In this document: positions 1-64,000 of the stretch, one piece after another
How the letters are laid out: every line of letters begins with the position of its first letter
How positions within the stretch are numbered: position 1 is the first letter of the stretch
Source of the DNA: Microlunatus phosphovorus NM-1
GTDB taxonomy: Bacteria > Actinomycetota > Actinomycetes > Propionibacteriales > Propionibacteriaceae
Length of the DNA: 64,000 nucleotides
Assembly: GCF_000270245.1 (NCBI RefSeq)
Contig: NC_015635.1
Coordinates: forward strand, 558,001-622,000
Reading direction: 5' to 3'
Notes under the pieces: model-generated
The model's input: the letters and a program-made list of their open reading frames with translations, nothing else
Told to the model about the DNA's origin: nothing
Databases searched by the model: none
Position numbers and translations under genes: made by a program

Positions 1-471
1 GAAGGCGCTGGGATCCCGCGGATCACGGCCGGGGTAGGGGTGGAACTGGACGCCGACGGGCTCTTGGCCGCAGCCGCTGCCTTCGCCACCGCGACCGGCG
101 CGGACCTGCGGCTGGTCTCGCTGGTGACCACGAACTTCCCTGCCGACCTCGACACCGGTCTGATCCGCATCGCGGCCGCCGCACACACTGAGGAGATCGT
201 CAACCACGTCCGCGAGCACCTCGACATCGAGGCCGAGGTGCTTGCTGCCGAAGGTGACAACATGATGGAGGCCGTCGACGGGCTCGACTGGCTGGCTGGG
301 GAGATCTTCTTCGTCGGATCGAGCCGGCTCGCCCAGCCTGGCCAGGTGTTCCTGGGCGCGGCCGGCGTCCGTCTCCTGCGAGCCTTGCCGGTCCCCGTGG
401 CCGTGATTCCCCGGCCCAGGCCTGGGATCGGCCCCAATGTCGGCTCAGCGTCCGATCCAGCGAAGGGATGA
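1..471 (+). CDS. Universal stress protein (UspA family), 5' end outside window
   Basis: The open frame runs from base 1, so the gene begins upstream and only its last 156 codons are seen. The visible part reads as one Usp domain: a Val-rich first strand, an Ala-rich helix (LLAAAAAFATATGADLRLVSLV), then a C-terminal FVGSSR segment and a final strand ending VPVAVIPRP. FVGSSR occupies the place of the G-x-S/T nucleotide-binding loop of Usp proteins. Tandem-domain Usps are common in Actinobacteria, so this may be the second domain. The stop overlaps the start of the following permease by four bases (ATGA), which suggests translational coupling and perhaps a role tied to that transporter. Confidence 0.8.
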   Translation, partial: EGAGIPRITAGVGVELDADGLLAAAAAFATATGADLRLVSLVTTNFPADLDTGLIRIAAAAHTEEIVNHVREHLDIEAEVLAAEGDNMMEAVDGLDWLAGEIFFVGSSRLAQPGQVFLGAAGVRLLRALPVPVAVIPRPRPGIGPNVGSASDPAKG

Positions 472-2033
472 CGGCAATGGACGATCACCACGGTGCGGAG
501 GCGCCCCTGGCGCCGGTTTCCGGCGAGCATGCCGGTGAGCTCTCCACCAAAGGCCTGAGTGCCGGCACGGTCGGTCTGATCGGCGCGGTCGTCATCGGGA
601 TCTCGTGCATCGCACCCGCGTACACGTTCACGGCGGCCGTCGGGCCGACCGCGTCGGTGGTGGGCCTGCAGGTCCCCGCGATCATCCTGGTCGGCTTCAT
701 CCCGATGCTTCTGGTGGCGTTCGGCTACCGGGAGCTGAATCGCGAAATGCCTGACTCCGGTACCTCTTTCACCTGGGCGAGCCGTGCCTTCGGGCCCTGG
801 ATCGGCTGGATGGCGGGCTGGGGACTGGTCGCAGCCACGATCCTGGTGCTGTCCAATCTCGCCGGGGTTGCGGTGGAGTTCCTCTTCCTGCTGATCTCCC
901 AGCTGAGCGGCAATGAGTCGATCGCCGGGCTCGCGGACATCCGCGGGATCAATATCGGGGTCTGCTTGCTCTTCATGCTCGGCGCCACCGCCATCTCCTA
1001 CCGGGACATGCAGACCACCCAGAAGCTCCAGTACGTGCTGGTGAGCTTTCAGGTCGTGGTGCTGCTGTTCTTCGCCGGAAGCGCCATCGTCCAGGGTGCG
1101 TCCGGCACCGGATTTGATTCCACCGCCTTCAGCTGGTCCTGGTTCAACCCGTTCGAGGTCGCCTCGTTCGGTGCGTTCGCAGCCGGGGTGTCGCTGTCGA
1201 TCTTCATCTTCTGGGGCTGGGACGTCACCCTCACCATGAACGAGGAGACCAAGGATCCCGAGAAGACGCCCGGTCGCGCGGCGACGGTGACCGTGCTCAC
1301 GATCGTGAGCCTGTACGTGCTGCTGGCGGTCGCGATGATCATGTACGCCGGCATCGGCACCGGAGAGCTCGGTCTTGGCAACCCCGAGATCCAGGAGAAC
1401 GTCTTCTTCTATCTGTCCGGTCCGATCCTCGGCCCGCTTGCTTTCCTGGTCTCGCTCGCGGTGCTCACCAGTTCGGCGTCGTCGTTGCAGTCCACCTTCG
1501 TCTCACCGGCCCGAACCCTCTTGGCGATGGGTCACTACGGCGCCCTGCCGTCGTCGTTCGCGCGCGTCAGCCCGCGGTTCTTCACGCCCGGTTACGCCAC
1601 GATCGTCTCTTCGGTCGTCGCCTCCGTGTTCTATGCGGTGATGCGCTTCCTCAGTGAGAACGTGCTGTGGGACACCATCACCGCGCTCGGCATGATGATC
1701 TGCTTCTACTACGGGCTGACCGCGTTCGCGTGCGTCTGGTATTTCCGCAAGCAGTGGTTCGACTCGTTGCGGAGCACGCTGTTCACCTTCGTGTTCCCTC
1801 TCGTCGGCGGCGTGATCTTGGCGGTGATGTTCGTGACGACGCTGGTCGAGTCGATGGATCCCGACTACGGCAGCGGGTCGAACATCGGCGGGTTGGGGCT
1901 GGTGTTCGTGCTCGGCTTGGGCGTGATCCTGGTCGGGGTCGTGGTGATGATCTGGCAGCGGATGAAGCGACCGGCGTTCTTCCGTGGTGAGACCCTGGCC
2001 AAGGCGGCGCCGGAGAGCCTGCGACGCCGGTAG
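468..2033 (+). CDS. APC superfamily amino acid permease
   Basis: This 521-residue integral membrane protein has about twelve hydrophobic segments. After a polar N-terminus of about 35 residues it begins with a Gly-rich first segment (GLIGAVVIGISCIAPAYTF), the unwound substrate-binding helix typical of the amino acid-polyamine-organocation family. A conserved F-x-W-A/G segment follows (TSFTWASRAFGPWIGWMAGW). Another characteristic helix contains FIFWGWD and is followed by NEETKDPEKTPGRA, the usual charged loop. Family members are secondary transporters of amino acids or polyamines; the substrate cannot be read here. It overlaps the Usp gene upstream, an arrangement seen in other actinobacterial APC loci. 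Confidence 0.88.
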   Translation: MTAMDDHHGAEAPLAPVSGEHAGELSTKGLSAGTVGLIGAVVIGISCIAPAYTFTAAVGPTASVVGLQVPAIILVGFIPMLLVAFGYRELNREMPDSGTSFTWASRAFGPWIGWMAGWGLVAATILVLSNLAGVAVEFLFLLISQLSGNESIAGLADIRGINIGVCLLFMLGATAISYRDMQTTQKLQYVLVSFQVVVLLFFAGSAIVQGASGTGFDSTAFSWSWFNPFEVASFGAFAAGVSLSIFIFWGWDVTLTMNEETKDPEKTPGRAATVTVLTIVSLYVLLAVAMIMYAGIGTGELGLGNPEIQENVFFYLSGPILGPLAFLVSLAVLTSSASSLQSTFVSPARTLLAMGHYGALPSSFARVSPRFFTPGYATIVSSVVASVFYAVMRFLSENVLWDTITALGMMICFYYGLTAFACVWYFRKQWFDSLRSTLFTFVFPLVGGVILAVMFVTTLVESMDPDYGSGSNIGGLGLVFVLGLGVILVGVVVMIWQRMKRPAFFRGETLAKAAPESLRRR

Positions 2034-2096
2034 ACCATTGGCTGGGATGCCTGGGAGGGCCTTGTGGTGGCGCGGCGCCCGACCTAGTGTGCTGTC

Positions 2097-2555
2097 ATGG
2101 CGGATGCCTACCAGGTGATCCTCGGCATGGTGGCCGTGTCGATCATCGTGCTCGTCCCGATCGGCATGGTCGTGGCCTACGACGCCCTCGCCGGTCGCTG
2201 GGACCTGCGACCCGGCAGTTTGCGTGAGCGCTGGCGGGTCGGTGCGGAGCGTCGCCGCGATCTTCGTTCGATGCGACAGCAGCAGGGCGTCCCGCTGGAG
2301 CGGCTCACCAACGACCTGCGCCGTCTGCGTGCCCTGGTGAGCTCCGATGAGCATCAGTCCGCGGCACACCAACTGGGCCATCTTCTCGCGTACGACCGCG
2401 TGCTGACCGACATCTGCGCCATGCTCGACATCTCCCACGATCTCAGCGCCGACCTGTCCGGCCTGGACCGGGACATCGAGCGGATCCGGATCGAGGCCGA
2501 TCTCGAGCGGGCCGGCGTCGTGCTCACCGACAAGCGGTACGGCAAAGCTGCCTGA
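2097..2555 (+). CDS. Membrane-anchored protein of unknown function
   Basis: This 152-residue protein has one N-terminal transmembrane segment (about residues 7-29, GMVAVSIIVLVPIGMVVAYD) followed by a highly charged, probably helical cytoplasmic part. The Arg-rich stretch just after the membrane segment (RERWRVGAERRRDLRSMRQQQG) predicts a cytoplasmic C-terminus. The remainder is rich in heptad-like Leu/Ile spacing (LERLTNDLRRLRAL and LDRDIERIRIEADLERAG), so a coiled coil is plausible. I do not recognise a named family or any catalytic motif. It stands alone between the permease and a very small gene, with 63 bases upstream of its start. Confidence 0.65.
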   Translation: MADAYQVILGMVAVSIIVLVPIGMVVAYDALAGRWDLRPGSLRERWRVGAERRRDLRSMRQQQGVPLERLTNDLRRLRALVSSDEHQSAAHQLGHLLAYDRVLTDICAMLDISHDLSADLSGLDRDIERIRIEADLERAGVVLTDKRYGKAA

Positions 2556-2655
2556 GCCACAACCCAGGTTCCCCACGCGCGGCCAATACCGACAGATGTG
2601 TCGGAGATCTCCCTTCGGGAATATGCGCGGCTGTACGGGAGTTGCTACAGTTGAC

Positions 2656-2676
2656 TTCGAAGCCGAAGGTTTCGAA
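2656..2676. promoter_or_regulatory. Inverted repeat upstream of the 49-aa gene
   Basis: Two nine-base arms, TTCGAAGCC and GGTTTCGAA, are separated by three bases and match at all but one position. They start within a TTGACT hexamer (2651-2656) that could be a -35 box; the -10 is weak. The site lies about 45 bases before the start of the small gene at 2722, so it could be an operator or, in RNA, a leader hairpin. Confidence 0.35.
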
Positions 2677-2721
2677 ATAGAAGAAGATTCAGCAACACAC
2701 CCTATGAAGGAATGATCCGAG

Positions 2722-2871
2722 ATGTCGTTCGTCTCCAACCTCCGCTCGCGCAACCAGGCACGGCGCAACCGCCGGGCCATGGAGCGTGCGATCGCCGAGG
2801 CTCCTAGCGCCACCATGCGCGAAGAGCTGATGGCGGCTGCGGTGCGGTCGGGTATCAGCCCGCGTATCTGA
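2722..2871 (+). CDS. Small basic protein, 49 aa, unknown function
   Basis: The ATG at 2722 follows a GAAGGA ribosome-binding site by about 11 bases. The gene encodes 49 residues with a basic N-terminal half (SNLRSRNQARRNRRAMERAI) and an Ala-rich helical second half that ends in SGISPRI. It is flanked by a palindromic promoter region and a strong intrinsic terminator, so it is probably an independent transcription unit. The Arg-rich composition suggests nucleic acid or membrane contact, but this is inference. No family is recognised. Confidence 0.6.
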   Translation: MSFVSNLRSRNQARRNRRAMERAIAEAPSATMREELMAAAVRSGISPRI

Positions 2872-2910
2872 GGTCGCCGGCTGCGTGCAGCCGTCTCCTC
2901 GCAACAAACC

Positions 2911-2946
2911 GAGCTCCCGTCGATGGCGACGGGGGCTCTTTCGTTT
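2911..2946 (+). terminator. Rho-independent terminator after the 49-aa gene
   Basis: A 12-bp stem (2911-2922 with 2927-2938, one G-T pair) closes a four-base ATGG loop and is followed by TTTCGTTT. It lies 39 bases after the stop at 2871 and points away from the oppositely transcribed protease gene, whose end at 2987 it may also insulate. Confidence 0.8.
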
Positions 2947-2986
2947 CTCGGGCCCGTTCCTGCTTCGTCTCCGGGCTCCGCGTCAG

Positions 2987-3706
2987 TCAGCCAAGAGGGA
3001 TCGGGAGTAGGACCAGGAAGCCGACGACCAGACCGGCGATGTTGGCGAGCAGGAACAGCAGCTCCCACAGCAGGGCAGGGACATGGGTCAGCCGGGTGAG
3101 CTGGTCGACATCGGAGCCCCGCGCCGCGCCGCGGCGTCGTTGCGCCATCTGCTCCAGCACCGGCTTCGGTGCGGCGAAGAGCAGCAGCCAGGTCAGCAGA
3201 TAGGCGAGCAGCGAGACGGTCGTGCCGGGCAGATACCAGCTCGCCAGCCCGGCGGCCGCCCCGCAGAGAACCAGCACCAGCAGGCCGTACGCGTTCCTGA
3301 TCTGCAGCAGCATCAGCGACAGCCAGCCCGCCGCAAGCCAGAGCAGTGCCAGGCTGTGCCCGCCGGCCAGCAGCAAGGCCGCCCCGAGGCCTGCGACCGC
3401 CGGCGCGAGATAGCCGGCGGCCAGCATCGCCACCATGCCGAGACCGGTCGGCTTGCCGCGAGAGAGGGTGACCCCTGAGGTGTCAGCATGCAGTCGGATG
3501 CCCACCAGCCGGCGCCCGGTGAGGACCGCGAGCAGCGCATGACCGCCTTCGTGACTGATGGTCACCAGATGGCGGGTGACGGTCCAGGCGCGCGGCACCA
3601 GGACGAGACCGAGGGCAAGCACGGCGATACCGGCGACGATCGCCGGCTCCGGTGCCGGCTGGGACGCCGTCGCTCGCGACCAGATCTGACTCAGGACCTC
3701 ACCCAC
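2987..3706 (-). CDS. M50-type membrane metalloprotease-like protein
   Basis: A GTG start at 3706 gives 239 residues and has a GAGGAG ribosome-binding site overlapping the stop of the upstream gene. The protein has a transmembrane segment near residues 22-40, then the zinc-protease motif HEGGH at residues 52-56, followed by at least four more hydrophobic segments. This matches the M50B-like family of actinobacterial membrane proteases, in which H52, H56 and the intervening E53 would bind zinc and activate water. Substrate unknown; intramembrane cleavage of a regulator is a possibility. The same frame stays open further upstream but that part overlaps the preceding gene and lacks family character. 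It follows the 93-aa gene closely, so the two are probably co-transcribed. Confidence 0.75.
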   Translation of the reverse strand: MGEVLSQIWSRATASQPAPEPAIVAGIAVLALGLVLVPRAWTVTRHLVTISHEGGHALLAVLTGRRLVGIRLHADTSGVTLSRGKPTGLGMVAMLAAGYLAPAVAGLGAALLLAGGHSLALLWLAAGWLSLMLLQIRNAYGLLVLVLCGAAAGLASWYLPGTTVSLLAYLLTWLLLFAAPKPVLEQMAQRRRGAARGSDVDQLTRLTHVPALLWELLFLLANIAGLVVGFLVLLPIPLG

Positions 3707-3720
3707 ACGGTCCCAACTCC

Positions 3721-4002
3721 TCAGGCAGCGAGGAAGTTGCCGTTCAGCCGCCCTTCGGCGTGATCCCGGATGCTGCGCAGCAACTCCTGGCTGACCGTCA
3801 GGCCTGGTGGCTGGTTGGATTGCTGGTGGCCACGGACCATCAGGCGGGTCCGGGGCGCCCCGTCGGGCAGGACCGGCGGCAGCTCGCTGAGGGTGAACTC
3901 CTCGCAGGCCTTGACCAGCTGCTCGTTGACCGAGTCGACGACCGGGCGCACCCGGATCAGCGGGGCGGCGATGATGATGGCACGGGTGGTGACGGTGGCC
4001 AT
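3721..4002 (-). CDS. Hypothetical protein, 93 aa
   Basis: This short protein starts with an alternating hydrophobic stretch (ATVTTRAIIIAAPLIRVRP) that could be a beta strand or a peripheral membrane segment. A mixed helical part follows (VDSVNEQLVKACEEFTLSEL), then a polar C-terminus (SQELLRSIRDHAEGRL). It is not recognised as a known family. The next gene, the M50-like protease, starts 14 bases after its stop and its ribosome-binding site lies across that stop, indicating a two-gene operon. It may be a partner or substrate of the protease, but nothing in the sequence proves this. Confidence 0.5.
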   Translation of the reverse strand: MATVTTRAIIIAAPLIRVRPVVDSVNEQLVKACEEFTLSELPPVLPDGAPRTRLMVRGHQQSNQPPGLTVSQELLRSIRDHAEGRLNGNFLAA

Positions 4003-4093
4003 CCATCAATGATCCGGGGCATGAGGCGGCCCCTATAGGGTCGAAGGTCCCGTCTATTCAACGTCCCAGCTAGGAGCAGGCCCCTAGGCAAAC

Positions 4094-5614
4094 TCAGAGG
4101 GCGCCGGAGGTCCAGAGCAGTTCCCGGGCACCGCTGAGCCGTTGGGCGAAGGAGACCGCCTGCTGATCGGTCAGGCCGCTGACGAAGTCGGCGATGCCCC
4201 GGCCGCGGCCCATCCCGGCCAGCTGGCGGGGGGAGGTGACGCCGTCGAGCCAGTCGGGATGCTGCTGGGCGACCCGCTCGTATCCGTCGGTCGCGATCCG
4301 GACCAGATCGATCAGCCGGCGCGGGGCCTTGGGCGCGTCCTGCCGATCCGAGAGCCAGTCGTCGAATCCGGTGACCAGCGCATCGATGGTGCGGGCCTGG
4401 CCCCGCTGGAACATGGCCAGATCCGGCCGGTCGAGGATGAAGTACTGATGCACGAACTTCAACACCGAGACCTGGTGCCACGCATCGGCGGCGAGTGACA
4501 CGTACGCCGACCGCACCGGTGGATCGCGGATCAGCTCGACCGATGAGATGAAAAGGTCGATCCAGCGCGAAACGAAGCCGGAAATGGCGCGGTCGGCCAT
4601 CCGTGATCCGTCGTACGGGGCCGCGAGAACGCCATCGACGAACTCCTCGCCGATCGTGCTGACGGCAGCGCCGAAGCGGTCCTCGTCGAAGATCCAGTCG
4701 TCCTTCTCGATCAGCCGCCGGCGCAGCTGTTCCAAACCGGCGCCCGGCCACCGGCCCATCAGATCCAGTTCGTCGGTGCTCATCGCGGCCAGTGCCCGGC
4801 GATCGCTGAGCCAGGAACGAAACTCGCCGGAGACGGGGGAGAACTGCAGGATGCCGGAGCGGTGGAAGTCCTCCACGTCGTGCAGCGAATAGGCGATGTC
4901 GTCGGCCAGGTCCATGATCGAGCACTCGAGTGTCTGGCGGCCGGGCGGCAGCTCGGGAAAGGCAGACAAGGCGCTGAGCATCTCGTCCAGGTCGAGGGTG
5001 TAGGCGGAGAACTTCGTCGACCCGGGTCCGGCCGGACCCACGCCCGCGCCGCGCGGCGGTTCGGGCCACCCGGAAGGATGAGGGTCAGGAACCACGTACC
5101 GGCCCCAGGGATACTTCAGCACCGCGGCGCGACTGGCCGCGGTCAGGTTGAGACCCTCGTCGCCCGGGCCCAGCACCTCAAGCTCGGTGAGGATGCGGAA
5201 GGTCTGGGCGTTGCCCTCGAAGCCGTCGTGCAGCCCGAATCGGATCCGGAGGACATCGTCCAGCACACGTTCGCCGAGGTGGCCGAACGGCGGGTGACCA
5301 AGGTCGTGCGCGTTGGCGCCGACCTGCACGACGACATGGTCCAGCCCGCCGAGCTCGCGGAGCAACGCCGGGTCGGCGTCGCGCAGCAGCCGGACCGCGA
5401 TCGCCCGGGCAACGGCGGTCACCTTGATGGAATGCGACAACCGGTTGTGCACCATGCCCGCGGTTGCCCCGGCGGTGATCACCTGGGTCACTTCGGCCAG
5501 CCGGGAGTACGACTGGGCGAAGCGGATCCGCTCCAGATCGGTACGGAATCCCGACTCCTGGCCGGCGTTCGGCATACCGGCCTCGGGTCGAGGTCGCTGC
5601 AACCGGGCGTCCAT
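4094..5614 (-). CDS. dgt: Deoxyguanosinetriphosphate triphosphohydrolase (dGTPase-like)
   Basis: The protein hydrolyses dGTP (or dNTPs generally) to deoxynucleoside and tripolyphosphate and helps control the dNTP pool in the cytoplasm. With the ATG at 5614 it is 506 residues long, normal for the family. The HD-domain metal ligands are visible: H61 in NRLSHSIKV, H103-D104 in NAHDLGHPPFGHLGE, and a later D in IMDLADDIAYSLHDVED. The N-terminal RTDLERIRFAQSYSRL and the DGFEGNAQTFRILT segment are also diagnostic. The frame extends further upstream, but an AGGGTGG ribosome-binding site and the family start support 5614. It is divergent from pgi with 85 bases between the two starts. Confidence 0.9.
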   Translation of the reverse strand: MDARLQRPRPEAGMPNAGQESGFRTDLERIRFAQSYSRLAEVTQVITAGATAGMVHNRLSHSIKVTAVARAIAVRLLRDADPALLRELGGLDHVVVQVGANAHDLGHPPFGHLGERVLDDVLRIRFGLHDGFEGNAQTFRILTELEVLGPGDEGLNLTAASRAAVLKYPWGRYVVPDPHPSGWPEPPRGAGVGPAGPGSTKFSAYTLDLDEMLSALSAFPELPPGRQTLECSIMDLADDIAYSLHDVEDFHRSGILQFSPVSGEFRSWLSDRRALAAMSTDELDLMGRWPGAGLEQLRRRLIEKDDWIFDEDRFGAAVSTIGEEFVDGVLAAPYDGSRMADRAISGFVSRWIDLFISSVELIRDPPVRSAYVSLAADAWHQVSVLKFVHQYFILDRPDLAMFQRGQARTIDALVTGFDDWLSDRQDAPKAPRRLIDLVRIATDGYERVAQQHPDWLDGVTSPRQLAGMGRGRGIADFVSGLTDQQAVSFAQRLSGARELLWTSGAL

Positions 5615-5699
5615 GACAACCCACCCTAGATCCGCGACGTCAGCGCCGCTCGCTAGTGTCGGACCGACCGCCACGGACGACGAACCAGAGGACTGACCG

Positions 5700-7367
5700 A
5701 TGAGTGCACCTGTCGATGCCACCAGCACTGCCGCTTGGGCCAAGCTGACCGAGCTGAAGAACGGGTTGGTGCCCGACCTGCGCGGCTGGTTCGCCGCGAA
5801 CCCGGACCGGGCTCAGGCGTTTACCTTCGACGCCGCCGATCTGCACGTCGACCTGTCGAAGAACCTGATCGACGACGAGGTGCTGGCCGCCCTGATCGCG
5901 CTGGCTGAAGAGGTCAAGCTGACCGAGCGGCGGGACGCGATGTTCGCCGGCGAGCGGATCAATGTGACCGAGGACCGAGCGGTGCTGCACACCGCGCTGC
6001 GCGACCCGGACAACGTGGCGGTGGACCTGGACGGCACCAACGTCGTGGCCGAGGTGCACAAGGTGTTGGAGAAGGTCTACGACTTCGCTGATCGAGTACG
6101 CAGCGGGGAATGGAAGGGGGTGACCGGCAAGCGGATCGAGACGATCGTCAACATCGGTATCGGTGGTTCCGATCTCGGTCCGGTAATGGTCTATGAGGCC
6201 CTCCAGCCCTACGTGCAGGACGGGCTCAGCGCACGGTTCATCTCCAACATCGACCCGACCGACGTGGCGACCAAGACCGCCGATCTGGACCCGGAGACGA
6301 CCCTGGTGATCGTCGCCTCGAAGACGTTCACCACCTTGGAGACGCTGACCAACGCCCGGCTGGCGCGTTCCTGGCTGCTGTCGGGTCTCAAGGCATCCGG
6401 GGCGATCGACGACAGCGGTGAGGCGGAGGCGATCGCGAAGCACTTCGTCGCTGTCTCGACGGCGCTGGACAAGGTCGCCGCCTTCGGCATCGACCCGCAG
6501 AACGCCTTCGGCTTCTGGGACTGGGTCGGCGGTCGTTACTCGGTGGACTCTGCGATCGGCACCGCTTTGGTGGTGGCCATCGGGCGGGACAACTTCGCCG
6601 ACTTCCTCGCCGGTTTCCACGCCATCGACGAACACTTCGCATCGACGCCGCTCGGGGAGAATGTGCCGGCGCTGATGGGGCTGCTCAATGTCTGGTATCG
6701 CAACTTCTTCGGCGCGGCCACGCATGCCGTGCTGCCGTACGCGCAGCTGCTGCACCGCTTCCCGGCGTACCTGCAACAACTGACCATGGAGTCCAACGGC
6801 AAGAGCGTCCGCTGGGACGGCACCCCGGTCACCACCGACACCGGCGAGGTCTTCTGGGGCGAGCCCGGCACCAACGGTCAGCACGCCTTCTATCAGCTGA
6901 TCCACCAGGGGACACAGCTGATCCCGGCCGACTTCATTGCGGTCGCGAACCCGGCGTATGGGCTGACCGACGGCGACGCGGACGTCCACGAGCTGTTCCT
7001 GGCCAACTTCTTCGCCCAGACCGCGGCCCTCGCCTTCGGCAAGACCGCCGACGAGGTCCGTGAGGAGGGCACGGCCGAGGCGATCGTGCCGGCCCGAGTC
7101 TTCTCCGGAAACCGGCCGACCACCTCGATCATGGCCCCCGCGCTGACTCCGTCAGTGTTCGGACAGCTGATCGCGCTCTACGAGCACATCACCTTCACCG
7201 AAGGCATCGTCTGGGGGATCGACAGCTTCGACCAGTGGGGTGTCGAACTGGGCAAGCAGTTGGCACTGAAGGTGACCCCAGCGGTCGGTGGCGACGAGGC
7301 CGCGCTCGCCGAGCAGGATGCCTCCACCCAGGAGCTGATCCGCTACTACCGCACTCAGCGGGGCTGA
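5700..7367 (+). CDS. pgi: Glucose-6-phosphate isomerase
   Basis: This glycolytic enzyme interconverts glucose 6-phosphate and fructose 6-phosphate. The 555-residue length is normal for bacterial PGI. Diagnostic segments include [20 protein letters not shown], the sugar-phosphate loop [62 protein letters not shown] (active-site Glu and His region) and [17 protein letters not shown] with the C-terminal catalytic Lys. The ATG is preceded by AGAGGA. The polyphosphate glucokinase gene about 37 kb downstream would supply its substrate. Confidence 0.96.
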
Positions 7368-7379
7368 AGCGGGTCGCGT

Positions 7380-8057
7380 TCAGGGAAGGCGCCAGAACTC
7401 TCCGGTGAGGCCGCGCTCATCGAGGAGTACCTGGTTGTCGTCGCGGGTGTGGGGCTGGAAGGTGGCGTCGAGGCGATCGCCATACCAGGCCTGGGCGAGA
7501 TCCCACACCGTCCTCGCGTCCGCGATGTACCCGCTGCCGGGGCTGTGCTCGGCGGTCCATCGCTCCGCGTGCTCACGAGTGCAGAAGAGACGGATCATCG
7601 TGCAGGTGGCCACGACGTCCTCCCACCACTCGGCGGCGGGCCTGGGAAACCGGACTGCGAGTTCTTCCGGAGGCGCAGTCGTCGGCCCGGCGTGCACGGC
7701 GAGGTGCCGGGCACAGTGCGGGCAGGTCGTATCGATCCGCACATCAAGGTCGAGGGCGGCGCTGATGCCGAAGGAGTCCCAGGCGCAGCCGCCCCACCAG
7801 CGACGATCATCGCGGCCATCCGCCGGGGTGAGGACGAACGCCATCGGAGCCGCGGTGAACGGGTGTGCCATCCGCACCGCATCACCGTCCTGGCTGAGCA
7901 CCAGGGCATGGGCATCGGCTAGTTCGCGGAGGAGCTGCTGCACCCGATTAGGCGTGCTCTCGATCCTGCGGGCGAGTTCGGCTACGGAGGGAGCGCGGCC
8001 CTCCGCGGTGAAGGTCTCGTAGACGAGATTGCGGACGCGCCAGCTCTCAGAGGTCAT
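7380..8057 (-). CDS. Alkylmercury lyase (MerB)-like protein
   Basis: With the ATG at 8057 (GGGGAGACTGAGG upstream) the protein has 225 residues. Residues 1-65 form a winged-helix-like N-terminal domain (SVAELARRIESTPNRVQQLL). The C-terminal domain carries GGCAWDSFGIS, placing Cys91 and Asp94 in the C-x-x-D spacing of the MerB active site. It also has a CPHC pair (residues 112-115), and FCTREHAERW with Cys159 as the second catalytic cysteine. The WWEDVVATCT segment is typical of the alkylmercury lyase family. MerB breaks carbon-mercury bonds, but many actinobacterial homologues lie outside mer operons, as here: no merA or merR is near. The true substrate may differ. It is divergent from an AraC regulator. 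Confidence 0.75.
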   Translation of the reverse strand: MTSESWRVRNLVYETFTAEGRAPSVAELARRIESTPNRVQQLLRELADAHALVLSQDGDAVRMAHPFTAAPMAFVLTPADGRDDRRWWGGCAWDSFGISAALDLDVRIDTTCPHCARHLAVHAGPTTAPPEELAVRFPRPAAEWWEDVVATCTMIRLFCTREHAERWTAEHSPGSGYIADARTVWDLAQAWYGDRLDATFQPHTRDDNQVLLDERGLTGEFWRLP

Positions 8058-8106
8058 GGCCTCAGTCTCCCCAGGTGCCTTCCTTGCGGTCTTGTACGTT
8101 TCTTGC

Positions 8107-8880
8107 ATGGTCGATCGCGTACGCGCCTGGCACCCTGGAGTGCCGGCGCTGCGCGAGGTCTACCACGCAAGCTTCGACCACGCCTACCCGGTGCATACTC
8201 ACGACGACTGGACCGTCATGCTCGTCGACGACGGTGTCGTTGCCTATCGCTTGGACCGGGCTGGGCACTACGCGACCACCACGGCACTGACCCTGTTGCC
8301 GCCCGGCGTGCCTCATGACGGGCGCTCCGCGATCGATGGCAAGAGCTACCGCAAACGCGTCCTCTACCTGGGTGCCGAATGGCTTCCAGCAAGAGCCCAG
8401 GGTCTGGCGGCGACCCGGCCCACCCTCGCAGATCCGAGTTCGTTGGCCGTGGTGCAACGGGTCCATGCCGCGCTGCGGGATCCGGATGACCAGATGGCGG
8501 CCGAGTACTGGATGCTCATCCTCCACCGGCATGTCCTTGCCCATCTGGGGAATCCGACGACAGCGCGGCGTGACGTGCCGTTGGCCAGGCGGCTGCGAGA
8601 GCTACTCGATGACCGCTACACCGAGTCGTTCACCATCGCCGCCGGTGCGGCGCAGCTGGGGGCTCACCCCAGTCATCTCGTGCGTGTGTTCTCTCAGACC
8701 TACGGCATCGCCCCGCATCAGTACGTCATCAGCCGTCGCGTCGACCATGCCCGACGCCTGCTCGTCCAGGGGCATCGGCCGGCGGATGCCGCCGTGGAAG
8801 CAGGCTTCCATGATCAGGCTCATCTCACCCGACACTTTCGGCGCGTCCTCGGTGTCACCCCTGCTGTCTTCTGCAGGTAG
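8107..8880 (+). CDS. AraC family transcriptional regulator
   Basis: The 257-residue protein has an N-terminal cupin-like ligand domain (VYHASFDHAYPVHTHDDWTVML, LTLLPPGVPHDG) and a C-terminal double helix-turn-helix from about residue 165. The second HTH reads PADAAVEAGFHDQAHLTRHFRRVLGVTPAVF, very close to the AraC signature. The N-terminal pattern is that of AraC proteins that sense small ligands. It starts 49 bases from the divergent MerB-like gene and probably controls both genes from the shared spacer. The chosen ATG at 8107 gives the usual N-terminus; an in-frame start 78 bases earlier would overlap the neighbour. Confidence 0.88.
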   Translation: MVDRVRAWHPGVPALREVYHASFDHAYPVHTHDDWTVMLVDDGVVAYRLDRAGHYATTTALTLLPPGVPHDGRSAIDGKSYRKRVLYLGAEWLPARAQGLAATRPTLADPSSLAVVQRVHAALRDPDDQMAAEYWMLILHRHVLAHLGNPTTARRDVPLARRLRELLDDRYTESFTIAAGAAQLGAHPSHLVRVFSQTYGIAPHQYVISRRVDHARRLLVQGHRPADAAVEAGFHDQAHLTRHFRRVLGVTPAVFCR

Positions 8881-8992
8881 CTGCGGGTCACGATCCAATG
8901 CGCCTGGCAGGAACCGTGAGCGTCGAGTTGCGAGCCGGCAGGCAGGCGCCATCTGTCGCAGTCATCCATGCCTCTCGCATAGATTTCACCGA

Positions 8993-9724
8993 ATGCGGAA
9001 GGTGGTGGTCTTCGATGTCGACGGCACGATCTGTTTCGATGGTCGCACGATCGGTCCCGACATCGTCGAAGCGCTCCGATCGCTGCGGGAGCGATGCAAT
9101 CTCGTGTTCGCCTCAGCCCGGCCGATCCGTGATCTGCTACCCGTGCTGCCGGACGATCTCCACGACGCCACCCTGATCGGGGGCAACGGCGCGTTCTCCC
9201 GCACTGGGGGTGAGCTGACAGTGCTCGGGATCGATCATGCGGATCGCGTACTCATCGATCGCCTCATCGATGAGTACGAGCTGACTGTCCTGATCGACGG
9301 AGAGTGGGACTACTCCTTCACTGGTGACCAGGCTCACCGGATCTTTCGCCAACTCGATGCCGGCCAACTCGCCAGCAACATCCCACGCGAGCAGATCGAG
9401 CGGTATTCCAAGGTCGTCCTCTTCGCCTCGGATTCGCGGATCGAGGACGAGCTGCGCCGATCGCCGCTGTCGATCAACGTCCATCCCGACGAGGGAATCA
9501 TCGACATCGCTCCCAGCGGCATCACCAAGCGCCACGCGCTCGGTCGACTCGGCATCGCCGACGGCGCATACGTCGCCTTCGGTAACGACGCCAACGACGA
9601 ACTGATGCTCCGCCATGCCAGGACCAGCTATTGCGTGGGAGTTCATCCGGTGCTGTCCTTCGCCGATCACCATCTGTCGCGCGACGACGTTGCGTACGCG
9701 ATCGCCACGATCGAGATCGGATGA
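8993..9724 (+). CDS. HAD superfamily (Cof-type) phosphatase
   Basis: The 243-residue cytoplasmic enzyme begins directly with HAD motif I, VVVFDVDGTICFDG (nucleophile Asp and acid/base Asp). Motif II is FASARP, motif III the Lys in the IAPSGITKRHALGRLG segment, and motif IV GNDANDELML. The IDIAPSGITKRHAL and AFGNDANDEL pair is characteristic of Cof/type IIB HADs, which dephosphorylate sugar phosphates, flavin or nucleotide phosphates. Substrate cannot be assigned. The ATG at 8993 starts the domain; the frame upstream is open but antisense-like and unrelated. Confidence 0.85.
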   Translation: MRKVVVFDVDGTICFDGRTIGPDIVEALRSLRERCNLVFASARPIRDLLPVLPDDLHDATLIGGNGAFSRTGGELTVLGIDHADRVLIDRLIDEYELTVLIDGEWDYSFTGDQAHRIFRQLDAGQLASNIPREQIERYSKVVLFASDSRIEDELRRSPLSINVHPDEGIIDIAPSGITKRHALGRLGIADGAYVAFGNDANDELMLRHARTSYCVGVHPVLSFADHHLSRDDVAYAIATIEIG

Positions 9725-9763
9725 GATCGTTGGCTTGGGGGTGACGCTGAACCCGCCGAGACC

Positions 9764-9958
9764 GTGGCAGTGATCGTCAAGTTCGTCGATCACGCCGATG
9801 TTGCTCCCGACGTGCGTCAGAGCGTGGAGTGGACTGCCGCTGTGCTAGCTGACCAGGTGAGCCGCGAACGGGTCAAGTCCAACCTAGACACCTTCGTCGA
9901 CCCTGCCGAGGTTGACCGAATCTTCGATCTCTGGCGGGACGTTCTCTTGAGTAGGTAA
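9764..9958 (+). CDS. Possible small protein, 64 aa
   Basis: A GTG-initiated frame of 64 codons lies 39 bases after the HAD gene on the same strand. Its composition is protein-like, with VIVKFVDHADVAPDVRQSVEW followed by an acidic amphipathic helix (DTFVDPAEVDRIFDLW). There is no convincing ribosome-binding site and no recognised family. It fills the gap before the oppositely oriented Arg/Gly-rich gene. It could be real or a chance frame. Confidence 0.3.
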   Translation: MAVIVKFVDHADVAPDVRQSVEWTAAVLADQVSRERVKSNLDTFVDPAEVDRIFDLWRDVLLSR

Positions 9959-10005
9959 CCCCAGCTGGACCGGGGGACTCGGCCAACCGATGTGCAATGT
10001 GTCGC

Positions 10006-10755
10006 TCAGAGCTGGGGGCCCTGGGCGCGGAGCTTGTCCACCTCGGCCATCGCGTCGCGCAGTCCCGCGAGCCAGCTCTCGGTGTGCTCGCCGACCAGGG
10101 TGACGGCCCAAGCGAGGGCCTCGGAGCGGGAGCGGGCGACACCGGCGTCGACCAGGGTGTCGAGCACCTGGCGCTCCGGCTGCCGTAGCCGGGTCATCAC
10201 AGGCACGGACAGGTGGGTGAACAGCGCGGTGACCTCGCCGGATCGGGCGCCCCAGGAGACCTTCCGGCCATAGCGGGCCTCGGCCTCGTCGGCGATCTGC
10301 ATCCGGGTGCCGCGCGTCTCTTCGCGGAACCGGCTGATCCGGCCCTCCGCCTGTGCTGAGTCGGTCGTCTCGCCGGTCAGGGTGCCGACCACGACGATTT
10401 CCTCGCGATCGGTGCTGACGCTGACCTCGGAGAACCAGTCCTCAGGGAGCCGTCCCTCGAACCAGGACTGGGCGTCGTCGGCCGCGGGCAGGTCGGCGTT
10501 CTGCCAGCCTCCCGGTCGACCGAAGCCATGCCGGCCGCCGCGTCCGCGGCCTTCGCCGCGGCCTTCACCACGGCCTTCACCACGCGGGCCTCGCCCGCCG
10601 CGGCCTCCGCCACGCGGACCAGGGGTCTCGTCGGCGTCTTCGATGCCACGACCGCGTCCGCGCGGGTGGCCACCGAACTCTTCGCCGCCGCGGATCCGGC
10701 GGCGTCCCCGAGGACCGACCTCGGGCTGATCTGGATTGAATGCGTGCGTCTTCAT
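10006..10755 (-). CDS. Arg/Gly-rich protein with conserved C-terminal domain
   Basis: The ATG at 10755 follows a strong AAAGGAGTG site, giving 249 residues. Residues about 16-80 are low complexity, with RGG/RG repeats (RGRGRGIEDADE, then repeats of GRGEGRGE) and a final HGFGRPGG. After that comes a folded domain: ADDAQSWFEGRLPEDWFSEVSVSTDREEIVVVGTL, an alpha segment, then LSVPVMTRLRQPERQVLDTLVDAGVARSRSEALAWAV. The last part resembles a ribbon-helix-helix or short HTH (DAGVARSRSEALAWAV), so DNA or RNA binding is plausible, possibly with autoregulation. RGG tracts in other proteins bind nucleic acid. I cannot name the family. Confidence 0.7.
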   Translation of the reverse strand: MKTHAFNPDQPEVGPRGRRRIRGGEEFGGHPRGRGRGIEDADETPGPRGGGRGGRGPRGEGRGEGRGEGRGRGGRHGFGRPGGWQNADLPAADDAQSWFEGRLPEDWFSEVSVSTDREEIVVVGTLTGETTDSAQAEGRISRFREETRGTRMQIADEAEARYGRKVSWGARSGEVTALFTHLSVPVMTRLRQPERQVLDTLVDAGVARSRSEALAWAVTLVGEHTESWLAGLRDAMAEVDKLRAQGPQL

Positions 10756-10781
10756 GACGTGCACTCCTTTCTGTGTATGTG

Positions 10782-10814
10782 TGATTACATGATTACACAT
10801 CTACCGATATATCG
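10782..10814 (-). promoter_or_regulatory. Promoter/operator region of the Arg/Gly-rich gene
   Basis: Two tandem copies of TGATTACA (10782-10789 and 10790-10797, plus-strand reading) are followed by the perfect 10-bp palindrome CGATATATCG (10805-10814). On the minus strand TTGCGA and TAATCA sit 16 bases apart and could be -35 and -10 boxes, so the palindrome would overlap the -35 and the octamers the -10. The segment is strikingly AT-rich for this genome. Regulator unknown. Confidence 0.5.
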
Positions 10815-11106
10815 CAAGCGCCTGGATTCTCAGAGGTTCGGGTCTGCTAGCTGCGAGCGTGCCGCCGGATGCGGATGAGGGCGTGCCGACAACCGGTCAG
10901 CAAGCACAGGAGTGTGATCGCGGGCCGAATGCGCCGAGCGTCCAACCCATCGCGAGCCCGACGAGGAGCGGGATCAGTGCTGCGCCCAGTGACGACGCCC
11001 CCGGCTTGCAGGCCGATACCCCGATCGGCGACCTGGTCGCTGGTCGTAGCAGACACAGCGGACATCCGGACATCGCTCGTGAACTCGTCGTCGGTCGTAC
11101 CTGGAA
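10815..11106. other. Stretch without a confident gene
   Basis: About 290 bases between the Arg/Gly-rich gene promoter and the end of the sigma-factor gene. The only coding-like signal is a minus-strand frame (10897-11073, 58 codons) whose end reads as one transmembrane helix, SLGAALIPLLVGLAMGWTLG. It has no good ribosome-binding site and may be a gene remnant. Nothing else is seen. Confidence 0.4.
10897..11073 (-). CDS. Possible single-span membrane peptide or remnant, 58 aa
   Basis: From an ATG at 11073 the frame encodes a Cys-rich start (SGCPLCLLRPATRS), a linker, then a 20-residue hydrophobic helix (residues about 29-50) ending GAFGPRSHSCAC. The helix is the only reason to consider it coding. 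It lies directly downstream of the sigma-factor gene on the same strand, so it could be a third member of that operon or the residue of a larger membrane protein. Confidence 0.2.
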   Translation of the reverse strand: MSGCPLCLLRPATRSPIGVSACKPGASSLGAALIPLLVGLAMGWTLGAFGPRSHSCAC

Positions 11107-12387
11107 CTACGCGGAAGGCCGGCTCGCCCATCCGGTGGCGCGGGCTCCCAGATAGCGTTGCTCCGGGATGCTGGTCGCCAACCGAGCGGCAGCCGCGTAC
11201 TCGACCTGTGCCTCGCTGGCGCGTCCCGCCAGATCAAGGAGATGTGCGCGGACGGCAGGCAGCCGATGGCTTCGTCGCAGTGCCTTGTCATTGGCCAGCG
11301 GTTCGATCATCGCCAGTCCGGCCTCGGGCCCTCGGACCATGGCGACCGCGACAGCGTGGTTCAAAGTGAGGACTGGACTGGGGGCCAGCTCTGCCAGCAT
11401 CCGGTAGAGCACCTCGATCTGAGTCCAGTCGGTGTCCTCGGCGCGGACTGCTTCGGCATGTACCGCCGCGATAGCGGCCTGCAGCTGGTACGGGCCGACC
11501 GGTCCGGTGGCCAGCACCGACTCGATCAGCGCGATCCCCTCGGTCACCCGGCGTCGGTCCCACCGCGCGCGGTCCTGCTCCGCGAGCGGGATCAGCGAAC
11601 CGTCGGGTGCGAGCCGGGCGGCCCGCCGGGCGTCGGTCAGCAGCATCAGCGCCAGCAGCCCGGTGATCTCGTCGGCTCGGGGTAGCCGGCGGTGCAGCCA
11701 ACGGGTCAGCCGGATCGCTTCCTCGCTCAACGACATGTCGTACAGCAGTCCGCCCACGGTGCTCAGGTGGCCTTCGGTGAAGATCAGGTACAGCACCTGG
11801 GCAACCGCGTTGACCCGGCCAGGCAACTCGTGAGGGAGTGGGGGAGCGAACGGGGCGTCGAGCTGGCGCAGGCGGGCCTTGGCTCGGCTGATGCGCTGGG
11901 CGATGGTGGCCTCCGGGACGAGGAAGGCATGCGCGATCTGACCGGTGCTGAGGCCACCGACCGCCCGCAGCGTGAGGGCGATCTGGCTGGGCAGGGACAA
12001 GTCGGGGTGACAGCACTGGAGCAGCACGATCACTGAGTCGTCGAACGGGCGTCGGCCACGGTCGACGCCCGCGTCCACCAGCTCGTCGTCCGGGGTGCGA
12101 CGAGTGACCAAACGCTCTCGCTCGGCTCGGGACCGCTCCGAACGCTTCTGGTCGATCAGCCGCCGAGAGGCGACTCTGATCAGCCAGGCCTTCGGGTTGT
12201 CAGGGACTCCGTCGCTCGGCCACTGCTGGGAGGCCGCTAGCAGAGCCTCCTGGACCGCGTCCTCGGCGGCATCGAAGTCGCCGTAGTGGCGGACCAGCGC
12301 GGCGAGGACCTGCGGCGCACTGGTGCGCCACAGTTTCTCGTGATCCGCACTGGTCGAACTCGGCGCGCTACTGGTCGTCGCCGCCAC
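11107..12387 (-). CDS. ECF42-type RNA polymerase sigma factor with C-terminal extension
   Basis: This 426-residue extracytoplasmic-function sigma factor has region 2 near the N-terminus (ALVRHYGDFDAAEDAVQEALLAA, NPKAWLIRVASRRLIDQKRSERSR) and region 4 around residues 120-180 (LSTGQIAHAFLVPEATIAQRISRAKARLRQ). A long helical C-terminal extension follows (LYLIFTEGHLSTVGG, then TPR-like helices), which is the hallmark of the ECF42 group. These sigma factors lack a classical anti-sigma factor; the extension is thought to control activity. Its start overlaps the end of the DGPF gene by 20 bases, the conserved ECF42 partner arrangement. Confidence 0.9.
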   Translation of the reverse strand: MAATTSSAPSSTSADHEKLWRTSAPQVLAALVRHYGDFDAAEDAVQEALLAASQQWPSDGVPDNPKAWLIRVASRRLIDQKRSERSRAERERLVTRRTPDDELVDAGVDRGRRPFDDSVIVLLQCCHPDLSLPSQIALTLRAVGGLSTGQIAHAFLVPEATIAQRISRAKARLRQLDAPFAPPLPHELPGRVNAVAQVLYLIFTEGHLSTVGGLLYDMSLSEEAIRLTRWLHRRLPRADEITGLLALMLLTDARRAARLAPDGSLIPLAEQDRARWDRRRVTEGIALIESVLATGPVGPYQLQAAIAAVHAEAVRAEDTDWTQIEVLYRMLAELAPSPVLTLNHAVAVAMVRGPEAGLAMIEPLANDKALRRSHRLPAVRAHLLDLAGRASEAQVEYAAAARLATSIPEQRYLGARATGWASRPSA

Positions 12388-12760
12388 CCCACATCGCCGG
12401 TCGCAGCTCGACTACCCCGCCCGGCTGGGCGAAGTGGGCTGCGATCTCTTCGGCACGTTCTCGAGTCGCACAGTCGATCAGGAAGAAGCCGGCCAGATGC
12501 TCTTTGCTCTCCGCGTAGGGTCCTTCGCTGGCCAGGTGGCCTTCGGGAGTCCAGTCGAACAGCGTGGCCGAGACGGGGTCGGCCAGGGCCTCGGCGGTGA
12601 CGAACTCGCCGGACTCCGAGATCTCCTGCATCAGCGCCTCGAAGTCGCGGTTCATCGCGGTGTGTTGCGCCGCGGACAGTTGGCGGCCCTCGGCGGTGAA
12701 CTCCTGGGTGGGATGACCCCAGGGGTCAGGATTGCTGTGGATCAAGATCACGTACTTCAT
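12368..12760 (-). CDS. YCII/DGPF-domain protein, ECF42 partner
   Basis: From the ATG at 12760 the protein has 130 residues: KYVILIHSNPDPWGHPTQ, then a helix, then LADPVSATLFDWTPEGHLASEGPYAESKEHLAGFFLIDC and AEEIAAHFAQPGGVVELRPAM. The GPYAESKEHLAGFFLIDC stretch corresponds to the DGPFAETKEHLGGYYLIE signature of DGPF proteins (here the D is replaced by E). These ferredoxin-like folds are nearly always encoded next to ECF42 sigma factors. The biochemical role is not settled; it may be a target and a sensor of the sigma factor. Confidence 0.88.
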   Translation of the reverse strand: MKYVILIHSNPDPWGHPTQEFTAEGRQLSAAQHTAMNRDFEALMQEISESGEFVTAEALADPVSATLFDWTPEGHLASEGPYAESKEHLAGFFLIDCATRERAEEIAAHFAQPGGVVELRPAMWGGGDDQ

Positions 12761-12853
12761 GCGATGCTCCTCATCTCGGTGGCTCCGGTCGAGCCTGTCA
12801 TCGAGACGTCGGAGCAGGCCAGGCCCCTTCGACATCGGGGCTCCGGGCACTCG

Positions 12854-13135
12854 TCATGTTTCTGCGGACCCCGGCGACAGTTGGACTTCGATTGTCAGGA
12901 ACCCGTTGGCTCGCAACTCGATGCCGTGCCTCTCAAACGGTTGGTAGCCGTCCTTCTCACACCGGACCGCGTAGGTGCCTGGAGGAAGGTCGGTTCTGAG
13001 AAACCCTCCCGAATCGTCGGTCACGACGCTGTGGGTGTCCGGATCTGCCGGAGAGCTGGCAGTGACCACAACCTCCCCAAGCGGTTGTCTCGTCACTCCG
13101 TCTTTGACCGTGCCTTTGATAACTCCGCTATCCAT
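12854..13135 (-). CDS. Carboxypeptidase-regulatory-like (beta-sandwich) protein
   Basis: The ATG at 13135 is preceded by AGGAGGCGTACG, which fixes the start. The 93 residues form one CarboxypepD_reg-like domain: GVIKGTVKDGVTRQPLGEVVVTAS, SVVTDDSGGFLRTDLPPGTYAVRCEKDGYQPFE, and a last strand FLTIEVQLSPG. There is no signal peptide, so unlike most such domains it may be cytoplasmic or act as a small adhesion-like module of unknown partner. It is a single-gene unit upstream of the ECF42 pair on the same strand. Confidence 0.7.
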   Translation of the reverse strand: MDSGVIKGTVKDGVTRQPLGEVVVTASSPADPDTHSVVTDDSGGFLRTDLPPGTYAVRCEKDGYQPFERHGIELRANGFLTIEVQLSPGSAET

Positions 13136-13313
13136 CGTACGCCTCCTAGTGTGAGCTTCGAACAAATACCACTCGGTGGTGCGGCATGACAATCTCGAAC
13201 TTCGGATTCCACAGCAAGCGCAACCGCGCTAGGCAGGCAGGGTGCGGGTCGCCGGAGTCAATCGTGGTCGACGGCGGGAATGCCGAGCCGGGCGGCCCGC
13301 GTTGACTCTCGAC

Positions 13314-13970
13314 GTGAGCAATCCCGTGAAGGTCGACATCTGGTCCGACATCCAGTGCCCGTGGTGCTACATCGGCAAGCGCAAGTTCGAGGCGGCCGTC
13401 GCGGCCTTTGGCGGTGAGGTCGAGGTGGAGTACCACTCCTTCGAGCTCGCCCCCGACACCCCCGTCGACTTCGACGGCACCCCGCTGGACTACCTCAGCC
13501 AACGCAAGGGGATCAGCCGGTCACAGGCCCAGACCATGATCGACCGGGTGGTCGGCATCGCCGCCGCGGTCGGTCTCGACTACGACTATGACGCCATTCA
13601 CCAGACCAACACCGTCCTCGCCCACGAGCTGCTGCACCTGGCCAAGGCCCACGGGCTCCAAGAGAGGCTGAAGGAGCGACTGCTGGCTGCGTACTTCCTC
13701 GAGGGCCGCCACGTCGGTCGAGTGGCCGACCTCGCCGATCTGGCCGCGGAGGTGGGTCTCGACCGGACCGAGGCCGAGGCAGCGTTGACCGATCACCGTT
13801 ACCTCGGCGACGTCAAGGCCGATGTCGCGCAGGCGGCCGCGTACGGGATCGCGGGAGTGCCGTTCTTCGTCTTCGACGGCCGATACGGGGTGTCCGGGGC
13901 GCAGGAGACCGACACGTTCCGGCAGGTGCTGGAGCAGGTGGCGGCCGAGTCGGGGGAGCGGGTGTCGTGA
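13314..13970 (+). CDS. DsbA family oxidoreductase, FrnE-like
   Basis: Starting from GTG at 13314 the protein is 218 residues. It opens with VKVDIWSDIQCPWCYIGKRKFE, giving the thioredoxin-fold CPWC redox motif at about residues 14-17. A long helical insertion follows, and the cis-Pro region reads GIAGVPFFVFDGRYGVSGAQ near the C-terminus. This is the FrnE/DSBA-like thiol oxidoreductase family, cytoplasmic in Actinobacteria, with glutathione- or mycothiol-linked disulfide chemistry inferred. An in-frame extension upstream is Arg-rich and unlike the family. It is convergent with the HAD hydrolase downstream. Confidence 0.87.
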   Translation: MSNPVKVDIWSDIQCPWCYIGKRKFEAAVAAFGGEVEVEYHSFELAPDTPVDFDGTPLDYLSQRKGISRSQAQTMIDRVVGIAAAVGLDYDYDAIHQTNTVLAHELLHLAKAHGLQERLKERLLAAYFLEGRHVGRVADLADLAAEVGLDRTEAEAALTDHRYLGDVKADVAQAAAYGIAGVPFFVFDGRYGVSGAQETDTFRQVLEQVAAESGERVS

Positions 13971-14065
13971 TCGAACGCCCGACCATCCTCGCGGCGCCGC
14001 TGGTCACCCTCGGTGATCCGAACGCCGAGATCTGTGTCGACGGCTGGTGCGGTCCGGTGGGCCGG

Positions 14066-14767
14066 CTAGATGCTGACGCCGATCAGGCGGTGGAGGTCAG
14101 CGATAGTGGCGATCCGACCGACGGAGTCGTCCGGGTCGGTGAGCAATTCCGCCGTGACGTGGACGGCGTGCAACCCGGCGGATCGAGCGCCGTCGATGTC
14201 GTTGACCCTGCTGTCGCCGACCATCAGCACCTGGTGCGGCGCCAGCCCTAACGCGCCGCAGGCCGCGGCGAATGCCAAGGGCGATGGCTTCGGCGCCGGT
14301 AGCTCCTCGGAGACACAGACCACCAGCCTCGGATCGGTGAGCCCGATCGCCGCCAGCTTGGCCCGCTGCTGAGCGGCTTGGCCGTTGGTGAGGATCCCGA
14401 CCCGATAGCCCTCCTCGAGCAGCCGTAGCGCCAGCTCCGGTCCGCCGGGCACGGGTTGCCAATTGGCCTGATAGCCGCTCAGGAAGCGGCTGAACCACGT
14501 GTCGAGCAGGTCGTCGGCGGCGTCCTCGAGCTCGAGGAACCCTCCGATCCGGGCCCGCCGCTGCTCCAGCATCGTGACCTCACCTGCCATGTAGCGGGCG
14601 AAGTGCTGATCCTCCAGGGCGTACCACCGGGCCAGAGTGCCGGCCTCGTCGAGGGGCCACTCGGGCAGGCCGGCGACGAACTCGAGCACCGCGGCTCTGG
14701 AGGCGGCGGTGTGATCCATCAGTGTGTCGTCGAGGTCGAACAGGACGCCTTGCACGTCGTACGGCAT
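14066..14767 (-). CDS. HAD-IA family hydrolase
   Basis: The 233-residue protein starts GVLFDLDDTLMDHTAAS (motif I), carries a helical cap domain with an LEDQHFARYMAGE segment, then GILTNGQ (motif II), PAPKPSPLAF with the motif III Lys, and MVGDSRVNDIDGARSAG (motif IV). This is the phosphoglycolate phosphatase/5'-nucleotidase-like (YjjG) pattern. The exact substrate cannot be told. The ATG at 14767 lies 9 codons before motif I, as usual; an upstream in-frame extension is Arg-rich and rejected. Confidence 0.87.
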   Translation of the reverse strand: MPYDVQGVLFDLDDTLMDHTAASRAAVLEFVAGLPEWPLDEAGTLARWYALEDQHFARYMAGEVTMLEQRRARIGGFLELEDAADDLLDTWFSRFLSGYQANWQPVPGGPELALRLLEEGYRVGILTNGQAAQQRAKLAAIGLTDPRLVVCVSEELPAPKPSPLAFAAACGALGLAPHQVLMVGDSRVNDIDGARSAGLHAVHVTAELLTDPDDSVGRIATIADLHRLIGVSI

Positions 14768-14796
14768 GGGATCCACGGTAGGGGGCTCGGCCGACG

Positions 14797-15207
14797 TCAG
14801 CTCAACCCTCCTTGTCCGAGGACGGAGAGGAAGCGGACCCCCACGAAGATGGCGAAGACGAGCAGGAAGTAGAGGCCGATCGACCATCGCTTGGGCCGAG
14901 CCCAGCCGATGGCGCCGACGACGACCCCGCCCACCAGGAACGGGAACATGAACTCGCCGGCCGTTCGGGGGTTCAGGTTGCCGCCGGTCACCACGGCCAT
15001 GATCACCAGCAGCGTCGTATAGAAGCTGCCGGCTGCCACGAACGCCCAGAGCCAGGCCTTGGGGTTGGCACGTTCACCGATCCACAGCGGCCAGCCGTTC
15101 GGTGGCGGACCCCAGGCCGGATCCGGTTGCCATCCCGGCGGTGGTGTCCATCCGGGTGGTGGAGGCGGCCAGTTCGGTGGTGGGTTGTACCGATGCAGCA
15201 GGGCCAT
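14797..15207 (-). CDS. Pro-rich small membrane protein
   Basis: The first 40 residues are a proline/tryptophan-rich tail (RYNPPPNWPPPPPGW, TPPPGWQPDPAWGPPP), followed by three transmembrane segments at about 52-72, 87-103 and 110-129. Such Pro-Trp-rich cytosolic tails are common in actinobacterial membrane proteins and often mediate protein contacts. No catalytic motif. It ends 29 bases before the HAD gene on the same strand and may share its transcript. Confidence 0.65.
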   Translation of the reverse strand: MALLHRYNPPPNWPPPPPGWTPPPGWQPDPAWGPPPNGWPLWIGERANPKAWLWAFVAAGSFYTTLLVIMAVVTGGNLNPRTAGEFMFPFLVGGVVVGAIGWARPKRWSIGLYFLLVFAIFVGVRFLSVLGQGGLS

Positions 15208-15219
15208 TCGGCAACCTTG

Positions 15220-15717
15220 TCACGCGGCGGGGTCCGCTTCGGGGCCGCGGGCCAACTCGGCGAAGTCGGCAAACGGGATCTCCTCGACCAGCGGGTCGGC
15301 GTGTCGGTGCACGATCTGCCAGCGATCACCCGCCCGCCGGAACACGATGGTGACCCGGAGCGACCAGTCCTGGTCGGCGTAGCCGCCGACCTCGCCGTGC
15401 TGGCGTTCGACAGCGACCAGCACCACCAGATCGCCGGAGGTGTAGGTGTGCTGCACCTCCAGAGTCGCCTCACCCCAGGCGAAGAATCGGCTCGTCGCTT
15501 CGAGGTCGCTTTCCGTCGGGCGATATCCGACGCTGGTTTCGCCGCCGTACGGCGGCATCAGCGAGTAGTCGTCCGGGTGGTCGAAGAGGTCGAGGTAGCG
15601 CCGGATGTCGCCACGGATATATGCCGAGGCGGCGTCGCTCATTCGGTCGAGCAGTTCCGCCAGTTGGCGGTCGTCGATGCCTGGATGACGTGGTGTCGGG
15701 TGCGAGTGTGGGGTCAT
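15220..15717 (-). CDS. SnoaL-like / DUF4440 (NTF2 fold) protein
   Basis: The 165-residue protein has the NTF2-like alpha+beta pattern: an N-terminal helix (DRQLAELLDRMSDAASAYIRGD), FDHPDDYSLMPPYGGE, and C-terminal strands LRVTIVFRRAGDRWQIVHRHADP. The final strand with VHRHADP is typical of ketosteroid-isomerase-like DUF4440 proteins, which may be enzymes or ligand binders. Its start is taken at 15717. It is 12 bases from the Pro-rich membrane gene on the same strand. Function not known. Confidence 0.7.
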   Translation of the reverse strand: MTPHSHPTPRHPGIDDRQLAELLDRMSDAASAYIRGDIRRYLDLFDHPDDYSLMPPYGGETSVGYRPTESDLEATSRFFAWGEATLEVQHTYTSGDLVVLVAVERQHGEVGGYADQDWSLRVTIVFRRAGDRWQIVHRHADPLVEEIPFADFAELARGPEADPAA

Positions 15718-15791
15718 ACCTTGGAGGATGCCCCGCCGGCGCCCCGCGCACATCAGTAGCGACTACGGAGATTAAAGCCAGACCTTCTCGG

Positions 15792-15956
15792 TCAGCTCCG
15801 GTAGGCGGCGGCTTGGAGGCGGTAGAGATCGGCGTACGAGCCGTTGGCGTAGCCGGCGAACAGGGCATGCTCGGTCTCTGCGTCGAGGGCGGCGGTAGGG
15901 ACGGCGAGAACGAAGATGATGCTTTCGCCTCGGTCCGCGTCGGAGTCCGTCCGCAT
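15792..15956 (-). CDS. Possible small protein, 54 aa
   Basis: A short frame opposite the regulator starts at ATG 15956 and encodes RGESIIFVLAVPTAALDAETEHALFAGYANGSYADLYRLQAAAYRS after a charged beginning. The composition is protein-like and its end is compatible with a folded helical peptide, but the ribosome-binding site is poor and no family is known. It is divergent from the winged-helix gene with 24 bases between starts. Confidence 0.4.
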   Translation of the reverse strand: MRTDSDADRGESIIFVLAVPTAALDAETEHALFAGYANGSYADLYRLQAAAYRS

Positions 15957-15980
15957 CTCGGCACTACTAGGCTCGGCCGC

Positions 15981-16613
15981 GTGTCCCAAGACTCGGCGTG
16001 TGATCTTCTCGTCCTGCACGCCGTACGCCTGAAGGGTATGGCGGACGATGACGAGGTCGTGGCGCGCTTCGGCTTGGACCGGGCTGAGGTCAGCGAACTG
16101 CTGTTGGACTTCCAGGCGTACGGCTGGATCACGCGGGTCGACTTTGCCGGCACCGGAGGATGGACGCTGACCGAGGCGGGCAAGCGGCGCAACGAGCAGC
16201 AACTCGCGCAGGAGCTGACGACAGCGGGTGCGCAAACGCAGGTCGAGTCGGTGCACCGCGACTTCCTGCCGCTGAACGCCCGACTGTTGCTGGCCGGCAC
16301 CGACTGGCAGCTGCGCCCGACAGCCACCGACCCGCTGGCCGCGAACAAGCACGACGATCCGAACTGGGACGCGCGGGTGCTTGGTGTCTTCGACGTCTTG
16401 GCACGGGCGCTCGGGGAGTTGGAACCGCGGCTGACCGCGTGTCTCGGCCGATTCGCCGGATATCACGATCGGTTCAGCCGGGCGCTGGAGCGGGTGCACG
16501 GCGGCGATCTCAGCTGGGTGACCAAGGTTCGGGAGGACTCCTGTCACACCGTGTGGATGGAATTGCACGAGGACCTGGTCGCCACTCTCGGCATTGAGCG
16601 GGGCGCAGGCTGA
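15981..16613 (+). CDS. Winged-helix transcriptional regulator-like protein
   Basis: A GTG start at 15981 yields 210 residues. The N-terminal 70 residues resemble a winged helix: LLVLHAVRLKGMADDDEVVARFGLDRAEVSELLLDFQAYGWITRVDFAG, then GGWTLTEAGKRRNEQQL, as in MarR/PadR-like readers. The C-terminal part (LLAGTDWQLRPTATDPLAANKHDDPNWDARVLGVFDVLARALGELEPRL) is helical and probably binds a ligand or forms a dimer. An internal ATG at 16038 is a less likely start. Targets unknown; the divergent small gene and the following membrane gene are candidates. Confidence 0.7.
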   Translation: MSQDSACDLLVLHAVRLKGMADDDEVVARFGLDRAEVSELLLDFQAYGWITRVDFAGTGGWTLTEAGKRRNEQQLAQELTTAGAQTQVESVHRDFLPLNARLLLAGTDWQLRPTATDPLAANKHDDPNWDARVLGVFDVLARALGELEPRLTACLGRFAGYHDRFSRALERVHGGDLSWVTKVREDSCHTVWMELHEDLVATLGIERGAG

Positions 16614-16646
16614 GTCGGCTGATCGCGGAGATGGTTGGCTGAGGCC

Positions 16647-17091
16647 ATGCACGTGCTGCCGCCGCGACCGGCGCTGAAAGCTGCAGCGATCGCGCTGGCA
16701 CCGGTGATCGTGATCACCGCGGTCCTCGGCCTGCAGGCGCCACCGACTCCGGCGGAACCGCGCATCGCACTGCGGCACGCAGTGGCTACCGCGGTGTCGT
16801 GCGGGGTGGCTCTGGGGATCGCGTTGGCGTTCCAGATCGACCACGGATACTGGCTGGTGGTCACCCTCGCCCTGGTGCTGCGACCGGTCCGGCACGAGAC
16901 CGTACCGACCGCGCGAGCGCGCGTCACCGGGACCCTGGTCGGCGTCGTGATCTCGGTCGCTCTTCGGCCTGCTCCGGTTGGTGCTCACCGTGATCGGTGC
17001 CCTGGTCGCTGCCTTGCTCGCCGCCCTGCTGTATCGGGCCGATGCGCCGGCGGCTCCTGGTGGTGGGGAATCGTCGCCGGTCGAGTCCTGA
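16647..17091 (+). pseudogene. FUSC-like membrane protein gene with a frameshift
   Basis: From ATG 16647 the frame gives hydrophobic segments LKAAAIALAPVIVITAVLG and LRHAVATAVSCGVALGIALA, then HGYWLVVTLALVLRP and ARARVTGTLVGVVIS. This is the pattern of the fusaric-acid-resistance-like (FUSC_2) membrane family. Near 16955 the meaning switches to the +1 frame, where SLFGLLRLVLTVIGALVAAL and a short tail ending at TGA 17091 complete a last helix. In the original frame the following sequence is Arg-rich nonsense. Either a one-base indel has inactivated the gene or the base call is wrong. Even when repaired it is only about 148 residues, about one FUSC_2 domain. Confidence 0.6.
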
Positions 17092-17096
17092 GTGGA

Positions 17097-17399
17097 TCAG
17101 TTGTCGGGGTCGAGATCGGCGAGCAACTGCCGAAGCCGATCGTTGTCCGCGCGCAACTCGAAGACCATGGCGATGCCTACCAGATTGAGGCCGCGCTGCA
17201 GCAGCACCTGGACCTCGGCCAGCCGCTCGATGTCGTCTTGGCTGTAGAGGCGGGTTCCGCCCCCGGTGCGGTGCGGATCGATCAGACCGGCCCGTTCGTA
17301 CGCCCGGAGGTTCTGCACGCCGGTGCCGACCAAGCCGGCGGCGACCGTGATGCCATAGACGGCCAGCTGGCGGTCGTGTAGCTCCGGATCCTCGCTCAC
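17097..17399 (-). CDS. MerR family regulator, HspR-like
   Basis: The 100-residue protein contains the MerR winged helix: AVYGITVAAGLVGTGVQNLRAYERAGLIDPHRTGGGTRLYSQDDIERLAEVQVLLQ. The GLNLVGIAMVFELRADNDRLRQLLADL helix that follows aligns with the HspR heat-shock repressor rather than with metal-sensing MerR proteins. HspR represses chaperone genes and is relieved by heat through DnaK. The gene is divergent from hsp20, with both promoters in the 113-base spacer, so repression of hsp20 and itself is the likely role. No canonical HAIR sequence is found; see the site at 17423-17471. Confidence 0.82.
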   Translation of the reverse strand: MSEDPELHDRQLAVYGITVAAGLVGTGVQNLRAYERAGLIDPHRTGGGTRLYSQDDIERLAEVQVLLQRGLNLVGIAMVFELRADNDRLRQLLADLDPDN

Positions 17400-17422
17400 C
17401 TGGTCATCCTTCCATTTCAGTC

Positions 17423-17471
17423 TTGACCTGTCATGATCGGAGTGCTAGATAATCTATATCAGTCAATATAG
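17423..17471 (+). promoter_or_regulatory. hsp20 promoter with adjacent inverted repeat
   Basis: TTGACC (17423-17428) and TAGATA (17446-17451) are separated by 17 bases, a good sigma-70-type promoter reading toward hsp20. Just downstream CTATAT (17454-17459) and ATATAG (17466-17471) form a perfect inverted repeat around CAGTCA, where a bound repressor would block initiation. The obvious candidate is the divergent HspR-like protein. Confidence 0.6.
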
Positions 17472-17512
17472 TTTATTGATGGCATAGGCCATCGACACGA
17501 AGGAGGTATCCG

Positions 17513-17935
17513 ATGGCGCTCCTGCGCTCTGATCCGTTCCGCGACTTCGACCGGCTCACTCAGCAGATCTTCGGCACGGCTGCCAGGCCGGCCTTCATGC
17601 CGATGGACGCGTGGCGCGAGGGAGAGAGGTTCATCGTCGAGTTCGACCTTCCCGGGGTCGACACCGACTCGATCGATCTGGATGTCGAACGCAACGTCCT
17701 CACCGTCCGGGCCGAGCGCCCGATGCGTGAGAGCACCGGCGAACTGCTCTCCAACGAGCGGTCGCGAGGAGTGTTCAGCCGCCAGCTGATCTTGGGCGAC
17801 AACCTCGACCTCGACAAGATCACGGCGAGCTACCGCGACGGGGTGCTCCGCCTGGAGATCCCGGTCGCGGAACGGGCGAAGCCGCGCAAGATCCAGATCG
17901 CCACGGCAGAAGAACAACAGTCGATCACAGTCTGA
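17513..17935 (+). CDS. Small heat shock protein Hsp20 family
   Basis: The ATG follows GAAGGAGGT. The 140-residue protein has a short N-terminal arm ([17 protein letters not shown]) and an alpha-crystallin domain spanning residues about 35-130 ([65 protein letters not shown]). The A-x-x-x-n-GVL motif appears as [11 protein letters not shown]. Such ATP-independent chaperones hold unfolding proteins during heat stress. Its promoter and operator are visible upstream and an imperfect terminator lies after the stop. Confidence 0.94.
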
Positions 17936-17972
17936 GTAGGCGGGCAGCCGCCGACGTCGAGGAGGAGCGGAT

Positions 17973-17997
17973 ACCGGCCGAAAGCGCCGCGGTTTTA
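17973..17997 (+). terminator. Imperfect hairpin with T-tract after hsp20
   Basis: ACCGGC (17973-17978) can pair with GCCGCGGT (17986-17993) if two bases bulge, and TTTTA follows. It lies about 40 bases after the hsp20 stop and before the formate dehydrogenase gene. A weak call. Confidence 0.35.
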
Positions 17998-18060
17998 GGT
18001 GTATCTGCTCCTTCTCGATGACTGGTCCCTGGCCACGAGGACCGGTTGTAGCATCGGGCC

Positions 18061-21000
18061 ATGGCGTGGAGTCCGTTGGAGTGGCCGGTCCTCCGGCAGT
18101 TCCGCTCCGGCGACGTCTTTGGTCGCGGACCCGCGGTGACCTCGGCCACCACGCGCCGCACCACTCCGCGCACCCGGACCGCGGACCGGGTCGTGCAAAG
18201 TGTGTGCCCCTTCTGCGCGGTTGGATGCGGCCAGAAGATCTATGTCAAGGACGAGCGGGTTGTCCAGATCGAGGGTGATCCCGACTCGCCGATCTCCCGC
18301 GGCCGGCTCTGCCCGAAGGGATCCTCCAGCGAGCAGTTGGTCAACAACCCGCTCCGACAGACCAAGATCCGCTACCGGGCGCCGTACGCGACGGAGTGGC
18401 AAGACCTGGAACTGGACACCGCGATCGACATGATCGCCGACCGGTTCGTCGAGTCGCGCCACCGGGGTTGGCAGGACTGCGATGAGCACGGGCGGCCGCT
18501 GCGTCGGACCATGGCCATCGCGTCGCTTGGCGGCGCGACGCTGGACAACGAAGAGAACTACCTGATCAAGAAGCTGTTCACCGCTGCCGGAGCGATCCAG
18601 ATCGAGAACCAGGCCCGCATTTGACACTCCGCCACGGTTCCCAGTTTGGGAGCCACGTACGGGCGCGGTGGTGCCACCCAGCCCCTGCAGGACATGGCCA
18701 ATGCTGATTGCATCGTGCTGATGGGCGGCAACATGGCGGAGGCACACCCGGTGGGCTTCCAATGGGTGTCCGAGGCGATAACCCGAGGTGCCCGGGTCAT
18801 CCACATCGACCCGCGGTTCACCCGGACCTCGGCGGTCGCAAACAAGCACGTACCGATCCGGGCCGGCTCCGACGTCGTGCTGCTCGGTGCGCTGATCAAC
18901 CACATGATCAGCAACGAGCTCTACTTCCGGGACTACGTGGTCGCCTACACGAACGCGGCGACGTTGATCAACGAGGACTATCGCGACACCGAGGACCTCG
19001 GCGGACTGTTCTCCGGCTTCGATCCCACGACCGGTCACTACGACCCGTCGACATGGTCGTACGCGGATCCAGGCGGTGGTTCGGTAGGCACCGCGGGCGG
19101 TGACGAGCACGGGGCGAGCGCGTCGGACCGGGCTGCGGGAGAGGAGCACGGTTCGGGCGGCCCGCCGCTGGAACATGCCGAGGTGGTGCGCGACGAGACC
19201 CTGCAGGATCCACGGACGGTGTTCCAGATCCTCAAGCGGCACTTCTCCCGCTACACCCCGGAGATGGTGCGCGACATGTGCGGCATCAGCATCGCCGATT
19301 TCGAGTATGTCGCCCGATCGATCGCGGACAACTCCGGGCGGGAGCGGACGACCTGCTTCGGGTACGCGACCGGCTGGACCCAGCACACGCTGGGCGCCCA
19401 GTTCATCCGCACGGCGGCCATCCTGCAACTGTTGATGGGCAACGTCGGTCGGCCGGGCAGCGGAGTGATGGCCTTGCGCGGACATGCCAGCATCCAGGGC
19501 TCGACCGACATCCCGACCTTGTTCAACCTGCTGCCGGGCTATCTGCCGATGCCCACGGTGGGCAAGCACGACACGTACGACGACTACGTCGCCTCGATCG
19601 GCTCCAAGCAGCAGAAGGGCTACTGGGCATACGCGGAGACCTACGTGGTCAACCTGCTCAAGGCCTGGTTCGGCGAGGCCGCGACCGCGGAGAACAACTG
19701 GGCCTACGACTATCTGCCGCGGCTGAGTGGGCCGCACGGCACCTACCAGACCGCCATCGCGATGCTCGCCGACCAGGTGGAGGGCTATTTCATCCTCGGC
19801 CAGAACCCGGCGGTCGGCTCGGCCAACGGGCGCCAGCAACGGCTGGCGATGTCCCACCTGAAGTGGCTGGTCGTCCGCGACCTCAACATGATCGAGTCGG
19901 CGACCTGGTGGAAGGAGGGGCCGGAGATCGCCTCCGGTGAGCTGTCGACCACCGAGATCGGCACCGAGGTCTTCTTCCTGCCGGCCGCCACCCACGCCGA
20001 GAAGGCGGGCTCCTTCACCCAGACCCAACGGATGGTTCAGTGGCGCCACCAAGCGCTGCATCCGCCGGGCCAGGCGCAGAGCGACCTCGACTTCTTCCAT
20101 GCGCTGGGCGAACGGATCCGGGCGCGGCTGGCCGATTCCACCGACGAGCGCGATCGGCCGCTGCTGGAGATGACCTGGGGCTATCCACCCGACGAGCACG
20201 GCAACCCCGATCCGGAAGCGGTGCTGAACGAGATCAACGGCTTCTATGTCTCCGGGCCCGATGCCGGCAAGCCCTTGTCCAGTTACACCGAGATGCGAGC
20301 CGATGGGTCGACGGCAGGCGGCTGCTGGATCTACACCGGGGTGTATGCCGAGGGGATCAACCAGGCGGCTCGGCGGCAGGAACGTGGCGGCCCCAGCGGG
20401 ACGCAGTGGGGCTGGGTCTGGCCGGCCGATCGGCGGATCATCTACAACCGCGCTTCGGCCGATCCCGACGGCAAGCCGTGGAGCGAACGCAAGAAGTACC
20501 TGTGGTGGGACGAGCAAGCGGGGCGGTGGACGGGACCGGATGTGCCGGACTTCCCGATCGACAGAGCGCCGCATGCCCGGCCCGATCCCGCGCTCGGTGG
20601 AGCCGAGGCGCTGGCCGGCGACGACCCGTTCATCATGCAGTCCGACGGCAAGGGCTGGCTGTTCGCGCCTCGTGGCCTGGTCGACGGTCCGCTGCCGGCG
20701 CACTATGAGCCGCAGGAGTCACCGGTGGCCAATGCCCTGTATCCGCAGCAGCAGGCACCGGCCCGGGTGTTGTTCGCCCGCCAGGACAACCTCGGCGCAC
20801 CCAGCGCAGGCGATCCGGGGGTGGACGTCTATCCGTACGTGTTCACGACCTATCGGTTGACCGAGCATCACACCGCCGGCGGGATGAGCCGCTGGTCGCC
20901 GTTCCTGGCCGAGCTGCAGCCGGAGATGTTCTGCGAGGTCTCCCCGGAACTGGCCGCCGAGCGGGGGCTGACCAACGGTGGCTGGGCGACGATCATCTCG

Positions 21001-21390
21001 CCGCGGTCCGCGATCGAGGCCCGGGTGCTGGTGACCGACCGGGTGCGGACACTCACGATCAACGGTCGCGAGGTCCAGCAGGTCGGGCTGCCGTACCACT
21101 GGGGGGTCGGCAGTGACGCCGTGGTCAGCGGAGACGCGGCCAACGACCTGCTCGGGGTGTCCCTGGATCCCAACACTCAGATCCAGGAGTCCAAGGTTGC
21201 CTCGTGCGACGTGGTCGCCGGGCGCCGGCCGCAGGGTGAGGCATTGTTGCGGTTGGTGCGGGAGTATCAACAGCGGGCCGGTGCGACGGTTCAGACCGAC
21301 CAGGCGCGGGTCACCGATCCGTCGCGTGAGATCGTCGATCCGCCGGTGAGCGGCGACGATGAGGGTAAGGGCGGTTCGATCAGATGGTGA
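18061..21390 (+). CDS. fdhA: Formate dehydrogenase catalytic subunit, selenoprotein (Sec188)
   Basis: The gene reads through an in-frame TGA at 18622-18624, giving 1109 residues with selenocysteine at 188. The context is IENQARI-U-HSATVP, exactly the Sec site of FdnG/FdhF-type enzymes. A stem-loop follows at 18636-18654 and the full Sec machinery lies 10 kb downstream. The N-terminal 4Fe-4S cluster is bound by C49, C52, C56 and C84 (CPFCAVGCGQ, RGRLCPKG). The rest is the molybdopterin (bis-MGD) oxidoreductase fold, with AEAHPVGFQWV, HIDPRFTRTSAV, GYATGWTQHTLG and a C-terminal dinucleotide-binding domain. It oxidises formate and passes electrons to the iron-sulfur subunit. No Tat signal is evident. 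A TTG inside the loop is not a start. Confidence 0.93.
18622..18654 (+). promoter_or_regulatory. Sec codon and bacterial SECIS-like stem-loop
   Basis: The TGA at 18622-18624 is followed 11 bases later by a 7-bp stem, GGTTCCC (18636-18642) with GGGAGCC (18648-18654), one G-T pair, closing the loop AGTTT. Bacterial SECIS elements sit in the coding sequence just after the Sec codon and present a GU-containing apical loop to SelB; the spacing and GU loop fit. This directs Sec insertion rather than termination. Confidence 0.8.
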
Positions 21391-21421
21391 CGGGCCAGAT
21401 CGTGACGGGGAGGAGCGGCTG

Positions 21422-22474
21422 ATGGGACAGTTGTCCGGGCCGACCGACCCGAGTGCCGACGCTCACTGGCAGATTCACCAGCCGCGCAAGGGCTTCTTCA
21501 CCGACACCTCGATCTGCATCGGGTGCAAGGCGTGCGAGGTCGCGTGCAAGGAGTGGAACCAGAACCCGCGTGACGGCGACCTCGAACTGACCGGGATGTC
21601 GTACGACAACACCGTCGCGCTGGGTGCCAGCACCTGGCGGCACGTCGCCTTCGTGGAGCAAGGTCGTGAGCGGATCGTCGAGGCGCGCGAGTCCGGCCGG
21701 GCGCTGGTCAGCCTGGGGATGCCGTCGATGGGCCCGCCGCGCGCGGCGGGCGCTGGGGTGGGCACCGCGACGCTCGAGCCCCCGGTGATCGACCTCCGGG
21801 GACGCGACTTGTCCGGGACGGACACCACGCCACCGGACACGCCCGAGTTCCGCTGGCTGATGGCCTCCGACGTGTGCAAGCACTGCACCCATGCCGGCTG
21901 CCTGGATGTCTGTCCGACCGGTGCCCTGTTCCGCACGGAGTTCGGCACCGTCGTGATCCAGCCGGATGTCTGCAACGGCTGCGGCACCTGCGTCGCCGGC
22001 TGTCCCTTCGGGGTGGTCGAGCGGCGCAGCGACGGCACCGCGGCGCCGACGTACCGGGAAGGGCAGCGCAAGGGTGAGCAGCCGCCGGTGCCCAAGCGGG
22101 GGGTCGCACAGAAGTGCACGCTCTGCTACGACCGGCTGATCGACGGCGAGACCCCGGCCTGCGCGCAGACCTGCCCGACCACCTCGATCAAGTTCGGCGA
22201 CCACGACGACCTGGTGGACATGGCGCGCGAACGGGTGGCCGAGCTGCACGCCCAGGGTCTGACCGAGGCGCGGCTCTATGGTGCGAACGAGCTCGACGGC
22301 GTCGGCGGCACGGGGGCGGTCTTCCTGCTGCTGGATGAGCCGGAGGTGTATGGACTGCCGCCGGATCCGCGGGTCTGCACGGCCGATCTGATGACCATGT
22401 ACAAACGGGCCGGGATTGCGATGGCGGGCATGGTCGCGGCCGCGGCGGTCGCGTTCCTGACCGGACGGCGATGA
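21422..22474 (+). CDS. Formate dehydrogenase iron-sulfur subunit
   Basis: With ATG 21422 (GGGAGGAG upstream) the protein has 350 residues. It carries CIGCKACEVACKEW near residue 33, CKHCTHAGCLDVCPTGAL, CNGCGTCVAGCPFGV and CTLCYDRLIDGETPACAQTCPT, giving sixteen cysteines for four 4Fe-4S clusters, as in FdnH/HybA-type subunits. A C-terminal hydrophobic helix (GIAMAGMVAAAAVAFL) anchors it. It relays electrons from the selenoprotein to the NrfD-type anchor. The gene starts 31 bases after fdhA; no Tat signal is evident. Confidence 0.92.
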   Translation: MGQLSGPTDPSADAHWQIHQPRKGFFTDTSICIGCKACEVACKEWNQNPRDGDLELTGMSYDNTVALGASTWRHVAFVEQGRERIVEARESGRALVSLGMPSMGPPRAAGAGVGTATLEPPVIDLRGRDLSGTDTTPPDTPEFRWLMASDVCKHCTHAGCLDVCPTGALFRTEFGTVVIQPDVCNGCGTCVAGCPFGVVERRSDGTAAPTYREGQRKGEQPPVPKRGVAQKCTLCYDRLIDGETPACAQTCPTTSIKFGDHDDLVDMARERVAELHAQGLTEARLYGANELDGVGGTGAVFLLLDEPEVYGLPPDPRVCTADLMTMYKRAGIAMAGMVAAAAVAFLTGRR

Positions 22475-22505
22475 CGCCGGTGCGGCCAGCGACGACGGGA
22501 CGGCC

Positions 22506-23615
22506 ATGACGCAGTCGGAGTTCGACGAGGTTCGGCCGCCCGAGCCGCCGCGTCGGCGCCGCCGCGGCGATCGTCCGGGCGGGCGCCGTTCGGGTCGCCG
22601 GGGCGGCTCGGGTGCCGGCGGTGATGGCGCCCGCGAGATGTTCATGGTGCCGGAGGCGGAGTTCACCTCCTACTACGACAAGCCGATCGTCAAACCGCCG
22701 CCATGGGGGCACGAGGTCGCGGCGTACTTGTTCCTCGGCGGCGTCGCCGGCGGGTCGGGGCTGCTGGCTGCCGGTGCCCAGCTCACCGGCAGGCCGAAGC
22801 TGCGGCGCAACGCGCGACTTGGCGGCATGGCGTCGGTGTGTCTGGGCGGAGCGGCGCTGGTGGCCGACCTCGGCCGGCCCGATCGCTTCTACAACATGCT
22901 GCGGACGTTCAAGGTCACCTCGCCGATGAGCGTCGGCTCCTGGATCTTGAGCGCGTTCGCGGGCGGACTGTTCGTCGCCGGCGCCTCCGAGATCGATCGG
23001 ATGCTGAAGAACCGCCTGCCGCTCGGGCCCTTGCGGCAGGTGCTGCGGTTCGTGGAGGGGCCGGCCGGGCTCGCGGCTGCTGTGTTCGCGGCCCCGTTGG
23101 CCGGCTACACCGCGGTGCTGCTGGCCGACACGGCCAACCCGACCTGGAACGCCACCCACCGGGATCTGCCGTTCGTCTTCGTCAGCTCGGCGAGCCTGGC
23201 CGCCAGTGGGCTGGCGATGGTCACCACACCGGTCGCCGAGACCGGGCCGGCGCGGGTGCTGGCCGTGCTCGGAGTGGCTGGCGACATCACCGCGATGAAG
23301 CTGATGGAGCGCCGGATGGACCCGGTCGCGGCCGAGCCGCTGCACCACGGTCAGGCTGGGACGCTGCTGCGGTGGAGTGAGCGGCTGGCCGTGGCTGGTG
23401 GTTTGGGGGCATTGCTGGGCGGGCGCCATCGAGCGGTTGCGGCCCTGTCGGGGTTGGCGCTGCTGTCGGCCTCGGCGCTGACCCGATTCGGGGTGTTCGA
23501 GGCGGGCATCCACGCCGCCAAGGATCCCCGCTACACCGTCGAGCCGCAGAAGCGCCGCCTGGCCGCCCGCCGCGCCGCCGGCATCACCGACGACTCGATC
23601 ACCACCGCCGGTTGA
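22506..23615 (+). CDS. NrfD/PsrC-type membrane subunit of formate dehydrogenase
   Basis: The 369-residue protein has a polar Arg/Gly-rich N-terminus (RRRRRGDRPGGRRSGRRGG), then the conserved FTSYYDKPIVKPPPWGHEVAAYLFLGGVAGGSGLLAAGAQ segment and about eight transmembrane helices. The PWGHE-x-x-x-Y-x-FLGG-x-AGG pattern is typical of NrfD polysulfide-reductase-like subunits, which link periplasmic or cytoplasmic redox subunits to the quinone pool. It completes the formate-to-quinone complex with the two genes upstream. The Arg-rich tail is unusual. Its 3' end has a decayed duplicate at 24541-24620. Confidence 0.9.
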   Translation: MTQSEFDEVRPPEPPRRRRRGDRPGGRRSGRRGGSGAGGDGAREMFMVPEAEFTSYYDKPIVKPPPWGHEVAAYLFLGGVAGGSGLLAAGAQLTGRPKLRRNARLGGMASVCLGGAALVADLGRPDRFYNMLRTFKVTSPMSVGSWILSAFAGGLFVAGASEIDRMLKNRLPLGPLRQVLRFVEGPAGLAAAVFAAPLAGYTAVLLADTANPTWNATHRDLPFVFVSSASLAASGLAMVTTPVAETGPARVLAVLGVAGDITAMKLMERRMDPVAAEPLHHGQAGTLLRWSERLAVAGGLGALLGGRHRAVAALSGLALLSASALTRFGVFEAGIHAAKDPRYTVEPQKRRLAARRAAGITDDSITTAG

Positions 23616-23631
23616 GTCAGAGCTCGCCGAT

Positions 23632-23736
23632 CTGAGTTAGTTCATGACGGGAATTTGACTCTCAATCGAGCCTTCTCGGCGTGTCGCGGCGCGTCAGCCC
23701 GAATGAAAGGCAGATTCCCATCATGAACTAACTCAG
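23632..23736. repeat. Dispersed repeat, copy 1, ended by inverted arms
   Basis: A 105-base element starts CTGAGTTAGTTCATGACGGG and ends with the near-complement; the 26-base arms (23632-23657 and 23711-23736) match at 24 positions. The interior includes ACTCTCAATCGAG and CGGCGTGTCGC, which recur at 31527-31610 in the same orientation. The size and terminal inverted repeats suggest a MITE-like element or a recombination site. It lies 16 bases after the nrfD-type gene. Confidence 0.75.
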
Positions 23737-23811
23737 GTGGGCATGTGTGGCGCCCCTGGCTCCGGCGCGAGTGGTCCCTGTCGCTGATAGCGGAATTGAT
23801 AGCATGAGTTC

Positions 23812-24081
23812 ATGTCGAATGTGCTCGTTCGTGACGTTTCGCCCGATGACTTGGAGCTGATTCGGTCGGCGGCGGCGGATCAGGGTGCTTCGTTGCAGAG
23901 CTACTTGCGGGACACCATTCACGCCCAGGCGGTGTATTTGCGGCGGCAGGCGGCGATCGCCCAGGCCGAGGCCCGGCTGGCCGGACGGTCGAAGGTGCCC
24001 GAGAGCGAACGAGCCGCGGTGCTGGATCTGGTTGAGCAAGCCCACCAGGACCGAGCCGAGCACCTGGGCACGCGGTTTTGA
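23812..24081 (+). CDS. Antitoxin, FitA/VapB-like ribbon-helix-helix
   Basis: The 89-residue protein starts MSNVLVRDVSPDDLELIRSAAADQGASLQSYLRDTI, a ribbon-helix-helix DNA-binding module with the first strand NVLVRDV. A long helix follows (AAIAQAEARLAGRSK), then an acidic tail that would bind the toxin. It ends three bases before the PIN-domain gene. TA antitoxins of this class repress their own operon; two TGATAGC half-sites at 23783-23789 and 23796-23802 could be the operator. Confidence 0.85.
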   Translation: MSNVLVRDVSPDDLELIRSAAADQGASLQSYLRDTIHAQAVYLRRQAAIAQAEARLAGRSKVPESERAAVLDLVEQAHQDRAEHLGTRF

Positions 24082-24084
24082 CCG

Positions 24085-24513
24085 GTGATCGTCGACGCCG
24101 CGCTGGTCATCGACGCGGTCGCCGATCCCGGGCGCCGTGGCCAGGCCGCTCGGGCCGCCTTGAAGTCAGTGCCTGCTGCGGAGGTGCTCCGAACGCCGGG
24201 GCACTTCGCCTTCGAGGTGATGTCTGGTCTCCGCTCGGCGGTGAACCGGCCGCATCATCCGCTCCAGCCGGCCGACTTGCCCGCCGCGCTCCAGGCGGCC
24301 GCCGGGCTTGGAATCATCATTGAAGGGACGCCGTGGCCTGACGTCGAGCGGGCCTGGGCGCTCGCGCAGGGGTCTCTGCGTTATGCGGACGCGATCTACG
24401 TGGCCGCCGGAGAGCGGCACCAGAGCGCGCTGCTGACTGCGAACGGCCAGATCGAGAAGTCTGGCGCGGTCATCCACTGCGAGGTCATCACGATCTCCCC
24501 GCCGGTTCCCTGA
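24085..24513 (+). CDS. PIN-domain toxin, VapC/FitB-like
   Basis: A GTG start at 24085 gives 142 residues. PIN motifs are IVDAALVIDAV with the first acidic residue (Asp4), FAFEVMSGLR with the second (Glu), and YADAIYVAAGERH with the third (Asp). At the fourth place most VapC proteins have TAD; here it reads LLTANGQIEKSG, so the last acidic residue is Asn. VapC toxins cleave tRNA or rRNA; whether this one is active with the altered site is unclear. It is coupled to the antitoxin gene. Confidence 0.83.
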   Translation: MIVDAALVIDAVADPGRRGQAARAALKSVPAAEVLRTPGHFAFEVMSGLRSAVNRPHHPLQPADLPAALQAAAGLGIIIEGTPWPDVERAWALAQGSLRYADAIYVAAGERHQSALLTANGQIEKSGAVIHCEVITISPPVP

Positions 24514-24540
24514 CCAGGGCTCGCGGCGAGCGCCCGTAGC

Positions 24541-24620
24541 TCAAGGACCCCGCCATACGGCCGAACCACAAGCGCCGCTTGGCCGCTGGCGTCACCGGCG
24601 ACTCACCGTCGCCGGCTGAG
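24541..24620 (+). pseudogene. Decayed duplicate of the nrfD-type gene 3' end
   Basis: Just after the toxin gene the sequence again reads like the end of the membrane subunit. AAGGACCCCGCCATACGGCC here matches AAGGATCCCCGCTACACCG at 23520, and CACAAGCGCCGCTTGGCCGC matches CAGAAGCGCCGCCTGGCCGC at 23548, with gaps. It continues to a shared GCCGGCTGAG / GCCGGTTGAG stop region. The TA pair is therefore flanked by the true and a degenerate copy of the same gene end, as left by an insertion or duplication event. Confidence 0.65.
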
Positions 24621-24676
24621 TTGAGCGCAACCACGACACAACAAATCTGCAACGTTGATGTCCGACCTTGGTCGGT

Positions 24677-27600
24677 ATGGCGATTCTCGACAACCCTTCG
24701 GCGGTCGGCGCGGCAACCGATCAGCACTCAGCGGCCCAGGTCGCGCCCACTCGCGTCGACCGGCTGATCCGAGCCGCCGACCAACTCTGCCTGACACTGG
24801 AGTTCCTCAACCTGGACGTCGACCCGACTGGGCGCACACTGGTCACCGTCGATCCGCGGGTTGCCTTCACCGGCGTACGGATTGTGTTCGGCTCCCAGCA
24901 CACGGCCGAGGCGACCGTCGACGCCGACGAGGAGGCACCGACTGCGGGCGTCGACCACCGCCGCGCGGCAGAGTCCCGGCTGGTGGTCGCGCTTCCGAGC
25001 GGCACCCCGTACGCGTTGAAGAGCATCCTCGATCTCGCCGGGCGAGCGCTCGTCCTGGACGAACGAGCGGTCCCGAGCCGCAAACCGTCCAGCACGTCGT
25101 CCGAGCCCAGCTCTGAGGTGACCGCCCTCGAGCTGGTCGACTCGCTGATCTTCTCTCCCGAGCCGGACGGCCGATTCGCCGCTGGGCTGGTGCCGGTGAC
25201 CAGGGCGGACGTCACCGAGATCTGGCGGGCACGTCTCCTGCCCGAAGGCGAGACGGGCGTGAGCACCGACGCGGACTCGGCCGAGCGGGCCAAGCTCCGA
25301 GCGATCTGGTCCAGACCGGGCGACACTCCGCCCGACCGGCCGTTGACCTCCGACGAACGCAGCCGGATCGTCACCGCGACCACGGTCGACCCTGCCGAGG
25401 CGATCGAGGTGAACCGGCTTTGGCTGACCACCCACGGATCGTTCATCGACCTCTCCGGCGCCTGGGCCACCGGTCAGCTCGCGAGCTATCTGCACCGCAC
25501 CGTGGCCGGCCGAGACCTGCACGTCGAGACCGCGGAGCGTGGCTTCCTCGCACCCTTCGGTGTACCGGCAACGATCACCACCGTCATCGAGCGGGTGCTC
25601 AGCGACGATGCCGACGGCCACCCGGTTGCGATCCTCGTCCGGCAGGACTATCTGTCCGTCTCCGGTGCCGCGCGGGTGTTCCCGGCCGTGCGCATGCCGC
25701 AGGACGGCCGCGGCCTCCCGTTCTCCCGCGTCGTCGCCACCGACGGCGGACACGGACCGGTGGCGCTGATTCCGGTGACTCTCGACGACGGCAGCCAGAT
25801 CGGCACCGACAAGATCGCTGCCGTCACCCGCGACGGCGTACCCGTGGTGATCGGCTATCGGGCGACCGACCGGACCGCACGCACCGGCATCGCGTTCACC
25901 CTGCCGGCCATCTTCGTGACCCTCGATCACGCGTTCACCGTCCAGGACAGGGTCAACGGCGTTCTCACCCCGCTCGGCAATCTCAGCAGGTTCTTCGCCG
26001 ATCACCCGGTCGAGGCCGAACTGGGTGGTCAGTCGGTCGGCTGGGCCGACCCGCATCCCGACGGACGGGCCGGTTCGACTCGATCCACCCGCCTTATCCG
26101 GTTCGGTCTCGATCGGCCGGATCTGGCTGGGTCGAGCGCGAATGCGATCCGCGACGAGCTCGAGGCCGCGGGGCAGCCGGCGTTCTATCCGCGAGTGTCG
26201 TCCGCGCAGGTCACCGACGACGCGGTGGCGGCTCTGGTCGGTGGCAGCGAGGCGATTGAGGTGACCTATGCCGATGCCTGGCTTGCCCATGGCAACGGTC
26301 GCGCCAACCCCGGTCTCGCGTTCCACTCCCTGGTCACGCCGGGCACCCTGGACCGAACCGGCGCCGGGCAGGGCCTGGTTCGGCCGTCGCTGCGCATCGA
26401 CACCTTCAGCCAGACCCTCGGCTCCGGTATCGCTCCCACCGCCGGGATTGCATCGCCGCTCGCCGGGACGGCATCCTCCGCAGCCGGTGCGAGCGCCGGA
26501 CCGCCGATCCTCAGCTGGGATCCGGCAGCTGCACTGGGCGACGCGGCCAGGTTGTTTGGCTCGATCGCCCTGCAGGAGATCGTCGAGCAGGTCAACATCG
26601 CGCTGGACGACCTCGGCGGCGACACCGGGCTGCCGACCGTCGAGACGCTGCTCGAGGAGGAGGGGATCGGCTATCTGCTCCGCTGGCAGCCGAAGCTGAA
26701 GACCTTCCGGGTGGCCGGCGACCCGGTGTTCGTGATCGCCCAGGACCTGACCCAGGTCGGCCTGCCCGACTTCTTCGGCGACAAAGCAACCTCGACAGCG
26801 AAGATCGAGCTCAGCCAGTTCGTGCCGTTCGATGCCGATCCCGAGGAGGCGGTCGACACCGACTTCGAACTCAGCCTGGATAACGTCACGCTCCGGCTGC
26901 CACCCGGGGCACCCGCGATCGCCATCGCGTTCCGTCGGGTCAGCTACCACGATCCGGGTGACGGCAACGCCGCCCTGGACACCGATCTCGCCGACTGGCG
27001 GTTCATCGAGGTGCTGGAGTTTCTCGAGCCGGTCCGAGAGTTCATCGTCGGCCTGCTCGACCTCGGCGACATCGAGATCGACTCCGATGGCGTCCGCGCC
27101 GAGGTCGAGATCCCCGTGCCCAAGCTCGCCTTCGGGGTGATCAACGTGACCGGGCTGAACGTCGGACTCGGCTTGGACCTCCCCAACACGGGCAGTTCCA
27201 CGATCGGGTTCAACCTGTCCCGTCGCGACGACCCGTTCCGGATCACCGTGATGGGTTTCGGAGGCAGCGGCTCGCTGGAGGTGCGGCTGGTCGCCGACGA
27301 TCTGGACTTCCTGCTCGGCAGCCTGGCCGTCACCTACGAGCTGGCGGCCTCCATCGTCGTCGTCTCGGCCTCCCTCTCGGCCTCCTTGGGCATCGAGCTG
27401 ACGTACGAAGACTCCGCGGTCACCCTCGGCGCCTACGTCGAGCTCACCGGCAACGCCAGCGTGCTCGGCCTGGTGAACATCACCGGCAAGGTGCTGCTCT
27501 CGCTGCTCTACAACCTGAGCAGCAAGCTGCTCAGCGGCACCGCCCAGATCACCGCCGAGGTGGACACGCCGTTCTCGAAGTCCGACACCAGCTGGCGGCA

Positions 27601-27763
27601 GACCGTCGAGGTCTCCCTCGCCTCCGATGACGGCGGCCGACGATCACGAGCCGCTGTCCTGGGCGCCGGGCCGACCGCCGGTGAGCCGCTCGGTAGCGGT
27701 CCGTCGTTCGGCGATCGCTTCAGCGCCGACCAGTGGGCCGAATACTGCGCCGCCTACGTCTGA
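24677..27763 (+). CDS. Very large protein, 1028 aa, unknown function
   Basis: The frame begins at ATG 24677 with no clear ribosome-binding site; a palindrome (CCGACC-TT-GGTCGG) abuts it. There is no signal peptide or transmembrane helix. Residues about 1-600 are an alpha/beta mix with many strands (VPVTLDDGSQIGTDKIAAVT, GIAFTLPAIFVTLDHAFTVQ). A Gly/Ala/Ser-rich hinge follows near 590-620. The last 400 residues are long alternating beta strands (FELSLDNVTLRLPPGAPAIA, LGIELTYEDSAVTLGAYVEL, NASVLGLVNITGKVLLSLLY). This resembles large uncharacterised, repeat-rich bacterial proteins, but I cannot name a family with confidence. It forms a two-gene unit with the 1207-aa gene. Confidence 0.75.
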   Translation: MAILDNPSAVGAATDQHSAAQVAPTRVDRLIRAADQLCLTLEFLNLDVDPTGRTLVTVDPRVAFTGVRIVFGSQHTAEATVDADEEAPTAGVDHRRAAESRLVVALPSGTPYALKSILDLAGRALVLDERAVPSRKPSSTSSEPSSEVTALELVDSLIFSPEPDGRFAAGLVPVTRADVTEIWRARLLPEGETGVSTDADSAERAKLRAIWSRPGDTPPDRPLTSDERSRIVTATTVDPAEAIEVNRLWLTTHGSFIDLSGAWATGQLASYLHRTVAGRDLHVETAERGFLAPFGVPATITTVIERVLSDDADGHPVAILVRQDYLSVSGAARVFPAVRMPQDGRGLPFSRVVATDGGHGPVALIPVTLDDGSQIGTDKIAAVTRDGVPVVIGYRATDRTARTGIAFTLPAIFVTLDHAFTVQDRVNGVLTPLGNLSRFFADHPVEAELGGQSVGWADPHPDGRAGSTRSTRLIRFGLDRPDLAGSSANAIRDELEAAGQPAFYPRVSSAQVTDDAVAALVGGSEAIEVTYADAWLAHGNGRANPGLAFHSLVTPGTLDRTGAGQGLVRPSLRIDTFSQTLGSGIAPTAGIASPLAGTASSAAGASAGPPILSWDPAAALGDAARLFGSIALQEIVEQVNIALDDLGGDTGLPTVETLLEEEGIGYLLRWQPKLKTFRVAGDPVFVIAQDLTQVGLPDFFGDKATSTAKIELSQFVPFDADPEEAVDTDFELSLDNVTLRLPPGAPAIAIAFRRVSYHDPGDGNAALDTDLADWRFIEVLEFLEPVREFIVGLLDLGDIEIDSDGVRAEVEIPVPKLAFGVINVTGLNVGLGLDLPNTGSSTIGFNLSRRDDPFRITVMGFGGSGSLEVRLVADDLDFLLGSLAVTYELAASIVVVSASLSASLGIELTYEDSAVTLGAYVELTGNASVLGLVNITGKVLLSLLYNLSSKLLSGTAQITAEVDTPFSKSDTSWRQTVEVSLASDDGGRRSRAAVLGAGPTAGEPLGSGPSFGDRFSADQWAEYCAAYV

Positions 27764-27823
27764 TCACTCCCGGACCACCCCCTCACCCATCCGACATCGG
27801 CACCAGAGCAAGGACGAGATCTC

Positions 27824-30800
27824 ATGCCCGTACGTCACCTCCTTCCCTTTGCGCTTCCCACTGGCCGCACCGGACCAACCGGCCGGCTGACGGTCTATCT
27901 CTCGCCTCGGCTGAAAGCCGACGGGGTTCTCGCCGACTATCCGGAGTGGGTCGACTGGCCGGCCACCCTCGCCGGCTTGAATCTGCGGGTGCGCGTCGAC
28001 GGCGCGATCGTGCCGCACCGCGTGGTCAGTCCCGTTCCCTCCTCAGCTGTCTGGGCGGCGACGTTCACGCCAGATGCTCCGGTCGACGGGCACCGTTTCG
28101 TCGACTTCTCTCACACTCCGCTCCAGCCGATGGCCAGCGGCCGGGTCGCGACCTCCATCCTGGACACCTACGTCCGCATGGCCGCGGAGCATCCGGACGG
28201 CCCACCGGACGGTGCTCAGCTCTTGGCGCTGGCGGCTGCGGCCGGACTGCTCGACGGAGCCGGCACTGGCGTACCGGACCCAGGGAGCCTGGCCGAGGCC
28301 GCCGACTACCGGGCGCCGATGGACGACCGGGACACCCGTAAGCCGGAGGCGCCGGACTTCGATGTGCACGCCAGCATCAGCCTGCTTGGACACCACCCCG
28401 AACTGCTGCGTCACCTCGGGCTGGCGATCGACCTCGAGATCGGTCTGCCCGCCTCGCCCGGGCGGGTACGAGTCACTCTCGGCTATGGAGGTGCGGGCGG
28501 GCAGGCCCGCGAGATCGGCCTCATCACGCTGACCACGCCCGACTTCCTGGCCCAACCGAACCCCGACCCGAAGCTGCGCGAACAGAGCCGCGGCTTCCTC
28601 GCACTGGCTGCGGAGAAGGCATTCCTCACCATGATGGACCCGCACCTCGCCGCCTCTCGGCTGAGCCAGGCAGCCGCCCAGGCCGACCAGTTCGGCGAGG
28701 GTGTGCTGCCTGCCCTGGACAGCCGTGCCCTCACCCTGATTCGGCCGGATCTGAGCACGACGTACCGCAACCGCACCGAACGGCAGACCGAACTGGAGAC
28801 GGAGCTGCAGGCCAGCCTCGCGCCGGGCGGCTCGCCGGTCGAGCTGTTCGCCGAGGACCTGACCATCGGCCAACGGATCGATGTGTTCGACCTCACCGGG
28901 GCCGGTCGGTGGTCCAGTCTGTTTCAGCGCCGGACGAAGCAGGGCTATGCCTTCCCGCGCGACAAGTCGCTGAGCATCGTGCCGAAGCCCGACGAGGGAT
29001 GGAACACCACGGTCCTGGTCACCGAGCAGGAAGACGTTCGAGTGCTTCACCAGAATCCCGAGCAGGATGCGATCCTGCGGCCCACCGCACTGTTCCGCCT
29101 CGACGACGCGTTCTACAAGTGGGACGGCTGGAGTGGTGCTGTGCCGACTCCGAGCAGTGTGCTGGACTCCGTGACCGGTCAGCCGGTGGAGGCGAGCGAC
29201 AACCTCCCCACGGCTGATCAAACTGCACAGGTGGCGGTCGACTACGGCGTCGTGCCCCGCACCCTGCCGCGGCTGCGATTCGGGCGGACCTACCAGTTCC
29301 GTGGGCGCTGCGTCGACCTCGCGGGCAACTCCTGCGACCTGGCCACTGCCAACCCCACCGGCGCTGCGTCACCGCCGGAGCCTTTTGGCCGGCTCGAGCC
29401 GATCGCTGCACCAACTGCGGTTCGTCGTGCGCCGCGGCCGATTCCCGGCATCGGCGACAGCCCCGACACGCTGGTGCTGCTCGGCGACTACGACCTGGCC
29501 GATACCGACGTCGAAGCGGTCGAGCGGCTGTTCTTTCCTGGCCGGGTCGGCCAGGACCTCTGCGAGCTGCATGGACTCCCCGCGGGCGGTGTGGATCCGG
29601 CGAGCTATGCCGACCTGGTGACCCGAGATGCCCTCGATCTGGCCGATCAGACCGAGACCGACGAGCGGACGGGGGAGCTGATGGTGACCGGCCCGCCGCA
29701 ACCCGCTATTGGCTATCTGTCGGACCCGGCTGCCGTGGGGCTGCGGCTCGATCTCCCCGCGCTCGGCGTACCGGTCGCACTGTCACTCAAGGGCGTTTGG
29801 CCCGAGCGGCAGGCGACCCGGCTGGTCGTGGCCGCCGGGGATCCGTCGGCGGTGGTCGACCCGGATCCGGACACCGATCTGACCGTCTTCGTGCCGCAGG
29901 CGGAGATCGTCACCGGCTCGGTCAGCTACCGCATCGACCCGGCATTCTTGGATCACTTCGCGCTCTGGCAGCGGCTGAGTGCGGTCGACCAGGCAGAACT
30001 GAGCGAGCGGGTGATGGGCGGCGAACACTGGATGTTCACTCCGGCACGTCCGCTGACGCTGATCCACGCCGTACGCCGCCCGCTGCTGGCACCCGAAGTC
30101 GATCGGCTTGCGGTGGATCGTGACCTCGGATCGGCCGGGCTCCGGCTGAGCGGGACGCTGGTGGCCAGCTGCCTGAGCACGGATCGGGTCACGATCGGCG
30201 CTGCCTGGACCGACACTGTCGATGATCCGGCGCTGGACGCACCGGTGCCACGCCGTACGGCCATCGGACTCGGCACCGTGACCGTCCCGCGCTCCACCAA
30301 GAACGAGGTGAGCATCGAATCGTTGGAGAAGCGGTTGCCGGACACCAAACGGCACGAGGCCACGCTCCGGCTGGAGGCCTACTCCAGCTTTGCCGAGTAC
30401 TTCACCGAGGAGAAGGCTGTCGTGCTGGCCGACCGGCCGGTGCTGCTGGATCGCAAGGGCGTCGTGGCGAGCTCGGTCGAGGTGCGGTTGCCGGACGGCC
30501 GACGGGCGGATGTCGGAACAGACATACGGATCGACGAGCGACGCGGCGCGATCGTCCGGTTGCCCGGCGGTGTGATCCGCAGTGGCACCCAGGTGAGTGT
30601 CCGCTACGTCAGCCGACCGATCAGCCGGACCAGCGACGAAGCCGGATCGCCGTCGTTCTCGATCATCTTTCCCAACACCGTCGCGCCGCCGGCTCCGGTG
30701 GTGAGCGACGTGGTGCCGGCCTCGGCGCGGGACACGACGGGACATCACTCAGGTCAGGTGCTCCGGATCTATCTCGCGCGGCCGTGGCTGGTCTCCGGAG

Positions 30801-31447
30801 ACGGGGAGGGGCTGGCCGTGGACCTGTCGGCGACTCGGGTGGGCCGCGATCCGCTGCTGGCCGGCGGCGCCGACATTCCCGAGTTGACGGCGGCCCACTT
30901 CCCGCGCGCGACGGCTGTCACCGACGTGGACGGGACGCCGCTTGCGGTCCATCCCGTGACCTTCGACGCGACCAGCCGACGGTGGTACGCCGACATCGAG
31001 CTGGCCGATGGGTTCGGCTATCGGCCCTTCCTGCAGCTGACCCTGGCGCGCTACCAACCCGACTCCGTGGACGGCGCGACCAGGTCGGCGGGCGTGACCC
31101 TCGATGCGGTCCGGCTGGGGCTGGTCCGGGCGACGATCGCCACCAGGGTCGGCAAGAGCGTCGAGATCGAGGTCAGCGGGCTGGATGGGCTCGGCAACTC
31201 GGTGCAGGTGAGCCTGCAGCAGGCGGATCCGAACATCGCGGATCCCGAGCTGCGCTGGAGCAGCGTGGGCGATCCGGTCGGGCTGGTGGCGACGTCTGAG
31301 GGATCTGTCACGACTTGGTCGGGGAGCATCGAGGTGCCGGCGAGCGCCACGCGGCTGTTGGTCGAGGAGTTCGAGCCCGGTCTCCGGGAGCAGGACGGCA
31401 CGACGGTGTTGACCACCGTCTTCGTCGAAACGATCCCGCTGATCTGA
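27824..31447 (+). CDS. Very large protein, 1207 aa, unknown function
   Basis: It starts at ATG 27824 behind AAGGACGAG, 60 bases after the preceding giant gene. No signal peptide or membrane span. The N-terminus (LTVYLSPRLKADGVLADYPE, then WVDWPATLAGLNLRVRVDG) is followed by long mixed segments: YQFRGRCVDLAGNSCDL, a beta-sandwich-like centre and ARPLTLIHAVRRPLLAPEVD near residue 745. The C-terminal third is built of repeated beta strands (LRIYLARPWLVSGDGEGLAV, FLQLTLARYQPDSVDG) and ends SATRLLVEEFEPG. I recognise no catalytic motif. Size and strand repetition suggest a structural or surface-type role, which is inference only. Confidence 0.75.
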   Translation: MPVRHLLPFALPTGRTGPTGRLTVYLSPRLKADGVLADYPEWVDWPATLAGLNLRVRVDGAIVPHRVVSPVPSSAVWAATFTPDAPVDGHRFVDFSHTPLQPMASGRVATSILDTYVRMAAEHPDGPPDGAQLLALAAAAGLLDGAGTGVPDPGSLAEAADYRAPMDDRDTRKPEAPDFDVHASISLLGHHPELLRHLGLAIDLEIGLPASPGRVRVTLGYGGAGGQAREIGLITLTTPDFLAQPNPDPKLREQSRGFLALAAEKAFLTMMDPHLAASRLSQAAAQADQFGEGVLPALDSRALTLIRPDLSTTYRNRTERQTELETELQASLAPGGSPVELFAEDLTIGQRIDVFDLTGAGRWSSLFQRRTKQGYAFPRDKSLSIVPKPDEGWNTTVLVTEQEDVRVLHQNPEQDAILRPTALFRLDDAFYKWDGWSGAVPTPSSVLDSVTGQPVEASDNLPTADQTAQVAVDYGVVPRTLPRLRFGRTYQFRGRCVDLAGNSCDLATANPTGAASPPEPFGRLEPIAAPTAVRRAPRPIPGIGDSPDTLVLLGDYDLADTDVEAVERLFFPGRVGQDLCELHGLPAGGVDPASYADLVTRDALDLADQTETDERTGELMVTGPPQPAIGYLSDPAAVGLRLDLPALGVPVALSLKGVWPERQATRLVVAAGDPSAVVDPDPDTDLTVFVPQAEIVTGSVSYRIDPAFLDHFALWQRLSAVDQAELSERVMGGEHWMFTPARPLTLIHAVRRPLLAPEVDRLAVDRDLGSAGLRLSGTLVASCLSTDRVTIGAAWTDTVDDPALDAPVPRRTAIGLGTVTVPRSTKNEVSIESLEKRLPDTKRHEATLRLEAYSSFAEYFTEEKAVVLADRPVLLDRKGVVASSVEVRLPDGRRADVGTDIRIDERRGAIVRLPGGVIRSGTQVSVRYVSRPISRTSDEAGSPSFSIIFPNTVAPPAPVVSDVVPASARDTTGHHSGQVLRIYLARPWLVSGDGEGLAVDLSATRVGRDPLLAGGADIPELTAAHFPRATAVTDVDGTPLAVHPVTFDATSRRWYADIELADGFGYRPFLQLTLARYQPDSVDGATRSAGVTLDAVRLGLVRATIATRVGKSVEIEVSGLDGLGNSVQVSLQQADPNIADPELRWSSVGDPVGLVATSEGSVTTWSGSIEVPASATRLLVEEFEPGLREQDGTTVLTTVFVETIPLI

Positions 31448-31526
31448 CCGCAGCCGGCGGACCCGGCTCCCGGCAGACTGGTGTCCGTCGGCGGCAATAG
31501 GTCATCACTGGCTCGCCGTCGTCGGA

Positions 31527-31610
31527 TTAGTTCATGATGGGAATTTGACTCTCAATCGAGTCGACCCGGCGTGTCGCCCGTGCTCAGGCGCAATGAGCGG
31601 CCGATTTCCG
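31527..31610. repeat. Dispersed repeat, copy 2, right arm degraded
   Basis: The first 34 bases (31527-31560) match copy 1 (23637-23670) at all but one position, and CGGCGTGTCGC plus scattered later positions stay in register without gaps. The right inverted arm has lost its complement. Orientation is the same as copy 1, so the two form direct repeats 7.9 kb apart. The element lies between the stop of the 1207-aa gene and the end of selD. GACTC-TCAATC-GAGTC is a small perfect hairpin within it. Confidence 0.75.
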
Positions 31611-31632
31611 TCGCGTTGGCGTCTGGTGTAGC

Positions 31633-32622
31633 TCAGCGGATCTGGATCCCGTACCCGGAGATGGTGTGGCCGATGATCGGATAGCCGGGCACTTCGCCGA
31701 TCAGCAGCAGGCCACCCGAGGTCTGGGCGTCGGCGAGCAGCAGCAGGTCGTCCTCCGTCACGCCGGCATCCGGGGCCAAGTGGGGGAGCACCCAGTCGAG
31801 GTTGCGTCGGGTGCCGCCGGAGACATACCCATCGCGCAGCGCCTCCGCGGCCCCTTCGACCAAGGGCACGGCGCTGCGGTCCAGGACCGCCCCGACGCCG
31901 GAGGCGCGGCACAGCTTGTAGAGGTGGCCGAGCAGCCCGAAGCCGGTGACATCAGTACCAGCTCGTACGCCGGCCGCCAGTGCGGCCTGCGAGGCCACTC
32001 GATTGAGCCGGGTCATCAACGCGATCGCCTGTGGAAAGACCTCGCCGGTGCGTTTGTGCCGGTTGTTGAGCAATCCCACCCCGATCGGCTTGGTGAGCGT
32101 GATCGGCAGCCCGGGTTGGGCAGCGTCGTTGCGCAGCAGCCGGTCCGGGAGGGCGATTCCGGTGACGGCCATCCCGTACTTCGGCTCCGGATCATCGATC
32201 GAGTGGCCGCCGATCACCGGGCAGCCGGCCTCGGCACCGACGTCCAGACCGCCTCGCAGTACCTCGGTCATCAACTCCATCGGCAGCACCTCGCGTGGCC
32301 AGCCGACGAGGTTGATCGCGACGACCGGGTCACCGCCCATCGCGTAGATGTCGGAGAGCGCGTTGGCCGCGGCGATCCGCCCCCAGTCGTACGGATCGTC
32401 GACAACCGGGGTGAAGAAGTCGGCCGTCGACAGGATGGCCAGATCGTCGCGGACCCGGACGGCCGCCGCGTCGTCGCCGTCTTCGAGACCGACCAGGATG
32501 TCCGGACCGGACTGGCCGGTCAGTCCGCGTACCGCGTCCTCGAGCTCGCCCGGCGGGATCTTGCAGGCACAGCCGCCGCCGTGCGCGTACGAGGTCAGTC
32601 GAGCCAGTTCTTGAACGGTCAT
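31633..32622 (-). CDS. selD: Selenide, water dikinase (selenophosphate synthetase)
   Basis: SelD makes selenophosphate from selenide and ATP, the Se donor for Sec-tRNA synthesis. The 329-residue protein has the active-site loop HGGGCACKIPPGEL with Cys18 and Lys21 in the positions of E. coli Cys17 and Lys20. The AIRS-type fold follows: LSTADFFTPVVDDPYDWGRIAAANALSDIYAMGGDPV, CPVIGGHSIDDPEPKYG and DVTGFGLLGHL. It is divergent from the tRNA-Sec gene with 36 bases between, so the promoters are packed together. Cys rather than Sec at the active site means it does not need its own product. Confidence 0.95.
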   Translation of the reverse strand: MTVQELARLTSYAHGGGCACKIPPGELEDAVRGLTGQSGPDILVGLEDGDDAAAVRVRDDLAILSTADFFTPVVDDPYDWGRIAAANALSDIYAMGGDPVVAINLVGWPREVLPMELMTEVLRGGLDVGAEAGCPVIGGHSIDDPEPKYGMAVTGIALPDRLLRNDAAQPGLPITLTKPIGVGLLNNRHKRTGEVFPQAIALMTRLNRVASQAALAAGVRAGTDVTGFGLLGHLYKLCRASGVGAVLDRSAVPLVEGAAEALRDGYVSGGTRRNLDWVLPHLAPDAGVTEDDLLLLADAQTSGGLLLIGEVPGYPIIGHTISGYGIQIR

Positions 32623-32658
32623 GCGGCGAGCGTAACTCGGCTAAGTTGGTGCGCGCGT

Positions 32659-32754
32659 GGAGGCGTCTGGGTTCCTGGTGGGCCCCCCGGTCTTCAACAC
32701 CGAGGAGGTCGAGCAGCTCGGCCTGGCGGGTTCGATTCCCGTCCGCCTCCGCCA
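32659..32754 (+). tRNA. selC: tRNA-Sec (anticodon UCA)
   Basis: A 96-base tRNA including encoded CCA has the anticodon loop CTTCAAC with TCA in the centre. The long variable arm is an eight-pair stem (AGGTCGAG with CTCGGCCT, one G-T) around CAG. The acceptor GGAGGCG pairs with CGCCTCC, and together with the T stem (GGCGGG with CCCGTC) it gives a 13-bp stack, as expected of Sec tRNAs. The D stem is short in loop and long in stem. It reads UGA in fdhA. Confidence 0.95.
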
Positions 32755-32794
32755 TGCCCAGACTCCGTGACCCGAGATCGCGAGGAGACCCCGA

Positions 32795-34111
32795 GTGAGC
32801 CAGGTGGACCCGCGACGGCTCATTCCTCGCACCGATGAGTTGCTCGCGTTGCCGGCAACCCGAGCTGCGGTCGAGCGAGTCGGCGTCCGCGTGGTACGCG
32901 ATCTGATCAGACAGACCCAGGATCGGGCACGTCGCGGCGAGTTGGCTCCCGACCAGGTCGAGCCGGTCGTGCTCGACCAACTCAATGCGCACCGCCCGAC
33001 CACACTGCGGCCCGTGCTCAACGCGACCGGGGTCGTGATCCACACCAATCTGGGTCGGGCGCCCCTGTCTCCCGCGGCCACTGAGGCCCTGCTGTCGGCG
33101 GCCGGATACGTCGACGTCGAGCTCGACCTCGCCACCGGGAGCCGGTCGCGGCGAGGGGTCGCAGCCCGCCAAGCCCTGCTGAGTGCCTGTCCGACCGCAG
33201 CCGACGCCTTGATCGTGAACAACGGTGCGGCCGCGTTGGTACTGGCCACCACCGCGCTGGCTGCCGGTCGCGAGGTGGTGATCAGCCGCGGCGAGTTGAT
33301 CGAGATCGGGGCCGGCTTCCGATTGCCGGACCTGATCGCTTCGACGGGCGCCCGCTTGCGAGAGGTCGGCACCACCAATCGTACGCACCTGCGCGACTAC
33401 CTCGACGCGATCGGCCCCGACACCGGCTGCATCCTGAAGGTGCACCCCAGCAACTTCCGAGTCACGGGATTCACCAGTGGCGTGTCGATCGGGGAGCTGC
33501 GATCCGCGATCTCCGAGATTCCGTTGGTCGCTGATCTGGGCAGTGGACTGCTGACTCCCGATCCTGCGTTGCCGGACGAACCTGACGCGACGACGGCCCT
33601 GACGGAGGGTGCCGATCTCGTCGTGGCCAGCGGCGACAAGCTGTTCGGCGGACCGCAGGCGGGGCTGCTGCTCGGCGCTGCCGACTTGACCGGGCGGTTG
33701 TCCAAGCATCCGCTGGCCAGGGCAGTCCGGGTGGACAAGCTGACCTTGGCCGCGATCGAGGCGACGCTCTCCGGTGGCCCGACCCCGGTTTCTCGGGCGC
33801 TTCATGCCGATCCGGACCGGTTGCAGTCCCGGGCCGAACGTCTGGCAGCCACGGTCGGTGGCACGGTGGTGCCGCACGACGGCCGGGTCGGCGGTGGGGG
33901 AGCGCCGGGCGTTCCACTGCCGGGCTGGGCCGTTCAGCTGCCCGAGGCGGCGGCCGAGCCGTTGCGTACGGGCGAACCGGCCGTGCTGCCCCGGGTCCAC
34001 GGCGGAGTTTGCCTGGTCGATCTCCGGTGCATCCCGGAGTCCGACGACGTACGACTCATGGTTGCCGTCGAGCATGCATTGGCCGCGATCGAGGGCCCGG
34101 AGTCCGGATGA
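32795..34111 (+). CDS. selA: L-seryl-tRNA(Sec) selenium transferase
   Basis: SelA converts Ser-tRNA(Sec) to Sec-tRNA(Sec) with selenophosphate. It has 438 residues from a GTG start (GAGGAGA upstream). Family segments are LPATRAAVERVG, NATGVVIHTNLGRAPLSPAA, VNNGAAALVLAT, EVVISRGELIEIGAGFRLPDL and the PLP-binding Lys282 in LVVASGDKLFGGPQAGLLLG. It follows the tRNA-Sec gene by 40 bases and overlaps selB by four bases (ATGA), so tRNA, selA and selB are likely co-expressed. Confidence 0.96.
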   Translation: MSQVDPRRLIPRTDELLALPATRAAVERVGVRVVRDLIRQTQDRARRGELAPDQVEPVVLDQLNAHRPTTLRPVLNATGVVIHTNLGRAPLSPAATEALLSAAGYVDVELDLATGSRSRRGVAARQALLSACPTAADALIVNNGAAALVLATTALAAGREVVISRGELIEIGAGFRLPDLIASTGARLREVGTTNRTHLRDYLDAIGPDTGCILKVHPSNFRVTGFTSGVSIGELRSAISEIPLVADLGSGLLTPDPALPDEPDATTALTEGADLVVASGDKLFGGPQAGLLLGAADLTGRLSKHPLARAVRVDKLTLAAIEATLSGGPTPVSRALHADPDRLQSRAERLAATVGGTVVPHDGRVGGGGAPGVPLPGWAVQLPEAAAEPLRTGEPAVLPRVHGGVCLVDLRCIPESDDVRLMVAVEHALAAIEGPESG

Positions 34112-35940
34112 GCTCCTACGTCGTCGCGACCGCCGGTCACGTCGACCACGGCAAGAGCACCTTGATCCGGGCGCTCACCGGGATCGAGCCGGATCGGTGG
34201 CCGGAGGAGCGGCGCCGCGGACTGACCATCGACCTCGGGTTCGCGTGGACGAGGCTGCCGTCTGGCCGCGACGTCGCCTTCGTGGATATTCCTGGTCACA
34301 AGCGGTTCCTCGGCAACATGCTGGCCGGGCTCGGCCCGGCGCCGGTGGTGCTGTTCGTCGTGGCGGCCGACGAGGGATGGCGAGCACAGTCGAGCGACCA
34401 CCGAGACGCGGTGGCCGCGCTCGGCATCGACGGCGGTCTCTTGGTGGTCAGCCGCGCCGACCGGGCACCCGAGCGCGTCGCTGATGTCGTGGAGCAGGCG
34501 CGTACGGAGCTGGCCGGCACCGGACTCCGCAACGCGCCTGCGGTGGTCGTGTCAGGAGTGACGGGCGTCGGGCTGGATGCGCTGCGGGACTCCTTGGACG
34601 AGGTGTTGGCACGGCAGCCGCTGCCCAATGCGCATAGCCGAGTGCGGCTGTGGGTGGACCGCTCGTTCAGCATCACCGGCGCCGGCACGGTCGTCACCGG
34701 CACGCTGTCGGCCGGCACGCTCCGGCGCGGCGACGCGCTGGATGTCGCCGGCAGTGCAGACCGGCCCCAGCCGACCAGGCGGGTGACCATTCGCGGGCTG
34801 GAGAGCGAGAACCAGGCTCAACCTGCCGTCGGTCCGGTGAGCCGGGTCGCCCTCAACCTGCGCGGCGCGGCGTCGTCGGATCTCCTGCGCGGCGAGGCCT
34901 TGGTGACCCCCGACGTCTGGCGTCTCACCGAGCTGCTCGATGTGCGCGGGGTGAGTGGGCCGGGGTTCGACCAGCTGCCCGAGCAGCTCACCGTCCACAT
35001 CGGGACCGCTGCCATCCCAGCGCGACTCAGGCCCTTCGACTCGTCCCATGCACGGCTGAGATTGGATCGGGCACTGCCGTTGACCGTGGGCGATCGCCTG
35101 ATCCTCCGGAACCCTGGCAACGGTGTGATCGGCGGTGCGCAGGTGCTGGATGCGGAACCGCCGGAACTGCGTCGCCGAGGTGACGCGGCCCGACGTGCGT
35201 CGGTCCTGACGACGATGCGGCCCGACGGCGATCTCGCTGTGGAGGTCGCACGACGTGGTGTGGTGGCGGAGGCTCAGTTGCGTCGCTTGGGTTTGCTCGA
35301 GGGTCCCGTGCAGGCGGTGCCAGAAGGCGTCCGAGTGGTGGACGGCTGGTGGCTGGACACGGCTAGGTGCGCGGCTTGGGCGAGGCAGCTGAGGACTGCG
35401 GTCGAGGAACTGCATCGTCGTGATCCGCTGGCCGCAGGCCTGTCCCGGGGGGCTGCCCAGGATCTGCTGGGACTCTCGGCGGCAGAACTGGTGGATGTCG
35501 CGGCGGACGAGGCCGGGCTGGTGCTGAATGACGGCTATCTCAGCGAGCCAGGTCATGTCGGGGAGCTGGGTCCGGCCGAAGCGGCCGTGGCCGAGCTCGA
35601 ACGGCGGCTGGCGACGGACCCGTTCCAGGCTCCGGAGGCCGATGATCTCGTCCAGCTCGGGCTAGGGGTTCGAGAGTTGGCTGCAGCCGAGCGGGCGGAT
35701 CGGCTGCTGCGGCTCCGAGACGGCATCGTCGTGCTGCCGAGATCACCCGCCCTGGCGATGCGTACGCTGGCGCAACTCGACCAGCCCTTCACGACCAGCG
35801 AGGCCCGGCAGGCGCTCGGTACCACCCGCCGGGTGGTGATCCCGTTGCTGGAACACCTCGACAGCCGCGGCTGGACCCGTCGACTCGACGCCGGCCACCG
35901 CGAGGTCGTTGTCGGTCGCGGGTCCGGACGCGGCTCCTGA
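34108..35940 (+). CDS. selB: Selenocysteine-specific elongation factor
   Basis: SelB delivers Sec-tRNA to UGA codons carrying a SECIS stem-loop. The 610-residue protein begins with the EF-Tu-like GTPase, GHVDHGKST at residues 10-18 and DIPGHKRF, and has the domain II pattern FSITGAGTVVTGTLSAGTL. The C-terminal half (from about residue 370) carries winged-helix repeats that read the SECIS RNA, ending RQALGTTRRVVIPLLEHLDSRGWTRR. Its presence supports the Sec reading of fdhA. Confidence 0.95.
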   Translation: MSSYVVATAGHVDHGKSTLIRALTGIEPDRWPEERRRGLTIDLGFAWTRLPSGRDVAFVDIPGHKRFLGNMLAGLGPAPVVLFVVAADEGWRAQSSDHRDAVAALGIDGGLLVVSRADRAPERVADVVEQARTELAGTGLRNAPAVVVSGVTGVGLDALRDSLDEVLARQPLPNAHSRVRLWVDRSFSITGAGTVVTGTLSAGTLRRGDALDVAGSADRPQPTRRVTIRGLESENQAQPAVGPVSRVALNLRGAASSDLLRGEALVTPDVWRLTELLDVRGVSGPGFDQLPEQLTVHIGTAAIPARLRPFDSSHARLRLDRALPLTVGDRLILRNPGNGVIGGAQVLDAEPPELRRRGDAARRASVLTTMRPDGDLAVEVARRGVVAEAQLRRLGLLEGPVQAVPEGVRVVDGWWLDTARCAAWARQLRTAVEELHRRDPLAAGLSRGAAQDLLGLSAAELVDVAADEAGLVLNDGYLSEPGHVGELGPAEAAVAELERRLATDPFQAPEADDLVQLGLGVRELAAAERADRLLRLRDGIVVLPRSPALAMRTLAQLDQPFTTSEARQALGTTRRVVIPLLEHLDSRGWTRRLDAGHREVVVGRGSGRGS

Positions 35941-36023
35941 GCTCGGCTTTTGTTCCAGGGTCCACGAGCAGGTAGGCCACGGAACAGAATCGGGTTCAAG
36001 CAGTCGGGGACCCCGAGCTCCGA

Positions 36024-36704
36024 TCAGGGGTCCAGCTCCCGTCCGGCTTCCTGACCGAAAGGCGCCGGGCGGCGACGGCTGCCCACGTCCCAGATCGTCT
36101 TGACGCACGCGACTTGGTCACGTGCCCAACCACGCACCCACGGCTCGTTCAGTCCGGTCCCGTCCTCGCGAACGCGTACCGTCCGGTCACCGACGCCGAC
36201 CGCGTCCAGGCCGACCAGCCGAGCCGTCCCGACCGCGCGCGGCAGGTGGTAGCTCTGGGTGATCATCACCACCCGATCGATGCCGTAGACATCGCGAGCG
36301 CGCACACAGGAGTCGTAGGTGTCGAGTCCGTACGGATCGAGGATGAGTCGGTCGTCTGGAACGCCGGCCGAGATCAGATAGGCACGCATCGCGGACGGCT
36401 CGTCGTACTCCGGGGCACACGCATCGCCTGAGAGCAGTAGCCGGTCGACGATCCCGCGACGGAGTACGACTGCTGCCAGATCCAACCGGGCGCGTAGGAA
36501 CCGGGACGGCATCCCGCTCGGATAGACCTGCGCCCCCGGCACCAGACCCACCGGCGCGGCCGGCAGTTGATCGATCTGAGCGAGCGAGTAAAGATGCCCG
36601 GCCGCCGCGCGACGCACGACACCGACCGAGCCGCCGAGGATAGATGCCGCCCCGATCGCACCACCGCCGACAACAGCTGCGGCGACGGGTCGAAGAGAGG
36701 GCAC
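36024..36704 (-). CDS. DUF218 / YdcF-SanA-like membrane-anchored protein
   Basis: A GTG at 36704 gives 226 residues. An Ala/Gly-rich N-terminal segment (VAAAVVGGGAIGAASILGGS) is a signal anchor. The DUF218 core follows: LVPGAQVYPSGMPSRFLRARLD, LLLSGDACAPEYDEPSAMRAYLISAGVPDDRLILDPYGLDTYDSCVRARDVYG and VVMITQSYHLPRAVGTA. The S-G-D and TQSYHLPRA motifs are diagnostic. SanA-type proteins affect envelope permeability; biochemical activity is unknown. It is convergent with selB and divergent from the AlkA-like gene. Confidence 0.85.
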   Translation of the reverse strand: MPSLRPVAAAVVGGGAIGAASILGGSVGVVRRAAAGHLYSLAQIDQLPAAPVGLVPGAQVYPSGMPSRFLRARLDLAAVVLRRGIVDRLLLSGDACAPEYDEPSAMRAYLISAGVPDDRLILDPYGLDTYDSCVRARDVYGIDRVVMITQSYHLPRAVGTARLVGLDAVGVGDRTVRVREDGTGLNEPWVRGWARDQVACVKTIWDVGSRRRPAPFGQEAGRELDP

Positions 36705-36724
36705 CAAACGAGCATATGACGACC

Positions 36725-36858
36725 CCCGTCGCGAGCGACCGTGAAGCGTAGCGCCCGATTCTGTCTGGACTGAGGAGTGAGCAGACAACGCTTTATCGTC
36801 TGCGAACGACGAGGGAAGACAGAATCAATCGGCGCGCAGCGGAACAGCGAGTGACGAC
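36725..36858. ncRNA. Candidate structured RNA motif / repeat, copy A
   Basis: The spacer between the DUF218 gene and the glycosylase gene has a nested structure. An outer stem pairs GATTCTGTC (36757-36765) with GACAGAATC (36818-36826), continued by GCGCC (36751-36755) with GGCGC (36831-36835). An inner hairpin pairs GCAGAC (36781-36786) with GTCTGC (36798-36803). The internal loop strands of 15 and 14 bases (TGGACTGAGGAGTGA, GAACGACGAGGGAA) are conserved in copy B at 43649-43775. Strand and function are unknown; it could equally be a DNA repeat. Confidence 0.5.
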
Positions 36859-36892
36859 CAGCACTGTCAGTGGTGACTGCCAGCATCGGCTC

Positions 36893-37801
36893 ATGGAGAT
36901 GTTGACCACGGTGCGGGTGCCGCTTCAGGGCCCGTACGACCTGCGTGAATTAGCCCTGATGGGATTCGGACATCGCGAGGAGAAGAGCTTCGACGGTGTC
37001 ATGCGACTCGGGTTCTGCCTGGATGGCCATGGTGAGTCCCAGGTCGGCGTCGCGGTGACCCAGCGAGGTCCGGCACTGCTGATCCGGATCGAGGATCATG
37101 CGGGGACCGCGGACGACGTCGAAGCGGTGGTTCGACAGACACTCCGTGTCGTCTCGGCCGATCACGATGCCCGGCCGTACGCGGCACTGTGTCGTGCCGA
37201 CCCGTTCTTGGCGCCGGTGTTCGAGACTGCGCCGGGCTTCCGGCCGAGCAACTTCTATTCGCCGTACGAGGCGGCCGTGTGGTCGATAGTCAGTGCCCGG
37301 CGCTCGCGCGGTCAGGGGATCGTCCTTCGGCGTCGGCTGGCGGAGACCTTCGGGTCGGTGCTCACCGTGGCTGGGCAGCGTGTGCCGGTGGTTCCGACGC
37401 CTGCTCAGCTGCTGGCGGTGGACCAGGTGCCAGGTCTGCCAGCAGATCGGATCCCGCGGCTGCACGCGATCGCAGCAGCGGCCAAGCGCGGCGCGCTCGA
37501 TGTGAATCGGCTGACGGCGATGGAACCAGCCGAGGCGATGCAGGAGCTGCAGCAGCTTCCTGGGATCGGGCCGTTCTACAGTTCGTTGATCATGGTGCGA
37601 GCCTGCGGACTCACTGATCTGCTGGCCGCCGAGCCGCAGGTGCTGGAGCAGTTGCGCACGATCTACGGCCGATCGTTGGACGCGGCTGAGTTGGAACAGC
37701 TGGCTGAGGCGTGGCGGCCCTGGCGGACGTGGGTCTTGGTGATGCTCCGAGCACTCGGCGGCAGGCTCGGTGTCCGGGAGGTGGCCGATGCCCGAAGGTG
37801 A
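36893..37801 (+). CDS. AlkA-like DNA-3-methyladenine glycosylase
   Basis: Starting at ATG 36893, the 302-residue protein has an N-terminal beta domain (TTVRVPLQGPYDLRELALMG) and a helix-hairpin-helix glycosylase domain: FYSPYEAAVWSIVSARRS, RLAETFGSVL, LHAIAAAAKRGALDV and LQQLPGIGPFYSSLIMVRACG. In AlkA the catalytic Asp follows the hairpin; here the corresponding segment reads GLTDLLAAEPQV, so the acidic residue is uncertain. It removes alkylated bases in base-excision repair. The next gene, nei, overlaps its end by 14 bases. Confidence 0.83.
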   Translation: MEMLTTVRVPLQGPYDLRELALMGFGHREEKSFDGVMRLGFCLDGHGESQVGVAVTQRGPALLIRIEDHAGTADDVEAVVRQTLRVVSADHDARPYAALCRADPFLAPVFETAPGFRPSNFYSPYEAAVWSIVSARRSRGQGIVLRRRLAETFGSVLTVAGQRVPVVPTPAQLLAVDQVPGLPADRIPRLHAIAAAAKRGALDVNRLTAMEPAEAMQELQQLPGIGPFYSSLIMVRACGLTDLLAAEPQVLEQLRTIYGRSLDAAELEQLAEAWRPWRTWVLVMLRALGGRLGVREVADARR

Positions 37802-38606
37802 CACCGTCTGGCGGGTGTGCCGCTGGCTTCATGCGGTGCTGGCCGGTCAGGTGCTGACTCGAGCCGAGTTCCGGGTGCCGAAGCTCGCCGGCACCGACCT
37901 CGGCGGAGCCACGGTGGTGAATGTGACCTCGCGCGGCAAGCACCAGCTGTTCCGATTCGACTCCGGCTGGTCGCTGCACACGCATCTGCGGATGGACGGC
38001 GCCTGGCGGACCTATCGGCCCGGCCAGCGCTGGGGCGGCGGCCCGGAGCACGAGGTTCGTGTGCTGCTGAGCACGGCGGAGACCGATGTGGTGGGCTATC
38101 GGCTCCCGGTCGTCGAGCTGCTGCGTACCGCCGAGGAGGATCAGGTGGTCGGGCACCTCGGCCCCGACCTGCTCGGCCCGGACTGGGATCTGGAGGAGGC
38201 ATTGGGCAGGATTCGGGCTCGGCCGGACCGATCGATCGGTGAGGCACTGCTCGATCAGCGGAATCTGGCCGGAATCGGCACGTTCTATCGCGCCGAGGTG
38301 CTCTTCTTGCAGGGTGTGCATCCACGCACTCCGGCTGGCGACGTGGCCAACTTGCCTCGCGTGGTGCTTCGCAGCCGGCAACTGATGCAGGCCAACAAGG
38401 AGCGACCGGAGCAGGTGACCACCGGTGACCTACGGGCAGGTCGCCGGGCGTACGTGTTCGAGCGTGCCGGACAGCCATGCCGGAGGTGTCGTACGCCGAT
38501 CCGGACCGAGGAGTTCGGCCCGGCCGGTCAGGAGCGACGCAGCTACTGGTGCCCGACCTGCCAGCCGCTCAGCAGCCTCAGCAATAGGGCAGGGCCTGCG
38601 CCTTGA
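37788..38606 (+). CDS. nei: Nei/Fpg-family DNA glycosylase (endonuclease VIII-like)
   Basis: The protein starts MPEGDTVWR, in which Pro2 is the Schiff-base nucleophile and Glu3 the partner; ATG 37788 must be the start. Further features are GKHQLFRFDSGWSLHTHLRMDGAW (Lys of the beta-sandwich), the H2TH region SIGEALLDQRNLAGIGTFYRAEVLFL and a C-terminal zinc finger CRRCRTPIRTEEFG with YWCPTC. It excises oxidised pyrimidines and nicks the strand. The family in Actinobacteria includes Nei2 proteins; the exact subclass is not decided. Its last 29 bases overlap the convergent deacetylase gene. Confidence 0.92.
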   Translation: MPEGDTVWRVCRWLHAVLAGQVLTRAEFRVPKLAGTDLGGATVVNVTSRGKHQLFRFDSGWSLHTHLRMDGAWRTYRPGQRWGGGPEHEVRVLLSTAETDVVGYRLPVVELLRTAEEDQVVGHLGPDLLGPDWDLEEALGRIRARPDRSIGEALLDQRNLAGIGTFYRAEVLFLQGVHPRTPAGDVANLPRVVLRSRQLMQANKERPEQVTTGDLRAGRRAYVFERAGQPCRRCRTPIRTEEFGPAGQERRSYWCPTCQPLSSLSNRAGPAP

Positions 38607-39486
38607 AGCCGCGAGCCTGCAGCTCCTTGATGAGCTTGGGCAAGGCGGCAACCGTCTGCTCCCGGGTGCCGCCGCCGTCGTGCATCAAGATGATGCCGTG
38701 GTTCTTCACGTGCCGGCTCTTGCCGACTCGTTGGATGGCTTTGACACCAGGCTTCTGCCAATCCAAGGTGTCCACGGTCCATAGGACCTCCCTCATCCCA
38801 GCCTTGTTCACCGCCTGGTGGATCCGGGCGTCTGTGGCTCCGTACGGCGGTCGGAAGCACTTCGCCTTCGGCCCCCCGCGGAGTTGGCGCTGCACCTCGG
38901 CGTCGCTCTGCAAGGTGAGGTTCGGGTGGTTGTACGTGTGGTTGGCGATCTTGCTGCCCTGTGCCTTGATCGCGGCGATGGTCGCGTCATGCCCGGGCCT
39001 GTTCACTCCGAGCTGGAAGAAGGTCGCGGTCGAGCCGGTGGCGCGCAGGATCGCGAGGATCTGCGGCGTGTAGGGGCTCGGGCCGTCGTCGAAGGTCAGG
39101 TAGACGACCTTGCCCTTCTTGGGTTTGGTGGTTGACGACTTCGTGGGCTTCGGCTTGGCCGACGATGAGGCGCTCGTCCGGGGCTTCGGGCTGGACGACC
39201 TCGTCGTACTCGGCGATGCCGTGCTCGGCGTGGTGCTTGCTGCGCTGCTGGTCGGCTTCGGACTTCGGGACGCGGTGCTCGCTGGCGTCGGCATCTTCGA
39301 TGGCTTCGCCGTAGGGGAGCCGCTGGCAGAGGTAACTGGCTCCGGCGAGGGGCTCGTGATCGGGTCGTTGGACAGCTTGCTCGCCAGGTTGCTGCGAGTG
39401 CTCTCATCGAGGCCGACGATCACGCCGATGGTCACGGCGGCGAGAAGGGTGAGAACCAAAGTGAGGACGATGCGCCGAAAGATCAC
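38578..39486 (-). CDS. Membrane-anchored polysaccharide deacetylase (NodB family)
   Basis: Residues 7-25 form a membrane anchor. Residues about 41-125 are a low-complexity Ser/Thr/Pro/Lys-rich linker with repeats such as SPKPTSSAASTTPSTASPST, a likely wall-spanning spacer. The catalytic domain starts KVVYLTFDDGPSPYTPQIL (Asp133-Asp134 at motif 1), then NHTYNHPNL (motif 2), FRPPYGATD (motif 3), VDTLDWQKPG (motif 4) and GIILMHDGG (motif 5). It removes N-acetyl groups from a cell-surface glycan, perhaps peptidoglycan or chitin-like polymer, outside the membrane. Confidence 0.92.
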   Translation of the reverse strand: MIFRRIVLTLVLTLLAAVTIGVIVGLDESTRSNLASKLSNDPITSPSPEPVTSASGSPTAKPSKMPTPASTASRSPKPTSSAASTTPSTASPSTTRSSSPKPRTSASSSAKPKPTKSSTTKPKKGKVVYLTFDDGPSPYTPQILAILRATGSTATFFQLGVNRPGHDATIAAIKAQGSKIANHTYNHPNLTLQSDAEVQRQLRGGPKAKCFRPPYGATDARIHQAVNKAGMREVLWTVDTLDWQKPGVKAIQRVGKSRHVKNHGIILMHDGGGTREQTVAALPKLIKELQARGFKAQALPYC

Positions 39487-39738
39487 GAGCGATCAGCGCC
39501 CAGAAGCAAAAACACAACAAGCTTTCTGTTTTCGGAAGCGAAGTCAGACTGTTCAGTATGCGTGCTCGACCACGGATTCCTCGCATCTCTGCCCTGCACG
39601 GTGTGCCTAGGTCGTCGCGGCCGTTCGCGACGTCGGCACGCATTCACCGGCTACGTCGTCACTCTTCGTGAAGGCGAAGAGCGTGCCTTCACTCATCGTT
39701 CCTCCGCACGCCGGGCGCGCCGACTTCCCGCTCACGTC
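39487..39738. other. Non-coding spacer with one hairpin
   Basis: Between the deacetylase gene start and the end of the debranching-like gene no coding frame is supported. CTCTTCG (39660-39666) and CGAAGAG (39673-39679) form a perfect stem around TGAAGG and could end the transcript of the downstream-reading strand. An A-rich patch near 39505-39520 fits the deacetylase promoter region. Confidence 0.4.
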
Positions 39739-41661
39739 CTACTGCTGGTGGGTGTGGGCCTGTGCCCAGCGGGCGACGACGACAGCGCTGGCCGCCGACC
39801 AGGCTTGTGGCCGGCAGGCCGCCGGATAGGGAACCGGTCGGCCCTCACCGGACCAGAGCTCGGGCAGCCGCCAGTCGAAGGCCAGTGCCGCCCGGAGCAT
39901 TCCCTCGGCCAGTCCGTCGGCGAGATCGGCCCGACCGGTGCGCAGCAGGCCGTCGATCACGATCGCGGTGTCGTGCGGCCAGACGGTGCCACAGTGATAG
40001 CTGAGCGGGTTGTATCCGCCCGCGCTGCTGGACATGGTGCGCAGGCCGAGTCCGGAGTCCAGGTCCGGGGCAGTCACCCGGCGGGCCACCAGGTCTTCCT
40101 CCTCGGCGTCGAGCAACCCGGTGCCGAGCAGGTGACCGACGTTGCTGGTCACCGAGTCCACCTGGCGCTTCGCCCCATCCAGCGCCAAGGCCGGGTAACG
40201 CTCGTCGCCGATTCCACACCAGAAGGCCGCACGGAACCTCTCGGCCAGCGTCGCCGCCCAATCGCGATAGACCGCCGCACCCGGCCGGTCGAAGGCGTCG
40301 AGCAGCGCTGCGCCGCCGACAGCAGCCTCGTACGCGTACCCCTGGACCTCGCAGAGCGCGACCGGCCCTTCGGCGATCTGTCCGTCGGCGAATCGGATGG
40401 AGTCGCCGGAGTCCTTCCAGCCCTGGTTGGCCAGGCCATGTCCGGTGGCGTCGATGTATTCGAGAAACCCGTCACTATCGGCGTCGCCATGGTTCACCAG
40501 CCAATGCAGCGCACCCTCGAGCACGGGTAGCAGTTCGATGACCTCTGACTCGGGCAGCCCGGCCTGCCACGCGTCGTGCAGCAGGCAGATCCACAGCGGG
40601 GTGGCGTCGATGGTGCCGTAGTAGAGCGGCGGCAGCGAGATCTCGTTGAAGGTGAACGTGCCCCGGCGCAGCTCGTGCATGATCTTTCCGGGATCCTGGG
40701 CGGTCGCGACCTCGCTCGTCGTGCCGGCCAGGCGCCCCAAGGCGCGCAGCGTGCCGCCGGCTTGAGCGACATCAACAGGGAGCAGGAAGCGGGAGGTCCA
40801 CAGGCTGTCGCGGCCGAAGAGCGTGAAGTACCACGGTGACCCGGCGGCGAAGAACGCGTCGTCGGGCGCTTGCGCGGTGGACATCCGCAGTCCGTTGAGA
40901 TCGTGCAGCGACTGGCGTAGCCACGGCTCGAGCCGGGCGTCGGATTCGCCTGCCCCGCCGCTCCCGCTGAACTCGCCGACGATCGCCTCGACCGCCAGTC
41001 CGGAGCCACGCGCCGGGCCGACGGCGGCACCGGAGTCTGTCACGCTCACCAGCCAGCCGAGCTCGATCAGTTCACCGGCCGGCACCGTCACCTGCCAGCT
41101 CAGCGTCAACCGGGTCGGATCCGGAAGCCGACTGATATCCGCGTTCGGTGCCCGTATCCGTGCCGTCACCGTCCCATCGCCGAACGTGACGGTCCCGCTC
41201 TTCGCTTCTTCGAACGCGAGCGCCTCACGATGGCGCCCGATCCTGATCAGCTCCATCGGGGTGAGATCGCTGGTCAGCTCGATGCGTACCTCCACGTCCA
41301 CCGGCTCGCCGATCTCGGAGGTGAGGAGCAGGGTCTCGGCCAGCAGTCCTGGCGAGAGCTCCCGGGTGACATCGACTCGGAGGAACCGGTCGATGGTGCT
41401 GCCCGGCAGCTCAGGAGCGAGATAGCTGAACTGTGCCTGTCCCTCACCCGTGAGAGCGGTGGCCAGATGCGCTGGTCGTCGCCCACTGATCGCCAGCTGC
41501 CAACCGCTCAGCACGCGTACGTCGGCGTGCATCAGCCCGTGGGCCGTGCCACGACCATCGACCTCGATCATCATCGAGCCATCCGCAGCGAATAGCACCT
41601 GACTCGGTGCGGCACAGAGCGTCACGAGCTGATGCAGGAGTGGCTGAACCGGTTGTGGCAC
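39739..41661 (-). CDS. Glycogen debranching enzyme-like (GH-type six-hairpin) protein
   Basis: A GTG at 41661 gives 640 residues. An N-terminal beta domain (about 1-230) starts VLFAADGSMMIEVDGRGTAHGLMHADVRVLSGWQL, the glycogen-debranching N-terminal pattern. An alpha/alpha six-hairpin barrel follows with YFTLFGRDSLWTSRFLL, GTIDATPLWICLLHDAW, WKDSGDSIRFADG and YNPLSYHCGTVWPHDTAIV. These are the amylo-alpha-1,6-glucosidase/trehalase-like hallmarks, with Asp in FGRDSLW and Glu/Asp in WPHD near the active site. It probably acts on alpha-glucans. An upstream open extension is Arg-rich repeat DNA and is excluded. Confidence 0.85.
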   Translation of the reverse strand: MPQPVQPLLHQLVTLCAAPSQVLFAADGSMMIEVDGRGTAHGLMHADVRVLSGWQLAISGRRPAHLATALTGEGQAQFSYLAPELPGSTIDRFLRVDVTRELSPGLLAETLLLTSEIGEPVDVEVRIELTSDLTPMELIRIGRHREALAFEEAKSGTVTFGDGTVTARIRAPNADISRLPDPTRLTLSWQVTVPAGELIELGWLVSVTDSGAAVGPARGSGLAVEAIVGEFSGSGGAGESDARLEPWLRQSLHDLNGLRMSTAQAPDDAFFAAGSPWYFTLFGRDSLWTSRFLLPVDVAQAGGTLRALGRLAGTTSEVATAQDPGKIMHELRRGTFTFNEISLPPLYYGTIDATPLWICLLHDAWQAGLPESEVIELLPVLEGALHWLVNHGDADSDGFLEYIDATGHGLANQGWKDSGDSIRFADGQIAEGPVALCEVQGYAYEAAVGGAALLDAFDRPGAAVYRDWAATLAERFRAAFWCGIGDERYPALALDGAKRQVDSVTSNVGHLLGTGLLDAEEEDLVARRVTAPDLDSGLGLRTMSSSAGGYNPLSYHCGTVWPHDTAIVIDGLLRTGRADLADGLAEGMLRAALAFDWRLPELWSGEGRPVPYPAACRPQAWSAASAVVVARWAQAHTHQQ

Positions 41662-41706
41662 GGTCGAAATCCTAGGAGCACCCGGTGACTCGGTGTCCCT
41701 GTCCCC

Positions 41707-41862
41707 ACTTCGCACGGGCGGCCTTCTCACCAGGCACCTTGCCCACCCACTCTTTGTCCACTGCGCACCACTTCGTGTGGCCGCCAGTTCCGACTTCGCA
41801 CCAACTGCGGCAACTCCGCATGGGGCCTGCTTGGTGCGAAGTAGCAGCAGCTGGTGCGAAGT
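41707..41862. repeat. Array of ACTTCGCACC motifs in the spacer before argS
   Basis: The ten-base motif ACTTCGCACC occurs at 41707-41716 (last base G), 41793-41802, and inverted as GGTGCGAAGT at 41833-41842 and 41853-41862. A related CACTTCGTGTGG sits at 41769. The inverted copies allow a long hairpin. The whole spacer 41662-41957 has no supported gene. Confidence 0.6.
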
Positions 41863-41957
41863 GGGGATTGGGGTTCGCGAGGGTGGATCCGGGGCGGCGG
41901 CGGGCGAGTGTGGGCGGGCCGGGTACGCGACCGCGTGATCAGGGATACTTGATCTTT

Positions 41958-43595
41958 GTGTCTTCCCTGCCGTACGAGTTGAGTTCCCGGGTGCAAGCGA
42001 TCGCCGGAATCGATCCCGAGCTGCGCCCCGCCACCAAGCCCCAGTTCGGGCATTTCCAGAGCAACGTGGCACTCCGGCTGGCGAAATCGCAGGGGCAGCC
42101 GCCGCGAGTCGTCGCGCAGCGCATCGTTGACGAGCTCGATGTCGCCGACCTGTGCGAGCCGTTGGAGATCGCCGGGCCCGGATTCATCAACTTCCGGCTC
42201 CGTTCGGATGTGCTGGCGCGGGCTATCACCGATCAGCTGGCCGAGCCCGGCGTCGGAGTTCAGACCACCGACCATCCGCAGATCGTGGTCATCGACTATT
42301 CGGCGCCGAACGTGGCCAAGCAGATGCACGTCGGACACCTGCGGACCACGATCATCGGCGACTGCTTCAATCGGGTGCTGACCGCCGTCGGGCACCAGGT
42401 GATCCCGCAGAACCACATCGGGGACTGGGGGACCCAGTTCGGCATGTTGGTCGAGGAAGTGCTCGAGGAGGGTGTCGATGCGTCGACTCTTGCGCTGGTC
42501 GAGGCCGAAGCCCTCTACAAGCGGGGTTCGCTCCGCTTCCGGGAGGATCCCGCGTTCGCCGAGCGGGCCCGGCGCCGGGTGGTCGCGCTGCAGTCCGGGG
42601 ACGAGCAGACCCGGAGCATCTGGCGTCAGCTGATCGACATCTCGCTGGCCGGCTTCAACGCCACGTACGACCGGTTGAACGTCAAGCTGACCGACGACCA
42701 TCTGGCGGGCGAGTCGACCTACAACGACGATCTGGCCTCGGTCGCCGCCGAGCTCGAGACCGATGGCACCGGAGTGATCGACCAGGGCGCGTTGGTCGTG
42801 TTCGTCGAGGGCTTCAACGCACCGATGATCGTCCGCAAGTCGGACGGCGGCTACGGCTACTCGATCACCGACCTGGCCGCCGTACGGCACCGGGTCCGCG
42901 ACCTGCACGCCAACCGGATCATCTATGTCACCGATGCGCGCCAGAGCGACCACTTCGCCCAGGTGTTCGCCGTCTGCCGTCTGGCCGGCTGGCTGCCCGA
43001 CGACGTGATCGCCCAGCACGTCGGCTACGGCATGGTGCTCGGCCCGGACGGCAAGCCGTACAAGACCCGGGAGGGCAAGGCGATGCTGCTCGCCGATCTC
43101 CTCGATCTGGCGGAGGAGCAGGTGGCTCCGCCGATCGCGCTGGCGGCGATCAAGTACGCCGACCTGTCCAACGGGTTGAACAAGGACTATGTCTTCGACG
43201 TCGACCGGATGGTGCAGACCACCGGCAACACCGGGCCCTACCTGCAGTACGCGCATGCCCGGCTGGCCCAGGTGCTCCGGCGCGCGGAGGCCGAGGGGCT
43301 GGTCGTGGAGGAGAAGATCGCCGTCCTGGACGAGCCGGCAGAGCAGACGCTGGCGCTGCTGCTGACCCGGTTCGGCGAGGTGGTCGCCGACGTCGCCGAC
43401 ACGCTGCAGCCGCACCGGCTCTGTGGCTATCTCTATGAGCTGGCCGGGGCCTTGTCGGTGTTCTACGAGCAGTGCCCGGTGCTCAAATCGGATGGCGAGG
43501 TCCGGGCGTCCAGGCTCGCGCTGTGCACGCTGACCAAGAAGGTGCTGGCCAGCGGGCTCGACATGCTCGGCATCGAGCCGCTGGAGCGCATGTAG
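41958..43595 (+). CDS. argS: Arginyl-tRNA synthetase
   Basis: It charges tRNA-Arg with arginine using ATP. From GTG 41958 it has 545 residues, collinear with the E. coli enzyme. An N-terminal additional domain (FGHFQSNVALRLAKSQGQPP) leads to IDYSAPNVAKQMHVGHLRTTIIGD with the HIGH-type motif HVGH. NHIGDWGTQFGML, GYGYSITDLAAVRHR and GPDGKPYKTREGKAMLLADLLD (KMSKS position) follow, and the anticodon-binding domain ends LASGLDMLGIEPLERM. The longer upstream frame is repeat-rich spacer and is rejected. Confidence 0.96.
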   Translation: MSSLPYELSSRVQAIAGIDPELRPATKPQFGHFQSNVALRLAKSQGQPPRVVAQRIVDELDVADLCEPLEIAGPGFINFRLRSDVLARAITDQLAEPGVGVQTTDHPQIVVIDYSAPNVAKQMHVGHLRTTIIGDCFNRVLTAVGHQVIPQNHIGDWGTQFGMLVEEVLEEGVDASTLALVEAEALYKRGSLRFREDPAFAERARRRVVALQSGDEQTRSIWRQLIDISLAGFNATYDRLNVKLTDDHLAGESTYNDDLASVAAELETDGTGVIDQGALVVFVEGFNAPMIVRKSDGGYGYSITDLAAVRHRVRDLHANRIIYVTDARQSDHFAQVFAVCRLAGWLPDDVIAQHVGYGMVLGPDGKPYKTREGKAMLLADLLDLAEEQVAPPIALAAIKYADLSNGLNKDYVFDVDRMVQTTGNTGPYLQYAHARLAQVLRRAEAEGLVVEEKIAVLDEPAEQTLALLLTRFGEVVADVADTLQPHRLCGYLYELAGALSVFYEQCPVLKSDGEVRASRLALCTLTKKVLASGLDMLGIEPLERM

Positions 43596-43648
43596 ACCTC
43601 CCGTCGTGAGCGGCCGTGGAACCCCCGAGCGAGCGTCAGCGAGCGAGC

Positions 43649-43775
43649 CCCGTCGCGAGCGGCCGAGAGCAGAGCGCGGCTCTGCCTGGACCGAGGAGAG
43701 TGCAGACACGCTCTTCGTCTGCGGTCGACGAGGGAAGGTAGAGACTTGAGCGCGTCGCGAACAGCGAGCGACGAC
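43649..43775. ncRNA. Candidate structured RNA motif / repeat, copy B
   Basis: The convergent spacer between argS and ppgK repeats the architecture at 36725-36858. Outer stem CTCTGCC (43680-43686) pairs with GGTAGAG (43737-43743) and GCGC (43674-43677) with GCGC (43750-43753). The inner hairpin GCAGAC (43702-43707) with GTCTGC (43717-43722) is identical. Internal loop lengths are the same (15 and 14) and share GAGGAG and CGACGAGGGAA. Relative to copy A the outer stem has two U-A to C-G compensatory changes. Confidence 0.5.
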
Positions 43776-43782
43776 TACAGAG

Positions 43783-44583
43783 TCAGCCCATTGGGTCGGG
43801 GTGTACCAGCCGATCGGCGGCCAGCCAGGCGGCACCGACGATCCCGGCCGTGTTCAGCAGTTGGGCGGGGATGATCTGGCTCTTGAGCTTCAGCTTGGGC
43901 AAGAATTTGTGCGCCTTCTTGCTGACGCCGCCGCCGACCACGATCAGGTCCGGCCAGAACAGCGCCTCGAGCCGCTCGTAGTAGCGCTGCAGCTTGGGCG
44001 CCCACTCGGAGTAGGACCAGTCATTCCGCTCCTTGGCGCTGGAGGCCGCGTTGGTCTCGGCGTCCAAGCCATCGATCTCGAGGTGACCGAGCTCGGAGTT
44101 CGGGATCAGCACCCCGCGATGGATCATGGCGCTGCCGATGCCGGTGCCCAAGGTGGTGACGATCACCAGGCCGGGATGTCCCTTCGCAGCGCCGTAGTGC
44201 ACCTCGGCGATACCAGCGGCGTCGGCATCGTTCATCAGATAGATGTCGCGCTGCAGGACATCCTCGAAGATCTGCTCCGCCTCCGCGTCGATCCAGGAAT
44301 GGTCGATGTTGGCGGCCGAGCGGGTCTGCCCGTGGGTGACCACCGCCGGGATGGTGATGCCGATCGGTCCGTCGCCCACTTCGGCCTTGAAGTGGTCGAC
44401 GATCTCTGCGACGACCTTGGCCACATTGGCCGGAGTCGACTTGGCTGGTGTGTCGATGCGGAGCCGTTCGGCGGCGAACAATCCGGTGGCCAGATCGACC
44501 GGAGCTCCCTTGATGCCGCTGCCGCCGATGTCGATACCGAGCACGGAACGGCCGGGTGCTGCTACGGGTGGGGTGTCGGTCAT
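43783..44583 (-). CDS. ppgK: Polyphosphate glucokinase
   Basis: This actinobacterial kinase phosphorylates glucose with polyphosphate or ATP. The 266-residue ROK-family protein has the phosphate motif [42 protein letters not shown] (catalytic Asp), the second phosphate motif [15 protein letters not shown] and ELGHLEIDG; the C-terminal [11 protein letters not shown] is typical of PpgK. It is separated from argS by the structured repeat. Polyphosphate use fits a polyphosphate-accumulating lineage. Glucose 6-phosphate made here would feed pgi. Confidence 0.95.
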
Positions 44584-44617
44584 GGGCCGCAGCCTATCCA
44601 GATCCCTTTGGCGGTTG

Positions 44618-46927
44618 TCAGGCGGTCAGCTGCTGCAGGCACCAGTCATATAGGCGGCGGTCGAAGCGATGGGCATTGGAGAAGTAGAAACCGTAGTAGA
44701 TCCGATACATCTCCAGTGCCTCGTCCAGCTGCGGGCCGTACCGCTCACGGGCTTGACCGGCCAGCCAGGCGCAGTCGGCAGCTGCCTGGTCGTACGTCTC
44801 CAGCTCACAGAACATGATCGCGCCGGCGATGTCCATCATGGGGTCAGCGCTCAGAGTGTGCGGGCTGAAATCGCCGATGCCGGTGACCGAGGGGCGACCG
44901 TCGGGCAGCACGGTGAGATAGGTGTTCGGCGGGCAGACGTCGCCGTGCACGAGCCGCGGCTCACCCTTGCGCGCGCCCAGCCACTCCTGCAGCCGGTCCC
45001 AGATCCGGCTGATCTGCGGTAGGTCGGCCTCCAGCCTCTGCTGGCTGTTGGGCAGGATCCGGAACAGCTGGGCGGTGAGCAGGTCCGCCAGATTCGGAAA
45101 CAGCTGCGGCGCATCGTCCCCGAGCAACCGGGCATGCCCGGGCACGGGGGAGGGAAGATGCTGGATGCGGCTGGTGGCCTCCAGATAGTCGAGCAGCGCC
45201 TGGCGTCGTACGTCGGGTTCGGCCGTCGGCAGCCACGCAGACAGCGACCCACCGGACATCCGGCGGTCGACGGTGAACCAGCGCCCGGCAATCTGCCCGC
45301 TGTCCAGGATCTGCGGGACCTGCAGGCCGATCGACGTGTGCGCCCAGCTCGCGTACAGGGATTTCAGCTGAGGAATGAGCGTGGCCGGTCCCTCGTGGCC
45401 GGCGCGATAGACCCGCAGCACCCGATCTCGGCCGAGTGCATAGACCTCGGACTCGCCGCCTTCGCCGATCCGGTCCCGCTCCGTCAGCCCGAACCGCTCC
45501 AACACGGACTGACCGGCCAGGTCGACCGGCACCCGTACGCGATCGGCTGCCCGGGCACGGCGGGCTCGGTCGAGCTGGGACATGGTCAGTTCGCGGGCAG
45601 CGTCGGCGCCGAGCTGGTGGGCGATCGGGGTGACCGGGCCGTGGGTGATGTCCAGGTGGACGTCGGCCAGTCCGAGGCGACGCTGCAGCGGTCCCTGACT
45701 GAGTCGGACGGACTGGGTCTTGGCATGCGGCACCACGTTGCGGACGTGGGTGAGCCAGCCGTGCTCGGTGATCACCACTCGGTCGTCGGCGCCATATCGG
45801 AGCGTCCAGAAGTCGTACGGTCGCAGCCAGCGCGCCTGTCTCGGCGAGGAGTGCAGCTGCACCTGGGACAGATCGAGCCCCGGCAGGATCCGGCTCAACG
45901 CGAGGTCGACCTCGTGGGCGGCGGCGACGGGAAGCAGCACGCTGGTGGCCGTGCGGTCGTTGTCGTTGCCCTCGCCGCCGCCGTAGCCCAGCACGTTGAC
46001 GTCGATCCGGTACCAGCCGAGGCGCCGCCACAGGATCGGCTGCAGGACCCGGACGCCCTGGATGCGGTTGACCGGCACCGACTGGCTGGTCAGGTTTGTC
46101 AGTCCGCGGGTGACACGTACACCCCTGGCCGACTGGGCCAAGGTGAAGTTGAACATCTGGATGACCCGATTGCCGATCATGGACACCACCCCGATGGCCA
46201 GCGGGATGAGTCCGGCGAGGGCGAAAGCGACCACCCCGAAGGCTGTGGTGACAGCGAACACGACCACCAGCAGGCCGGCGGTGAACAGGAACTCACTGGA
46301 CAGCAGGAACCCGATGATCAGCCGCTGCGGTGGGACGGTGACCAGGGGTTGATCGGCGACGCCGAGATCGGTGAAAGCGTTGGCCGGGCCGGTGCCCTGG
46401 TCGGCGAGCCGGACCCGATCGCCATGCGCTCGGCTGAGCAGGTAGTCGCGCAGCGCCGATGCCTGGGCCCGGGTCAGATAGCGCAGCTTGATGGTCGAGT
46501 CGCCGCTGCCGACCTCGATCCGCAACTCTGCCAGGCCAAAGATCCGCGCTGCGAGCTGTTGGATGATGTCGACCGACTGGATCCGCTCGAACGGGACACG
46601 TTTGGAGTTCTTGAACACCGCGCCGGTCTCGATCCGCAATTCCTCGTCATCGATGACATAGCGGGTGAAATACCAGGACAGGAAGCCCGCCACGGCGGCG
46701 ATGACGATGATGCCGGCGACCCCGAGCAGGATCCAGCGCAGCCCCCAATGGGTGAACTCGGGTTCGTTGCCGGAGCCGTCGGGGATGAACTCGCGACCGA
46801 AGCCGATCACGATCGCCAGCAGCACCACCCAGCCGCGGATCAGCGGAGTCAGTGGATGGGGGCGTTCGGTCTGCTTGACCGGGCGGCCGGTTGCCTGGGC
46901 CTGGGTCGGTGGTGTGGTCTCGCTCAT
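44618..46927 (-). CDS. YdbT-like bacterial PH-domain membrane protein fused to a phosphotransferase-like domain
   Basis: This 769-residue protein has two hydrophobic parts (about 31-90 and 203-252) separating bacterial PH (bPH2) domains: [33 protein letters not shown] (about 91-165), [24 protein letters not shown] (about 260-345) and [28 protein letters not shown] (about 378-450). From 475 on it changes to an APH/choline-kinase-like fold: [20 protein letters not shown], then HGDVCPPN (661-668, Brenner-type catalytic loop) and GIGDFSPHT (684-690) as metal-binding segment. The kinase half looks intact enough to be active. It starts overlapping the small PH gene. Confidence 0.85.
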
Positions 46928-47418
46928 AGGCCGGATGCGTGTGCCTCGCCGAGCTCGGTGAGCTGGTCACGGAGCCGGGCGGCCTCGACCGGGTCGAGGC
47001 CGGGGATCCGTGCATCGGTGCCGGGGCTCGCGGTTTTCAGGGTGACCGAGGCGAGCTTGAAGAGCCGTTCCAAGGGTCCCGACTCGACCTCGACCAACTG
47101 CATCCGTCCGTACGGCACCGCGGTCAGGGATCGGAACCAGACGCCGTGGGTGATGTAGAGGTCGTCCTCGCGCTCGACGTATCCCCACGATCTGCAGGAT
47201 CGGCGCAGGAAGTGGTAGCGCAGCGCGATGATCACCACCGCGGCGAGCCAGAGCAAGGCCGACAGCCACCACAGCTCCCGGAAGAAGATCAGCAGTAGGA
47301 CAGCCGGGATGGTGAACAAGACCAGCCAGCCGATGGCGTCGGTGAGTCGGCGGAGCCAGAGGAAGCCGGGGGCGAGCCGGCGCCATTCGTAGGCAGGTGG
47401 GGCGAAGAGTTCGTCCAT
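46924..47418 (-). CDS. YdbS-like bacterial PH-domain membrane protein
   Basis: The 164-residue protein starts at ATG 47418. Two transmembrane segments (about 29-48 and 50-69) precede one bPH2 domain: REDDLYITHGVWFRSLTAVPYGRMQLVEVESGPLERLFKLASVTLKTAS. YdbS/YdbT pairs occur widely in Gram-positive bacteria; the function is probably envelope-related. The stop overlaps the start of the large PH-kinase gene by four bases, and the gene follows the DUF1707 gene by two bases. An upstream extension of this frame is Arg/His-rich and antisense to the next gene. Confidence 0.85.
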   Translation of the reverse strand: MDELFAPPAYEWRRLAPGFLWLRRLTDAIGWLVLFTIPAVLLLIFFRELWWLSALLWLAAVVIIALRYHFLRRSCRSWGYVEREDDLYITHGVWFRSLTAVPYGRMQLVEVESGPLERLFKLASVTLKTASPGTDARIPGLDPVEAARLRDQLTELGEAHASGL

Positions 47419-47420
47419 GG

Positions 47421-48113
47421 TCAGTGAAGCTCGTGTCTCCTGCGGTTGCGCTTGCGTTTCGAGGGTATGGGTCCAGCCACTGACACCCCGCCGAAGAGGG
47501 AGACCCCTTTGATCGTGATCACCGGCGCTCCGGGGACCGGATCGCCCAGGCCCTTGATGTCGGTGCCGCCGAAGATACCTGCGGTGCGGTCGCGTACCTC
47601 GATGCCGGCCGGCGCCTTGATGTCCATGCCGCCGAAGCACCAGAAGCCGGTGATCTCGATCTCGGTGGACTCGAAGGTGGCCTCGGTCAGATCGAGGTCG
47701 ATGCCGCCGAACAGCGCGATCGCCGTCGACTGCTTGGGCATCCGCCACCGACCCTTGCGGCTCGCGCCCCCGAAGATGGCGATCAGCTGATCGGACCCGG
47801 AGTCGCGTGAGGTGTCGATCTGGAACTGGGTGGTCGATACCTCGACGGGAGCGGGCACGGGGTTGGTGGCGAGCGGTTGGACCGGTACGGCTGAGAGGGG
47901 GACCAGATCGCTGGTGATCGGCACCAGGTCGTCGAAGGTCTTCGCCCGCATCACCTGGTCCAGCCGCTCGTCGTGCTCCTCGCGGGTGATCCGGCCCTCC
48001 GCGTACGCCGTGCTGAGCACTGCGGTGACCTGGTCCCGGTCGGCATCGGAGGCCCGCAGGTTGCCGCCGGCGAGAGGACCGACGCCGGTGGGCTCGGGAA
48101 CGCTGTCAGACAT
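47421..48113 (-). CDS. DUF1707 protein with LiaF/YvqF-like C-terminal domain
   Basis: From ATG 48113 (GGTGGAG upstream) the 230-residue protein has an N-terminal DUF1707 (SHOCT-like) segment: NLRASDADRDQVTAVLSTAYAEGRITREEHDERLDQVMRAKTFDDLVPITSDL. The C-terminal half has repeated beta-helix-like strands (LIAIFGGASRKGRWRMPKQSTAIALFGGIDLDL, GFWCFGGMDIKAPAGIEV, GIFGGTDIKGLGD), as in the LiaF/DUF2154 family. LiaF-like proteins report cell-wall stress. It is first in an operon with the two PH-domain genes. Confidence 0.85.
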   Translation of the reverse strand: MSDSVPEPTGVGPLAGGNLRASDADRDQVTAVLSTAYAEGRITREEHDERLDQVMRAKTFDDLVPITSDLVPLSAVPVQPLATNPVPAPVEVSTTQFQIDTSRDSGSDQLIAIFGGASRKGRWRMPKQSTAIALFGGIDLDLTEATFESTEIEITGFWCFGGMDIKAPAGIEVRDRTAGIFGGTDIKGLGDPVPGAPVITIKGVSLFGGVSVAGPIPSKRKRNRRRHELH

Positions 48114-48367
48114 GTGCTCCACCGTACGCTGAAGTTGACTTCGTCCCGCGGCGTCCTCTGTGGGTCAGGGCAAACCTGGGGGAAGATTCCGGGTGATCCT
48201 CGGGCGGGGGCTGCGCAGTTGTTTCCGTGGTCCCCTGGGTCGGGGGACCACACGGAACAGAAGCCTGCTGCAAATCGGCGAACGGAGTGCTGCAAATCGG
48301 CGAGACAATATCGGCGAATCGGCGAGCAATGTGCTGTGGATCGGCGAGGCCAGAGTAGATTGACGAC
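48114..48367. other. Spacer with repeat array, no gene
   Basis: The 254 bases between the divergent DUF1707 and DUF4143 genes contain no supported coding frame. The half close to the ATPase gene has the repeat array annotated at 48274-48347. Confidence 0.5.
48274..48347. repeat. Five ATCGGCGA repeats before the DUF4143 ATPase gene
   Basis: ATCGGCGA occurs at 48274, 48296, 48310, 48318 and 48340, all in the same orientation, with start-to-start spacings 22, 14, 8 and 22 bases. Two copies are embedded in the longer CTGCAAATCGGCGA and the last in CTGTGGATCGGCGA. The array lies 20 bases before the ATPase ATG and resembles an iteron-like or operator array. Confidence 0.65.
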
Positions 48368-49615
48368 ATGTCTCCGGTCGCTCGCCATGTCAAACCTCGC
48401 GTCCTAGAGGCTCTTGGGGACACTCGCATCGTTGTGGTCCAAGGAGCAAGGCAGGTCGGCAAGACGACCCTTGTCCGGGAGATCGTCGGGGCAAAGGGCG
48501 GCCGCCTGGAGTCTTTCGACGATCGATTGACGGCCCGCGCAGCGAGCGAAGATCCGATTGGCTTCCTCAGCGCCGCCCCTGATCGGCTGCTGGCCATCGA
48601 CGAGGTTCAACGTGTCCCCGAGCTGATCTTGGCGCTCAAGTATGTCGTGGACCGAGACACGCGGCCCGGCCGGTTCCTGGTCACCGGTTCGGCCAACCTC
48701 CTGAAACTTCCTGCCATCGAAGACAGCCTTGCCGGACGAACGGAAAGCATCGAGCTCCACGGGTTCAGCCAGGGTGAGATTGCCGGACATGCCGAGCGAT
48801 TTGTCGACCGACTCCTGACTGGCGAGCGATTCGCCGACCACCGGAGTGATCTGCATCGTCGGGACTACCTCGAACGTGCTGTCGCGGGGGGATACCCGGA
48901 AGCGCTGACGCGTACTCCTGGCAGGCGGCGCGATCTGTGGCTCGACAACTATGTCAATGGAATCGTGCGCCGGGAAGCCGACGATGTCTCGAATCTTCAG
49001 CGCATCGCTGAGCTGCCGCTAATCCTGCGCGTGCTCGCCGCCCGCAACAGCGGCGAACTCATCGTTGCCGACGTGGCACGCGAGACCGAGATTCCGGCGC
49101 GGACGCTCACGCCGTACCTGGAACTCCTGCAAACCCTCTATCTCACTCAGCACGTCCCGGCGTGGGCGACCAACCTCGCGAAGCGCGTCGTGTCTCGACC
49201 CAAGGTGTCCCTGCTCGACTCTGGTCTTGCTGCTCGTCTGATCAACGTCTCTGCCCAGGGAGCTTCTCCCGATGGCAATCCCCACGTTGCAGGCGGCCTG
49301 CTGGAGGGTTTCGTGGCCGGCGAGATCCGCCGCCAGCTCACCTGGAGCGAGGAGACTGCACGGATAGGGCATTTCCGCGAGCAATCCGCCGGAGAAGTCG
49401 ATCTCGTACTGGAGACTCCCGATGGGCGCGTTGCAGGTATCGAGGTGAAGTCCACGGCCGCGCCCAAGGCCAAAGACGCCAAGGGCCTCGCCTATCTCCG
49501 AGACAGGCTCGGTAAGCGGTTCGTCGCCGGGGTGATTCTGCATACCGGCACGACGGCCGGCGCGTTCGGCGACCGAATTGCCGCGGTGCCGATGGATGTG
49601 TTGTGGACGACTTGA
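48368..49615 (+). CDS. AAA ATPase with DUF4143
   Basis: The 415-residue protein has a Walker A motif GARQVGKTTL (residues 26-35), Walker B LLAIDEVQ (about 73-80) and the ATPase sensor VTGSANLLKLP. The central ERAVAGGYPEAL and the winged-helix part IADVARETEIPARTLTPYLELLQTLYL identify the DUF4143 family. The C-terminus EVDLVLETPDGRVAGIEVKSTA has the E-D-EVK core of a PD-(D/E)xK nuclease-like fold, typical of this family. Its precise role is unknown; these genes often behave as accessory or TA-like elements, consistent with the repeat array upstream. Confidence 0.85.
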   Translation: MSPVARHVKPRVLEALGDTRIVVVQGARQVGKTTLVREIVGAKGGRLESFDDRLTARAASEDPIGFLSAAPDRLLAIDEVQRVPELILALKYVVDRDTRPGRFLVTGSANLLKLPAIEDSLAGRTESIELHGFSQGEIAGHAERFVDRLLTGERFADHRSDLHRRDYLERAVAGGYPEALTRTPGRRRDLWLDNYVNGIVRREADDVSNLQRIAELPLILRVLAARNSGELIVADVARETEIPARTLTPYLELLQTLYLTQHVPAWATNLAKRVVSRPKVSLLDSGLAARLINVSAQGASPDGNPHVAGGLLEGFVAGEIRRQLTWSEETARIGHFREQSAGEVDLVLETPDGRVAGIEVKSTAAPKAKDAKGLAYLRDRLGKRFVAGVILHTGTTAGAFGDRIAAVPMDVLWTT

Positions 49616-49627
49616 TGGGGTCGAGGC

Positions 49628-49987
49628 TCAGTGTGGGGCGGCGATGTCGAACACGTTGCCGTCAGGGTCGGCGAGGGTGGTCCAGACGGTGTCGTACTCG
49701 TTGAAGTCGCCCTGTCTGGTGGCGCCCAGGCGGAGGGCTCGCTCGATTGTCGCCTCCGGGTCGGCGGCGAACAGGTCGAGGTGCCACCGGTTCTTCCCCG
49801 GTGTCGGTTTCTCCACGGCGAGGAACATCAACGCCGGCAGGCTCTTGTCGGCCGGCGCGGGGACCATCGCCCAGAACTGGTTGGCCCCCTCGGCCACCGG
49901 CAGATCGAGGAGCTGGGACCAGAACGTGGCGAGCCTTTCGGCGTCAGCGCAGTCGACGACCACCTGGCCAAGAGAGAAGGAGGACAT
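49628..49987 (-). CDS. VOC/glyoxalase-like protein
   Basis: The 119-residue protein begins SLGQVVVDCADAERLATFWSQLLDLPV and contains FLAVEKPTPGKNRWHLDLFA and WTTLADPDGNVFDIAAP. This is one vicinal-oxygen-chelate unit pair, with the typical closing DPDGN. Such proteins include metal-dependent lyases and resistance proteins; the function here is unknown. An ATG at 49987 is chosen; a slightly longer N-terminus is possible. Confidence 0.82.
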   Translation of the reverse strand: MSSFSLGQVVVDCADAERLATFWSQLLDLPVAEGANQFWAMVPAPADKSLPALMFLAVEKPTPGKNRWHLDLFAADPEATIERALRLGATRQGDFNEYDTVWTTLADPDGNVFDIAAPH

Positions 49988-50273
49988 GTCAGTGATCGTA
50001 TGACTCACGGCCCCAATGTCCCGCTCGGTGGACGGCCAGTGGGCGACCTCGTGTTCGGTCAGGGCAGGGCTGGGGCCGACCGCGGTGAACAGATCGCCGC
50101 AGGGTCGACGTGGACTCGTCGTAGAACAGGCCGGCGTCCCATCCGTGCGGCACGTGCGGAGTTCTTCGATGTCGATGATCCGCGACACGGTCTCGCCACA
50201 CCTCACTCGTTCACTACTGAGCGTCGACCTGCCGCCGCCTGTGGTCGACTGGTGTGGTGAGCAGGCGGATCGC
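49988..50273. other. Spacer without a confident gene
   Basis: A plus-strand frame open from 50016 continues into the NYN-like gene, and in-frame ATGs at 50169 and 50175 could start it earlier. The protein from this part (SPHLTRSLLSVDLPPP) has no family resemblance. I see nothing else in the stretch. Confidence 0.4.
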
Positions 50274-50663
50274 GTGAACGCGCAGGTGCTGGTGGTCGAT
50301 GGGGCGAATGTGGTCGGTTCTCGACCGGACGGCTGGTGGCGTGACCGTCCAGGCGCCGCGGCCCGTCTGCACGGGCAGCTGCAGCAGTACCTCGACGAGG
50401 AGCCCCAGGGAGCATCCCGTGTCATCTTGGTTCTCGAGGGCCGTGCCCGAGCCGGTGTGCCGGAGGGCGTGACAGGCTCGCTCGAGGTCGTACACGCTCC
50501 GGGTGAGGGCGACGACACGATCGTCGACGAGGTCAGACTGGCTCTGACCGGTGGGACGGTGGTCGTCGTGACGGCAGACCGGGGACTTGCCGCCCGGGTG
50601 CAGCACCTGGGTGCGACGGTGGTCGGGCCGGGGTGGCTGCTCGATCGGCTCGCCAGCGGCTGA
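50274..50663 (+). CDS. NYN/PIN-like RNA-binding protein (YacP-type)
   Basis: A GTG at 50274 starts VNAQVLVVDGANVVGSRPDGWWRDRPGAAARLHGQLQQYLDEE, the conserved beginning of small actinobacterial NYN-like proteins. VILVLEGRARAGVPEGV and VVVVTADRGLAARVQHLGATVVGPGWLLDRL follow. The Asp in VVDGANVV, Asp in GEGDDTIVDEV and Asp in VTADRGL would bind a metal, as in nucleases of the NYN/PIN fold. Length 129 residues. An ATG at 50169 would add 35 residues without family similarity. The target RNA is unknown. Confidence 0.78.
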   Translation: MNAQVLVVDGANVVGSRPDGWWRDRPGAAARLHGQLQQYLDEEPQGASRVILVLEGRARAGVPEGVTGSLEVVHAPGEGDDTIVDEVRLALTGGTVVVVTADRGLAARVQHLGATVVGPGWLLDRLASG

Positions 50664-50743
50664 AGCGCGGGTGGGACTTGCGCCCGCCGGGATCGGCTAG
50701 ACTGCTCCGCGCGTCCCCGGGCTCGCCCATGTTGGGGGCGCAT

Positions 50744-50817
50744 GCGGATGTAGTTCAATGGCAGAACATCAGCTTCCCAAGCTGAGAATGCGGGTTCGAT
50801 TCCCGTCATCCGCTCCA
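50744..50817 (+). tRNA. tRNA-Gly (anticodon CCC)
   Basis: The acceptor arms GCGGATG and CATCCGC close a cloverleaf with D arm TAGTTCAATGGCAGAA. The anticodon stem TCAGC/GCTGA bears loop TTCCCAA with CCC at positions 34-36, and the T arm is CGGGTTCGATTCCCG. Discriminator T and encoded CCA follow. It reads GGG glycine codons. Confidence 0.95.
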
Positions 50818-50846
50818 CCACGAACCACAGCACAATGGCCGAGGCG

Positions 50847-53800
50847 TCAGCCGGTCGTTCCGAGCTTGAGCCACGCCTGGACTGCGTCGGTCCTGTCGAC
50901 GGGGTCGAGCAGGTACGCGACCCGGGCGGCGACGGCGTCGGCCTCGGTGAGCAAGACACTCGCTTCGGCGGGATCGCCGGAGGTTGCTGCGAGCCGGGCG
51001 AGGGCGTCGAGGCAGTGCACGACGACCTCGGCGTTGCCTTGCGCTCGGCCGCGGGCAAGAACTGCGCGCAACTCCCCGATGTCGGACCGGATGGCAGCCG
51101 CGAGTGCCTCGTTGAGCAGGGCGTAGTCACCGCCGCCGGCGGCCAGGTACCAGCGTTGGTTCTGCTCCAGGAGTTCGAGAGCGACGCCGTCGGCGCCTCG
51201 GCTGCGGTGCCATCGAGCCAGTTGCAACCGGGTTGAAGCCGCGAGCCGGCCGTCGCCGACAGCCACCGCCTCGTCGATCGCCTGCTTGTACGTGGTCGGC
51301 GCTTCATCGAGGCCCGCACGGTGCTGGACACGGGCGAGGTTGGCGCGATGGAGCGCCGCTTGGCCGGCGAAACCACTGGTCCGTGCCGTGTCCGCCGCAT
51401 CCAGGAGGGCCCGTGCCGCATCGTCGAAGCGGTGCTCGGCCTGTGCGATGGCGGCACGGATCGCCTGTCCGTGTACGAGTCCCCAGGGATCGCCAATCGG
51501 GGCCAGCAACATCATCGCCTCTTCGCAGTCCGTCCGCGCCTTGTCGAGGTCGCCGCGCATGATCGAGCCGTACGCGCCGAGCAGCAGGCTGCAGGCGAGG
51601 TCCCAATCCGACCCGTGCCGACGAGCGACCGCGGCCGCCGATGACGCTGCCGCGACCGTGTGCTCCGCATCTCCCTGCTGGATGGCGACGAAGGCCTCGT
51701 GCTGCGCGAGCTGGGCCTGCAGGCGTTCGTCGGGATCCGGCTCGAGGAGCGTCCTGGCCTGTGTGAGGTCGTCGGCCGCGATGGCGACGTTCCCCGCCGA
51801 CGCTTCCAACCAGGCGGCGAGCAGGTGGCCACGGAACCGGTCCTCATCGGCTGCGTCCTCGTGCTGCGTGGCACGGATCCGTGCGGCGGCTGCGGTTCCC
51901 TCACCCAGTACCACCCAGGCCCAGCCGAAGTCGTCGGCAATCTGCAGCCCGAGCTCCGGTCGGTGCTCGGCGCACCAGCCGAGGACGGCGTCGATGTTGG
52001 GGCGTTCGACGCGCACGACGGTCAGGACCTCCAGCTGACCCCGCGTGCGTACGTGTTCTTCACACCATCGGCCGAGGGTGGCGTACCACTCGGCCCAGCC
52101 AGCTGCTGCCTGGTGCGCGAGCCTCGACTCCGCCAGCCGATCGAGCGTGAACACGCGGATGCTGTCCAGCAGTCGGTAGCGGACGTTGCCGCCCGGCAGC
52201 TCATCGATGGTGAGCAAGGAGCGGTCCACCAGCCGGGCGATGCTGTCGACCGCAGCGATAGCCGGGACATCGAGCGCGGCAAGGACCGCGAGGATGCCGT
52301 CCAGCGAGGCGCCGCCGGCGAAGCACGCCAGCGCCCAGAGAGCCCGCTGGTCGTCGGGGAACAACAGGTCGTAGCTCCAGCCGATCGCGCCGGCCAGGGT
52401 GCGGTGCCGGTCGGACCGGGCGCTGGTCGGGTCCGTGAGCAGGGCGAACCGGTCGTCGAGTCGGCGGGCGATCTCGTGCACCGACAGCGAGCGGACCCGG
52501 GCCGCCGCCAGTTCGATGGCCAGTGGGAGCCCGTCCAGTCGACGGCACACCAGGTCGACCGCCCCCTCGACCTGGGCATCGATGGCGAACTGTCGGCGGG
52601 TCTGGCCGGCCCGGGCCGTGAACAGGGCAACGGAATCGTCGTGGCTGAGCGGCGCGAGCTGATGCCGTACCTCCGTCGCGAGACCGAGCGGCACCTGACT
52701 GGTCGCCAGCACACGCAGCCCTGGCGCTTCGGCGAGCAGGGACTCGACCAGAGCCGCAGCCGGCGCGACCAGGTGCTCGCAGTTGTCGATCACCAGCACG
52801 GTGTCTGCGCCGTTGAGTCGATCTCTCAGGGCCCCTCGCTCGACCCGTACGTGCAACGTCTCGGCCACCAGCTGCCACAGCGGCACCGTGCCGTCGGCAC
52901 CGTCGAGCCGGACGAACCACACGCCGCCGGCGGCATGGCGCACCTGATCGGTCACCAACATCGCGAGCCGGGTCTTCCCGACACCGGCCGCACCGAGCAC
53001 GCTGACCAGCCGGCTGGAGTGCATCGCCTCGAGCACGGCTGTGATGTCCTCGCCCCGTCCGACCGTGAGGCCGACGGGGAGCGTCAGATTTCCCGGTCGG
53101 CCCCGGCGTACGTCGGTGTCCGCCGCGCGACTCACCCGTTGCTGCAGCAGATCCTTGTGGATGGACTGGAGCTCTGGACCCGGTTCCACACCGAGCTCGT
53201 CGATCAGCAGCCGGCGCACCTGCTGGTACGCCGTCAAGGCCTCTGCCTGTCGACCGGCCCGGTAGAGCGCAATGATCAACGCCGCCCAGAACCCCTCCCG
53301 CAACGGGTACGAGCGGGTCAGGTCCTGCAGCTCGCCCACCAGCTCGGAGCCGGCGCCGAGTCCGACCCGAGCGGCAACGAGGTCCTCCATGAGCTGCAAC
53401 CGCACCTCCTTCAACCGGCTGCGGTATGGAGCCGCCCACAAGCCGGCATCGACCAGTGGCTCCCCTCGGAACCAACGGAGGCCTTCGCCGGCTTGGTCGA
53501 GGCATCGTGCGAGCTCTCCGGAGTGCCTGGCCGCCGTGCTTTGTTGGGCGAGTCTGGTCGCCACAGTGGCGTCAACCGCGTCGGGCGGGAGGTCGAGCAG
53601 ATAGCCGTCATCCGAGGCCCGTATGAGGTCGCGTCCGAGAGCCCGACGCAGCATGGACACCTTGGACTGCAAGGTGTTCCGGGCGGTCGGCTCGCTCCAC
53701 AGGTCGTCCAGCAGGACCTCGACCCTGACACTGCGGCCGACGTCGACGGCGAGTCGGGCGAGCAGCTCGGCGGGTTTACCCGTCGGCACCGGCACCCGTT

Positions 53801-53849
53801 GGCCGTCTCGCTGCACCTCGAGTGGCCCAAGCACCCCGACCGTGAGCAC
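50847..53849 (-). CDS. AfsR/SARP-like regulator with NB-ARC ATPase and TPR region
   Basis: The 1000-residue protein starts with an OmpR-like winged helix (about 1-90, MLTVGVLGPLEVQRDGQRVP). The BTAD domain follows (about 95-245, PYRSRLKEVRLQLMEDLVAA, ALIIALYRAGRQAEALTAYQ). An NB-ARC/AAA core has the P-loop GAAGVGKT at 286-293 and VLVIDNCEHLV (Walker B). The rest is TPR-like helices (RAGLDEAPTTYKQAIDEAVA and others). AfsR-type regulators integrate signals to activate nearby genes, often antibiotic or stress loci. It is divergent from the operon at 54091-56772, which it may control. Confidence 0.92.
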   Translation of the reverse strand: MLTVGVLGPLEVQRDGQRVPVPTGKPAELLARLAVDVGRSVRVEVLLDDLWSEPTARNTLQSKVSMLRRALGRDLIRASDDGYLLDLPPDAVDATVATRLAQQSTAARHSGELARCLDQAGEGLRWFRGEPLVDAGLWAAPYRSRLKEVRLQLMEDLVAARVGLGAGSELVGELQDLTRSYPLREGFWAALIIALYRAGRQAEALTAYQQVRRLLIDELGVEPGPELQSIHKDLLQQRVSRAADTDVRRGRPGNLTLPVGLTVGRGEDITAVLEAMHSSRLVSVLGAAGVGKTRLAMLVTDQVRHAAGGVWFVRLDGADGTVPLWQLVAETLHVRVERGALRDRLNGADTVLVIDNCEHLVAPAAALVESLLAEAPGLRVLATSQVPLGLATEVRHQLAPLSHDDSVALFTARAGQTRRQFAIDAQVEGAVDLVCRRLDGLPLAIELAAARVRSLSVHEIARRLDDRFALLTDPTSARSDRHRTLAGAIGWSYDLLFPDDQRALWALACFAGGASLDGILAVLAALDVPAIAAVDSIARLVDRSLLTIDELPGGNVRYRLLDSIRVFTLDRLAESRLAHQAAAGWAEWYATLGRWCEEHVRTRGQLEVLTVVRVERPNIDAVLGWCAEHRPELGLQIADDFGWAWVVLGEGTAAAARIRATQHEDAADEDRFRGHLLAAWLEASAGNVAIAADDLTQARTLLEPDPDERLQAQLAQHEAFVAIQQGDAEHTVAAASSAAAVARRHGSDWDLACSLLLGAYGSIMRGDLDKARTDCEEAMMLLAPIGDPWGLVHGQAIRAAIAQAEHRFDDAARALLDAADTARTSGFAGQAALHRANLARVQHRAGLDEAPTTYKQAIDEAVAVGDGRLAASTRLQLARWHRSRGADGVALELLEQNQRWYLAAGGGDYALLNEALAAAIRSDIGELRAVLARGRAQGNAEVVVHCLDALARLAATSGDPAEASVLLTEADAVAARVAYLLDPVDRTDAVQAWLKLGTTG

Positions 53850-53959
53850 CTACTGAGCGTAAAGCCGCGGCCACGGCGCTGTCAGGACGCGTCAGCGATC
53901 CGTCAGCGCAGTCGGACAGCCTTCAGGTCATGAGTAGAGCCTCTCGGGAGTGCAGGAGT

Positions 53960-54021
53960 GATTCTGTGCGACCTGCCCGCGCGCAACGCGAGCAGATGAG
54001 ACAGAGCCGTCGCACGGAATC
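53960..54021. promoter_or_regulatory. Long hairpin in the AfsR/operon divergent spacer
   Basis: GATTCTGTGCGAC (53960-53972) and GTCGCACGGAATC (54009-54021) form a 13-bp stem with one G-T pair. Inside it CTGC (53973-53976) and GCAG (53992-53995), plus GCG/CGC, make a second hairpin. It lies between the two divergent genes, 70 bases before the ATG at 54091. It could be an operator for the AfsR protein or an RNA leader. It is not the same as the motif at 36725 and 43649. Confidence 0.5.
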
Positions 54022-54090
54022 GCGACGAGCGAGCGGGATCTCGCGGAACTCATGACCGCGGAGCGCGGAGCGCGACAATCCAACTCGGTC

Positions 54091-54420
54091 ATGAGCACCC
54101 CGGCGACCGGGCCCGAACTCTCCGATGATCTGCTCCGGCTGCTGCTGAGCGGCCGTCCGGACGTTCCGAACGCGGTTGCGCGAGCGGCGTCGACCTCGAG
54201 CGATCCTTCGGTGATCGTCGCGGCCGCGTTGCTGAGCAGAGATTCCATGATGCTCTCGACGGCTCGACCGCTGGCCCGGACGACCCGGGACCGGCAGCTG
54301 GTCGCCCTTGCCGCGGCCCGAATCGGCGGGCAGCAGGACCTCTTCGACGTCCTGGTCCGCGAACACCTGCTCATGTTCCCCGACGACCTGCTCGCGAGTT
54401 GGATCGCCGGCCGATCGTGA
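54091..54420 (+). CDS. Hypothetical protein, 109 aa
   Basis: The protein starts STPATGPELSDDLLRLLLSG and is all-helical by appearance, ending DVLVREHLLMFPDDLLASWI. It has no membrane span or catalytic motif and no recognised family. An ATG 39 bases upstream (54052) is an alternative start. It is the first gene of a plus-strand unit with the membrane protein, epimerase and DUF4386 genes. Confidence 0.55.
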   Translation: MSTPATGPELSDDLLRLLLSGRPDVPNAVARAASTSSDPSVIVAAALLSRDSMMLSTARPLARTTRDRQLVALAAARIGGQQDLFDVLVREHLLMFPDDLLASWIAGRS

Positions 54421-54449
54421 TCAACCACCCGACCCGAGAGGACCCTGTC

Positions 54450-55046
54450 ATGCCTGTCACCCCGCCGATGACCCACGCACCAGCACCACCACACCGCCGC
54501 TCCCTTCCCCGGGCCCTCGGCCGCTGGCTGATCTCCTTCGTCGGTTTCCCGTTGGGCGGGCTCGCCGCGATGACGCTGGTCGGGCCCGTGAACGGTCCAC
54601 TCACCGCACTCGGTGGCGGCCCGATCGCCGGCGCGGTGCTGGGGCTGGCCCAGGGCCTGGGGCTCGGACTAGGCCGTCGGCGGCTGCTGACCTGGTCAGC
54701 CGTCACCGCGATGGCCTTCGGTGTCGGTCTTCCAGTCGCCGGGGTAGCGACCGGGTTCAGCACTGACCTGTCGAGCTTGATCGTCCTGGGCTTGCTCAGC
54801 GGTGTGTTTGTCGGCGCGGCCCAGGCCGGACTGGTCGCCCGGATGATCGGTCGTCTCGCGCTCGGTTGGCCGGTGCTGGTCGGTCTCGCCTGGGGACTCG
54901 GCTGGGCGGTGACGACGTCGATCGGGGTCGAGGTCGGTCTGCGCTGGACCGTGTTCGGCTCTGCAGGTGCGGTGACCGTGACGATCCTGACCGCTCTCCT
55001 CCCGGTGGCGCTGTGGCGGCGTGAGCAGATCGCGCGGGTCCGCTGA
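54450..55046 (+). CDS. Multi-span membrane protein, unknown
   Basis: ATG 54450 follows GAGAGGA. The 198-residue protein has a Pro/His-rich start (HAPAPPHRRSLPRALG) and about six Gly/Ala-rich transmembrane helices (GGLAAMTLVGPVNGPL, LGLAQGLGLGLGRRRL, VLGLLSGVFVGAAQAGLVA, AWGLGWAVTTSIGVEVG). It resembles small actinobacterial membrane proteins with glycine zipper-like packing. No function assigned. Its stop overlaps the epimerase ATG. Confidence 0.65.
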   Translation: MPVTPPMTHAPAPPHRRSLPRALGRWLISFVGFPLGGLAAMTLVGPVNGPLTALGGGPIAGAVLGLAQGLGLGLGRRRLLTWSAVTAMAFGVGLPVAGVATGFSTDLSSLIVLGLLSGVFVGAAQAGLVARMIGRLALGWPVLVGLAWGLGWAVTTSIGVEVGLRWTVFGSAGAVTVTILTALLPVALWRREQIARVR

Positions 55047-56047
55047 TGTCGCGGCAGGTGGTCTTCGGAACCGGCCAGGTCGGACGGCACCTGCTCGATC
55101 AGCTCGTTCGCGTCGGCCACGATGCGATCGGCGTCAACCGCAGCGGCCACAGTCCGGTCCCCGGGGCCACCGCCGTCGCCGGCGACGCCACCGACCCGGA
55201 ATTCACGACGAAGGTGACCCGAGGCGCTGATGTCGTCTACTTCTGCCTCAACGCCACCCGGTACGAGCACTGGGCCGAGGAGTTCCCGCCGTTGCAGCGT
55301 GGAGTGGTCGCCGGCGCACAGGCCAGCGGAGCCCGGCTCGTCGTACTCGACAACCTGTACGGCTACGCACCACCCGCCGACGGCGTTCTGCGGGAGACGA
55401 CCCGAGTGTCGCCCAGTTCCACGAAGGCCGCGGTACGGGTGGCGATGACCGAGGAACTGCTGTCCGCCCATCGAAACGGCCGGATCCAGGTTGCCATTGG
55501 GCGGGCGTCGGACTACTTCGGTCCCGGTACGACACAGTCCGCGCTGGGTGCCGGCGTCTTCGAGGCCGCGTCGGTTGGACGTGCCTGCTGGCTCATGGGC
55601 AACCCGGACCGATTGCACAGCTACTCCTACACCCCGGACGTGGCCCGGGCCCTGCTCGCGCTCGGAACCGCACCCGACGCTGTGGGCAAGGTCTGGCACC
55701 TTCCCATCGGGCAAACCCGGACGACCCGTGAGGTCGTCGCCGAGGTGTACCGGCTGGCCGGCCACCGCCCGAGGATCAGGTCGGTCGGCGAGTGGCGTCT
55801 CCGGCTGATCGGGACCGTGCAACCGGCACTGCGTGAATATCGGCACACCCTGTACCAGTTCAGCCAGCCGTGGCTCGTCGACGATGACAAGTTCCGTACG
55901 GCGTTCGGCGACCTGGCCACCCCGCAGAGCGAGGCACTCGCGACAACCCTGGCCTGGTTCCGATCCGCCGCGGCCAGTCAGCCGCAACCGACTCCGCCAG
56001 GAGATCGCCCATCCATCACTGCGCAACGAGAAAGGAATCGACCATGA
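55046..56047 (+). CDS. NAD-dependent epimerase/dehydratase (extended SDR-like)
   Basis: The 333-residue protein begins with a Rossmann fold, QVVFGTGQVGRHLLDQLVRVGHDAIGVNRSG (GTGQVG dinucleotide loop). ADVVYFCLNATRYEHWAEEFPPLQRGV, VVLDNLYGYAPPADGVL and the substrate part YSYTPDVARALLALG follow. The active-site YxxxK is not evident, so it may be a sugar-nucleotide or NAD(P)H-binding reductase of the atypical SDR type. The start overlaps the preceding stop (TGATG), indicating coupling. Confidence 0.82.
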   Translation: MSRQVVFGTGQVGRHLLDQLVRVGHDAIGVNRSGHSPVPGATAVAGDATDPEFTTKVTRGADVVYFCLNATRYEHWAEEFPPLQRGVVAGAQASGARLVVLDNLYGYAPPADGVLRETTRVSPSSTKAAVRVAMTEELLSAHRNGRIQVAIGRASDYFGPGTTQSALGAGVFEAASVGRACWLMGNPDRLHSYSYTPDVARALLALGTAPDAVGKVWHLPIGQTRTTREVVAEVYRLAGHRPRIRSVGEWRLRLIGTVQPALREYRHTLYQFSQPWLVDDDKFRTAFGDLATPQSEALATTLAWFRSAAASQPQPTPPGDRPSITAQRERNRP

Positions 56048-56772
56048 TCATCACAACGGAGACGACGGACCAGCAGCTCACGAACCGCAGTCGTCGGCGC
56101 CTCGCACGTCTGGCCGCAGCGGCCTTGGCGACGGCCGCCGTCCTTGCCATCGCCGGCTTCACCGCCCTCGGATCGATCTTCAGCTATCCGCAGATCCTGC
56201 ACGAGCCGGTCGAGGTGATCTTGAACCGGTTCCGCGATCGTCAGGCCGCCGTGATGGGCTGGTTCGCGGTCCTCACGCTCAGTGCCGCTCTGATGGCGCC
56301 GGCCGGGAGCTGGCTCGGACGGTTGCGGGGTGGGATCCTCGGCCGCTGGATCACCGGGCTCGGCATCGCCGCGGCTGTCGTCCAAGTGGCGGGCCTGCAG
56401 CGCTGGATCACCATCGTGCCAGGGATCAGCGAGCAAGCCCTCGACCCGGGCAGCCAAGCGGCGTCCGAATCGGCCTTCCTGTTCTGGCACCGACTGCTCG
56501 ACACGGCCATCGGTGAGACCGTCGGCTACGCCCTGACCGCAGCGTTCACCGTGCTGGTGGTCATCGCCTTCGACCGGCGGTTGCTGCCTCGCTGGCTCGT
56601 GGTGCTCGGCGGAGTGGCCGCCACCTTGATCGCCACCGGGGTGATAATCCCGGTCGTGTCCGGCGCCAGCCTGACCAACTTCGCTGGCTACGTCTTGTGG
56701 TGCGTCTGGCTCCTTGTCGTCGCCGGGTTCCTCATCAAGGCGGCTCGAAGCGATTCCGTGTGCCGAACCTGA
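56044..56772 (+). CDS. DUF4386-like membrane protein
   Basis: The 242-residue protein has about six transmembrane segments: LAAAALATAAVLAIAGFTALG, MGWFAVLTLSAALMAPAG, GLGIAAAVVQVAGL, ETVGYALTAAFTVLVVIAF, LVVLGGVAATLIATGVIIP and VLWCVWLLVVAGFLI. The central FRDRQAAVMGWFAVLTLS and the last WLLVVAGFLI are DUF4386-like. Function unknown. It is the last gene of the operon controlled from the spacer near 54000 and overlaps the epimerase end by four bases. Confidence 0.75.
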   Translation: MIITTETTDQQLTNRSRRRLARLAAAALATAAVLAIAGFTALGSIFSYPQILHEPVEVILNRFRDRQAAVMGWFAVLTLSAALMAPAGSWLGRLRGGILGRWITGLGIAAAVVQVAGLQRWITIVPGISEQALDPGSQAASESAFLFWHRLLDTAIGETVGYALTAAFTVLVVIAFDRRLLPRWLVVLGGVAATLIATGVIIPVVSGASLTNFAGYVLWCVWLLVVAGFLIKAARSDSVCRT

Positions 56773-56791
56773 CTCCCTCTTTTCGCCGGCT

Positions 56792-57211
56792 TCACGTCAC
56801 GAGGAGGGCGATGATCAGCAGGATCCAGGTCAGATCGGCGAAGCCGCCGTGGATCAGCACCGTGCGCATCGGGAAGTGATCTTCGGCGGGATAGAAGCCG
56901 GCCGGGTCGTTGTCCCCGTACAGCCCCTTGCGGCCCCGTCGCCACCAGGGCAGGTACATCGTCGCCCCGAGTGCGCTGGCCGTGAAGAGCACCACCACTG
57001 TGGTCCAGCCCCAACGCGGATCCTGGATGGCTGCGAGATGAACGATCAGCAGAATCACGCCGAGGATCCCCACAGACGCATGGCCCAGGATCTGGACACG
57101 TTTGAAGTGTGTGGTGCCGGAGGCTCCGCCGTGACGGATCCAGGTCCTCAACAGGAGGGAGCCGGCAATGACCGCCGACACTCCGGCGACCAAGGCAATC
57201 GCGCTGACCAT
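56792..57211 (-). CDS. Small membrane protein, four spans
   Basis: The 139-residue protein has four hydrophobic helices (SAIALVAGVSAVIAGSLLL, GHASVGILGVILLIVHLAAI, TTVVVLFTASALGATMYLP and GGFADLTWILLIIALLV). Between them is a conserved-looking loop KGLYGDNDPAGFYPAEDHFP. No family is recognised. It is divergent from a TetR regulator and is its likely target. Confidence 0.65.
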   Translation of the reverse strand: MVSAIALVAGVSAVIAGSLLLRTWIRHGGASGTTHFKRVQILGHASVGILGVILLIVHLAAIQDPRWGWTTVVVLFTASALGATMYLPWWRRGRKGLYGDNDPAGFYPAEDHFPMRTVLIHGGFADLTWILLIIALLVT

Positions 57212-57285
57212 ACGCACGATTCTACTATGTCTGTAGTGTGTTGCAACTAAGTTCGTAGTGGCTAGTCCATCTATAGTTTCCTAGC

Positions 57286-57858
57286 GTGACGCCAACCAAG
57301 ATCCAGGTCCTGGAGGCTGCGGTCGAACTGCTCGGCACCGAGGGTCTGCGGTCGCTGACCCACGCACGGGTGGACAAGCAGGCGGGCCTACCGAAGGGTT
57401 CGACCTCCAACTACTTCCGCACTCGGGCCCAGTTGCTGAGCGGTGTCAACGACTGGATCGCTGAGCACGACTTGGCCAGCGCCGACGACATCGCGACGGC
57501 CCCCCGCAGCGCCGCGGAACTGGTCGAGAGCCTGGCCGTCGGGATCGAGGTGCTCACCGGCCCGCATCGGGTCGTGACCGCGGCACGGCTGACGCTGTTC
57601 ATGGAGGCCAATCACAACCCCGAGATCCAGGCCGCCGTATCCCGGACCCGCACGGTGATGGAGCGGTCGGTGATGGCTGTGATGGCGCGCCTGGGTGCCA
57701 CGGACCCGTTCTCGGCCGCTCTCGCTCTGATGGCCTGTGGCGAGGGCATCATCCTGCACCGCATCGCCCGCCACGACACCACCGACCCTCGCCCCCTGCT
57801 ACGGGTCGTGGTGTCCGGAGCTATCCCCACCGCCTCGGCTCTCCAGCACGGCCGCTGA
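57286..57858 (+). CDS. TetR family regulator
   Basis: A GTG start yields 190 residues. The HTH is TKIQVLEAAVELLGTEGLRSLTHARVDKQAGLPKGSTSNYFRTRAQLL, with the conserved GLPKGSTSNYFRTR recognition helix. The C-terminal ligand domain is helical. It lies 74 bases from the divergent small membrane gene; the spacer holds AT-rich runs such as CATCTATAG that may form the operator. Ligand unknown. Confidence 0.85.
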   Translation: MTPTKIQVLEAAVELLGTEGLRSLTHARVDKQAGLPKGSTSNYFRTRAQLLSGVNDWIAEHDLASADDIATAPRSAAELVESLAVGIEVLTGPHRVVTAARLTLFMEANHNPEIQAAVSRTRTVMERSVMAVMARLGATDPFSAALALMACGEGIILHRIARHDTTDPRPLLRVVVSGAIPTASALQHGR

Positions 57859-57860
57859 AC

Positions 57861-59222
57861 TCAGACTCCCCAGGCTCCGAGGGCGAACTCGGCGATCACG
57901 GTGGCCAGGATGAACGAGGCGGCGATGGCGACGATGCCGGTGGGGATGATCCGCCAGCCGATGCCCTTCAGCAGCGGCAGGTCCTTGCCGATCCCGAGCC
58001 CGGCGATGGTCAGCATGCCGGTGATGATCGACAGGAAGGGCACGCTCTCGGCGATATGGGTCAGCCAGCCGGCGAAGGGTGAGATCGGTGTGGTGGCCAG
58101 GGCGCCGAGCGTCATGGCGGTGACAATGGCCGGCACCTTGTGTCGGGTCAGCTTGCTGAGGGCGATGCTGAGTGCGACCAGCAGGGACAGCACGACGAAG
58201 GTCAAGACCATGTCAAAGGAGAAGCTCTTCTTGGCGATCACCGCCACGACCAGGCCCGTCACGCTGAAGACCACGAGGGAGGTGGCCAACGGCACGGTCG
58301 TCTTCATCTCCAGCAGGCTGCTGACGGCCGACTTCATCGCCGCCGCGTCTCCGCGCTTCTCCTCCGGCTGCTTCCAGCGCTTGGAGAGCGACCGGTACAT
58401 CCGGTCAGCCAGCGGCAGCGCCACCCAGACACCGACGTAGAGTCCCAGCACACTGGTGATCAGGTTCGAGGCAGCCGACAGGGCCAGCACCTGCTGCTGC
58501 ATCTCCGGGTACGCGGCGACGATCACCGAGGCAGCGGCCGCCATCATCGAACCCGAGCCGACGCCGGCGCCCATCGCCAGGGCCAACGGGTCGAAGATGT
58601 CCAAGGAGATGGTCAGGGAGGCGATCAGGCTGACGATGATCGCGCCGAAGATGGTGCCGAAGACATACATCGACAACACGCCCCGATACTGCGGCGAGTC
58701 CGCGCCGTACCGCTCGCTGACCATGGCGAACGAACCCTCCCGGTCGATCGAGAAGGTGGCGCCGACGGTGGCCGGACCCATCCTGAGGAGGACCGCCAGT
58801 GGCAGAGCCAGCACCAGGGTGCCAAGCAGGTGACCGACCTCCTGCAGCAGCAGTGCCGGGCCGGCATCGAGCAGCAAGCCGACGTTGGGGCCGATCTCGA
58901 AGGAGAGCCGGGCGCCGAGGAACAGCACGGCCACGCCCATGATGGAGGTCGCCGCCTCCTGCATGTCGAGGGCGAGCGGGCGCCACGGCTGGCCGGAGAT
59001 GAAGCCCGACATGAGGAGGCCCCAGATCATCGGCAGCAACGTCACCGAGGCGACGCCGATCGGGATCACCAGCGGCCCGATGGCCTGGGCGATGCTCGCG
59101 ATCACCAGAGTGAGACCGAGGATCGCCCACAGTTTCCGGTCGCGAAGTGTCATGACGACGGTGCCGGCTTTGCTCCCGGCCGGATCTGCGGCTGACGTGT
59201 CGACGCTGGGTTCGCTGGGCAT
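57861..59222 (-). CDS. DUF3100 membrane transporter-like protein
   Basis: ATG 59222 is preceded by AGGAG, giving 453 residues. After a polar start the protein has about eleven helices (KLWAILGLTLVIASIAQAIG, MIWGLLMSGFISGQPWRPLA, GVLSMYVFGTIFGAIIVSLI, MGAGVGSGSMMAAAASVIVA, SIITGMLTIAGLGIGKDLPLL). The GAGVGSGSMMAAA segment and the paired arrangement with an M20 amidohydrolase are typical of the DUF3100 family. It is likely an importer for an acylated amino acid or dipeptide that the hydrolase then cleaves. The two genes are 23 bases apart. Confidence 0.82.
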   Translation of the reverse strand: MPSEPSVDTSAADPAGSKAGTVVMTLRDRKLWAILGLTLVIASIAQAIGPLVIPIGVASVTLLPMIWGLLMSGFISGQPWRPLALDMQEAATSIMGVAVLFLGARLSFEIGPNVGLLLDAGPALLLQEVGHLLGTLVLALPLAVLLRMGPATVGATFSIDREGSFAMVSERYGADSPQYRGVLSMYVFGTIFGAIIVSLIASLTISLDIFDPLALAMGAGVGSGSMMAAAASVIVAAYPEMQQQVLALSAASNLITSVLGLYVGVWVALPLADRMYRSLSKRWKQPEEKRGDAAAMKSAVSSLLEMKTTVPLATSLVVFSVTGLVVAVIAKKSFSFDMVLTFVVLSLLVALSIALSKLTRHKVPAIVTAMTLGALATTPISPFAGWLTHIAESVPFLSIITGMLTIAGLGIGKDLPLLKGIGWRIIPTGIVAIAASFILATVIAEFALGAWGV

Positions 59223-59245
59223 TCGGGCTCCTGAGGTGGTCGTGA

Positions 59246-60493
59246 TCAGGCTTCGAGAGTCACTTGCGTCGCCCCCGCGGGGCGTTCGGCGCGTCGCCGC
59301 TGCAGATCGGCGCGGACTTCTGGATCCAGAGCCGCGTCGAGACTGGTCCACGCGAGCAGCACGGCGCCGTCGATCGCGGCATCGTCCGCCGCCGGTGTGG
59401 CGGCGGAGATCGTGAAATTGGGGTTGTGGGCCGGACCCGTCTCGCCCAGGAAGGCGATCAGCGGATGAATCGCCGGCAGCACCTGCGAGACGTTGCCCAT
59501 GTCGGTGGACCCCCCGGCGGCGGAGGCCTGGGGGGTGATCGTTCGGCCGCGTGCGACCAGGTTGCGATCCCAGAAGTCGGCCAGGGCCGGATCGGGCGCG
59601 ACTGGGGCGTACGGATGTTCGGTGGGCGCCCACTCCCAGGTGCACCCGGTGGCGATCGCCGCACCCTCGAAGCAGGCGAGCACGCGCTTCTTCAACGAGC
59701 GCCAGATGTCGATGTCGTACGCTCGCAGTTCCACCTGGACGACGGTCTTGTCCGGGATCACGTTCGTCGCCTCGCCGCCGAGGGAGACGAACGCGTTCAT
59801 GTTGGTTTCCTTGGGCACGTGCTGGCGCAACAGGCCGATGGCAGTGAGGGCGAGCGTCGCGGCCGCCGCAGCGTTGATGCCCTGGTCCGGCATGGCGGCC
59901 GCGTGCGCGGTCAGGCCGTGGAAGATGACCTCGAACCGGTCGACGGCGGTCGAATGGAAGCCCGAGGCACTGCCGTCCTCGCCGGTCATGCCGTGCACCA
60001 TCAAGGAGAAGTCGACGTCCTCCCAGGCGCCGGCCAACAACATCGCCACCTTGCCGCCGCCATGCTCCTCGGCGGGCGTTCCCAGCAGCTTCACTCGCAG
60101 TCCGGCCTCGTCAGCGACCGACGCCAGGGCAAGAGCCGCGCCCACGCCGGCGGTCGCGATCACGTTGTGCCCGCAGCCGTGCCCTATGCCGGGCAGCGCG
60201 TCGTACTCGGCACAGACCGCGACGGTGAGATCGCCTTCGCCGAAGGTGGCCTCGACAGCGGTCTCGATGCCGTAGGCACCCAACTCGGTGGCGAATCCGG
60301 CGTCCCGCATGATGTCCGCGATCCGCGCGGACGCCTTGAACTCCTGCCAGGAGAGTTCTGGATTCGCATGAATCTCGCGGCTCAGTTCGAGCAGTTGGGG
60401 CTTGCGACGCTCGACTTCGGCGGCGGCTTGATCCTTGAGCAGCTGAGTCTTCGGCGGTGCCGTTGGGGCCGATGCTGCGATGGAATTGGTCAC
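59246..60493 (-). CDS. M20 family amidohydrolase (AbgB-like)
   Basis: The 415-residue protein has the M20D pattern: LSREIHANPELSWQEFKASARIADIM, VAVCAEYDALPGIGHGCGHNVIATAG (metal-binding Cys/His), GTPAEEHGGGKVAMLLAGAW (Glu-Glu) and SVGG-type segments ending AGGSTDMGNVSQVLPAIHP. AbgB-like enzymes split p-aminobenzoyl-glutamate or other N-acyl amino acids. It is divergent from the Lrp gene, which probably controls the unit, and is upstream of the DUF3100 gene in the same operon. Confidence 0.9.
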   Translation of the reverse strand: MTNSIAASAPTAPPKTQLLKDQAAAEVERRKPQLLELSREIHANPELSWQEFKASARIADIMRDAGFATELGAYGIETAVEATFGEGDLTVAVCAEYDALPGIGHGCGHNVIATAGVGAALALASVADEAGLRVKLLGTPAEEHGGGKVAMLLAGAWEDVDFSLMVHGMTGEDGSASGFHSTAVDRFEVIFHGLTAHAAAMPDQGINAAAAATLALTAIGLLRQHVPKETNMNAFVSLGGEATNVIPDKTVVQVELRAYDIDIWRSLKKRVLACFEGAAIATGCTWEWAPTEHPYAPVAPDPALADFWDRNLVARGRTITPQASAAGGSTDMGNVSQVLPAIHPLIAFLGETGPAHNPNFTISAATPAADDAAIDGAVLLAWTSLDAALDPEVRADLQRRRAERPAGATQVTLEA

Positions 60494-60630
60494 GGAGGGA
60501 TCCTTTGGTTCGGCGGCAGGATTCTGTACTGCCGGGTGTTACCGGCGTGCTACATTGCTGGAAATCTGCGGAATTTGTATCAGAGCTGCCAAGATATGCG
60601 CCGTCCGGGGTTGAAGAGGCGGGGGACTCG

Positions 60631-61689
60631 ATGGAACTCGACGAGCTCGATGCGCGGCTGGTGCACGCGTTGCAGGTGGAGCCACGGGCGAGCTGGTCCG
60701 ACCTCGCTCCGATCGTGGGGGCTGATTCCGCGACCTTGGCACGACGCTGGGCGCGGCTGCACGCCGAAGGTATCGCGTGGACCACGGGCTATCTGGAACC
60801 GGCCCAGTACGCCATCGTGGAGTTGGACTTCGACCGGCACGTCACCCGCGAAGTCGCTGCCCGGCTCCAGCAGAATCCCGGCGTGTTCGTGATCGACGTC
60901 TGCTCAGGTTCACGGGATCTCCTGCTGATCGTCATCGCACCGGATATCCGTTCGCTGGCTGACTTCGTGACCGGTCCCGATCTCAAAGGACTGGGGGCCG
61001 TCCGGACCCATCTGGTCAGCGAACTCCTTTCGGATGGCTCTCATTGGCGGCTGCGGGCGCTGAGTCCAGCCGAGGTAGAGCGGATTCCGCCGCCCAGGCT
61101 GCCCCGGGCCCGCGCCGCCCGAACGATTCCTGACGATCTCGCGGCAGCCATCGCCCGCGAGGTCTGGATGGACGGGCGGGCGTCCGTGGCCGCGATCGCT
61201 GCCGCCAGCGGATTCACGCCGCAGCGAATCAGCGATGCCATCGCCGTCCTGCGGTCGCGCGGGATCTTGCGGCTGCGTACGGACGTGGCGCGTGCGGCAT
61301 CGGGCTGGCCGGTCTACGCCTGGTATTTCGTGGAGGCACCGGCTCGGACGATCGAGTCGGCGCGGGCACGCATCGTGGCCGTCCCGGAGGTCCGACTGGC
61401 CGCGGTCTGCGCCAGTCGATACAACCTGATCCTGGCCGTCTGGCTTCGTACGCTCGCGGATGTGAACCGGTTCGAGCTTGCGCTCGGCAAGGCGTTGGAG
61501 GGTGCCCGGGTCGCCGACCGAGCCGTCGTCCTGCACATGATGAAGCAGATCGGCAGATCGCTCGGCACGGACACCCGAGCGGCAGGACCGCAGTTGAACG
61601 AGCCGCCGCCCACTCCCTGGATAAGTCAGGAGCTTTCGGGGAATGCGAGGATCGGACGGGTACGTCCGCGTGGGGAAGGAGACGGGTGA
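60631..61689 (+). CDS. Lrp/AsnC family regulator, two-module
   Basis: From ATG 60631 (GAAGAGGCGGGGG upstream) the 352-residue protein has two tandem halves. Each has an AsnC-type HTH: first LDARLVHALQVEPRASWSDLAPIVGADSATLARRWARLHAEG, second REVWMDGRASVAAIAAASGFTPQRISDAIAVLRSRG near residue 170. Each is followed by a RAM-like ligand domain. The doubled form occurs in Actinobacteria. It is divergent from the amidohydrolase and its stop overlaps the following oxidoreductase start, so it probably controls both in response to an amino acid. Confidence 0.87.
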   Translation: MELDELDARLVHALQVEPRASWSDLAPIVGADSATLARRWARLHAEGIAWTTGYLEPAQYAIVELDFDRHVTREVAARLQQNPGVFVIDVCSGSRDLLLIVIAPDIRSLADFVTGPDLKGLGAVRTHLVSELLSDGSHWRLRALSPAEVERIPPPRLPRARAARTIPDDLAAAIAREVWMDGRASVAAIAAASGFTPQRISDAIAVLRSRGILRLRTDVARAASGWPVYAWYFVEAPARTIESARARIVAVPEVRLAAVCASRYNLILAVWLRTLADVNRFELALGKALEGARVADRAVVLHMMKQIGRSLGTDTRAAGPQLNEPPPTPWISQELSGNARIGRVRPRGEGDG

Positions 61690-62852
61690 TGGAACTGCTG
61701 GATGGCGGCCGTGTGGTCATCGTCGGGGGCGGGGTGATCGGGCTCTCCATCGCTTACCACTTGACGCTGCGGGGCTATCGCGACGTGACCGTCGTAGAGC
61801 GCAACCATCCCGGTGACGGGGCCACGGCCCGCGCCACCGGCGGGATTCGGCAGCAGTTCTCCTCCCGGGTGAATGTCGAGCTCTCCCGTCGATCCATCCC
61901 TTTCTGGCAGACCTTCGAGGAGCGCACCGGCTCGCCGCTCGACTTCCGGCAGCACGGCTATCTCTTCCTGATCGACAACGAGGCTCAGTACGAGGTCTTC
62001 CGCCGTAACGCCGCCATGCAGCGCGAGCTGGGTGTCGACGTACGCGAGTTGCGTCCCGATGAGATCGCCGAGGTGTTCCCGCCGACCGAGGTGGACGACC
62101 TGGTGGGCGGGACCTATACCCCGGAGGATGGCTCCGCCTCACCGGCGGACGCGGTGGCCGGTCTGCTGCGCGCGGCCCGGGCTCAAGGTGCGGAGATCCG
62201 CCAACAGACCGAGGTTGTCGGTCTGACCTGCACCTCGGATGGGGCGATTCGGGCAGTCGAGACCTCCGAGGGATCGATCGAGGCGGAACGGGTGATCATT
62301 GCGGCCGGCCCGCAGGCGCGGCAGGTCGGCCGGCTGTGCGGCGTACACATTCCCGTCTCCCCGCACTCGCGGCAGGCGTTCGCGACCGCACCGTTGGCGG
62401 CGATCGACCCGGGCTACCCGTTGACCGTGGACATGGCCACCGGTGCCTACGTCCATCCGGAGGCCACCGGCGGTACGGCGGTGATCGGCGGCAACGACCG
62501 GGAGACGGCCAGCAGCGAGGCGGCGACCGTCGACTGGTCACGCGTCACCTCGCTGGCTGAAGCGATCGCCGGCCGATTCCCGGCGCTGGAGGATCTGGAG
62601 ATCACCAACGCCTGGGCAGGCCTGCGGGAAATGACGCCCGACGACCACGCCATCGTGGGCCCGATCGAGTCACGACCAGGACTCTGGGTCGTGGCCGGAT
62701 TCTCCGGCCACGGCTTCATGCAGGCTCCCGCGGTCGGTGAGGCTCTGGCCAGTTGGTTCGTGGACGGCGATCCCGGGATGGATCTCTCCCGCTTGGCGTT
62801 GTCCCGCTTCGGCGATGCGGCGGTCGCCACGCTCGAGACGACGGTCTTCTAG
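61689..62852 (+). CDS. FAD-dependent amino acid/amine oxidoreductase (DAO family)
   Basis: The 387-residue protein starts with the FAD-binding VVIVGGGVIGLSIAYHLTLRG (GGGVIG) and contains GDGATARATGGIRQQFS (sarcosine-oxidase/DAO signature). FRQHGYLFLI and a C-terminal AGLREMTPDDHAIVGPIESRPGLWVVAGFSGHGFMQAPAVGEALASW follow, the standard closure of sarcosine oxidase and related glycine/D-amino acid oxidases. Substrate unknown. ATG 61689 overlaps the Lrp gene stop (TGATG), so it is in the same operon. Confidence 0.9.
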   Translation: MELLDGGRVVIVGGGVIGLSIAYHLTLRGYRDVTVVERNHPGDGATARATGGIRQQFSSRVNVELSRRSIPFWQTFEERTGSPLDFRQHGYLFLIDNEAQYEVFRRNAAMQRELGVDVRELRPDEIAEVFPPTEVDDLVGGTYTPEDGSASPADAVAGLLRAARAQGAEIRQQTEVVGLTCTSDGAIRAVETSEGSIEAERVIIAAGPQARQVGRLCGVHIPVSPHSRQAFATAPLAAIDPGYPLTVDMATGAYVHPEATGGTAVIGGNDRETASSEAATVDWSRVTSLAEAIAGRFPALEDLEITNAWAGLREMTPDDHAIVGPIESRPGLWVVAGFSGHGFMQAPAVGEALASWFVDGDPGMDLSRLALSRFGDAAVATLETTVF

Positions 62853-62986
62853 CTTCCTCCGGCCTAGCCGTCGGCCAGCGCGGCTGCTTGCCCGTTCTTC
62901 GCGAGGGCGCAAGAATGCGCGCACGCAGACCGAGGACCCTGAGCCTGCGACCCCCGCACAGGGGATTCAGAGAGGAGGGGTCTGCG

Positions 62987-64000
62987 ATGCCGTCCCAGGA
63001 GCCCGAGACAATCGACCGCTACACGATCGACACCGCACCGGCGACCGGCTTCCACTATCGACTGGCGTTGTTCACCGGCGGTGGGAAGTTCATCGACGGC
63101 TACACGCTGGGCGTGCTGACGGTGGCACTCGCGGTGATACCGCCGGACTTCGGGATGACTCCGTTCTATGCCGGCCTGGTGGGCTCGGCCGCCCTCTTCG
63201 GGCTCTTCATCGGCAGCGCCTTCATCGGCCCGTTGGCGGACCGGATCGGCCGGAAGCGTCTCTACACCGCCGACCTGATCCTGTTCCTGGCGGCCGCGCT
63301 CGCCCAGTTCTTCGTGCAGAGTCCGTCGCAGCTCTTCGTGATGCGACTCATCCTGGGCATCGCTATCGGTATCGACTACGCCGTCGCCCCCACCTACCTG
63401 TCGGAGATGCTGCCGAAGCGGTTGCGCGGCCCGTTGCTGGGCAGCCTGGCCGAGATCTGGCGGATCGGCTTCCTCGCCTCCGTCATCGTCGGATACTTCA
63501 TGCGCGACATGGGTCCGGGTGCCTGGAAATGGATCCTGGTCACCAGCGCGGTGCCGACGGCCCTCGTCATGCTGCTGCGTTTGGGTGCGCCCGAATCGCC
63601 GCGCTGGCTGGTGCGACAAGGTCGCGACGCCGAGGCCGACGCGATCGTGAAGAAGTACATCAACCCCGAGGCCGGTATCCATGACCTGATCGCCACGGTC
63701 GGCCACGAGCAAGGACACAAGCGGAGCACCTGGGAAGCGACCCGGATCCTGTTCAGCAAGCAGTGGCGCTCCCGTACCCTGTTCGCCGGCTTCTTCTGGA
63801 TCGCCCAGGCGACTCCGCAGACGGCGATCTTCACCTTCCTGCCGGCACTGTTCGTGGCGCTCGGCTTGGCAGGCGGCCTCGGACCGACGCTGATTCAGAA
63901 CATCTTCTTCGCCGTCGGCGGCGTGGTGGGCATGTTCTTGATCAACCTGATCAGCCGCCGGAAGATGCTGGTCTCCACCTTCTGGCTGATGGCGATCTCG
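62987..64000 (+). CDS. MFS transporter (sugar-porter-like), 3' end outside window
   Basis: An ATG at 62987 follows AGAGGAGGGG and the frame stays open to the last base, so 338 codons are seen. After a short polar start come KFIDGYTLGVLTVALAVIPP and at least eight helices. The MFS loop motif appears as GPLADRIGRKRLYTAD and the second as GAPESPRWLVRQGRDAEAD, both typical of sugar-porter-type MFS. It probably imports the substrate for the oxidoreductase upstream and belongs to the same regulon. Confidence 0.88.
   Translation, partial: MPSQEPETIDRYTIDTAPATGFHYRLALFTGGGKFIDGYTLGVLTVALAVIPPDFGMTPFYAGLVGSAALFGLFIGSAFIGPLADRIGRKRLYTADLILFLAAALAQFFVQSPSQLFVMRLILGIAIGIDYAVAPTYLSEMLPKRLRGPLLGSLAEIWRIGFLASVIVGYFMRDMGPGAWKWILVTSAVPTALVMLLRLGAPESPRWLVRQGRDAEADAIVKKYINPEAGIHDLIATVGHEQGHKRSTWEATRILFSKQWRSRTLFAGFFWIAQATPQTAIFTFLPALFVALGLAGGLGPTLIQNIFFAVGGVVGMFLINLISRRKMLVSTFWLMAIS

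Follow-up and report, generated by a model that had tools for sequence, protein, structure and literature searches.

The window, the whole 64,000 nt stretch of the Microlunatus phosphovorus NM-1 genome that was analysed, carries three copies of a structured repeat, here called copies A, B and C. A selenocysteine cluster lies near the copies (32659–35940), with genes for tRNA-Sec (Rfam RF01852), SelA and SelB (Pfam), and upstream of this cluster are two very long ORFs (24668–27763 and 27824–31447).

Copy A occupies nt 36725–36858 of the + strand, limits that are almost the same as those of the unit seen in tandem arrays, and is followed by a right-hand tail, CAGCA (36859–36863), ending at 36863. 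This right limit was set by alignment with locus L344. The ACTGTCAGTGG to the right of the tail looks like flanking target, because an element-free related genome reads ACTGTCGGTGG there. A terminal stem closes the unit, with its left strand, CGTCGCGAGC (36727–36736, +), pairing with its right strand, GCGAGTGACG (36847–36856, +); the stem includes one tandem G.A step, and was placed using the fold of an alignment of 56 units (A2; 51 from NM-1 and five from a related genome, G005) and the minimum free energy (MFE) structure of copy A. The main hairpin has an outer stem of GATTCTGTCT (36757–36766, +) paired with AGACAGAATC (36817–36826, +), and an inner hairpin (36781–36803, +) in which GCAGAC (36781–36786) pairs with GTCTGC (36798–36803). 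Between them are two internal strands, GGACTGAGGAGTGA (36767–36780, +) and GAACGACGAGGGA (36804–36816, +), assigned from column counts and variants. A sequence-only reading of this DNA had described an internal loop with strands of 15 and 14 bases; the loop is present, and its strands in copy A are 14 and 13 nt long.

Copy B (unit 43649–43775, +, with a TACAGAG tail at 43776–43782) has its main hairpin, made up of stem, ladder and inner hairpin, at 43678–43745 (+). It sits between argS, which ends at 43595, and a ROK-family gene (Pfam) whose stop codon begins at 43783. Copies A and B are homologous: blastn aligns positions 1–134 of copy A to 43649–43775 with 77% identity, far the best second match in the window. 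This end-to-end alignment agrees with the earlier proposal that the two share one layout, and the stem and inner hairpin it described are present in both. The base changes it listed for the outer stem were also found, namely two U-A pairs changed to C-G and one G-C to G-U in copy B, along with the loss of one more pair (to G.A). The left-end fragment of a further copy lies beside copy B at 43600–43618 (+), a match that is weak taken alone (blastn, E 0.2 within the window). Copy C, a divergent third member, was located on the − strand at 39655–39712 by R1, a covariance model of the main hairpin (E = 1.4e-4).

Smaller motifs recur around the units. A small hairpin that contains two tandem G.A steps and reads CGAGCGAGC-GNNA-GCGAGCGAG, or close to it, stands directly to the left of several of them (43626–43647 at copy B, and L002, L003, L005, L009 and L038). 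The sequence (A)CTGTCAGTGG, or a near-match, follows several NM-1 copies by eye (the copy A flank at 36863–36873, L012, L039, L106, L109 and L112), and in some flanks a TANGAT-like box lies about 20 bases beyond it; by eye this looks like a recurring promoter sequence, with the element seeming to end just before it.

A conserved fold with a ladder of G.A steps

As RNA, the + strand of copy A folds exactly into the structure described above (−58.5 kcal/mol, z = −4.2), and none of 200 shuffled sequences folded as well. For copy B the + strand gave z = −1.6, a weaker fold that 10 of 200 shuffles matched. The corresponding values for the other strand were −2.2 for copy A and −1.3 for copy B, and in L091, a copy of the Kribbella type, they were −5.9 for the stated strand versus −3.5 for the other.

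The internal strands form a ladder of four tandem G.A steps spaced by one or two Watson–Crick pairs. Reading from the apex, the steps are separated first by two pairs, then by one and then by two, with a G.A step at either end of the ladder. In an alignment of 43 cores from seven genomes (A3), the eight G.A columns held G.A or A.G in 36–42 of the 43 sequences, and there are ladder variants that move one G.A step by one position yet retain the step (CGACCGAG.../...CGAGGGAGG). The G.A steps are probably sheared pairs, the type known for tandem G.A steps from solved structures. The covariation suggests that tandem G.A steps may be natural structural units, maintained as such and able to change position within a helix.

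Covariation had been proposed to reflect a conserved fold on the evidence of two copies, and the larger alignment substantiates this. In A3, 93.4% of cells were paired and 17 of 21 pairs showed double changes; none of 500 shuffles was as good on any of the five covariation measures, and sliding the partner by 1–3 columns reduced pairing to 30–44%. A second alignment (A5) comprised 54 cores picked for diversity across genera. Here 91.5% of cells were paired, compared with 69.8% in shuffled and 40–57% in slid controls, and the covariation score was 0.541 against 0.165. Four of the five measures exceeded the shuffles, while the number of pairs with a double change did no better (10 versus 9.2, reached by 178 of 500 shuffles). 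For part of this set the ladder columns prove nothing, because the search pattern there fixed most ladder bases. Pair 18/69 was left as N on both sides of the search pattern, and was G-C in 41, C-G in 12 and U-G in one of the 54 sequences; the outer eight stem pairs were likewise outside the pattern. The conserved-structure test thus found covariation over independent copies and taxa beyond both shuffled and slid controls, a result that does not separate RNA from single-stranded DNA. A covariance-model search, suggested in the sequence-only reading as a check, recovers further copies (below).

No known class had been evident from the sequence, and Rfam likewise gave no match over the element. 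At gathering score the window contained only two tRNAs, the copy A region had no match at E up to 10, and 14 loci of relatives gave one tmRNA and one ASdes RNA, neither of them over the element. No known transposon family was identified either, which speaks against the motif being a known transposon end. Open-access literature searched by topic and by motif letters, a scope outside which most subscription papers fall, held no title or abstract start describing the repeat.

Copies in NM-1 and in other actinomycetes

The element had been presented as a structured RNA or repeat motif with one partner 7 kb away. Rather than two RNA loci, it is a high-copy repeat, both interspersed and in tandem, and empty-site comparison (next section) shows that it moves. 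The observation behind the earlier reading is thereby confirmed, and its interpretation is partly supported. In the NM-1 genome (5,683,123 bp), blastn matches number at least 51 at E ≤ 2.2e-16, mostly over the full length and lying on either strand, plus at least 13 shorter ones; these counts are lower bounds, with 40 of 92 first-look candidates scored. Model R1 gave 109 matches at E ≤ 1, and all but two of these also passed E ≤ 6e-4. The 107 stronger matches fall into 69 loci: 46 hold one match, 11 hold two, 9 three and 3 four, and 23 of the loci are head-to-tail arrays. Several blastn matches adjoin one another in head-to-tail order, repeating roughly every 129–134 bp, and unit length ranges from 122 to 135 among the A2 units. 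Mean identity inside arrays was 0.90 (17 pairs from 9 arrays, range 0.66–0.99) versus 0.79 over all 1540 pairs, suggesting that, on average, copies within arrays have been amplified locally; two arrays mix distinct copies (0.66–0.78 identity).

Flanks were fetched for 64 of the 69 loci, leaving out five, and none of the 64 lies inside a gene, as predicted with a home-made codon score. Relative to element orientation, the flanking gene pairs were ++ at 23 loci, +− at 21, −+ at 11 and −− at 9. The upstream gene is therefore directed into the element at 44 of 64 loci, a bias that neutral insertion alone would not predict. At two loci, a few bases separate the end of a tRNA gene from the right end of an oppositely oriented copy (tRNA-Leu, L010 1294–1377; tRNA-Arg, L038 952–1025). 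The 54 right ends compared in NM-1 tend to CAACACAG and then turn random. Right-end-only pieces adjoin full copies, and the terminal hairpin with its tail also occurs alone (e.g., at 2808871 and 2948499), which gives the larger unit the look of a smaller mobile module with hairpins placed within it. The main hairpin is missing from 1.18 Mb of the genome (2.81–3.99 Mb), and a gap of this length was given by none of 20,000 uniform placements of 69 loci. Three right-end pattern matches fall within this region, one with one mismatch and two with three.

Outside NM-1 the element is patchily distributed across the phylum. Counting NM-1 in each case, blastn found the unit in 7 of the 57 genomes of the relatives set, R1 (E ≤ 1e-3) in 51 of 293 Propionibacteriales genomes and 4 of 37 genera, and the phylum-wide searches in at least 6 of 396 genomes with R1 and at least 6 of 396 with model R2, lower bounds that reflect the scoring of 12 or 13 candidates per genome. 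An exact-pattern scan of a genome contig collection gave at least 119 stretches. Among the matches listed were the genera Kribbella, Nocardioides, Actinomadura, Herbidospora, Microtetraspora, Streptosporangium, Nonomuraea, Planomonospora, Microbispora, Amycolatopsis, Actinophytocola, Virgisporangium, Actinoallomurus, Thermomonospora, Thermoactinospora, Thermocatellispora and Williamsia. Relatives in other genera keep the ladder and differ in outer-arm sequence, and beyond their main hairpin there usually come another short hairpin and then a tail, for example ATTCAACACAG.

Plasmids and phages gave no blastn match to the element. Nine pattern matches came from a viral contig collection; by reading, seven are coding-like false positives and two, on short contigs (L270 and L273), resemble the motif. 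One of the R1 matches from beyond the order, at L125 (G472), appears to be a different, G-rich type of hairpin. In the distant family f43, three small genomes (2.4–2.5 Mb) contain long hairpins that are related but clearly distinct (CTGAAAGAGGAGGGAGCACGC...; L122–L124, L128–L130, L133–L135, L138–L140, L142 and L144), and these are possibly a sister class.

Empty and filled sites

Both sites in the window have counterparts in relatives. G005, the relative with the best matches and with other copies of its own, has no copy B, and the argS and ROK stop codons almost abut. The divergent gene pair around copy A is also kept in G005, with 231 bp between the aligned parts compared with 351 bp in NM-1 and no hairpin. 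R1 was run over 28 loci from relatives that have either gene pair and found no hairpin at either site; the single match (L343) was more than 2 kb off the intergenic stretch.

Junctions were also seen in Kribbella, where the search covered 38 genomes and used as queries the flanks of four copies, joined without the element (genus g15 was taken as Kribbella because the flanks of named Kribbella match it at 100%). The flanks were unbroken in many genomes, and in carriers they matched as two pieces that overlapped by 5–7 bases of the query and were separated by 112–117 bp. Occupied and empty sites thus differ by insertions of about 115 bp with a direct repeat of about 5 bp. At the L191 site, the empty form reads CCAG-GTCATG-CGCCC in six of the seven relatives shown (the seventh has CTCATG) and the filled form reads CCAG-GTCATG-[GGGCC...CAATACA]-GTCATG-TGCCC. 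The L259 site shows the same pattern with GTCATC and six empty relatives. The two repeats at L155 agree in the first five bases and differ in the sixth, and at L254 there were unbroken matches across the site, with no junction among the fetched loci. By reading, the neighbouring gene has ATGAC at its start codon, and the repeat, GTCAT, is the reverse complement of this; the left copy of the repeat pairs with the element's own right arm. The presence or absence of the element as a block, with a direct repeat of about 5 bp in Kribbella, shows it to be mobile, as judged by comparing genomes. Copies are also nested in the apical loop of other copies (L154 and L257). The single copies of NM-1, on reading, had no clear direct repeat around them.

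By eye, the left arm of the element supplies or rewrites the start codon (ATG or GTG, then AC) of the left gene in Kribbella, at L183 and L191 among other loci, and insertion may therefore affect which start codon is used.

What may move the element

Copies A, B and C probably belong to a family of small, non-autonomous mobile hairpins, recognised as a folded single strand by an enzyme acting in trans. One strand folds into a long hairpin whose neck holds the ladder of tandem, probably sheared, G.A steps. At its end the unit has another hairpin, which is GA-rich or has a GNA loop, and then a tail rich in A and C, typically CAACACAG. The ladder is present on the stated strand only, making this the strand likely to be under selection. 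The trans-acting enzyme would read the folded strand, and the direct repeat would arise from staggered or core-homology joining at the target. We infer such an enzyme because no Y1 transposase, carrier-wide reverse transcriptase, inverted ends, partner gene or autonomous copy was found. The leading candidates for the mover would be a recombinase using the core of about 5 bp or a diverged single-strand transposase; the direct repeats would also be consistent with template switching at this short homology during replication.

Several searches bear on the mover. No terminal inverted repeats were seen on inspection of the filled and empty sites, the ends being GGGGCC... and ...AACACA. Among 837 ORFs near the loci of the genome contig collection, no transposase or recombinase linked to the copies was found; the largest shared ORF groups (15 and 6 loci) were rejected as partner genes, being ABC-transporter ATPases (5 members tested) and short-chain dehydrogenases (3 members tested), both of them common superfamilies. 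Genes between close pairs of NM-1 copies look like ordinary housekeeping genes from their translations, by eye. An autonomous version was sought between close copies, among tail-less copies and among hairpin-less right ends, and was not found in any of them. A loose right-tail pattern failed on 38 of 121 copies, many of which, on reading, simply have variant tails. Right ends without a hairpin gave 30 pattern matches, compared with none in the reversed control, and the eight of these that were read were solo or partial modules, or chance-like matches with three mismatches, rather than larger elements.

A less probable explanation, though the best supported of the alternatives, is a class of structured RNA with a cellular role (a 3′-UTR element, a processing or terminator-like signal, or a small RNA) that spreads passively and is retained because it is useful to neighbouring genes. 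It would account for the z-score of copy A (−4.2 on the + strand, with the covarying structure as the MFE, and −2.2 on the − strand), for the excess of G.U over A.C pairs in A2, for a U.G pair present in 47 of 54 sequences and for the upstream gene reading into the element at 44 of 64 loci. Against it, sites differ among relatives, arrays of near-identical copies and nested insertions occur, there is no consistent gene partner, and copies lie beside start codons in Kribbella and at varied sites elsewhere.

Site-specific recombination is an improbable alternative: a tyrosine recombinase would insert circular copies over a core of about 5 bp, with the hairpin as an att site like integron attC. 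The core GTCAT is common to the direct repeats of different Kribbella sites, the left repeat pairs with the internal right arm, and head-to-tail arrays are common. As in attC, a folded single strand with bulges would be the recognised form. However, no recombinase was seen linked to the copies, the fifth and sixth core positions vary between copies, there are no cassettes, and the core boxes of attC, including the R-box core, were not seen by eye.

Small interspersed mobile hairpins are a known kind of element, represented by REP, BIME and MITE sequences, and movement of a REP/BIME-type or IS200/IS605-type element by a Y1 (HUH) transposase was considered. The element resembles the REP/BIME sequences that occur with RAYT in enterobacteria and Pseudomonas, in being a short, high-copy, intergenic hairpin that forms arrays, in having its strand marked by stem mismatches, and in the REP-sized solo modules of terminal hairpin and tail. 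It differs from them in its unit of about 115–140 bp, its nested hairpins, its G.A ladder and the Kribbella direct repeat; to our knowledge, REP/BIME and IS200/IS605 elements make no direct repeat at the target, whereas repeats of about 5 bp were present at the Kribbella sites. A search for Y1 transposase (PF01797) found none in the 23 panel genomes, while the control search matched 5 of 14 genomes (E. coli and four others). Y1 transposase was rejected as the mover on this result, leaving the explanation largely refuted and very improbable.

About as improbable, and if anything slightly more so, is a SINE-like retroposon, in which a reverse transcriptase acting in trans would use the structured RNA as its template for DNA synthesis at a nicked target. 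The element's short direct repeats without terminal inverted repeats, constant 3′ tail, strong RNA fold, and 5′-truncated, right-end-only pieces beside full copies are all features of this kind, and reverse transcriptase (PF00078) has four matches in NM-1 and at least one in 14 of the 23 panel genomes. The same search found none in the other nine, eight of which are carriers and include all three g15 (Kribbella) genomes, which makes this enzyme unlikely as the mover. That copies A and B are two unrelated palindromes, or similar by chance, is refuted by the 77% identity over full length, the 107 core matches and covariation reached by none of 500 shuffles; only the high GC content pointed that way.

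For the preferred reading, a mobile hairpin recognised as a folded strand, the moving form is slightly more likely to be single-stranded DNA than RNA. This lean rests on the several carriers that show no reverse transcriptase and on the many apical loops of the form C-GNA-G. A loop scan of 122 copies (loci L151–L270) gave 76 triloops in the second hairpin, 55 of them GNA and 52 C-GNA-G; in the main hairpin the commonest apical loops were CGAAG (30), CGCAG (15) and GGAAC (15). GNA loops are described as exceptionally stable DNA minihairpins in one published account (PMC6479982). With DNA parameters, the stated strand gave z = −0.1 for copy A and −0.9 for copy B, neither of which beats shuffles, and −4.5 for L091, where both strands were alike (−4.5 and −4.6). 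The DNA parameter set of ViennaRNA has no special triloops, placing GNA loops beyond its reach. Since RNA too can form GNA loops and tandem G.A motifs, and the scan picks the best-scoring hairpin, these loops give a lean and not a test. The ratio of G.U to A.C was 42:4 over 784 cells in A2 and 48:30 over 1200 cells in other genera. The ratio in A2, together with the one ladder pair that is U.G in 47 of 54 sequences of A5, fits RNA at least as well as DNA.

Two further kinds of known structure can be compared. Like MITEs and BOX/RUP-type repeats, the element is non-autonomous, interspersed and structured, with a short target duplication (in Kribbella, and none clear in NM-1); unlike them, it showed no terminal inverted repeats, and no parent transposon was found. 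Extraordinarily stable DNA minihairpins with GNA loops were reportedly described by Yoshizawa et al. in 1997. The element shares with these, and with sheared tandem G.A motifs of DNA, apical triloops that are mostly C-GNA-G, with N free, and a neck of tandem G.A steps; those are oligonucleotide structures, whereas here the motifs follow one another in a repeat found in nature. Its G.A-ladder anatomy, its direct repeat unaccompanied by inverted repeats at the ends, and the failure to find a transposase set the element apart as a variant new among mobile hairpins, possibly as a new class. In its fullest form this proposal is tentative, and we hold it with less than even confidence: a G.A-ladder hairpin would move as a folded strand, through an enzyme that is not a Y1/HUH or terminal-repeat transposase or a reverse transcriptase, would insert at the borders of genes (at start codons in Kribbella), making a short duplication, and would grow by nesting hairpins across actinomycetes.

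If this is true, many actinomycete genomes would carry an undescribed mobile hairpin that is active or recently active, and that alters the edges of genes, among them start codons and the bases immediately ahead of stop codons. The element offers a concrete system in which to ask which enzyme reads such a fold, as DNA or as RNA.
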